Source: a virus. From it: a DNA stretch of 29,893 nucleotides. Each line of letters opens with the position of its first letter. The stretch's first letter is position 1. Positions 1 through 29,893 of this stretch are shown one piece after another. Both the position numbers and the translations under genes were made by a program. The stretch is from the IMG/VR virus record IMGVR_UViG_3300034374_009426, positions 1 to 29,893 of that record; one strand, 5' to 3'. The notes under the pieces were generated by a model. The model was given only the letters and a program-made list of their open reading frames with translations. It did not search any database and was not told the DNA's origin.

Positions 1-133
1 TTTTTACCCGAATTTTAGCGGTTTTTTGCTCTAGCTTTTTTTGGTTTGTTGTTGATTAATGTTGCTTACGAGTTAAAACGGATTAAAAAGCAGCTATTTT
101 TTGTAAAGCAGTACCCCTAACATAAAAAGCGGA

Positions 134-139
134 TATAAT
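134..139 (+). promoter_or_regulatory. Candidate -10 box of a leaderless promoter
   Basis: TATAAT lies seven bases before the ATG at 147, so transcription would begin at or one base before the start codon, and no Shine-Dalgarno sequence is visible. Leaderless mRNAs are common in Actinobacteria. No clear -35 box is seen. The same TATAATAAA string recurs at 18834, 20373 and 27667. Confidence 0.5.
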
Positions 140-146
140 AAAAACT

Positions 147-1469
147 ATGAAACATAAAATACACCCCGACTTAGATAATTTAAAAACCGATATTAACGAA
201 TTAAAGCACCTAGAAGATAATCCACGCGTCGGTGACGTAGACGCGGTAGCTAGAAGTTATGATGAGTTTGGCCAACGTAAACCTATAGTAGCTACTAGCG
301 ACGGAACGGTAATAGGCGGTAACCACCAACTAGCCGCCGCTAGAAAATTAGGGTGGACACATATAGCCGTTATAGTTACCGACGACGACGAACTTACTGC
401 TAAAGCTTTTGCGCTAGCCGATAACCGTACTAGCGACTTAGGTAGTTACGATAACGATTTATTAAGCGAAATGTTAGCGGCCGTTAGTAGTGACCCTAAG
501 TTATTAGCGGCTACTAGTTTTAAAGAAGAAGATTTATTAAATTTAAGCTTTGATCCTGCAACCGAAGAAGAAAAAAGAGATTTTATTACTGAATTTGGCG
601 CGCCACCGTTTACTACTTTAGATACCCGGCAAGGATATTGGCAAAATAGAAAACGCGAGTGGATAGATTTTGGAATTAAAAGTGAATTAGGTAGAGAAGA
701 AGATTTATTATTTGCTATTAGGCCGGGACAATATAACGCTAAGCCAAGTGAAATTAGTAATACGAGCGTATTTGACCCGGTATTATGCGAACTAATGTAT
801 AAATGGTTTAGTAGTCCGGGCGCCGATATATTAGACCCTTTCGCTGGTGGTAGCGTACGCGGTATAGTAGCTAGCGTATTAGGACGTAATTATACCGGTA
901 TAGATTTAGCAGCCGACCAAATTAAAGAAAATAAAAAGCAAGCTAAGGCCGTATTAAAAGAAAATATACCTAATTGGATAGTAGGCGATAGTACTAACGT
1001 ACTAGATTTAGCCGATAAAAAAGAATATGATATGGTTTTTACGTGTCCACCGTACGGCTTTTTAGAAGTTTATAGCGATGACCCTAGCGATTTATCTAAT
1101 ATGAAAACCGAAGACTTTAATAAAGTTTATAGCGACATAATAAATAAAAGTTGCAGTTTATTAAAAGAAAATAGATTTGCCGGGATAGTAATTGGCGAAT
1201 ATAGAGATAAAAAAACGCACGGGTATGTAGATTTTGTCGGCACTACGGTGCAAGCTTTTAAAGACGCGGGTTTAGAATATTATAACGAATTCGTTTTGAT
1301 CAACGTACCGGGTAGCGCGCCATTAAGGGCAGGCTCGTATTTTGATAAAGGCCGTAAAGTAGCTAAAACCCACCAAAATGTTTTAATATTTGTTAAAGGC
1401 GACTATAAAAAAGCTACCGAGTACTGCGGTCAAGTAGTAGGGGTAGACCTACAAAATGAAGTCGAATAA
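147..1469 (+). CDS. ParB-like domain fused to DNA methyltransferase
   Basis: A 440-residue two-domain protein. Residues about 10-100 form a ParB/Srx-like fold, with the family's GxxKPI-like strand (RKPIVATSDG) and the GGNHQLAAARKLG helix. Residues about 180-430 form an N4/N6-type DNA methyltransferase: DPFAGGS near residue 230 is the SAM-binding motif and TCPPYG near residue 298 is the catalytic (N/D/S)PP(Y/F) motif. ParB-methyltransferase fusions are frequent in phages and mobile elements. The likely role is modification of phage DNA against host restriction; the target sequence cannot be read from the gene. It is probably translated from a leaderless transcript and overlaps the next gene by 14 bases. 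Adenine versus cytosine specificity is uncertain. Confidence 0.9.
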   Translation: MKHKIHPDLDNLKTDINELKHLEDNPRVGDVDAVARSYDEFGQRKPIVATSDGTVIGGNHQLAAARKLGWTHIAVIVTDDDELTAKAFALADNRTSDLGSYDNDLLSEMLAAVSSDPKLLAATSFKEEDLLNLSFDPATEEEKRDFITEFGAPPFTTLDTRQGYWQNRKREWIDFGIKSELGREEDLLFAIRPGQYNAKPSEISNTSVFDPVLCELMYKWFSSPGADILDPFAGGSVRGIVASVLGRNYTGIDLAADQIKENKKQAKAVLKENIPNWIVGDSTNVLDLADKKEYDMVFTCPPYGFLEVYSDDPSDLSNMKTEDFNKVYSDIINKSCSLLKENRFAGIVIGEYRDKKTHGYVDFVGTTVQAFKDAGLEYYNEFVLINVPGSAPLRAGSYFDKGRKVAKTHQNVLIFVKGDYKKATEYCGQVVGVDLQNEVE

Positions 1470-2166
1470 TATAACGCTAGATAGCTATAAAGGTATTACG
1501 GTATTACGCGACGACTTATTAGTAGGCGGTACTAAAAGTCGTTTTTTACACTTACTTTTAGACCCTAATAAAGACGGTTACGTATACGCTAGTCCAGTTT
1601 ATGGAGGCTTTCAAATAGCGTTAAGTGGCGTAGCTAAAGATTTAGATAAAAGCGCAGTAATATTTACGCCGGGTAGAAAAATAAAACATTATAACACTTT
1701 AAAAGCAGCTAATTTAGGCGGGGTTATAAAAGAAATTAAACCCGGTTATTTAAGCGTTATCCAAAAACGCGCTAAAGATTTCGTAAAAGATAATCCTAAC
1801 TTGCAATATTTAGAATTTGGCGCTAATTACCCGGACGCTATTAGATTAATAGCCGCCACTATGAAAACTATAACTAGTAGATTAGGTAAAGAGCCTAGCG
1901 AGATTTATTGCGCAGTAGGTAGCGGTACTTTAGTTAAAGGTATTTTAAAGGGTACTAAAACTGCTATAGTTACCGGCGTAGTAGTAGGTAAAGAATTTAA
2001 TTTAATACACGATAGATTAAAGTTGATTAAATATCCTAAGGGGTTTGACTACCTTAGTAAATATAAAGCGCCATTTCAATCTATGCCTAACTATGATTTA
2101 AAAGCTTTAGAGGTATGTATGCAATTAAAAAAGTCTAACGACGTATTATTTTGGAACGTTTATTAA
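1456..2166 (+). CDS. PLP-dependent enzyme-like protein (fold type II)
   Basis: The 236-residue product resembles a shortened fold-type II pyridoxal-phosphate enzyme of the ACC deaminase/D-cysteine desulfhydrase/threonine synthase group. LRDDLLVGGTKSRFL near the N-terminus matches the family's RDD...GGNKxRKL segment, whose lysine binds PLP. AVGSGTLVKGIL near residue 155 matches the glycine-rich phosphate loop (GSGGTxAG). It is shorter than the 300-340 residues usual for the family. The 14-base overlap with the methyltransferase suggests co-translation and a shared pathway; a role in DNA base hypermodification is conceivable but is inference. A degenerate non-catalytic fold is the alternative. 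Confidence 0.6.
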   Translation: MKSNNITLDSYKGITVLRDDLLVGGTKSRFLHLLLDPNKDGYVYASPVYGGFQIALSGVAKDLDKSAVIFTPGRKIKHYNTLKAANLGGVIKEIKPGYLSVIQKRAKDFVKDNPNLQYLEFGANYPDAIRLIAATMKTITSRLGKEPSEIYCAVGSGTLVKGILKGTKTAIVTGVVVGKEFNLIHDRLKLIKYPKGFDYLSKYKAPFQSMPNYDLKALEVCMQLKKSNDVLFWNVY

Positions 2167-2185
2167 GGAAGTAGGATTATAAAGT

Positions 2186-2707
2186 ATGAGTAAACGCGGT
2201 AGAATACCTAAGCAAAACGAATTAAAAACAGGCCATAGGGATAATAATATTCAAGTTTTACGCGGCGGTGCAGAATTTCCTAAACCTATAGCAAAACACC
2301 AATGGTTAGCAGCTACTAAACGTAATTGGAAAAATTATTGGAATAGCGAGCTAAGTAGTACGGCGCAGCCGGTAGATTTACCTGCGTTTTATAGGTTATT
2401 TCAATTTTATGATGAGGTAGAACGCGCTAATCGTTTAGTTTTAAAAATGGGTAATAAAGGTTTATTAAGCGTAGGTAGTCAAGGCCAACCTAAAGTTAAC
2501 CCGCTTATAGATTTAACTATAAAATTAGAAAGCAGTATTTTAAAATTAGAGCAAGAGTTAGGCTTAACACCGCTAGCTAGACAACGTTTAGGGATTGCTT
2601 TTGGCGAAGCGCAAATAGGCTTTAAGCAATTACAAGAATTTTTAAAAGAAGACGAAATAGAAACCGTTGATCCTCGACTTTTACTTGACCAACTAGAAGA
2701 AGAATAA
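2186..2707 (+). CDS. terS: Terminase small subunit (P27-like)
   Basis: A 173-residue protein immediately upstream of the large terminase. Its C-terminal half shows the P27-family pattern: a GxxxxNPLIDL segment, a long helix, then LELGLTPLARQRLG. The N-terminus is basic (MSKRGRIPKQ). Small terminases recognise the packaging site on phage DNA and feed it to the large subunit motor. A GGAAG stretch lies about 15 bases before the ATG, a long spacing. The stop overlaps the next start (TAATG). Confidence 0.85.
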   Translation: MSKRGRIPKQNELKTGHRDNNIQVLRGGAEFPKPIAKHQWLAATKRNWKNYWNSELSSTAQPVDLPAFYRLFQFYDEVERANRLVLKMGNKGLLSVGSQGQPKVNPLIDLTIKLESSILKLEQELGLTPLARQRLGIAFGEAQIGFKQLQEFLKEDEIETVDPRLLLDQLEEE

Positions 2708-2835
2708 TGCCGCCGTTAGATAATAAGTCCGGCGAAGATTTAGTCCAATGTAAAGAGTGCGGGGACTACTTTTACTCTTTTAACTTTAAATTAAAATTAT
2801 GTTTTTGGTGCGATATGAGATTAGAGGAAGAATAG
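2707..2835 (+). CDS. 42-residue zinc-ribbon protein between terminase genes
   Basis: A small ORF running from the ATG that overlaps the small-terminase stop (TAATG) to a TAG that overlaps the GTG start of the large terminase. Its product has two CxxC pairs, C15/C18 (CKEC) and C32/C35 (CFWC), a classic zinc ribbon. The overlap at both ends strongly suggests a genuine translated gene. Its function is unknown; the position suggests packaging, or binding DNA or a terminase. Confidence 0.75.
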   Translation: MPPLDNKSGEDLVQCKECGDYFYSFNFKLKLCFWCDMRLEEE

Positions 2836-4280
2836 TGAAAAAAGAATTACCTAAAACTAAAGGCGCGCGCGTAGTTAAGTTTATTGAAAAATTTTGTGTA
2901 CACGGCGAGGGCGACTTTTTTGGCGAGCCGTTTAAGTTAGATAATTGGCAAAAAGCAATTATTTATGATTTATACGAAATAAATGATGATAATAGTAGGC
3001 GTTACCGGGAGGCCTTAATCGGACTTCCGAAAGGAAACGGAAAAACTGCTTTAGCAGCCGCTATCGGTTTATACGAGTTACTCGGTAGCGGGGTTACTAG
3101 CCCGTTAGTAGCAGTAGCAGCAGCTAGTTATGAGCAAGCTAACTTAGTTTTTGGAACTATGAAAATAATGTGTGAGGAAAGTCCGTTTTTAAAAGATATG
3201 GTCGATACTTTTGAAAATGAAATACAAGTTAAAAATAGTCCGGGTAGGGCTTACCGGGTTGCTGCTAAGGCAGGTACTGCCGACGGTGGACGTAATAGTT
3301 GCTTAATAGCAGACGAAATACACGAGTGGGCGAACATTAATCAAGAACGAGTACATTATGTACTTAGTAATAACACCGCTAAGCGTAAAGACGGTTTAGT
3401 ACTTAATATAACTACCGCCGGTTATAACTTAGATAGCCTAGCAGGTAGGTTATACCAACGCGGACTTAAAAAAGAAACCGGCGAAAGCGACGACCCGGAG
3501 TTTTATTTTAAATGGATAGGCGCTAAAGAGGGCGATAATTACGAAGATAAAAAGCTTTGGACGGATGTAAACCCGGCTATTAAAAACGATTGGTGGCCGT
3601 TAGAAAACCTTAACCGTAGATTTAAAAGCTTACCGTTACACGAATTTCAACGTTATCACTTAAACCAATGGACGCGTACTGAAGAAGAAAGTTGGCTACC
3701 GCCTAATACGTGGGACGACTGTTTTAGCGAATTTAATTTTGATCAAGACGCTGAAACTTATGTAGGCGTAGATATGGCGCTACATCACGATAGCGTAGCT
3801 ATAGTACACGGCCAAAAAAACAAAGAGGGTAAAATAGTTTTAGACGCTAAGATTTGGCACCCGGACGATTACGACGTTATGGATATTCAAGAAATAGAAA
3901 CCTATATTTTAGAGTTATGTAAAACCTATAACGTAAAAGAAGTAGCGTACGACCCGGCTTTTTTTGAACGTAGCGCGCAGGTTTTATTAGATAATGGCGT
4001 TCCTATGGTTAACTTTCCGCAAAGCCACGCGCGTATGGTACCGGCTTGTGGAAACGCTTATGAATTAATAGTTAATAAAAGAGTTATACATAAAGCAACG
4101 GCTACGTTTACGGATCAAGTTTTATCGGCCGCGCAAAAAGTTACCGATAGCGGTTGGCGTTTATCTAAAGGAAGAAGTAAAAGAAAAATAGACGGCGCAA
4201 TAGCTATGGTAATAATGTTAGACAGGATAACGGCGCCGGTAGTTGATGACGAGCCGCCGGTCGCTATAATAAATTTATGA
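2835..4280 (+). CDS. terL: Terminase large subunit (ATPase-nuclease)
   Basis: The packaging motor, 481 residues when started at GTG 2835. That start is preferred over the in-frame ATG at 2799 because GAGGAAG lies just upstream and the GTG overlaps the preceding stop. Walker A is GLPKGNGKT (about residues 63-71) and Walker B is CLIADEIHEW (about 156-165). The C-terminal RNase H-like nuclease has acidic residues in VGVDMALHHDS (about 310), AYDPAFF (about 370) and KIDGAIAM (about 450). It hydrolyses ATP to push DNA into proheads and cuts the genome. It ends with an ATGA overlap to the next small gene. Confidence 0.95.
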   Translation: MKKELPKTKGARVVKFIEKFCVHGEGDFFGEPFKLDNWQKAIIYDLYEINDDNSRRYREALIGLPKGNGKTALAAAIGLYELLGSGVTSPLVAVAAASYEQANLVFGTMKIMCEESPFLKDMVDTFENEIQVKNSPGRAYRVAAKAGTADGGRNSCLIADEIHEWANINQERVHYVLSNNTAKRKDGLVLNITTAGYNLDSLAGRLYQRGLKKETGESDDPEFYFKWIGAKEGDNYEDKKLWTDVNPAIKNDWWPLENLNRRFKSLPLHEFQRYHLNQWTRTEEESWLPPNTWDDCFSEFNFDQDAETYVGVDMALHHDSVAIVHGQKNKEGKIVLDAKIWHPDDYDVMDIQEIETYILELCKTYNVKEVAYDPAFFERSAQVLLDNGVPMVNFPQSHARMVPACGNAYELIVNKRVIHKATATFTDQVLSAAQKVTDSGWRLSKGRSKRKIDGAIAMVIMLDRITAPVVDDEPPVAIINL

Positions 4281-4423
4281 TTAATAAAAATAATATGACA
4301 ACATTAATAGAAGTAACGGGCGCCGGCCTTATAATTTACGGTGTATATACGTTTAGTATCGGCCTAGCTTTAATAGTCGCCGGTAGTTTTTTTATAGTAG
4401 GAAGTTATTTAATTAGTAGATGA
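4277..4423 (+). CDS. 48-residue hydrophobic protein
   Basis: A small ORF with ATGA overlaps to the large terminase upstream and to the portal downstream. After a short polar N-terminus (MINKNNMT) it is almost wholly hydrophobic and glycine-rich, with room for one long or two short membrane helices (about residues 13-45). The overlaps on both sides support expression. Its function is unknown. A membrane protein between terminase and portal is unusual. Confidence 0.65.
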   Translation: MINKNNMTTLIEVTGAGLIIYGVYTFSIGLALIVAGSFFIVGSYLISR

Positions 4424-5634
4424 GTTTTTTTAATCGTGAAACAAGGGACGCAGCTTTAGGCAATCTAGCCGACTTACTTAATTTAAGAGAGGGCGGCCTA
4501 TATAATTACACGGGCGAAAAAGTAAACGAGCTAAGCGCGTTAGGTATAAGTTCCGTATTAAGCGCTATATCATTAATAGCCGATAGTATTTCTATTTTAC
4601 CAATTAAAACTATTAGATACGACGGCGATAAAAAAGTTTATACCGAAAAACCTAAAATATTTGAAAAGCCTAACGTAAACCAAACTATTTTTGAAGTTAC
4701 ACACCAAATTATTACTAGCTTATTAATGCACGGTAATAGTTTCGTTTTAATAGATAAAGATAGACAGGGCAGGCCTATAGCTATGACGCCAATACATACC
4801 GACCGCGTAGTAGTAGAAATGAAAGGCGGTATTAAAACTTATACTATAGGTACTAAAGCTAATAAAAGAGTTTTAACCGACGATAATATCTTACACTTTA
4901 AATGGTTTAGCTATCCGGGACAATTAGTAGGCGTTAGTCCGTTAAGGGTTAACGGTAATACTTACGGTTTAGCTTTAGCTATGGAAAGACACATAAGCCA
5001 ATTTTATGGACAGGGCGGAACGCCTAGCAGTATTTTAGAAACCGATAGGGATTTAACTAGCGAGCAAGCTAAGTTTTTGCAAGAAAATTGGACGCTTAAT
5101 CATAATAGAAATAGAAAACCGGCCGTACTTACTGGCGGTTTAAAATGGAAATCTATTAGCGCAGGCGCAGGCGATGAATTAATAGCGGCTAGAGAACAAA
5201 TAGTTAATGAAGTAGCGCGTATATTTAGGGTACCGGCTCATTTAATAAATAGTAAAGACGGCTCTAATGTTTATAGCAATATTGAAAGTAACGGGTTAGC
5301 TTTTATTAGGCACACGTTATTACCGTATATTAGACGCATAGAAGACGGGTTAACTACTTTATTACCGGGTAGGCAATTAGTAAAACTAGATACCGAAGAA
5401 TACGCACGTGGCGATATGTTTAGTAGAGTTAAAACTTACCAAACTGCAATATCTAGCGGATTAATGACACCTAACGAAGCTAGAAGTAGATTAGATTTAG
5501 AGCCTTACGAAAACGGCGATAACTTTTACTTAGGTTTACAGGGCGCGCCGGTTGATCCTGCTATCGCACCGTTAGGTAATGACGAACATAACCCTAATAT
5601 AGATTTACTAAACCCGGAAGAAAATAATGATTAG
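4420..5634 (+). CDS. Portal protein (HK97 gp3-like)
   Basis: A 404-residue phage portal of the HK97 family, which forms the dodecameric ring at the capsid vertex for DNA entry and tail attachment. Support comes from the segments LSAISLIADSISILPIKT, LLMHGNSFVLIDKD, WFSYPGQLVGVSPLRV and IFRVPAHLINSKDGSNVYSN, which follow the family order, together with its position between terminase and protease. Length is normal for the family. It overlaps the next gene by 8 bases. Confidence 0.93.
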   Translation: MSFFNRETRDAALGNLADLLNLREGGLYNYTGEKVNELSALGISSVLSAISLIADSISILPIKTIRYDGDKKVYTEKPKIFEKPNVNQTIFEVTHQIITSLLMHGNSFVLIDKDRQGRPIAMTPIHTDRVVVEMKGGIKTYTIGTKANKRVLTDDNILHFKWFSYPGQLVGVSPLRVNGNTYGLALAMERHISQFYGQGGTPSSILETDRDLTSEQAKFLQENWTLNHNRNRKPAVLTGGLKWKSISAGAGDELIAAREQIVNEVARIFRVPAHLINSKDGSNVYSNIESNGLAFIRHTLLPYIRRIEDGLTTLLPGRQLVKLDTEEYARGDMFSRVKTYQTAISSGLMTPNEARSRLDLEPYENGDNFYLGLQGAPVDPAIAPLGNDEHNPNIDLLNPEENND

Positions 5635-5881
5635 TGAAAGCTTTACTATAGCACCCGATACGGCTACTAAAATATTAGATAGCCAAAACTTTGAGCAACA
5701 TATTTATATTCATAATAACCACTCCAATAAAATGTATGTAGGCGGAAGTAACGTAACGGCTATTAACGGTTTACACTTAGATAATGGCGAGATGTTAGAA
5801 ATAAGAATACCGCAAGATAATGAACTATACGCTATAAGCGAAAGTAGTTCGGGTGGTATATCAGTTGTTAGACCTAGATAA
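5627..5881 (+). CDS. Small beta-rich structural protein
   Basis: An 84-residue protein between portal and protease. The sequence alternates hydrophobic and polar residues with glycine and asparagine turns (IYIHNNHSNKMYVGG, LHLDNGEMLEIRI), suggesting a compact beta sandwich such as those that decorate virions. The start overlaps the portal end by 8 bases and the stop overlaps the next ATG by one. A decoration or head-stabilising role is an inference from position and composition. Confidence 0.6.
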   Translation: MISESFTIAPDTATKILDSQNFEQHIYIHNNHSNKMYVGGSNVTAINGLHLDNGEMLEIRIPQDNELYAISESSSGGISVVRPR

Positions 5882-7167
5882 TGCCTTATTATATTTCAAT
5901 GGAACACCCGGATTGTAAAGGTGGCCACGCAGTAGTAAAAGAGGAAAACGACGAATTAATTACCTGCCACAAAACACACGAAGACGCTGAAAAACACTTA
6001 ACCGCACTTAATATAGCTATGGCCGAAGAAGAAAAAAGCGTTGATCAAGATTTAGAAACCCGCCAAGTAGATTTAACCGCACCGGCTTTTATGAAAAAAA
6101 ATATGCAACGCGGTTTAGATAATCTAAATAGAGCCGGCGACGGTTTAACACCTAAAACTATACGCGACGCTAGAAGTATCGTTAGTAGCGGTAAAGTTAG
6201 TCCGGCTAAAGTTAAACTAATGTACGCTTGGCACCAAAGACATTTAAGCGACTTAAAAAGAGAAAAAAGTAATCCTAACGATAGCGATACGTGGCGCGCT
6301 AGCGACGTGGCTTTTTTATTATGGGGTAGTAATCCGTGGACGGCGCCTACGCAAGCAGGCGATTGGGCTAAAAGAAAACTTGATCAAATAGAAAAAGAGG
6401 GCAGGGTATCTAATATTTATGACATAAGGGATAAGGCTATGTCAACCACCATTAATATATTAAATAATAAGGTTAGGATAAATAACGTGAATAAAGAAAC
6501 TGAAAATCGTAGCTTTGGTTTAGCTAACGTAGAAATAAGAGAAAAAAACGAGGGCGAATTAACTTATAACTTTAGTGGTTATGCAAGCGTATTTAATAAG
6601 CCTTACGCAGTTAGAGATAGTAAAGGGTCATATACCGAAACCATTAAACCCGGCGCTTTTAAAAAGACTTTACAAGAACAAGATGACGTTAGGTTTTTAA
6701 TTAACCACGACGGCATACCTCTCGCACGTAGTAGTAGCGGTACTTTAAAACTTGAAGAAGATGATTATGGACTTTTTGTCGAGTGTGAACTTGATCCGTC
6801 AAACCCTAAAGTTGCTGAAGTAGCTAGCGCTATGAAACGTGGCGACCTTAACGAAATGTCTTTTGCTTTTGCAGCAGTACGCGATGATTTTGACGGCGAA
6901 AAAAGAGATGTTCAAGAAGTTAGATTATTTGACGTTAGCGTAGTAACTTACCCGGCAAATAGTTATGCCGGCGCTACTTTAAGGGGTATTGATATTTCCG
7001 AAAACCTTAAAGAATTAGTCGAAAGCCGTAACGGGCAAAAAGCAGTTGAAGTTTTAGAGCAAATAATATCCGAGTTAGATAAAAGCAACGAAGAAGTTAA
7101 ACGCTCTAAAAGTAACCCTAAATTAGAAGTCTTAAAAATTAAGATGAAAAAAGACGGGCTACTCTAA
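5881..7167 (+). CDS. Prohead maturation protease with N-terminal extension
   Basis: A 428-residue protein. Residues about 200-370 are an HK97-family prohead (U35-type) serine protease: the SGYASVFN strand, INHDGIPLARSSSGTL with the likely catalytic histidine near residue 275, and EMSFAFAA with the likely catalytic serine near 325. It cleaves capsid and scaffold domains during head maturation. The roughly 190-residue N-terminal part is an extra domain (PYYISMEHPDCKGGHAVV, then a helical segment with WHQRH and LLWGSNPW). An internal ATG at 6439 with a strong upstream ribosome site could give the protease alone. A copy of the 16-base dispersed motif lies at 6038-6053. Confidence 0.9.
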   Translation: MPYYISMEHPDCKGGHAVVKEENDELITCHKTHEDAEKHLTALNIAMAEEEKSVDQDLETRQVDLTAPAFMKKNMQRGLDNLNRAGDGLTPKTIRDARSIVSSGKVSPAKVKLMYAWHQRHLSDLKREKSNPNDSDTWRASDVAFLLWGSNPWTAPTQAGDWAKRKLDQIEKEGRVSNIYDIRDKAMSTTINILNNKVRINNVNKETENRSFGLANVEIREKNEGELTYNFSGYASVFNKPYAVRDSKGSYTETIKPGAFKKTLQEQDDVRFLINHDGIPLARSSSGTLKLEEDDYGLFVECELDPSNPKVAEVASAMKRGDLNEMSFAFAAVRDDFDGEKRDVQEVRLFDVSVVTYPANSYAGATLRGIDISENLKELVESRNGQKAVEVLEQIISELDKSNEEVKRSKSNPKLEVLKIKMKKDGLL

Positions 7168-7169
7168 GA

Positions 7170-7198
7170 CGTAACGCCGGGTACCTACCCACCTTACG
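7170..7198 (+). promoter_or_regulatory. Hairpin upstream of the capsid gene
   Basis: CGTAA at 7170-7174 pairs with TTACG at 7194-7198, and inside it GGGT at 7179-7182 pairs with ACCC at 7187-7190 around an ACCT loop. The stem is imperfect and has no T-run, so it looks more like an mRNA-processing or stabilising element than a terminator. Confidence 0.35.
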
Positions 7199-7237
7199 CA
7201 TAAGTACAAGCAAAATTAATTACATAAAGGAATTAAA

Positions 7238-8566
7238 TTGAAAAAATTAATTGAATTAAGGGATGCGAAAGCTGAAGAACTTAATGGTTTAGTTTCCGAA
7301 ATGGACGAAATGGACGCAGGCGAAGAATTCGACGCTAAGTTAGAGCGATCTAACGCTTTAGTTTCCGAAATTAAAGAACTAGACGAAAAAATTAAGAAAG
7401 ACGCTGATATGCGTAATACCCTTAAAGAAGTTGAAGAAAGCAGAAAATCTTTAAATATCAAAGATGAAGACATTTCCGAAACTCGTATGGAAGTTAAAGA
7501 GCCTGATATGTATCGCAAAGGTGGGGAAAACTCATTTTTTGCTGATATGTACCAAGCAAAATTTAACTCTAACTACGACGCTCAAAAAAGATTAGCTGAC
7601 CACCAAGAATTCTCAAAAAGAGATGTTGGTACCGGCGCTTTTACAGGATTAGTCGTTCCTCAATACCTCGTTGAAGATTATGCACCGCTTGCAAGAGCCG
7701 GCGCTAATTTTTATAACGCAGTACCAAAAAGAGATTTACCGGCTTTTGGAAATAAAGTAGAAATATCAAGAATTACTACCGGGTCTGCTGCTGCTGAACA
7801 AGCAAGCGAAAACTCTGCAGTTCAAGAAACTAATATGGACGATACATTATTAACCGTTAACGTTGATACTATCGCCGGACAACAAGATGTTTCTAAGCAA
7901 GCACTCGATAGAGGTGGACAACCAGGATTTAATCTTGAAGACATTATCTTTCAAGATTTAGCTGCTGCTTACTACACAAAACTTGATAACTTACTATTAA
8001 ACGGTTCCGGTTCTTCCGGGCAACCGTTAGGCCTAACTTCTGTTTCCGGAGTTAATTCCGTAACATATACAGACGCTAGTCCTACCGTAGCCGAGCTAAC
8101 ACCTAAGTTGGCAGACGCTATACAGCAAGTAAATTCAAATAGGTTTGCACCTGCTACCGCAATAATTATGCACCCTAGAAGATGGGGTTTCATAACTGCG
8201 GGAGTAGATAGCTCTAATAGACCGTTAATACTACCTGCTGGCAACGCACCGCAAAACGCTATTGGCGTAGGCGACGCTGCTAAGTACGGCGTAGTTGGTC
8301 AAATATTAGGTATACCGGTTATTACCGACGCTAATGTTGCAACTAACTTTGGTACAGGTACTAACGAAGACGAAATCTATATCGTTAGAGCCGAAGACCA
8401 TATTTTATTCGAGCAAGATGTATTTACAGCTAAGTTTGAAGAAACTAACGCAGGATCACTTACTACTAAGTTAGTGGTTTACGGTTATGTAGCTTTTGCT
8501 AGCGGTAGATACCCTGCCGGAATTTCCGTTATTGGCGGAACAGGATTGGTAACACCAACCTTTTAA
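7238..8566 (+). CDS. Major capsid protein (HK97 fold)
   Basis: A 442-residue capsid protein. Residues 1 to about 90 are strongly charged and heptad-like (KKLIELRDAKAEELNGLVSE), typical of the scaffolding delta domain removed by the prohead protease. The remainder has HK97-fold features: the G(A/T)G(A/F)TGLVVPQYL entry strand, VDTIAGQQDVSKQALDRG, LDNLLLNGSGSSGQPLGL, and a C-terminal LVVYGYVAFASGRYPAGI. The start is TTG at 7238, six bases after AAAGGA; no better ATG exists. The element AAAGGAATTAAATTG is nearly identical to that of the tail tube gene at 11048. Codon choice (more TCT/TCC serine, TTC, GAA) differs slightly from neighbours, as expected for a highly expressed gene. Confidence 0.95.
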   Translation: MKKLIELRDAKAEELNGLVSEMDEMDAGEEFDAKLERSNALVSEIKELDEKIKKDADMRNTLKEVEESRKSLNIKDEDISETRMEVKEPDMYRKGGENSFFADMYQAKFNSNYDAQKRLADHQEFSKRDVGTGAFTGLVVPQYLVEDYAPLARAGANFYNAVPKRDLPAFGNKVEISRITTGSAAAEQASENSAVQETNMDDTLLTVNVDTIAGQQDVSKQALDRGGQPGFNLEDIIFQDLAAAYYTKLDNLLLNGSGSSGQPLGLTSVSGVNSVTYTDASPTVAELTPKLADAIQQVNSNRFAPATAIIMHPRRWGFITAGVDSSNRPLILPAGNAPQNAIGVGDAAKYGVVGQILGIPVITDANVATNFGTGTNEDEIYIVRAEDHILFEQDVFTAKFEETNAGSLTTKLVVYGYVAFASGRYPAGISVIGGTGLVTPTF

Positions 8567-8576
8567 TTAAATTAGT

Positions 8577-8606
8577 TTTAGTACGTCGGGCAACCGACGT
8601 ACTAGA
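8577..8606 (+). terminator. Perfect-stem hairpin after the capsid gene
   Basis: An 11-base perfect stem, TAGTACGTCGG (8579-8589) with CCGACGTACTA (8594-8604), closed by a GCAA (GNRA) tetraloop, extendable by a G-U and an A-T pair. Only a weak T-run follows, so it may be a partial terminator or a 3' stabiliser of the capsid mRNA rather than a full stop. Confidence 0.6.
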
Positions 8607-8622
8607 ACTTTAAGGAAAGTTT

Positions 8623-8793
8623 ATGAGTAAAGAAAAAATTGAAGCTTTAAAAAAAGAATTAAAACACTACGAGATTTATAAAAAAGCAGATAGAGCCGAA
8701 CTAGTTAAAAAAGAAATTGAAAAACTTGGCGGTAAAATAGAAAATAAGTCTGCTAAACCTAAAGCTGAAAAAAAAGTCGTAAAAAGCAAGTAG
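8623..8793 (+). CDS. 56-residue lysine-rich helical protein
   Basis: A small ORF with AAGGAAAG about four bases before the ATG. The product is lysine/glutamate-rich: a predicted coiled coil (KEKIEALKKELKHYEIYKKA, continuing to about residue 35) and a basic tail ending KKVVKSK. It sits just after the capsid hairpin and before the connector, where many siphoviruses encode small head proteins. Function unknown; binding to DNA or to the capsid interior is possible. Confidence 0.7.
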   Translation: MSKEKIEALKKELKHYEIYKKADRAELVKKEIEKLGGKIENKSAKPKAEKKVVKSK

Positions 8794-8802
8794 GCCTAAG
8801 TT

Positions 8803-9435
8803 ATGGCTATTACTAACGGGTATATAACCCAGAACGACCTTAAAGCTTTTGTCGGTATACCTACTAGTGATACCGCCGACGATGATTTACTAGATAACGC
8901 TATTAATGGCGCTAGTAGACAAATAGACGCTTTTTGCGGACGCAAGTTTTATGCCGACGGATCAACTAGCGCAAGAGAATATTTTACGAACGATTACTTT
9001 AGATTAGCCGTCGATGATATATCAACCTCTACCGGCCTAGTAGTTAAATACGACGACGATGACGACGGCGTATATGAAGTTACAGTACCTAGTAACGAAT
9101 ATAAATTACTTCCAATTAACGGAGTAGTAGGCGGTATAGAGGGTAGTCCTTATTACATTATTCAATTAAATAGTAACGGTAGTTATGAGTGGCCTATAAG
9201 CGATACTAGTAATAGACCGTACGCTGAAATTACGGCTAATTGGGGCTACGCTACTACACCCGAGCCAATTAAATATGCTTGTAAAATGTTAGCTAGCGAA
9301 TTATTTGCTATGCGTAACGCACCTTTAGGGGTAGCCGGTGTAGGCGACTTTGGGGTAGTTAACGTGCAGCAAAATAGAGAAGTAACGCGTTTACTTTTAC
9401 CATTTCGTAAAGCTAGCGTTTTAGGTATTGCATAG
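8803..9435 (+). CDS. Head-tail connector (HK97 gp6-like)
   Basis: A 210-residue protein with the gp6-like adaptor pattern: an N-terminal ITQNDLKAFVGIP helix, DDLLDNAINGASRQIDAFCGRKFY, then a beta-rich middle and a C-terminal helix PIKYACKMLASELFAMRNA. These adaptors form the ring below the portal. A run of five aspartates (KYDDDDDGVY) lies in a loop. The TAG stop overlaps the GTG start of the next gene. Confidence 0.85.
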   Translation: MAITNGYITQNDLKAFVGIPTSDTADDDLLDNAINGASRQIDAFCGRKFYADGSTSAREYFTNDYFRLAVDDISTSTGLVVKYDDDDDGVYEVTVPSNEYKLLPINGVVGGIEGSPYYIIQLNSNGSYEWPISDTSNRPYAEITANWGYATTPEPIKYACKMLASELFAMRNAPLGVAGVGDFGVVNVQQNREVTRLLLPFRKASVLGIA

Positions 9436-9860
9436 TGGCTAGTTTACAAGAAGTCCGGGACGGTATTAAAACTACCTTAGAAAATAATATTGACGGTTTA
9501 AGGGTTTATGACGTAGTACCGGATTACGCTATTAACTTTCCGGTAGCAATAGTACTCCCGGTAAATATAAATTTTAATGTAGCTATGCAACGCGGTACGG
9601 ATCAATATACTTTTGATATTTTAGTGGCCGTAGAGCGAGGTAATAGCCGTACGGCGCAAGATAAATTAGACGCTTATATAACAGGGCAGGGTAGTAGTTC
9701 ATTAAGGCAAGCTATATTTAATAATAGAACGTTAGGCCTAGATAACACCGACGCGAACGTTACCGGAGTTAGTAATTACGCAGCAGACGTAAATTTAAAC
9801 GGTATAGACGCAATCGGTGCAAATATAAGCCTAGAAGTATTTACTAAAGGAACAAGTTAA
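9435..9860 (+). CDS. Tail terminator / completion protein
   Basis: A 141-residue protein starting at a GTG that overlaps the preceding TAG. Its position after the connector and the alpha/beta pattern (LQEVRDGIKTTLENNIDGLRV, PVAIVLPVNINF, YTFDILVAVERG, AQDKLDAYITGQGSSSLRQAI) match the tail-terminator/neck proteins of siphoviruses, which cap the tail tube and join it to the head. The assignment rests on position and pattern, not on a decisive motif. Confidence 0.7.
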   Translation: MASLQEVRDGIKTTLENNIDGLRVYDVVPDYAINFPVAIVLPVNINFNVAMQRGTDQYTFDILVAVERGNSRTAQDKLDAYITGQGSSSLRQAIFNNRTLGLDNTDANVTGVSNYAADVNLNGIDAIGANISLEVFTKGTS

Positions 9861-10058
9861 ATGCCTAAATTTAAAATAATAGGAACTAAAAAAATTGACG
9901 GTAAAAAACCGGGTAGCACTATAAACATAGACGACTTAAATAAAATTATTACCTTAACTAAAGCCGGGCATATTGCAGCTATAGATAAAAAAGAAAATTT
10001 AAAAAAAGTAGAAAAAGTTTTTGATCAAGATAAAAAGAAAAAAGATGAGGTTAAATAA
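9861..10058 (+). CDS. 65-residue basic protein
   Basis: This gene begins directly after the previous TAA and its stop overlaps the next ATG. It is lysine-rich and ends in a charged tail (VFDQDKKKKDEVK). The first half (MPKFKIIGTKKIDGKKPGST) resembles a small beta hairpin. Small proteins of this type occur between connector and tube genes in many actinophages; function unknown. A TTGATCAAGAT motif at 10021 encodes its Asp-Gln-Asp. Confidence 0.65.
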   Translation: MPKFKIIGTKKIDGKKPGSTINIDDLNKIITLTKAGHIAAIDKKENLKKVEKVFDQDKKKKDEVK

Positions 10059-10783
10059 TGGCTAAATATGTTTTTACGGACGGTAAATTATTTTTAGGCG
10101 GCTACGACTTTAGTAGTCATACTAACGCGGTTACTTTAGACGTTACAGTAGACGAGCAAGAAGTAACTACTTTACAAAGCGGTGGTTTTAAAGAAAGAAT
10201 AGGCGGGCTAAAGGATAGCAGTTTATCTATAGACGGTTTTTTTGAGGCCGGTAGTGAAAAACCGGACGCTTTATTAGGCGCTAACGTAGGTAACGAAATT
10301 ATTTGCACCATAGTTCCAGACGCCGGAGTAGGTAATACCGCATACTTTTTAAAGTCTAAATTATTTAGCTATACGATATTAGGGGCTATAGGCGAAGTAG
10401 CACCGTTTAGTTTATCTAAAGCTAATAGCACCGATAAAGTCGTTAGGGGTACTATAGAAATAGATAGCGACATTACCGCGACAGGATCAAGCACCGGAAT
10501 ACAATTAGGCGCCGTATCATCAACCGAAAGCATATACGCGGCGATACATTGCACCGGCGTAAGCGGTACGAGTACCCCTACTATTACGTTCGTATTAGAA
10601 AGCGATGATAACGCTAGCTTTACTAGTGCTACTACTAGAGCTACATTTACGGATATAACCGCTATAGCTAGCGAAATAAAAAAAGTTAGCGGGGCTATAA
10701 CCGACGATTATTGGCGACTTTCTTATACCGTAACCGGTACTACTCCTAGTTTTAGTATTCACGCTACGATTGGTATAGAGTAA
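10058..10783 (+). CDS. Tail tube protein paralogue with C-terminal domain
   Basis: A 241-residue protein. Residues 1-140 are a tail tube fold clearly paralogous to the product at 11048: both start MAK(Y/F)V(F/L)TD and share VTLD(V/I)T(V/A)DE and the (I/L)GGLKD(S/G)(S/T)LSID core. Residues about 140-241 add a serine/threonine-rich beta domain absent from the paralogue, resembling the surface Ig-like or lectin-like extensions seen on lambda-type tube proteins. It is followed by a terminator, so it may be made in different amounts from the short copy. Which copy is the main tube subunit is not settled; the shorter, better-initiated copy is the likelier one. Confidence 0.75.
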   Translation: MAKYVFTDGKLFLGGYDFSSHTNAVTLDVTVDEQEVTTLQSGGFKERIGGLKDSSLSIDGFFEAGSEKPDALLGANVGNEIICTIVPDAGVGNTAYFLKSKLFSYTILGAIGEVAPFSLSKANSTDKVVRGTIEIDSDITATGSSTGIQLGAVSSTESIYAAIHCTGVSGTSTPTITFVLESDDNASFTSATTRATFTDITAIASEIKKVSGAITDDYWRLSYTVTGTTPSFSIHATIGIE

Positions 10784-10855
10784 GCACTTCAACCGGCTAT
10801 TTTCTGCCGTTCTGACGCGTTTATAATTCACGGCTTTACAAGTTACCGTACTTAT

Positions 10856-10890
10856 AAAATAAATATTAAAATTATAATTTTATTTATTTT
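10856..10890. repeat. A+T palindrome in intergenic region
   Basis: AAAATAAAT (10856-10864) pairs with ATTTATTTT (10882-10890), and inside it the 14-base palindrome 10868-10881 folds back, with a three-base bulge at 10865-10867. It contains no G or C. It could be an easily melted site, a weak RNA hairpin, or part of a promoter region for the downstream tube gene. Confidence 0.4.
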
Positions 10891-10951
10891 AAAAAGACTT
10901 TATATAAAATTTAATATATAATTCTTAAAACTCTTTTTGAGTATACGTATA

Positions 10952-10977
10952 AAAGCCGGGTTTAATTACCCGGCTTT
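10952..10977 (+). terminator. Terminator between the tail tube genes
   Basis: Ten-base perfect stem AAAGCCGGGT / ACCCGGCTTT around a TTAATT loop. It has A-runs on one side and T-runs on the other, so it could act in both directions. Its loop and stem core match the terminator at 20450. The remaining gap, 10784-10951 and 10978-11047, holds the A+T palindrome, a small ACTC/GAGT hairpin (10930-10942) and one copy of the 16-base motif. Confidence 0.75.
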
Positions 10978-10996
10978 ATCTTATGTCATATTACGC

Positions 10997-11012
10997 AAAT
11001 CTTGATCAACGC
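10997..11012 (-). repeat. Dispersed 16-base motif, intergenic copy, inverted
   Basis: The minus strand reads GCGTTGATCAAGATTT, identical to + strand copies at 6038-6053 and 15898-15913. It lies between the terminator and the tail tube start, where a bound protein could affect transcription of that gene. Confidence 0.6.
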
Positions 11013-11047
11013 GACTTAAAATTTAATTATTAAGTAAAGGAGTTAAA

Positions 11048-11455
11048 TTGGCAAAGTTTGTATTAACTGACGCTAGCGTAACTATTAACAGCGTGGATTT
11101 AAGCGACCACGTTGCTAGTGTTACTTTAGATATTACGGCTGATGAGGTTGAAGAAACTGCGTTCGGTCAAACTTTTAAAAGTAGATTAGGTGGATTAAAA
11201 GACGGTACATTAAGTATTGACTTTCAGCAAGATTTTGCAGCAAGCGAAGTCGACGCTACATTATGGCCACTTTTAGGAACTGTTACTACTTTTGAAATTA
11301 AGGCTACTAGCGGCGCAGTATCTAGTACTAACCCTAAATATAGTGGTAGCGTATTAGTAAACCAACACCAACCCGTAGCTAACGGCGTAGGTGAATTAGC
11401 AAGTTTTTCTGTTAGTTTTCCAACTAGCGGAACTATAACTAGAGCGACTTCTTAG
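11048..11455 (+). CDS. Major tail tube protein (short copy)
   Basis: A 135-residue tube protein, probably the main subunit of the tail shaft. It shares VTLDIT(A)DE and LGGLKDGTLSID with the gene at 10058 but lacks that gene's C-terminal domain. The start is TTG at 11048, six bases after AAAGGAG, inside the element AAAGGAGTTAAATTG that matches the capsid gene's start region at 14 of 15 positions. Having its own leader downstream of a terminator suggests separate transcription or processing and high expression. Confidence 0.85.
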   Translation: MAKFVLTDASVTINSVDLSDHVASVTLDITADEVEETAFGQTFKSRLGGLKDGTLSIDFQQDFAASEVDATLWPLLGTVTTFEIKATSGAVSSTNPKYSGSVLVNQHQPVANGVGELASFSVSFPTSGTITRATS

Positions 11456-11456
11456 T

Positions 11457-11723
11457 ATGTCCGCAATTCAAGGGTTACACCAACTCACGCTTGTAATTGA
11501 AGACGGTACTAAAAAGGAAGTAACGTTAAGGCCTATAGATTTTGTTGCGTTAGAGCGTAAATTCGGTCAAAGACCGGCAAGCGATCTTGAAAAGCTAAGT
11601 TTTGAGGAGTTAATGTATTTATGTTGGCACGCAAGCAAGCGTACCGGCGTTACAGATGATTTTGATAAATGGCTTAATACCGTAGCAAGTATAGACGGGA
11701 TAGGTACCGATAACCCGGAGTAA
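11457..11723 (+). CDS. Tail assembly chaperone, first part (G-like)
   Basis: An 88-residue acidic protein in the position of lambda gpG, between tube and tape measure. TLRPIDFVALERKFGQRPASD and LSFEELMYLCWHASKRTG are typical of actinophage tail assembly chaperones, which hold the tape measure during tail assembly. The ORF stops at 11723 while an open -1 frame continues to 11869, the usual arrangement for a programmed frameshift giving a longer GT-like product. Confidence 0.8.
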   Translation: MSAIQGLHQLTLVIEDGTKKEVTLRPIDFVALERKFGQRPASDLEKLSFEELMYLCWHASKRTGVTDDFDKWLNTVASIDGIGTDNPE

Positions 11724-11869
11724 CAACCGGCTATTATTTAGACTTAATAGCCGAAGTTAGTTTGGCCGCCGGTCTTAATCCTATGGAAGTAGCGGAGTTA
11801 CCGTTACCTATGTTTTTAGCGTTACAGCAAGCTTTACAAAAACGAGCGGAAGAATATAAAAATGGCTAA
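11714..11869 (+). CDS. Tail assembly chaperone, frameshift extension (T-like)
   Basis: The -1 frame is open from 11714 (just after a TAA at 11711-11713) to the TAA at 11867-11869, encoding a helical region with GYYLDLIAEVSLAAGLNP and LPMFLALQQALQKRAEEYK. It has no convincing start codon of its own near the boundary, so it is probably reached by a -1 slip between about 11714 and 11720 (CCCGGAG, before the TAA). That string is not a canonical XXXYYYZ slippery site, so the exact slip point is uncertain. The frame overlaps the next ATG by 8 bases. Confidence 0.65.
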   Translation, partial: PGVTTGYYLDLIAEVSLAAGLNPMEVAELPLPMFLALQQALQKRAEEYKNG

Positions 11870-12458
11870 AAATATTTTTAAAACGACTAGCGATACGGGT
11901 ATAGCCGTAGAGGGTTTAAATGATACTATTAGGGGTTTACGCGAGTTATCCGCAGGATCAGAAGTTAGAAAAGCTTTAAGGGTATTACATAAAGATATTT
12001 CAAAGCAAGTAGAAAACCGTACTCGTATTGAGGCTTTAAAGCAAAGTGTAAATGGTAGGCCTGCACCTAAAAGAACGCAGGGTGCTAAAGGTTACGTAGG
12101 CGGCGGTACCGACCGTAGCGCTTATTTAGATATTCGTAAAACTAATAAATTCGTACGTAACTTAGAATTTGGCCGCGATTATCAGTTTTTAAATTTTTAT
12201 AGTAAAACGCAGGCTAAAGGTAGTAACGTTAGCGCTAATGCTACCGGTATATTTTATCCTGCTAATCAACTTAAAAGACGCGTTTATAAAAAGTGGGTCG
12301 GCAATAAATGGCGTAGTACAGGCGTTTTTCCGGAGGGTGCAAAAATACACGGTTACGTAGCCGAGCCAACTATAGCTAAAGCCGTACCGAGTATAACCGA
12401 AGATTATAGCGACCGTATGTTTGAAACAGTAAAAAAAGCAATAAAGGAAAATAAATAA
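11862..12458 (+). CDS. HK97 gp10-like tail/neck protein
   Basis: A 198-residue basic protein. The N-terminal VEGLNDTIRGLRELSAGSEVRKALRVL... segment, followed by a basic strand region and a C-terminal amphipathic helix (DRMFETVKKAIKENK), is the general pattern of the HK97 gp10 family. Those proteins are normally encoded before the tail tube gene, whereas this one lies between the chaperones and the tape measure, so it may be a displaced gp10-like protein or a distinct minor tail protein. The stop overlaps the tape measure ATG by one base. Confidence 0.55.
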   Translation: MAKNIFKTTSDTGIAVEGLNDTIRGLRELSAGSEVRKALRVLHKDISKQVENRTRIEALKQSVNGRPAPKRTQGAKGYVGGGTDRSAYLDIRKTNKFVRNLEFGRDYQFLNFYSKTQAKGSNVSANATGIFYPANQLKRRVYKKWVGNKWRSTGVFPEGAKIHGYVAEPTIAKAVPSITEDYSDRMFETVKKAIKENK

Positions 12459-14659
12459 TGGCCGAAAGTACTAAAACGTTAAGGTTTGAGTTTTTAGCCG
12501 ATACTAAAAAGTTTTTAGGCAATATAGGGTCGGTAGGTAAAAAATTTGGCGACTTAGGTAGCGAAATGAAAGCTACCGGCGATACTATAAATAAAGTAGT
12601 AGCGGGTATAGGCGTAGCTGCAACTGCGGCCGCAGGAAAATCTTTATTAGCTTTTAGAGATTTTGAAACCGGTATGAACGAAGTATTTACTCTTTTACCG
12701 GGTACTAGCCAAGAAACTTTTGATCAAATTAATAAAGACGTTTTAAAGCTATCTAAAAGCATAGGTAAACTCCCGGAAGATGTTATCCCGGCTTTATATG
12801 ACTCATTATCGGCAGGCGTACCGCCGGATAATGTTTTTGCTTTTTTAGAGGTTGCTAATAAATTAGCCGTAGGTGGTGCTACCGAATTAGGTATAGCGGT
12901 AGACGGTTTAACTACCGTAGTAAATGCTTTTGGTAGTGATGTAATTAGCGTAGGCGAGGCGTCCGATATTATCTTTACTGCCGTTAAGGGTGGTAAAACT
13001 ACCGTAGAACAATTATCTAAAGCTATGTTCAACGTAGCACCGATTGCAGCGTCTATGGGTATAGAATTTGGTAACGTTACGGCTGCCGTAGCAACCTTAA
13101 CCGCGTCCGGTACTCCTACTAGCGTAGCTATGACGCAAATTAGAGCCGCTTTATCCGAGTTAGCTAAACCTACTACGAAAATAAGTCAACTTTTTAAAGA
13201 GCTAACCGGTAAAAGCTTTGAAGAATTTATTGCGGGTGGCGGCGACTTAAAAGAGGGTTTTGACATAATTGCTGCCGGTGCTAAAGCTAGCGGTAAACCC
13301 CTAGCGGATTACGTAGGTTCGGTCGAGGCTCTCGGTGCTATTCAAACTTTAACCGGTAAAGGTAGCGAAAAATTTGCGTCGGAAATTTTAGCTGCTGAAA
13401 ATGCAATAGGTGCAACCGACGCCGCTTTCGAACAGGGGTCGCAGGGTATAGGTTTAGTTTTAGAAAAATTAAAAGCAGCTTTTCAAGTATTACAAATAGA
13501 AATAGGCCAAAAATTAGCGCCGATACTTATAGACGCTATAGATAATATCCAAACACGTTTTGATCAAATTAGACCCGGCTTAGAAAACTTCGTAAAAAAT
13601 GTTAAAAGCTTTTTTACTAGCGACGAGGTAGTTAATACTATAAATAAACTTAAAGACGCTTTTGCTACGTTACAAGAACGTTTAGCGCCGGTAGTAGATA
13701 AAATAATTACGTTTTTTAAAGCGAACCCTAAAGTAGCTTTTACGGGTTTAGCGGTCGTTATAGGCGGTATATTACTAGCTAGCGTAATAAGTCTTGCTAG
13801 TGCTTTTGCAGCCTTATTTAGTCCTATTACGCTCATAATAGGGGCTATAGCAGGGCTTGCTATGGGTTTTAGGTACGCATACGATAATTTTGAGGGTTTT
13901 AGAAATTTTATAGATAACGGTATAAACTTTCTTAAAAACTTATTTAGTAATTTTATAGCGTTTTTTAAAGGCGACGGTTTCCAAAATGCTATGAAAACAG
14001 GTTTTGATTTTGTTAAAACTCAATTTAATTTATTAGCTAACGTTTTTAAAGGGGTAGTAGATTTTATAAAAGCTTTATTTAGTGGCGACGTTAAAGGTGC
14101 AGTTGAGGCACTAAAAGGAATATTTACAAATTTATTATCTTTCTTTAAGAATAATTGGAATTTATTTGGAACTTTACGAGATGTATTTATAGGGGCTTTA
14201 ACTAAAGCTAAGGATTTTATTTGGCCTAGATTAAAAGAATTTGGTAAAGGCTTTATCGAAACTATTACTACCGTATTAAAAACTAGTGCCGGCGTAGTAC
14301 TAGAGGGCGTAAAGTTTGTATTTAATAAAGTTATAGATAAAATTAACGGCTTTATAAACGACTTAAATAGCGGGCTTGCTTTTAGCTTTTTTGGAATAGA
14401 CATTGACCCACCGGATATACCTAACATACCTAAATTGGCCAAAGGTGGTATCGTAACTAAACCTACTGTCGCTATGATTGGCGAACAAGGTGCCGAAGCG
14501 GTAGTTCCGTTACCCTCGAGAGTTGGCGGGGGTATTGGCCTAGCGCCAACTATTAACTTAACCGTTAACGCAGGTTTAGGTACCGACGGCGCTGAAGTAG
14601 GCCGTATAATAGTCGAGCAAATAGAAAAATATAACAGACGTAATCTTAGGTTTGCATAA
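12458..14659 (+). CDS. Tape measure protein
   Basis: The longest gene, 733 residues, placed after the chaperones. Residues about 60-260 match the TP901-type tape measure core (FRDFETGMNEVFTLLPG, SISAGVPPDN-like region, VEQLSKAMFNVAPIAASMGI, GTPTSVAMTQIRAALSEL). A hydrophobic stretch near 425-470 (LAVVIGGILLASVISLASAF) is membrane-like, fitting a role in DNA passage. The C-terminus carries the common AKGGIVTKPTVAMIGEQGAE element. At roughly 0.15 nm per residue the tail would be about 110 nm. Two TTGATCAA motifs fall in it (12720, 13560). Confidence 0.92.
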   Translation: MAESTKTLRFEFLADTKKFLGNIGSVGKKFGDLGSEMKATGDTINKVVAGIGVAATAAAGKSLLAFRDFETGMNEVFTLLPGTSQETFDQINKDVLKLSKSIGKLPEDVIPALYDSLSAGVPPDNVFAFLEVANKLAVGGATELGIAVDGLTTVVNAFGSDVISVGEASDIIFTAVKGGKTTVEQLSKAMFNVAPIAASMGIEFGNVTAAVATLTASGTPTSVAMTQIRAALSELAKPTTKISQLFKELTGKSFEEFIAGGGDLKEGFDIIAAGAKASGKPLADYVGSVEALGAIQTLTGKGSEKFASEILAAENAIGATDAAFEQGSQGIGLVLEKLKAAFQVLQIEIGQKLAPILIDAIDNIQTRFDQIRPGLENFVKNVKSFFTSDEVVNTINKLKDAFATLQERLAPVVDKIITFFKANPKVAFTGLAVVIGGILLASVISLASAFAALFSPITLIIGAIAGLAMGFRYAYDNFEGFRNFIDNGINFLKNLFSNFIAFFKGDGFQNAMKTGFDFVKTQFNLLANVFKGVVDFIKALFSGDVKGAVEALKGIFTNLLSFFKNNWNLFGTLRDVFIGALTKAKDFIWPRLKEFGKGFIETITTVLKTSAGVVLEGVKFVFNKVIDKINGFINDLNSGLAFSFFGIDIDPPDIPNIPKLAKGGIVTKPTVAMIGEQGAEAVVPLPSRVGGGIGLAPTINLTVNAGLGTDGAEVGRIIVEQIEKYNRRNLRFA

Positions 14660-15888
14660 TGGCCACGCCGCAAGTACGCGTACGTTTAGGTTTTACCCCG
14701 AATACTTTTACCTTAGACGATTTAGTTAGGGGTGTTTTAGATACCGGGCAGTTAGGTGGCGCGGTTACCTTAACCGACGTAACTAGCGACGTGCAAAACG
14801 TAGCTATAAGTCGTGGGCGATCTAAAGATTTAGATAGCTTTTTTACTGGTAGTTGCGCTATAAAGCTTTTAAATAATAGTCGTAAATATGAAAATACTAA
14901 TACTAGCAGTCCTTATTATCCCGGTATAGAGCCGTTTATTATTATGCACGTAGACGCTACTACGGACGGCGGTAGTACATACGAAGACTTATTCGTAGGC
15001 TTTGTAGCAGACATTAATTTAACGTACCCGGATAGTAATAACTCTTTTGCTACGTTTATAGGTTTTGACGCTTTTATGAAAATTAATAATACCGAATTAG
15101 TTAATCAAAGTTTTTCTAGTACCGATAGCGGTACATTAATAAATAATATTTTAAGTAGTAGTACGGTTAAATTTAGCGCTGACCGTGATATAGAAACCGG
15201 TATTAGTACTATGCAAGCTTTAAGCGGTATATCCGATAATACGTTAAGCGTTTTGCAAACTATAGAGCGCAGCGAAAACGGACTTTTATTTATGTCTAAA
15301 AGCGGTAAATTAACGTTTAAAAATAGACATACTACTTTTCCGTCTATCGCGTCTATGACTTTTAGCGATGACGGTAGCGATATACCTTATACTAAAGTAG
15401 ATTATAAAAACGACGATAACGAAATATATAATATTATAAACTTAACCCGTACGGGCGGTACTACGCAAACGCAAGAAGATACCGGGAGCCAACTTAAATA
15501 TTTAATACGTACTTTAACGCGTACGGCTTTATTAAATGATAACGATACCGAAGTAAACGACGCTGCTTTATTTTTATTAGGTAAATATAAAAACGCTTTA
15601 TTACGTTTTGATAATTTAGAAGTAAATTTAAAAGATATTAGTACCGGTAGTCAAAATAGTATTTTAGCTAGCGAAGTAGGGGATATAGTTTTAGTAGAGT
15701 TAACACCGCCGGGTAGTGGAACGCCTAGCCAATTAACTAGCTACGAAACTTTAGATAGTATTTCTTATAGTATCACACCCGATACTTTTAAAGTTACGTA
15801 TCAATTAAGTAAAGCAGAGCAGCAGGCGTTTATGCGTTTAGATAATGCTTTATTTGGTCATTTAGACGAAGATAAGTTGGGTTATTAA
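14659..15888 (+). CDS. Minor tail / hub protein
   Basis: A 409-residue protein overlapping the tape measure stop by one base, where siphoviruses encode distal tail and hub proteins. It is beta-rich: an N-terminal domain with DVTSDVQNVAISRGRSKDLDSF and AIKLLNNSRKYENTN, common in actinophage minor tail proteins, then a middle with SVLQTIERSENGLLFMSKSGKL resembling hub proteins of the gp27/Tal kind. No separate Dit-like gene was found, so this protein may combine both roles. Confidence 0.75.
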   Translation: MATPQVRVRLGFTPNTFTLDDLVRGVLDTGQLGGAVTLTDVTSDVQNVAISRGRSKDLDSFFTGSCAIKLLNNSRKYENTNTSSPYYPGIEPFIIMHVDATTDGGSTYEDLFVGFVADINLTYPDSNNSFATFIGFDAFMKINNTELVNQSFSSTDSGTLINNILSSSTVKFSADRDIETGISTMQALSGISDNTLSVLQTIERSENGLLFMSKSGKLTFKNRHTTFPSIASMTFSDDGSDIPYTKVDYKNDDNEIYNIINLTRTGGTTQTQEDTGSQLKYLIRTLTRTALLNDNDTEVNDAALFLLGKYKNALLRFDNLEVNLKDISTGSQNSILASEVGDIVLVELTPPGSGTPSQLTSYETLDSISYSITPDTFKVTYQLSKAEQQAFMRLDNALFGHLDEDKLGY

Positions 15889-15897
15889 TGTCATATT

Positions 15898-15913
15898 GCG
15901 TTGATCAAGATTT
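15898..15913 (+). repeat. Dispersed 16-base motif, intergenic copy
   Basis: GCGTTGATCAAGATTT, identical to 6038-6053 and to the minus strand of 10997-11012. It lies in the 45-base gap between the hub gene and the first fibre gene. The same stretch could encode a 13-residue peptide (15888-15929) whose ATG overlaps the hub stop, but the DNA identity to the other copies favours a site. Confidence 0.6.
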
Positions 15914-15933
15914 AATAAGGATAATATAAAACT

Positions 15934-16551
15934 ATGCCTAGTGGATTTAAAACGTTCGTTACCGGTGAAGTATTAACGGCTAGCGATGTAAATAATTATT
16001 TAATGGAACAAAGTATTTGCGTATTTGCGGACGCTACGGCACGCGACGCAGGTATTACTAGTCCGGAAAACGGACAATTCGTATTTTTAACAGGATCAAA
16101 TACTTTACAATTTTATAACTCCGGCTGGACAAACTTTATAGGCGAGGGAGATATTACCGGAGTTACTGCAGGTACCGGTTTAAGTGGTGGCGGTACAAGT
16201 GGAGCCGTTACTTTAAATTTAGACGCTAATAGTTTATCTACTGCTACCGCAGTTAGTACCGATTACGTTGTAATAGAAGATGTAACAGATAACTCAACAA
16301 AAAAAGCTCTAATTAGCGACATTATAGAGCAGGGCGATATTACAGGCGTAACCGCAGGCGACGGACTTAGTGGCGGTGGTACTAGCGGTGACGTAACTTT
16401 AGCTTTAGATATAAACGGACAAAGTAGCGTTACACCTACTACTAGCGACGAATTAATAATTGCAGACGTTAGCGATAGTAATAACGTTAAAAAAATTACA
16501 ATAGGCGATTTACCGTATGCCGATATTGGTTTGGTAATAGCTTTAGGATAA
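15934..16551 (+). CDS. Tail fibre protein with duplicated module
   Basis: A 205-residue fibre protein. The N-terminus (MPSGFKTFVTGEVLTASDVNNYL) is a common virion-attachment motif of phage fibres. Two modules of about 62 residues follow, each beginning (E/Q)GDITGVTAG(T/D)GLSGGGTSG (residues 72 and 134) and continuing into a DYVVIEDVTDN / DELIIADVSDS strand. These repeats are typical of aquatic phage fibres. AATAAGG lies 13 bases before the ATG and a TAATAT box lies six bases before it, so leaderless initiation is also possible. Confidence 0.8.
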   Translation: MPSGFKTFVTGEVLTASDVNNYLMEQSICVFADATARDAGITSPENGQFVFLTGSNTLQFYNSGWTNFIGEGDITGVTAGTGLSGGGTSGAVTLNLDANSLSTATAVSTDYVVIEDVTDNSTKKALISDIIEQGDITGVTAGDGLSGGGTSGDVTLALDINGQSSVTPTTSDELIIADVSDSNNVKKITIGDLPYADIGLVIALG

Positions 16552-16561
16552 AGGGGATAAA

Positions 16562-16891
16562 ATGGCTAATACGTTTAAAAATGGTTATTTAGACATAACT
16601 AGCTCGGCGCAAACTATTTACACTAATTCTTCCGGTGGTACCGCTATAGTACTTACTTTAAGAATTACTAACGTAGACGGTACTGCGGACGATACTATAA
16701 CCGCCGATATTATTGACGGTACTAGCGGTAGCGCTAAAATTGCTCATACTATAACCGTACCGGCTGATAGCTCTATTGAGTTAGCGGGTACTTCTAAATT
16801 AGTTTTAGAAAACGGCGACAAAATAGACTTAACCGGCGGGGCGGCGTCAGGCGATCTAGAAGCTTTCATATCATATCTTGAAATAACATAA
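16562..16891 (+). CDS. Small beta-sandwich virion protein
   Basis: A 109-residue protein with AAGGGG just upstream of its ATG. The pattern of alternating strands (TSSAQTIYTNSSGGTAIV, ADIIDGTSGSAKIAHTITVP, GTSKLVLENGDKIDLTGG) is that of a compact jelly-roll found next to fibre genes in many marine phages. A minor fibre or decoration role is inferred from position. Confidence 0.65.
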   Translation: MANTFKNGYLDITSSAQTIYTNSSGGTAIVLTLRITNVDGTADDTITADIIDGTSGSAKIAHTITVPADSSIELAGTSKLVLENGDKIDLTGGAASGDLEAFISYLEIT

Positions 16892-16900
16892 GGGGTTCGT

Positions 16901-17818
16901 ATGACAAAATACGGTTATACGGGCAATATACCTACTCAATCTAACGGTAATAATACCGGCGTATTTTCAATTACCGAAATAAATAAATTAATAGAAAATG
17001 GACAATGGACTTTACAAACTTTAAACGTTGAATATTTAATCGTAGCCGGCGGTGGAGGTGGCGGTAGCGACCTCGGAGGCGGCGGCGGTGGTGGTGGCTA
17101 CCGTAGTTCCTACCAAAGCGATAGTTATAGCGGTGGTGGAGCTAGCGTAGAAAGTGTAGTAAAAGTATATCCGGCTACTAATTACAACGTTACTATAGGT
17201 GGCGGTGGCGCCGGCGGTAGTGCGTCGGGCTATACACGAGGTGCTAGCGGATCAAATAGTTCATTTACTCATAAAGACGGTACCGTAACTTCACTTGGAG
17301 GTGGTGGAGGTGGTGCTTTTTCTAATAGTAACGGTATAACTGGTGGTTCAGGTGGTGGTGCTAGAGGTAATTATACGCCGGGAAGTGGAACTAGTGGTCA
17401 AGGTTTTGCCGGTGGTAATGATAGAGGTGGCGATAACGGTAACGGAGGCGGTGGTGCTGGCGCAGTAGGTATCGCAAACGGTGGCGCAGGTCAATATTCA
17501 ACTATTACAGGTAGCTCAACTCCACGAGCCGGTGGCGGTGGCGGTGGTGGTGATTATGACGCACCAGCTACAGCAGGAGGCGTAGGCGGTGGTGCAAATG
17601 CTAATGCTGGAACTGGTACAGTTAATACTGGCGGTGGCGGTGGTGGTGGTGCAGTTAATTCGAGTGCCGGTGCAGGTGGTAGCGGAGTAGTAATACTTAG
17701 ATATCCTAACACTTACACTATAAGCGTTGGCGCAGGCTTAACTGCTACAACAACGACAAGCGGTAGCGATAAAATAACTACTTTAACAGCAGGTAGCGGT
17801 AATATAAGTTTTTCATAA
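16901..17818 (+). CDS. Glycine-rich tail adhesin 1
   Basis: A 305-residue protein. The N-terminal 50 residues (YGYTGNIPTQSNGNNTGVF, then QWTL, then EYLIVAGGG) and the C-terminal cap (SGVVILRYPNT, SVGAGLT) bracket about 200 residues dominated by glycine runs (GGGGGG and GGSGGG). Such proteins fold as packed polyglycine-II helices in phage adhesins such as T-even Gp38, where the variable loops between runs choose the receptor. The next gene is a clear paralogue, and the stop overlaps its ATG. Confidence 0.8.
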   Translation: MTKYGYTGNIPTQSNGNNTGVFSITEINKLIENGQWTLQTLNVEYLIVAGGGGGGSDLGGGGGGGGYRSSYQSDSYSGGGASVESVVKVYPATNYNVTIGGGGAGGSASGYTRGASGSNSSFTHKDGTVTSLGGGGGGAFSNSNGITGGSGGGARGNYTPGSGTSGQGFAGGNDRGGDNGNGGGGAGAVGIANGGAGQYSTITGSSTPRAGGGGGGGDYDAPATAGGVGGGANANAGTGTVNTGGGGGGGAVNSSAGAGGSGVVILRYPNTYTISVGAGLTATTTTSGSDKITTLTAGSGNISFS

Positions 17819-18831
17819 TGAGTAAAAGTAACGAGTACGGATATGTAGGCAATAGTCCAACGCAAGCACAGGGCAATAATACGGGCGTTTTTGATGTAAA
17901 CGATGTTACAGATTTATTAAATGCTGGTCAATGGACTTTAGAAACTTTAGATATAGAGTATTTAGTTATAGCCGGTGGTGGCGCCGGTGGTGGTAACTGC
18001 GGTGGTGGTGGCGGTGCCGGTGGTTATAGAAATTCTTATGCTAGCGAAAGTTCGGGTGCTAATAGTTCTACCGAAAGTATTAGTACTATAAATTTAGGCC
18101 AAACTTACACCGTAACAATTGGTAGTGGTGGTAGTGGTGGCTACGGTACTAACGGCACTAATGGATCAAATAGCGTTTTTAATACTATTACTTCTACCGG
18201 CGGTGGCGGTGGTGGGGGTATTAATACTAATAACGCGTCATTAAGAGTCGGTGCAACCGGTGGTTCAGGTGGCGGTGGCGGTGGTACCGGTGACGACGGT
18301 TCGGGTGTAGCTAGCGGTGGTTCCGGGACGGCTAATCAAGGTTTAAGCGGGGGTACTTCGGGAGTATCGCCGGCTAGTTGTATTCGTACCGGCGGTGGTG
18401 GTGGTGGTGCTACGGCAGCAGGTACTAACGCGTCCGGACAAACTGCGGGCGTCGGCGGTAATGGTTTAGCGTCATCTATTACAGGATCAAGCGTTACTAG
18501 AGCCGGCGGCGGTGGTGGTGGTAATACACGTTATACTATTTATAGTTGCGGTGCTGACCGACCCGGTGGTGCAGGTGGTACCGGCGGTGGTGGTGCCGGG
18601 AGTGGTACCGGTACGGGTACGGCGGGTACTACTAATACCGGCGGTGGCGGTGGTGCAGGTTTTTTTAATATAGGTACCGGCGGTAACGGTGGTAGTGGCG
18701 TAGTTATTTTACGTTATAGTAATACACGCAGTATTACTTTAGGCGCAGGCCTTACAGGATCAACAGTTACAGACGGTAGCGAAAAAGTAACCACTATAAC
18801 GTCGGGTAGCGATACGGTTAGTTGGTCTTAG
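17818..18831 (+). CDS. Glycine-rich tail adhesin 2
   Basis: A 337-residue paralogue of the preceding gene, with the same frame (YGYVGNSPTQAQGNNTGVF, QWTLETLDIEYLVIAGGG, SGVVILRYSNT, LGAGLTGS). The glycine-rich core is longer and carries different loops, including two cysteines (SCIRTGG, SCGADRPGG). The duplication suggests broadened or alternative receptor binding. The GGTGGTGGCGG-rich DNA makes recombination between the two copies likely. Two ACAGGATCAA strings occur near 18481 and 18755. Confidence 0.8.
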   Translation: MSKSNEYGYVGNSPTQAQGNNTGVFDVNDVTDLLNAGQWTLETLDIEYLVIAGGGAGGGNCGGGGGAGGYRNSYASESSGANSSTESISTINLGQTYTVTIGSGGSGGYGTNGTNGSNSVFNTITSTGGGGGGGINTNNASLRVGATGGSGGGGGGTGDDGSGVASGGSGTANQGLSGGTSGVSPASCIRTGGGGGGATAAGTNASGQTAGVGGNGLASSITGSSVTRAGGGGGGNTRYTIYSCGADRPGGAGGTGGGGAGSGTGTGTAGTTNTGGGGGAGFFNIGTGGNGGSGVVILRYSNTRSITLGAGLTGSTVTDGSEKVTTITSGSDTVSWS

Positions 18832-18833
18832 TG

Positions 18834-18839
18834 TATAAT
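18834..18839 (+). promoter_or_regulatory. Candidate -10 box
   Basis: TATAAT, within TATAATAAA, just after the adhesin stop and 25 bases before the ATG at 18864; no -35 box is evident. A good ribosome site (GAAAGGAAAA, ending about 18856) follows, so this may boost expression of the next gene. Confidence 0.35.
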
Positions 18840-18863
18840 AAAAAAACGAAAGGAAAATTTTAA

Positions 18864-19295
18864 ATGGCTCATTATGCTTTTATAGACGAAAATAATATAG
18901 TTACAGAAGTTATAACCGGTAAAGACGAAGACGATTTAGATACTTTACCTAATTCTTTTAGTAATTGGGAGGAATATTATTCAAGTTTAAGAGGTTATGC
19001 TACTTGTAAAAGAACTTCATATAATACTTTTGGTAATCAACATAATTTAGACGGTATAGCTTTTAGAGGTAATTACGCCGGTATAGGTTATATATATAAT
19101 GAAGAAAATGACGTTTTTTACGCACCTCAACCATTTAATAGTTGGATATTAGATTTAGAAACTTGGCTTTGGGTAGCACCTTTACCTAGACCGCAAGAAA
19201 CCGAAGAAGAATTAGCTAACGCTCAAATATACGTATGGGACGAAGATTTATACCAAAGCGATAATACTTTAGGTTGGGTTTTAAATAATCAATAA
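18864..19295 (+). CDS. Fibre-associated protein of aquatic phages
   Basis: A 143-residue protein of a family I recognise from cyanophages and pelagiphages, where it lies beside fibre genes: MAHYAF(I/L)DENNIVTEVITG, CKRTSYNTFGNQH, FRGNYAGIGYIYNEENDVF, then a proline/tryptophan-rich end (SWILDLETWLWVAPLPRP). Its exact role is not established; it is thought to be a virion or fibre-assembly protein. The ribosome site GAAAGGAAAA lies about 10 bases upstream. Confidence 0.75.
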   Translation: MAHYAFIDENNIVTEVITGKDEDDLDTLPNSFSNWEEYYSSLRGYATCKRTSYNTFGNQHNLDGIAFRGNYAGIGYIYNEENDVFYAPQPFNSWILDLETWLWVAPLPRPQETEEELANAQIYVWDEDLYQSDNTLGWVLNNQ

Positions 19296-19568
19296 ATGAC
19301 CGAACTTCAAAAAATGCGGGCTATAGCTTTAGAGCGAGCCGGTAATAAATGCGAGTGGCCTAAATGCAATAATTTTGATCAAAAATTAGAAATGGCGCAT
19401 ATACACGGTATAGGTATGGGCGGCAATCCTACGCGTAAATTCGATATAAATAACGTAGCTATGTTATGTAAGTTACACCACGATATTTACGACGGCCGTA
19501 CTATATCACTAGCAAAAAAAGAATATCGCATACTGTTAAAATCTTTTTTAGATTATGAACGACAATAA
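19296..19568 (+). CDS. HNH endonuclease-like protein
   Basis: A 90-residue HNH protein starting directly after the previous stop. C19 and C24 (CEWPKC), H35/H37 (AHIHG), the DINNVAMLC segment and C58/H61 (CKLHH) form the HNH zinc and active-site framework. It may be a free-standing homing-type nuclease or serve DNA processing. It differs in position and sequence from the HNH protein at 29475. It overlaps the next gene by 14 bases. Confidence 0.8.
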   Translation: MTELQKMRAIALERAGNKCEWPKCNNFDQKLEMAHIHGIGMGGNPTRKFDINNVAMLCKLHHDIYDGRTISLAKKEYRILLKSFLDYERQ

Positions 19569-19737
19569 TTACACGCAAAAGGAAATGACGGCCAAAATAA
19601 TGCTTGATATAGAGAAAATTTTTAATAAGTTAGATGAACTCCAAAAAGATATAAATACTAGACCTACTAGAGCGGAAATATACGGTTGGATAATAGCCGG
19701 TATATCTATAGCTACTTTAGTTAACGTTTTAATGTAG
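19555..19737 (+). CDS. 60-residue single-span membrane protein
   Basis: A charged N-terminal coiled-coil region (KIMLDIEKIFNKLDELQKDI) is followed by one membrane helix at about residues 44-59 (GWIIAGISIATLVNVL). This layout resembles class-III-like holin or haemolysin-XhlA-type proteins. It is the first of five small overlapping genes. The stop overlaps the next GTG. Confidence 0.65.
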   Translation: MNDNNYTQKEMTAKIMLDIEKIFNKLDELQKDINTRPTRAEIYGWIIAGISIATLVNVLM

Positions 19738-19952
19738 TGAAAGCGCAAGTTAATTTATCTCAAATATTGCAAGGCGGTTTAGCAGCCTTAGTAGGTTGGC
19801 TTTTTAAAACCGTAAACGACTTGCAGCAATTAGCAGCCGTTTATCAAATTCAAATAGATAAATTAGAGCAAAATATAGTAGACCTAGCTATGCGCGAAAA
19901 AGAATTAAATAACGCCTTAACTGAAGTTTTAATTAAATTAGGCGGAAGTTAA
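19737..19952 (+). CDS. 71-residue membrane/coiled-coil protein
   Basis: The start is GTG 19737, overlapping the preceding TAG. One hydrophobic segment (LQGGLAALVGWLF, about residues 11-23) is followed by a long heptad-rich helix to the C-terminus (IQIDKLEQNIVDLAMREKEL). Its orientation is the reverse of the previous gene's helix/coil order. A lysis or envelope role is inferred from its neighbours. Confidence 0.6.
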   Translation: MKAQVNLSQILQGGLAALVGWLFKTVNDLQQLAAVYQIQIDKLEQNIVDLAMREKELNNALTEVLIKLGGS

Positions 19953-20123
19953 ATGCTAGATACCGCTAAAAAAACTATTGAAGATTGGTCTAAACCATTT
20001 ATAGCTTGCTTGTTAGGTATGACTAGCGGTATAGATTTAACACCCGGCCATTTATTTATTGCTTTTAAAACGGCTAGTATTACTTTAATATTAGGTTTAG
20101 TAATAAATAAAATTAAAGGTTAA
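19953..20123 (+). CDS. 56-residue holin-like protein
   Basis: A small ORF beginning directly after the previous TAA. Two hydrophobic segments (about residues 16-27, FIACLLGMTSG, and 36-52, FIAFKTASITLILGLVI) are separated by a short polar turn, and the tail is basic (NKIKG). The two-span, short, basic-ended design is holin-like. Confidence 0.6.
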   Translation: MLDTAKKTIEDWSKPFIACLLGMTSGIDLTPGHLFIAFKTASITLILGLVINKIKG

Positions 20124-20126
20124 ATA

Positions 20127-20207
20127 ATGGACTTTTTTATAGTAATAGGAGTAATAATAGGTATTAACTATCTAAGTTGGTGGTTAATAAAACACGATAA
20201 AATATAA
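20127..20207 (+). CDS. 26-residue hydrophobic peptide
   Basis: A tiny ORF three bases after the previous stop: a short N-terminus, one hydrophobic helix (FFIVIGVIIGINYL) and a basic end (IKHDKI). Its placement in an unbroken row of small membrane genes, with a GTTAAATA-type gap, is the main support. A coding role is plausible but not certain. Confidence 0.45.
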   Translation: MDFFIVIGVIIGINYLSWWLIKHDKI

Positions 20208-20209
20208 TT

Positions 20210-20359
20210 ATGGACTATATAGTAGGTTTTTTATTAGGTTATTTTTTAAAAGAAATTAGTACTTTTATTAAAAGAATAAGCGATCAAGATTGGTCTAACC
20301 GTAATTATTTTGATAAAGCTTATAAATGGCTAGATTTAGAAGAAGACGATTTACCTTAA
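20210..20359 (+). CDS. 49-residue membrane-anchored acidic protein
   Basis: A small ORF two bases after the previous stop. A hydrophobic N-terminus (YIVGFLLGYFL) is followed by a polar region with WSNRNYFDKAYKW and an acidic end, LEEDDLP. The end resembles the acidic SSB-type tip but lacks the final phenylalanine, so this is probably coincidence. Function unknown. Confidence 0.55.
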   Translation: MDYIVGFLLGYFLKEISTFIKRISDQDWSNRNYFDKAYKWLDLEEDDLP

Positions 20360-20372
20360 TAAATTATTTATA

Positions 20373-20378
20373 TATAAT
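20373..20378 (+). promoter_or_regulatory. Candidate -10 box before leader ORF
   Basis: TATAAT within the 13-mer TATAATAAAGTTA, which is repeated exactly at 27667, where it lies directly before a gene. Transcription from here would begin near 20385 and reach the terminator at 20450, giving an RNA of about 95 bases. Confidence 0.4.
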
Positions 20379-20384
20379 AAAGTT

Positions 20385-20482
20385 AAGTATAAGCAACAAA
20401 AGGAAAAGAAATTTGACTAAAGTTGGGGTTTATACTCTCAAAATGCACTAAAAAGCCCGGTTTAATTACCGGGTTTTTTTTA
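20385..20482 (+). ncRNA. Possible short transcript with 12-residue leader ORF
   Basis: Between the -10 box at 20373 and the terminator at 20450-20479 lies a strong ribosome site, AAAGGAAAAG (20399-20408), then TTG at 20413 opening a 12-codon frame (MTKVGVYTLKMH) ending at 20451 inside the terminator's first arm. Translation to the stop would disturb the hairpin, as in attenuation. It could instead be a small regulatory RNA, or just the end of the late operon. Confidence 0.3.
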
Positions 20483-20485
20483 TTT
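20450..20485 (+). terminator. Strong rho-independent terminator
   Basis: AAAAAGCCCGGT (20450-20461) pairs with ACCGGGTTTTTT (20468-20479; one G-U pair) around TTAATT, followed by more Ts. This probably ends the late structural operon. Its core is shared with the terminator at 10952. Confidence 0.85.
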
Positions 20486-20513
20486 ATAAGCTTTTAATGT
20501 CTTAATTACCCGA

Positions 20514-20528
20514 TATACTTAATTTAAG
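20514..20528 (+). promoter_or_regulatory. Candidate promoter and overlapping palindrome
   Basis: TATACT at 20514-20519 could be a -10 box for the gene at 20551. The palindrome CTTAA-T-TTAAG at 20518-20528 overlaps it and the expected start of transcription, so it could be an operator. No clear -35 box is seen. Confidence 0.3.
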
Positions 20529-20550
20529 TAGTTAAACGAAAGGGTTGCGT

Positions 20551-20823
20551 ATGACAAATATGTCTTTAGATGACTTTGCTTTAAGTAAAATAGATTATAA
20601 AAATAAAAGAAAATTCGAAAATAGATATCCAAAAGAAACCGAAATCATTATTAATTTATTAAAGCAAGCGCTAATTAAAAAAAATGAAACTAATTTAAGT
20701 GTTTATAGTTATAAAACTATAGCCGAATACTGCGTAGAAGTTTTAAATTATAAAATGGTACATAAAGAAACTTTACGTAAAGTTATTAGCCGTATAGCGC
20801 AAGATAACGGGTGCGAATTATGA
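20551..20823 (+). CDS. 90-residue helical protein, possibly DNA-binding
   Basis: ATG 20551 is chosen over an in-frame TTG two codons earlier because AAAGGG sits six bases upstream. The protein is basic and helical (LSKIDYKNKRKFENRYPKE), and residues 50-90 (YSYKTIAEYCVEVLNYKMVH, then KETLRKVISRIAQDNGC) look like a winged-helix or helix-turn-helix unit. It opens a new operon after the main terminator, a usual place for a regulator. Its ATGA overlap joins it to the metallophosphoesterase. I do not recognise the family. Confidence 0.65.
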   Translation: MTNMSLDDFALSKIDYKNKRKFENRYPKETEIIINLLKQALIKKNETNLSVYSYKTIAEYCVEVLNYKMVHKETLRKVISRIAQDNGCEL

Positions 20824-22031
20824 ATTTTGATGAGTTTATAAATACCCGTAAAGATATACCGGCTACTCACGGTAAAATGCCTAAACCTAGTCCTGATTGG
20901 GTGCCGGGAGTGGAAATGAACGGCGGTAAAGGTAGTATTACTACTAACGCTATACCTAAAGGTAATCCTAATTGGAACGAGTGGATAGACTTTTGGCTTG
21001 GCGACGGGGCTAGTAAAGACTTTTACGTTAGAGAAGACGAGCCGGTTAACTTTAGAACGTGGCAGGGTTGGGGCGAAAACGGTATTCAAAACTTTTACTA
21101 TTTTAAAGCTAATATATACGCGCGTAAAAATTTAAAATATCAAGATAAAGAATTAAATAAACTTATAACGGCCGCTAAACGTAAAAAAGCCGTTGATCAA
21201 GATAAAAGTAAAAATAAAAAAGCTTTCGTTATATGTATGAGCGATTGGCAAGTCGGCAAAGAGGGTACGGAAAATATGTTAGATAGATATTATAAAGGCC
21301 TAGATAATATTGCCGTGCAAATAAAACACCTTAAACGTAAACACAAAGATTTAGATAAATTAATTATTGCGGGTTTAGGGGATTTAGTCGAGTCGTGTAG
21401 TGGCCACTACCCTATGCAAACTTTTACCACCGTTTTAGATGAACGGCAGCAAAAAACTTTAGCGCGTAAAATGTTATTAGACGCGTTTAATAGGTTTAGT
21501 AGCGACTTTAACGAGGTACTTGGGTTATGCGCCTTAGGAAATCACGGTGAAAAACGTATAGGTACTAAAGCTTATACTTCTTTCGGGGACAATAAAGACG
21601 GCGAGTTATTTGATGAGGTAGCGCAGGTTTTGGCGGCTGATCCTAGTAAAAAGCACGTTAAGTTTACTATACCGAGTAATAGCCTAGCTTATAGTATTGA
21701 AGTTTTACCGGGTACCGTTTTAACGCTAGCGCACGGCCACACAGCTAAACGCGGAACGACACCGGCCGCACGGGTAGAAAATTGGTTTAATAAAATGGCT
21801 AGTAAGCAAAGTAAAGGAGGGTTTTACGCTACTAATGTTTTATTAGTAGGCCACTACCACCACCATTGGAGTAAAGAAAACGAAAGGCTTATGTTAGGTT
21901 GCACGACTATTGACGACGGCAGCCAATGGTTTGAAGAAGGTGGCGGGGATAAAAGTTTACCCGGTATAACGACGCTAGTTTTACATAGCAATAAAGATTT
22001 AAGAAAATGGAGTGATATAGAAATATTATGA
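20820..22031 (+). CDS. Calcineurin-like metallophosphoesterase
   Basis: A 403-residue protein starting at the ATG that overlaps the previous stop (ATGA); an in-frame GTG at 20811 is the alternative. The five metal-binding blocks appear in order: SDWQVGK (near residue 140), GLGDLVE (185), GNHGE (240), AHGHT (303) and VGHYHHHW (342). The N-terminal 130 residues (PSPDWVPGVEMNGGKGSI, WQGWGENGIQNFYYFKA) form an extra domain. Related phage proteins cleave nucleic-acid phosphodiesters or nucleotides; the substrate here is unknown. It lies beside lysis genes. A TTGATCAAGAT motif falls in the inter-domain linker (VDQDKSKNKK). Confidence 0.85.
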   Translation: MNFDEFINTRKDIPATHGKMPKPSPDWVPGVEMNGGKGSITTNAIPKGNPNWNEWIDFWLGDGASKDFYVREDEPVNFRTWQGWGENGIQNFYYFKANIYARKNLKYQDKELNKLITAAKRKKAVDQDKSKNKKAFVICMSDWQVGKEGTENMLDRYYKGLDNIAVQIKHLKRKHKDLDKLIIAGLGDLVESCSGHYPMQTFTTVLDERQQKTLARKMLLDAFNRFSSDFNEVLGLCALGNHGEKRIGTKAYTSFGDNKDGELFDEVAQVLAADPSKKHVKFTIPSNSLAYSIEVLPGTVLTLAHGHTAKRGTTPAARVENWFNKMASKQSKGGFYATNVLLVGHYHHHWSKENERLMLGCTTIDDGSQWFEEGGGDKSLPGITTLVLHSNKDLRKWSDIEIL

Positions 22032-22804
22032 GTAGACGAGGAAGTAGTAAATGGTACGAGGAACATTGGAGCCACGCTTTAGGTAACGTAGAGGATTTAA
22101 CCATTATTAATTTTAATGGCGAGGGTAGGGCTAAAGTAAATAAAGACGCTTTAGCTTGCTTTACATTATTAAATATGTGTTTAATAGACGACGATTATAT
22201 AACGCATAAAAAAACTACGGGCGGTTATAACTTTAGGAAAATAGCTAATAGCGATAGGTATAGCTGCCACGCTTATGGTTTAGCCGTAGATATTAATTGG
22301 CAACTTAACCCGGTAACGCGCGACGGTAGTATTAAAACTAATTTTAAAGAAAGTACTATTAATAAAATTTTAAATATTAAAACCGCAGACGGTTTACCGG
22401 TATTTAGGTGGGGCGGTAACTATAACAGTTATAAAGACCCTATGCACTTTGAAATTTTTGTAACGCCGGAAGAATTACGTAAAGGTATTATACGAGAAAA
22501 TTTTGATCAACGGGATTATATAAAGTTAGGCCTAAAGTCTAAACCACTACGTAAAGGCGATAAAGGTAACTCGGTTATCTATTTACAAGAGTTAATAAAT
22601 GAAACTAAGGTACTTAATAAACCCTTAGTAGTAGACGGCGACTTTGGTAGTTTAACGCACGCAGCCGTTTTAATTTTTCAAAAAACAGCAGGGTTAATAG
22701 AGGACGGAATAGTAGGTGCTAATACCTACGCTAAGTTAGTGGAATTTAAAAATGCTAAGCTAGATAAAAAGAAAGGTAATAATGGCGAATATAAAATCCT
22801 CTAA
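22028..22804 (+). CDS. Endolysin: M15 peptidase plus peptidoglycan-binding domain
   Basis: A 258-residue lysin. Residues about 1-160 carry the zinc peptidase motifs of the VanY/M15 D-Ala-D-Ala carboxypeptidase family: SCHAYGLAVDIN (His and Asp ligands, near residue 80) and DPMHFE (near 140). Residues about 172-240 are a PG_binding_1 domain (LRKGDKGNSVIYLQELI, DGDFGSLTHAAVLIFQKTAG, DGIVGANTYAKL). It should cut peptide bonds in host peptidoglycan at lysis. No signal peptide is seen, so it needs a holin; the next gene overlaps by 23 bases and is the likely partner. Confidence 0.92.
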   Translation: MSRRGSSKWYEEHWSHALGNVEDLTIINFNGEGRAKVNKDALACFTLLNMCLIDDDYITHKKTTGGYNFRKIANSDRYSCHAYGLAVDINWQLNPVTRDGSIKTNFKESTINKILNIKTADGLPVFRWGGNYNSYKDPMHFEIFVTPEELRKGIIRENFDQRDYIKLGLKSKPLRKGDKGNSVIYLQELINETKVLNKPLVVDGDFGSLTHAAVLIFQKTAGLIEDGIVGANTYAKLVEFKNAKLDKKKGNNGEYKIL

Positions 22805-23006
22805 TTGGAAAAAATATTGGGGCTTTATGTTATCTAAAGCTTTTAGAACAGGTTTGCAAAGTGCAATATCTTTATACCTAGCTAATAGCACCGGAATAAT
22901 AGACGCGGATATGGTGCAACTTTTAGGGGTTGCGTTTTTAAGTTCGTTTATTACTGTTATTCAGCACGCTTTAGAGCAATATAAACCAAAACAAACTTGG
23001 GATTAA
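22782..23006 (+). CDS. Holin candidate
   Basis: A 74-residue protein encoded across the end of the endolysin gene, with AAAGGT upstream. A basic N-terminus (NIKSSNWKKYWG) precedes two hydrophobic segments (about residues 24-34 and 44-62, VQLLGVAFLSSFITVIQHAL). Layout and adjacency to the endolysin match actinophage/r1t-type holins, which make membrane holes for the lysin. It is the best holin candidate; the genes at 19555-20207 are others. Confidence 0.75.
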   Translation: MANIKSSNWKKYWGFMLSKAFRTGLQSAISLYLANSTGIIDADMVQLLGVAFLSSFITVIQHALEQYKPKQTWD

Positions 23007-23020
23007 AAATAGTTTTTAGT

Positions 23021-23104
23021 TAAACTAAAAAAATAGTGATAAATGCAGCCTAAGTAACAATCACTGCCTGAAAGAGCCGGGTCTTAAAAAAACCCGGCTT
23101 TTTT
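23021..23104 (+). terminator. Terminator pair after the lysis operon
   Basis: First, a weak A+T hairpin at about 23012-23030 (TTTTTAG / CTAAAAA). Then a strong one: AGCCGGGT (23075-23082) pairs with ACCCGGCT (23092-23099), extended by A-T pairs into the T-run at 23099-23104. The second is a standard rho-independent terminator and separates late from early genes. Confidence 0.8.
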
Positions 23105-23115
23105 CTTTCTCAACA

Positions 23116-23141
23116 TAGGCCAAATTTACGTTCTCTCGTAT
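23116..23141 (+). promoter_or_regulatory. Inverted repeat upstream of early operon
   Basis: CCAAAT and ATTTGG flank a short stretch in which ACG also pairs with CGT. Three AGGCC strings (about 23115-23175) lie around it. It could be an operator for the early promoter; nothing else is recognisable in 23105-23238. Confidence 0.25.
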
Positions 23142-23238
23142 TTGGAATATAGGCCTAGCAGTAACAGGCCTAAGCGTTAAATATATAAAAATATTATGAG
23201 AAACTACGAAATAAGCTTTTATTTTTAAAATAATGTTA

Positions 23239-23264
23239 TATAATTTGAGGGTTACTTAGGAGGT
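23239..23264 (+). promoter_or_regulatory. Early promoter -10 and strong ribosome site
   Basis: TATAAT at 23239-23244 (TTATATAATTTG), then TAGGAGGTAA at 23256-23265, the best Shine-Dalgarno sequence in the window, before TTG 23268. Transcription would begin near 23251. The promoter would drive the whole early operon. A -35 box is not evident. Confidence 0.5.
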
Positions 23265-23267
23265 AAA

Positions 23268-23591
23268 TTGAAATTAGTAAAAGTTACTAGTAAAGATACC
23301 CTAGCTATAGAGGGTCGTACCTATAGCGCTATAGATAAAGATAATAAACTACTACTTACGCATACGCTAGCTAGTACCGGTTTAGTACAGTTAACTAACT
23401 CGGTTATAGTTGATCCTGCCGACGTAGAAATACTTAAAGAAAAAGTTACTAATAGTATTAATACAAATACCGGGACTACTAAAGCTAAAGTTAAAGCCAA
23501 CCCGTATGGACTTAGAAAAGACGTATTTAGTTTTGATTGCGACGCTTGTCGTAAAGAATATATTTATTGCGGCGAGGTGCATAATGTATAA
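23268..23591 (+). CDS. Early protein with two cysteine pairs, unknown
   Basis: A 107-residue protein from TTG 23268, chosen because TAGGAGG lies four bases before it. A beta-rich N-terminus (MKLVKVTSKDTLAIEGRTYS) is followed by a threonine/lysine linker (NTNTGTTKAKVKAN) and a C-terminal CDACRKEYIYC segment that may bind a metal. As the first gene after the early promoter it is a candidate for host takeover, which is inference. It overlaps the next gene by 8 bases. Confidence 0.65.
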   Translation: MKLVKVTSKDTLAIEGRTYSAIDKDNKLLLTHTLASTGLVQLTNSVIVDPADVEILKEKVTNSINTNTGTTKAKVKANPYGLRKDVFSFDCDACRKEYIYCGEVHNV

Positions 23592-24054
23592 AGTAGAGTT
23601 AGAGCGTAACCCTACCGTTATTACTAGTTATAAAAATTTAACTAAGGCCGGCGTAGTAGCTACGGTAGAAAATTCTATGTACGCCAATCAAATAACTTTA
23701 GATTATAAAAAAGAGTACGGCGATTTAAGATATACCGATTACTTTATACATAGGCCTACTAAAGACGCCATAGGCGTATTTACTAAAATGTATAACGCTA
23801 ATTATGAGCCTTATTATTTTTTTAGCGGGCTTATTAAGGTAGGTATGCTAGCCGTTTACGATATGTATAACTTTAAGTACTTAGGCGAAATTAAAAGTAT
23901 AGGCGATAAAACAGTTACTATTACCGCTTATAAAGGCCACGAATATAACGAGCGAGATTATAGATTAAACTTTTATACTTTTGCTATGTATAACGGCCAA
24001 TATAATCTTGATAAATGGATAAAAGAAAACCGAGAAGTGAGTTATACGATATGA
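23584..24054 (+). CDS. Unknown early protein, 156 residues
   Basis: The start ATG 23584 is preferred to the longer in-frame option at 23506, which would run far inside the previous gene. The sequence is aromatic-rich and alpha/beta (KVELERNPTVITSYKNLTKA, YGDLRYTDYFIHRPTKDAI, YKGHEYNERDYRLNF), with no motif I recognise. The stop overlaps the next ATG (ATGA). Confidence 0.6.
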   Translation: MYKVELERNPTVITSYKNLTKAGVVATVENSMYANQITLDYKKEYGDLRYTDYFIHRPTKDAIGVFTKMYNANYEPYYFFSGLIKVGMLAVYDMYNFKYLGEIKSIGDKTVTITAYKGHEYNERDYRLNFYTFAMYNGQYNLDKWIKENREVSYTI

Positions 24055-24200
24055 AAGTAAAAGATTTAAAAAAATTAGTTAAAGCTTTTGATCAAGTCGA
24101 AAACTTTGATTTTATAAAAGATTGTTGGACATATAACGAGTATTTATATTGGGGCGCTACGTTAACCGGTATAAATAAATTAGAGGAGGTAAAAAAGTGA
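24051..24200 (+). CDS. 49-residue early protein
   Basis: The start at ATG 24051 (ATGA overlap) is preferred over in-frame ATG 24015. A helical, acidic/basic protein (KVKDLKKLVKAFDQVENF, then CWTYNEYLYWGATLTG). It resembles small host-inhibitor-sized proteins; function unknown. TTGATCAA at 24088 encodes part of FDQ. Confidence 0.55.
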   Translation: MKVKDLKKLVKAFDQVENFDFIKDCWTYNEYLYWGATLTGINKLEEVKK

Positions 24201-24355
24201 TAGAAACTTGGGACTTAGTTTATAAATGGGTTATGTTTTTAACCTTAGTAATAATACCGGGTATTTTGGTTTTTATGGCCGAAGATAAGAGCGACGACTT
24301 TTTAGATGTACCAGATTTTATTAAAGGCGATGAAAGGGATTTTTATGGCTATTAA
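24197..24355 (+). CDS. 52-residue single-span membrane protein
   Basis: GTG 24197 overlaps the previous TGA and follows a strong GAGGAGG (24183-24189). One membrane helix (about residues 12-27, VMFLTLVIIPGILVFM) is followed by an acidic tail (AEDKSDDFLDVPDF). It could act at the cell membrane early in infection, for example in superinfection exclusion, but nothing in the sequence shows this. Confidence 0.6.
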   Translation: MIETWDLVYKWVMFLTLVIIPGILVFMAEDKSDDFLDVPDFIKGDERDFYGY

Positions 24356-24503
24356 AAAATTATTTTTATTAGGTAGTTATAAATTTTTATCGTATCTTAA
24401 AACTATTATTAACAGACTTATGTACTACTTTTTAGTAAAGCTAAATAGTAATTATAAGAGGGTAGAAGTAAAAAGTATAAAGTGGAAAAAACGAGGTAAA
24501 TAA
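24345..24503 (+). CDS. 52-residue basic protein
   Basis: ATG 24345 is chosen because GAAAGGGA lies six bases upstream; a longer frame from 24306 has no such site. The protein is very basic with a hydrophobic first half (KKLFLLGSYKFLSYLKTII) and a lysine/arginine-rich end (SIKWKKRGK). It may be an amphipathic membrane-associated or nucleic-acid-binding peptide. It overlaps its neighbours on both sides. Confidence 0.5.
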   Translation: MAIKKLFLLGSYKFLSYLKTIINRLMYYFLVKLNSNYKRVEVKSIKWKKRGK

Positions 24504-24937
24504 TGAATAAAGAGCAATTAATATTAAAGCAGGTTAGCTTAAAAGCGGCTGCTAGTTTAGGTGGTAGCGTAGACGACGTTATAGCTAACGCGGAAAAATT
24601 TAACGCGTGGCTAAATGAGGGCGTTGATCAAAACGAAACTAAAAAAGTAGCGGGTAATAGACCGGTATTTGAGCCTAAATGTCCGGGTTGCGATAGTTAC
24701 GTATGGGATAATAGAGAAACCGCTACCGGTACTCAACCGGTTTGGCGTTGTAAAAACGATGAGTGTACCGCCGGCGGCTTTAGTAAAAAATATAATAAAA
24801 ATATGGCGTGGGCTAGTTGGGACGAAGACGAGTTTACTAATCAAGAAAATAAGTTTTTGGCCGAAAATGATAAACCTAGCACTACCGAAGAAATAGTTGA
24901 AAACCCTATAGTTAACGACGACGACTTACCGTTCTAA
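24503..24937 (+). CDS. Zinc-ribbon protein with SSB-like acidic tip
   Basis: A 144-residue protein. A helical N-terminus (residues 1-40) is followed by a zinc ribbon with C60, C63, C83 and C88 (CPGC...CKNDEC) and an acidic, unstructured end finishing NDDDLPF. The last six residues, DDDLPF, match the conserved C-terminal tip of bacterial single-strand binding proteins (DDD(I/L)PF), which recruits primase, helicases and polymerase subunits. No OB-fold is evident, so this may be an adaptor mimicking SSB rather than an SSB. It lies directly before replication genes, with TAATG overlaps. Confidence 0.7.
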   Translation: MNKEQLILKQVSLKAAASLGGSVDDVIANAEKFNAWLNEGVDQNETKKVAGNRPVFEPKCPGCDSYVWDNRETATGTQPVWRCKNDECTAGGFSKKYNKNMAWASWDEDEFTNQENKFLAENDKPSTTEEIVENPIVNDDDLPF

Positions 24938-25266
24938 TGACTAAAAACGAATTTGCTACTAATTTAAAGTGGGCTAGCATACGTTGGCCTAACATAAATT
25001 TAGATAATGATAGCTTAAATTCGTTATATGTAGACTTTAAAGGCTTTAGTACTACTAGTTTAGCTAAAGCCTTAAAGCTTTTATTTGATAACGGTAACAC
25101 TTTTTTAGAGTGGCCTAAGTTACTTAAATTAACTAAAGATATGTATAACGAAGAATTATTAAGCTTACCTAGATTAGAACAACCTAAAGTAAAAGACGGG
25201 TTAAAAGAATATTTAAAAGCTAATAATTTTAAAAGTATAAAAGACGCAATAAAGGGTAAAAGATGA
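24937..25266 (+). CDS. Possible helicase loader-type replication protein
   Basis: A 109-residue helical protein between the SSB-tip protein and the initiator, with overlaps to both. Its layout, NLKWASIRWPN then helices ending in FLEWPKLLKLTKDMYNEE, loosely resembles small helicase loader/inhibitor proteins of phages (G39P type). The function is inferred mainly from position; low confidence in the family. Confidence 0.5.
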   Translation: MTKNEFATNLKWASIRWPNINLDNDSLNSLYVDFKGFSTTSLAKALKLLFDNGNTFLEWPKLLKLTKDMYNEELLSLPRLEQPKVKDGLKEYLKANNFKSIKDAIKGKR

Positions 25267-25976
25267 GTGAAAAAATAAACGTAAATTATGATATACCTAC
25301 ATTTACTATCGTACCTCATTGGGTAGCCGAAATATTAAAGCCTACCGAATTAGCTACGTACGTAGTATTAGGTAAATACGCCGATAATAAAACTAAAGAG
25401 TGTTGGCCTAGTTTAAATACTATAGCTAAAGATTTAGGCCGATCAAAAACCGCTACTATAACCGCTATTAAAGGTTTAGCCGATAAAGGCGTATTAAAAA
25501 TAGAAAAGCGTAAAAATGATAAAGGCGATTGGGATAGAAACCACTATACGCTTATGGTTAATAAGGGTAGTCAAGAAAACTTAACCACCCCTAGTAAAGA
25601 AAACTTAACTACGGGTAGTAAAGAAAACTTAACTCTAACTATACCTAATATAACTAGACCTATTGAACTATATAACAAGCAAACTCAAAACGCTTATAAG
25701 GATAAAATAGTAGAGGTATGTAAATTAGATAAGATTAGCCGTAATATGTGGGGGCAAATTGAAAACACCGCCAAGCAATTATTCGACGCCGGCGTTACTT
25801 TAGAAGAAATACCGGTATTAGCTAAAAATATAGTTTTAACTTACGGCGAAAAAACACTAACGCACCGTAGCTTACCTAACCATTTAGAGCTAATACAGGG
25901 CGTTAAAAGTTTAGAGCCAAAAGATTTTAAAAAAGCTAGTGATCAAAATAAATTAGAAAGGTGGGCTAATGAGTGA
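25263..25976 (+). CDS. Replication initiator with winged-helix domain
   Basis: A 237-residue protein. Residues about 15-95 form a winged helix-turn-helix typical of phage replisome organisers (PHWVAEILKPTELATYVVLG, CWPSLNTIAKDLGRSKTATI, LADKGVLKIEKRK). A linker of three eight-residue repeats, S(Q/K)ENLTxx (103-126), follows, then a helical C-terminal domain (about 140-230) that would contact helicase or its loader. The linker DNA is three direct 24-base repeats, so the gene probably contains the replication origin, as lambda O does. No polymerase or helicase gene is present, so it should recruit host enzymes. Confidence 0.8.
   Translation: MSEKINVNYDIPTFTIVPHWVAEILKPTELATYVVLGKYADNKTKECWPSLNTIAKDLGRSKTATITAIKGLADKGVLKIEKRKNDKGDWDRNHYTLMVNKGSQENLTTPSKENLTTGSKENLTLTIPNITRPIELYNKQTQNAYKDKIVEVCKLDKISRNMWGQIENTAKQLFDAGVTLEEIPVLAKNIVLTYGEKTLTHRSLPNHLELIQGVKSLEPKDFKKASDQNKLERWANE
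25569..25640 (+). repeat. Three 24-base iterons: candidate replication origin
   Basis: Direct repeats start at 25569, 25593 and 25617, each beginning AGT(C/A)AAGAAAACTTAAC and keeping the codon frame. A+T-rich DNA (about 25637-25680) follows on the right, as a melting region would. The position within the initiator gene parallels the lambda origin. Confidence 0.65.
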
Positions 25977-26349
25977 AATAAATAAAGGGGCTATGACTTT
26001 AACTGAACTTATGGACGAAGTACCGGGTTTTAGTATGCTAGTAAAAGATAGAAAAGAAATAAAAGCAGAAAAAGATTATGGCGGTTTAAGATTTTATGTT
26101 AGTAACGGTAAAAGCCGTATAGATTATAAAATTATTTTAAACTTTAACGATTTTTACGATATCTATATTAACGACGAATTATTTGCTAATAGTGGTAACG
26201 GCGACGTAGTTAATTTATTTAAGTGGTTAACCGACCGCTTTACTTCGACTTACTGTATGTTATGCAAAAATAAAATGACGCCTAAAGATTTAAAAGAAGA
26301 CCCTAAGGTATGTATTAAATGTTGGGATATCATAGGAGAGGAAGAATAA
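25969..26349 (+). CDS. Early protein with C-terminal zinc ribbon
   Basis: A 126-residue protein overlapping the initiator by 8 bases. Its alpha/beta N-terminal part contains DYKIILNFNDFYDIYINDEL. Two CxxC pairs, C96/C99 (CMLC) and C115/C118 (CIKC), form a zinc ribbon near the acidic end (IIGEEE). Probably nucleic-acid- or partner-binding in replication; family not recognised. Confidence 0.65.
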   Translation: MSEINKGAMTLTELMDEVPGFSMLVKDRKEIKAEKDYGGLRFYVSNGKSRIDYKIILNFNDFYDIYINDELFANSGNGDVVNLFKWLTDRFTSTYCMLCKNKMTPKDLKEDPKVCIKCWDIIGEEE

Positions 26350-26483
26350 TGAAAGATTATGTATTTGAAGTTAGTTTTATAAAAACTATAAAAGCCGATA
26401 CGATAGATAACGCTTTAAAGGGTATAGCTGATAAAACTAGCACTATAAACGAGTGCAAAAAAATTGAATTAATAGAGGAATAG
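26349..26483 (+). CDS. 44-residue small early protein
   Basis: An ORF whose ATG overlaps the previous TAA (TAATG) and which ends three bases before the next ATG. A beta-alpha-beta pattern (KDYVFEVSFIKTIKADTIDN, ALKGIADK, KKIELIEE) resembles small ferredoxin-like folds found in phage early regions. Function unknown. Confidence 0.6.
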   Translation: MKDYVFEVSFIKTIKADTIDNALKGIADKTSTINECKKIELIEE

Positions 26484-26486
26484 ATA

Positions 26487-26747
26487 ATGGTAGAAGATAG
26501 TTACATTAAGGAATTAAATAAAAAAGTTAAGCTGCATAAAAACCCGCCTTATAAAAAAGTAGTAGTAACGGCAGAAATTACTATGTGGCTTGAAAGCGAA
26601 AAAATTAATATAGAATACGCTAAAAGTTGCGCCGAGTTTTTAATTAACGCCGGTAAAACTAGACGCGTAGATTTTACACAAGTAGACGGCCGCGAAGTAC
26701 TAGACAATATTACATACGGCAAAGTTAAAACTTATAAATATGATTAA
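26487..26747 (+). CDS. 86-residue early protein
   Basis: This gene follows the previous one by three bases, with GAGGAA about 12 bases upstream of its ATG. The first half is basic (KELNKKVKLHKNPPYKKVVV); the second has EYAKSCAEFLINAGKTRRVD. No motif recognised. It overlaps the next gene by 8 bases. Confidence 0.6.
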   Translation: MVEDSYIKELNKKVKLHKNPPYKKVVVTAEITMWLESEKINIEYAKSCAEFLINAGKTRRVDFTQVDGREVLDNITYGKVKTYKYD

Positions 26748-27228
26748 AGCGTGTATTTTACTTTATGCAGCGATAGTTAGTAATTTTAGCGTAGGTATAA
26801 CGCCAACTATTAACGACTTAGATAATTTAAGCGAGTGTTACGAAAGCTTACCGGGTAAATGTTTAGCTTATAGTACTTTACTTGTTGAACATTTTGATCA
26901 AGATAATTTAGAAACCGCTTTTAAAATTATGTGGTGCGAAAGTAGGGGTTTACCTAACGCTTATAGGTGGGAGGATAATGATAGCGGCCTATTTCAATTT
27001 ATACCGCGTACGTACGGGTGGGTTAAAGATAATAGCGACTTACCTTATTGGGATTATCCTATTGGCGATACTTACGCGCAGTTTATCCCGGAAAATAATA
27101 TAAAAGCGGCCGCTATATTAGTGCAAGATTTACATAGTTATAGTCCGTATTGGAAACCGTTTAAAAGTTCCAAAAATTGTTGGAAAGATACTAAAACCTT
27201 TTTAAAACTAGTAGAGTTAGAAAAATGA
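26740..27228 (+). CDS. Secreted transglycosylase-like protein
   Basis: A 162-residue protein with an N-terminal signal or anchor (MIKACILLYAAIVSNFSVG) followed by an SLT/lysozyme-like core: the likely catalytic glutamate E67 in MWCESRG, then DSGLFQFIPRTYGW (about 81-94), the classic GLFQ(F/I) block of soluble lytic transglycosylases, resembling also the Rpf/transglycosylase-like folds of Actinobacteria. It would cleave glycan strands outside the membrane. It sits in the early region, not beside the endolysin. It may act in the wall during infection or release, or block other phages. The ATG overlaps the preceding gene. Confidence 0.8.
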   Translation: MIKACILLYAAIVSNFSVGITPTINDLDNLSECYESLPGKCLAYSTLLVEHFDQDNLETAFKIMWCESRGLPNAYRWEDNDSGLFQFIPRTYGWVKDNSDLPYWDYPIGDTYAQFIPENNIKAAAILVQDLHSYSPYWKPFKSSKNCWKDTKTFLKLVELEK

Positions 27229-27653
27229 GAGATTTAAACGAGCCACACGTTATAGATATATTAAATAAAATTGAATTTAGGGGTGGTAACTTTACTAAAA
27301 GCACCGATATATACGAACATTATGACGCCGAAAATTTTAAAAACATATTAGAAATAAAAGTACGTAATCAAGATTATGATAAACACATAATTGAGCGTTT
27401 TAAATATGAACGTAATATTGAACATAGTTTAGTTAGCGGTAGAACGTTTTTTTATGTATCTATAGCTTACCCGTACTTATACGCGTGGGATATAACCTAC
27501 TTAGATAAAATAAACTATAACTATTTTTGGAAAACTAAAAAATTAAATAAAACCAAAATGTTTGATGATAATAGCAAAATACCTAAAGTCGTAGGCTACC
27601 TAGAAAAGCCGTTTAGCCTATGTATCAATTTAAATACGAGTGGACTAGCCTAG
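27225..27653 (+). CDS. Unknown protein, possibly nuclease-like
   Basis: A 142-residue protein overlapping the previous gene by 4 bases. FTKSTDIYEHYDAENFKNIL followed by EIKVRNQDYDKHIIERFKYE has an acidic residue and an E-x-K arranged somewhat like PD-(D/E)xK nucleases. The second half is tyrosine-rich (YVSIAYPYLYAWDITYL). The nuclease suggestion is weak; I do not recognise the family. Confidence 0.5.
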   Translation: MRDLNEPHVIDILNKIEFRGGNFTKSTDIYEHYDAENFKNILEIKVRNQDYDKHIIERFKYERNIEHSLVSGRTFFYVSIAYPYLYAWDITYLDKINYNYFWKTKKLNKTKMFDDNSKIPKVVGYLEKPFSLCINLNTSGLA

Positions 27654-27666
27654 AAAAAAATTCGTT

Positions 27667-27672
27667 TATAAT
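27667..27672 (+). promoter_or_regulatory. Candidate -10 box of a leaderless promoter
   Basis: TATAAT ends six bases before the ATG at 27679, so the transcript would start at or next to the start codon; no ribosome site is visible. The 13-mer TATAATAAAGTTA is repeated exactly at 20373. Confidence 0.5.
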
Positions 27673-27678
27673 AAAGTT

Positions 27679-28083
27679 ATGAACGGCGTAGGTTTTAATA
27701 AAATAAATAAAATAATTAAAGAAGTAGCAGGCCTAGACGCCTATATTACCGATTTAACCCCTATAGAAAAAAGCAACTCTACTTATGGACATAATGGCGG
27801 GGTAAACTTTAGCGTATTATTACCTAACGACGCTTTTACTAAATTCGTAATACGTTATTTTAGCGACGATAAATATAGCGTAGAAGTTAGCAAATTTAAT
27901 AAGTTTAACCTAAATTACGAAAGCGCAATCGTTGATCAAGATAGTTTAAGCGTATTATTTAAAGCGGTATACGAGGAAATTAGTTTATTAAATAATATTT
28001 TATTAGATGATTTAGCTTTTACGTTAAGTAGGGAGGCTAGAAAAGATTTATCTAAATTAAAAGAAATAGACGAAATTTTTTAA
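27679..28083 (+). CDS. Unknown protein before the WhiB gene, 134 residues
   Basis: This follows its own candidate leaderless promoter. An alpha/beta protein (FNKINKIIKEVAGLDAYI, NFSVLLPNDAFTKFVIRYF, YSVEVSKFNKFNL) ending in a charged helix (REARKDLSKLKEIDEIF). No motif recognised. A TTGATCAAGAT motif at 27932 encodes VDQDS. Confidence 0.6.
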   Translation: MNGVGFNKINKIIKEVAGLDAYITDLTPIEKSNSTYGHNGGVNFSVLLPNDAFTKFVIRYFSDDKYSVEVSKFNKFNLNYESAIVDQDSLSVLFKAVYEEISLLNNILLDDLAFTLSREARKDLSKLKEIDEIF

Positions 28084-28104
28084 ATAGCAGACTAAAGTAA
28101 ATAT

Positions 28105-28752
28105 ATGAGCTGGCTTAACAGGGCTGCGTGTAAAGATTTAGATACTAATTTATTTATTAACCCTAGTCGTAAAAAGTACACGGATCAAGATATATGGGCT
28201 ACTAATCGTATGTGCCGGGACTGTCCGGTTAATTTAGATTGCTTAACTTACGCCTTAGATGACGACTTAGAATACGGCTTATATGCACTCCCGGAGCGTG
28301 TTAGACGCCGTATAAGAGATAAAAGTAGGTTAGCGGCGTATATGTTAACTACTTTTAAAACTATGGACGTAATAGACCCTACGTTTAATAAAGAGGGTAA
28401 ATTACTTAAAAAGCGCTGCCTAAGATGTAATCGCTACGTTAAAGGTTATAGTAAAGATAATACTAATTGGGGTGGCTTTAATCATATATGCGTTAGCTGT
28501 TATATAAATACTAAAGATAAAAAGCGCGTAGATAAATTATTAGATAGAGATAAGGCTAGCCAATCTATGCCTATATTTGACCATTACGGCAGATTAGAAA
28601 GCAAAAAATGTACTAAATGTAGTATTAGGCAACCCGCTAATAACTTTAGTAATCGTAAAGCAGGTATAGGCGGTAAAACCTCGTGGTGTAAAAAATGTAC
28701 GTTAGCTAACTTAAAAAAATGGTTAGCCGAAAAAAAAGAATATGAAATATAA
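28105..28752 (+). CDS. WhiB-like regulator fused to two zinc ribbons
   Basis: A 215-residue protein. Residues 1-72 are a WhiB domain: cysteines C9, C37, C40 and C46 (the last three in CRDCPVNLDC) would hold a [4Fe-4S] cluster. The family's GVWGG turn is replaced by GLYAL before the basic ERVRRRIR tail. WhiB proteins bind the host sigma factor and control transcription. Two CxxC...CxxC units follow: C105/C108 with C129/C132, and C169/C172 with C195/C198. Typical WhiB proteins are 80-130 residues, so this extension is unusual. TAAAGT at 28093-28098, six bases before the ATG, fits a leaderless -10 (TANNNT). Confidence 0.85.
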   Translation: MSWLNRAACKDLDTNLFINPSRKKYTDQDIWATNRMCRDCPVNLDCLTYALDDDLEYGLYALPERVRRRIRDKSRLAAYMLTTFKTMDVIDPTFNKEGKLLKKRCLRCNRYVKGYSKDNTNWGGFNHICVSCYINTKDKKRVDKLLDRDKASQSMPIFDHYGRLESKKCTKCSIRQPANNFSNRKAGIGGKTSWCKKCTLANLKKWLAEKKEYEI

Positions 28753-29482
28753 CTTTGATAATGGCGGGGCTTATAGTAAACGCCGTAGGTGGACTAAAGA
28801 AGAACTAAATACATTAAATAAATATCTTGATCAAAATAAAACGGTTAAAGATATAGCTAAAGAGCTAAAGCGCACGGAAACTAGCGTACATTTAAAAATT
28901 AAAAGATTAGCGTTAGATAACGCTACCTATAACGAAAAGCACCAACTACAAAAATATTTAGCTAATAGAAAATATTTAGATGATTTAAAACCTAATAGCG
29001 TATTAGATTTATACGCGGGTAGTAAAAGCTATTACATAAATAAAGTACTTAACGTTACTAGTAACGATAAAAATAAAAGCTTTAATACTACGTATAACTT
29101 AAACGCTTTTGACTTATTATGTAAATTATATTTAGATAAAAAGAAATATGACTTAATAGACTTAGACCCGTACGGTAGCGCTATAGAAAATATATACATA
29201 GCTACTAAATTAGCTACTAAAGGTTTAATAGTTACATACGGGGAGTTAGGCCATATTAAATTTAAAAGATTAGATTTCGTTAGTAGGTTTTATAACATAC
29301 ATACGCTTAACGACTTTACTTTTGATAATTTAATTAAGCATACTAAATTAATAGCTAATCAAAACAGTAAAGAGTTAACTATACATAGTGCTTATAGATT
29401 TAATAAAAACTTAGGCCGGGTTTATTACTTAGTAAACGATATAAAAATAGATGTTTGGAATAAAGAGATAGTAAATGAATAA
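28742..29482 (+). CDS. HTH domain fused to methyltransferase-like fold
   Basis: A 246-residue protein. Residues 14-58 (RRWTKEELNTLNKYLDQNKT, then DIAKELKRTETSVHLKIKRL) form a Myb/SANT-like helix-turn-helix. Residues 85-240 look like a Rossmann methyltransferase: LDLYAGS (88-94) as the SAM loop and DLIDLDPYGS (137-146), which resembles the DPYG block of Trm1-type guanine methyltransferases more than the DPPY of DNA adenine enzymes. It may modify DNA or RNA at sites chosen by the HTH. Catalysis is unproven. It overlaps its neighbours by 11 and 8 bases. Confidence 0.65.
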   Translation: MKYNFDNGGAYSKRRRWTKEELNTLNKYLDQNKTVKDIAKELKRTETSVHLKIKRLALDNATYNEKHQLQKYLANRKYLDDLKPNSVLDLYAGSKSYYINKVLNVTSNDKNKSFNTTYNLNAFDLLCKLYLDKKKYDLIDLDPYGSAIENIYIATKLATKGLIVTYGELGHIKFKRLDFVSRFYNIHTLNDFTFDNLIKHTKLIANQNSKELTIHSAYRFNKNLGRVYYLVNDIKIDVWNKEIVNE

Positions 29483-29813
29483 ACCTAGTAGGCCGTGCTT
29501 AAAATGTAGAGCTTTATTTATACCTAGTAAAGCTAGTCCTAGCCACTGCGCTAAGCATATACCACCTAAAAGACAAGATACTAAACCTAAACCGCACTAT
29601 AACGACCCGGAGTATAGGCGTAATAGAGAGTACTTACGTAAAGAGTTTGGTTATTGCTTTAGGTGTAAAACTAAGGGTACCCCCTATAACCGTTTAGAAA
29701 TAGACCATATAATCCCGGTACATAAAGGCGGTAGCAATAATATTCGTAATTTACGTATATTATGCCAAAACTGTCATAGATTACGCCATAAGTTAGAAAA
29801 CCCTAAAATATAG
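29475..29813 (+). CDS. HNH endonuclease at the genome end
   Basis: A 112-residue HNH nuclease. An N-terminal CLKC pair (C8, C11) precedes the core: C61/C64 (CFRC), the catalytic DH (D77, H78 in EIDHIIPVHKGGS), then C97/C100/H101 (CQNCH). HK97 and many relatives encode such an HNH protein (gp74 in HK97) as the last gene beside the packaging site, where it helps terminase cut cos. Here it lies at the right end, with terminase near the left end, which fits that role on a circularised map. Confidence 0.88.
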   Translation: MNKPSRPCLKCRALFIPSKASPSHCAKHIPPKRQDTKPKPHYNDPEYRRNREYLRKEFGYCFRCKTKGTPYNRLEIDHIIPVHKGGSNNIRNLRILCQNCHRLRHKLENPKI

Positions 29814-29850
29814 CGCTATATACATATACCAAAAAAACCCTTAAAACATA

Positions 29851-29874
29851 GGCTCTGCGGGGGTACAGGGGGCG
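29851..29874 (+). other. G-rich tract, candidate packaging (cos) region
   Basis: Within the final 80 gene-free bases lies a G-rich stretch (TGCGGGGGTACAGGGGGCG at its core) that stands out in this A+T-rich genome. GGGGTAC here is the inverse of GTACCCC at 111-117. Together with the adjoining HNH gene this suggests a terminase cutting region, but no overhang can be read from the sequence and no direct terminal repeat is visible. Confidence 0.35.
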
Positions 29875-29893
29875 TTTTTTCTGTAGCCGTTTA

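Follow-up and report, generated by a model that had tools for sequence, protein, structure and literature searches.

Replication origins embedded in the genes of their own initiators are already known from phage lambda and from staphylococcal plasmids. In lambda, gene O carries the iterons in its central part, each an imperfect inverted repeat of 19 bp; an A+T-rich tract follows, and two iterons together with that tract are enough for unwinding (PMC7466680). The staphylococcal plasmid pSK41 carries four Rep boxes inside rep; the linker is dispensable as protein, and the C-terminal domain of Rep binds primase (PMC5703833). In the pPR9-type Rep, an HTH_36 (PF13730) N-terminal domain and its origin replace the N-terminal domain of pSK41, and the mini-replicon works (PMC5703833). 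In mycobacteriophages, an origin has been suggested to lie inside repA or immediately upstream of it (PMC7157519).

The locus described here lies in a virus record of 29,893 bases (IMG/VR IMGVR_UViG_3300034374_009426, positions 1 to 29,893), the whole of which is referred to below as the window. The locus is best read as a theta origin embedded in the initiator gene, with the same placement as in lambda O but a protein nearest in kind to the HTH_36 chimera of pPR9 and pSK41 Rep. As at ori-lambda (PMC7466680), inverted-repeat iterons occupy a central part of the initiator gene, with an A+T-rich tract beside them and a loader gene (here a probable one) adjacent; the two loci differ in that lambda has four iterons rather than three, other half-sites, and its loader gene downstream of the initiator instead of upstream. 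The original prediction of a lambda-O-like origin in the initiator gene is supported, with the refinement that the protein, although it would work like lambda O, is of the HTH_36 kind: a Pfam scan up to E=1 gave no match to Phage_rep_O (PF04492), though a PHROG named O-like does match. With pSK41 Rep, of the RepA_N type, the locus shares a central position of the origin in the gene and a separate C-terminal domain, and the N-terminal domain of pSK41 Rep is a winged helix that binds Rep boxes with A+T tracts (PMC5703833); it differs from pSK41 in the number of sites, four there, and in the lack of any RepA_N (PF06970) match in the same scan. The pPR9-type Rep has in common with the window an HTH_36 DNA-binding domain, akin to phage replication proteins, in an exchangeable cassette of N-terminal domain and origin (PMC5703833), but belongs to a plasmid, carries the pSK41 C-terminal domain and has a control region upstream of rep.

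The initiator gene and its iterons

The initiator matched HTH_36 in the Pfam scan (PF13730, E=2e-13, 50 bits against a cut-off of 25), a family found in all 20 of 20 aligned members of the initiator family, and it matched PHROG_270 (replication initiation protein, E=6e-18) and the O-like PHROG_391 (E=2e-14). Its AlphaFold2 model, of modest overall confidence (pLDDT 65), contains two domains (Table 1) and a linker (residues 101-135) that is predicted to be disordered (pLDDT <50) and is mostly encoded by the repeats. A PDB sequence search gave no useful match. With Foldseek, neither the initiator nor the 109-aa product of the gene upstream had a match at E<=0.001, and statements about the fold of both are based on a second look with VIA-align. 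In that comparison the winged helix aligned with the staphylococcal initiator 4pt7_B at Z 9.6 (104 residues, rmsd 4.9) and 4pql scored the same, level with many unrelated winged helices.

Three in-frame 24-base repeats had been predicted in the linker between the winged helix and the C-terminal domain, and they are present as described: their 16-bp cores span 25570-25633 inside the open reading frame, with start-to-start spacings of 24 and 24. Nowhere else in the window does GTMAAGAAAACTTRAC occur exactly, every other site having at least two mismatches, and Tandem Repeats Finder gave the tract (25558-25634, period 24, 3.2 copies) a score of 105, the top score in the window. Each core has the form of a dyad, GTMAAG-AAAA-CTTRAC, in which 6-bp inverted arms flank AAAA. 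Together, the repeats and the modelled domain boundaries place tandem dyad iterons within the coding sequence, between the DNA-binding and C-terminal domains.

Table 1. Features of the initiator locus (positions in the window)
Feature	Position	Strand	Details and basis
Zinc-ribbon protein	24503..24937	+	144 aa, ends NDDDLPF, same operon; translation
Probable helicase loader	24937..25266	+	109 aa, overlaps initiator start; AlphaFold2 pLDDT 86, fold match
Replication initiator gene	25263..25976	+	ORF, 237 aa: HTH_36 winged helix, linker, helical C-terminal domain
Winged-helix DNA-binding domain	25317..25553	+	residues 19-97; AlphaFold2 model
Iteron 1	25570..25585	+	GTCAAGAAAACTTAAC, imperfect dyad, arms 5/6; repeat and dyad analysis
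Iteron 2	25594..25609	+	GTAAAGAAAACTTAAC, arms 5/6; repeat and dyad analysis
Iteron 3	25618..25633	+	GTAAAGAAAACTTAAC, arms 5/6, right edge 3 bp before heptamer 1; repeat and dyad analysis
Low-stability stretch, probable DNA unwinding element	25630..25674	.	nearest-neighbour energy
Heptamer 1, probable unwinding element	25637..25643	+	AACTATA, 3 bp past last iteron
Heptamer 2	25652..25658	+	AACTAGA, 15 bp on; heptamer analysis
Heptamer 3	25666..25672	+	AACTATA, 14 bp on, other reading frame; equivalent place in intact relatives
Helical C-terminal domain	25677..25970	+	residues 139-236, exchangeable between relatives; AlphaFold2 model

Conservation of the linker among relatives

Scans of IMG/VR yielded 34 relatives, at about 36 to 84% identity. 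Several lie on contigs of 28.5-30.7 kb and so probably represent nearly complete genomes that are alike in size. The relatives were arranged as group A (the window, L001-L008, L177, L178, L186 and L187, with the more diverged L188 kept separate), group B (L009-L023) and group C (L203-L207), with L202 standing apart. Group A has three or four copies of the repeat, all in phase 1 and reading SKENLTTP or similar. At 14 loci of group B (L009-L022), the first copy is GTCAAGAAAACTTGAC or one base off, and its reading, in phase 2, is VSRKLD; the distance in group B from the first copy to the second is 23 bp, not 24, and the second copy is in phase 1 (K/Q/T-EN-x-T). The first copy in group B nevertheless has a mean identity of 0.89 to the best phase-1 copy, as compared to a mean of 0.53 and a maximum of 0.63 under synonymous recoding (2000 trials). 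Where the encoded residue is the same, codon identity is also greater in the linker than in the rest of the gene, both in group A (0.90 versus 0.65, p=4e-6) and in group B (0.97 versus 0.69, p=2e-12).

Dyad symmetry follows the same pattern. The first copy forms a palindrome of 18 bp, TGTCAAG-AAAA-CTTGACA, in most members of group B. Across the family, 54 of 103 copies have arms that match at 5-6 of 6 positions, compared with 0.7% of the other positions in these genes; the second and third copies are weaker dyads (3-4 of 6) in several relatives. When codons were recoded with the protein held fixed, mean arm matches fell from an observed 4.4-5.0 to 2.6-3.4 (p<0.001 for each set, the window alone included), with the mild bias that iteron positions in relatives were picked partly by their GT/AC ends. 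The symmetry of the three window copies was reached in none of 2000 such codon-redrawn trials.

These comparisons indicate that the linker is conserved in relatives as DNA rather than as protein, because the motif is kept across a change of frame, the linker codons are more conserved, and the dyads exceed what recoding gives. The original prediction had named relatives with a repeat kept in protein but not in DNA as evidence against itself; we found the opposite, the DNA motif being kept where the frame changes. Slippage alone could likewise carry DNA across frames. Recent slippage or homogenization, however, does not explain the pattern in group B, because the copies within one genome differ while each copy is conserved between genomes.

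The arms also change in concert. In the divergent L202 both are altered together (GTAACG-AAAA-CGTTAC), and both have changed in L188 (GTAGTG/CTCTAC) and in group C (GTAT/ATAC). Both-arm changes occupied 15 cells, a count equalled or exceeded in 2 of 500 shuffles, which is significant but not overwhelming, in a test uncorrected for kinship. Paired changes of this kind are the mark of a site that is presumably bound by a dimer.

The relatives further show what the iterons are inherited with. L001 and L005 are 97% identical in the N-terminal domain and 99% in linker DNA but only 45% in the C-terminal domain, and L002 and L187 are 100%, 93% and 51% identical in the same three parts. Since the N-terminal domain and linker DNA are shared while the C-terminal domain is exchanged, the iterons travel with the DNA-binding domain; in the chimera of pPR9 and pSK41, N-terminal domain and origin likewise move as one cassette (PMC5703833). 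An origin can be argued for cheaply, from sequence alone, by combining repeats that are kept when the frame changes, dyads altered in both arms, and iterons co-inherited with one domain.

The adjoining DNA and neighbouring genes

The original prediction had A+T-rich DNA following the repeats. The enrichment itself is modest: A+T makes up 70% of 25634-25693 and on average 63% of the genome, and some 25% of all genome 60-mers equal or exceed the former value. By nearest-neighbour energy, however, the low-stability stretch of Table 1 ranks with the least stable 1.9% of 45-mers in the genome. This DNA holds a heptamer, AACTATA or a one-base variant of it, three times, with spacings of 15 and 14 bp (16 and 15 bp in group C), and the 3-bp gap between the last iteron and the first heptamer is constant in 15 of the 15 members listed. 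The third heptamer is in a different reading phase from the first two in groups A and B and in L202; group C has phases 2, 0 and 0, so that three phases occur family-wide and two within a gene. In IMG/VR, a two-heptamer pattern occurred in just 21 stretches, of which at least 16 belong to the same initiator family. The low stability of the duplex and the conservation of the three heptamers suggest that an unwinding element probably adjoins the iterons.

Immediately upstream, the 109-aa gene product had no Pfam or PHROG family match over cut-off. With VIA-align it was closest to the SPP1 loader G39P (1no1; Z 8.5, rmsd 1.8, 64/67 residues) and to lambda P with DnaB (9oa1_Y; Z 8.0), the next of 566 aligned chains scoring 6.5. 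For a helical domain, a Z of about 8 is only marginal, but the two best-scoring chains both come from helicase loaders of phages, and the gene stands in the expected place; we therefore read its model as a probable helicase loader of the G39P/lambda P fold. The absence of a polymerase or helicase gene, as predicted, was borne out: DnaB_C, DNA_pol_A and Helicase_C had no match in the window or in nine relatives (ten records of ~30 kb, with positive controls). The accompanying idea that host replication enzymes assemble at the origin needs amending, in that the host would not act alone, given the probable phage loader whose gene overlaps the start of the initiator.

The zinc-ribbon protein of the same operon had no notable Pfam or PHROG family match. 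Its C-terminus resembles the acidic tail of SSB, and relatives end in (D)LPF, APF or PPF; it is possibly a phage SSB, though with no recognizable match to an OB-fold. The initiator region is flanked by two copies of a 17-bp sequence in direct orientation (16 of 17 bases shared; 24868-24884 and 26429-26445, 1.56 kb apart), which may be due to chance. Slightly downstream, a lytic transglycosylase-like (SLT) gene (26740-27228) keeps its position in many relatives.

Proposed function, wider occurrence and host

We consider it highly probable, on the sequence evidence, that the repeats are initiator-binding iterons of a phage theta origin embedded in the initiator gene: as a DNA element they are well supported, and a role in an origin is strongly suggested. 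We infer binding, melting, loader action and a replication start at this locus, with the proposed order of events as follows. First, winged-helix dimers would bind each 16-18-bp dyad through the half-sites GTMAAG/CTTRAC around the central A-tract. Next, three or four dimers set 24 bp apart would form an O-some-like complex, the strain of which would open the low-stability DNA next to it, where the three AACTATA repeats lie. Plasmid initiators hold the repeated 13-mers of their unwinding elements as single strands (PMC4081077), and by analogy the heptamers may be held in a similar way. Finally, the neighbouring G39P/lambda-P-like loader, perhaps acting through the C-terminal domain of the initiator, would recruit the host DnaB helicase, followed by host primase and polymerase. 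GC skew, put forward earlier as a means of mapping the origin, gave no origin signal: there is no switch point along the window, because all genes run one way.

The iterons could be real while the main origin used in infection lies elsewhere, in which case this locus would belong to a pair of origins or would serve only at an early stage. Some phages do have two origins, SPP1 being an example, and an A+T-rich stretch with short ORFs is found at about 19569-20545. We judge this unlikely, as the iteron has no further copy in the window and the repeats found at 19500-20650 are weak, have two copies each and do not resemble the iterons; the A+T-rich DNA at 19.6-20.5 kb was rejected as an alternative origin for lack of iteron-like repeats.

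It is also quite improbable that the repeats bind the initiator but serve as an operator (for autoregulation or as a transcription road-block) or as a partition or packaging site. Conservation as DNA and dyad symmetry indicate a protein-binding site and are silent on its purpose, dyads bound by winged helices are typical of repressors, and the phage encodes a ParB-like sequence (147-1469). The repeats are, however, deep inside a coding sequence, low-stability DNA with three fixed heptamers adjoins them, a probable helicase loader gene is next door, and proven origins have the identical layout (PMC7466680, PMC5703833). That the repeats are simply a flexible protein linker made by slippage, with the likeness in DNA a by-product, fits the predicted disorder, the variation between three and four copies in 24-bp steps and the A+T-biased codon usage, but is scarcely credible in light of the same DNA being read in different frames, the more conserved linker codons, the dyads in excess of synonymous recoding, and the group B copies that differ within a genome and are each conserved between genomes.

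An origin embedded in the initiator gene, the reading we prefer, may extend to more distant phages. Partial tblastn matches of ~30-34% identity were found to the initiators of Arthrobacter phages Kovu, Salgado and Altadena, Pseudanabaena phage Pam5 and Caudovirus D_HF5_3. All five (L248, Kovu; L249, Pam5; L250, D_HF5_3; L251, Altadena; L252, Salgado) have DNA repeats in the linker, of 23, 24, 43 or 45 bp, the sequences of which are unrelated to the window iterons and several of which are palindromic. In Kovu, a gene annotated 'helicase loader' follows the HTH_36 initiator. The Pam5 linker repeat (e.g. GAGGGGTCAGAATGTGACCCCC) lies in an initiator gene that is itself unannotated. These repeats suggest a widespread layout. 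Whether HTH_36 initiators of phages and plasmids generally bear their own origins as linker dyad iterons, a portable self-targeting cassette in which half-sites change rapidly with the domain, we regard as an evenly balanced question; if they do, origins could be read straight from the initiator genes of uncultured viruses.

The genome, 29.9 kb at 37% G+C, contains an enlarged WhiB gene (28105-28752), with a WhiB-like domain fused to a cysteine-rich C-terminal part that weakly matches endonuclease VII and Lar-like PHROGs. The first phages of Candidatus Actinomarinales have 29 kb, 35.5% G+C and a WhiB of twice the normal size (PMC7771536). Size, G+C content and enlarged WhiB all fit, and the virus is probably marine and actinobacterial, though the resemblance is no more than a lead; for the terminase, the nearest match is Pontimonas phage phiPsal1 (32%). 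Searching a phage collection gave no near DNA relatives, and scanning genome contigs with the initiator alignment gave no relatives and hence no host or prophage link. In the literature searched, we found no replication origin for these ~30-kb uncultured phages; the present locus offers a concrete candidate for a group that probably infects streamlined marine Actinobacteria.

Several further observations were made during the searches. The ParB-like part of the gene at 147-1469 is N-terminal and fused to a DNA methyltransferase, and the adjoining gene (1456-2166) matches a PHROG 'threonine dehydratase'. A scan of IMG/VR with a single-copy iteron motif was swamped by probable chance matches. Two-copy matches to GAAAACTTRAC outside the initiator family comprised mostly intergenic pairs about 35 bp apart and one unrelated initiator-like gene (L157), and were set aside as a different thing. 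Such TTTAGAAAACTTAAC-like pairs, about 35 bp apart and mostly non-coding, occur in L144, L147-L149, L151, L152, L154, L159-L164, L167-L172 and L174; their layout is conserved across many phage contigs that look unrelated, and a terminator-like hairpin often comes directly after them. Finally, a 280-aa initiator-like protein of another family has its own GAAAACTTAAC repeats inside the gene (L157:2379-2423), in mixed frames.
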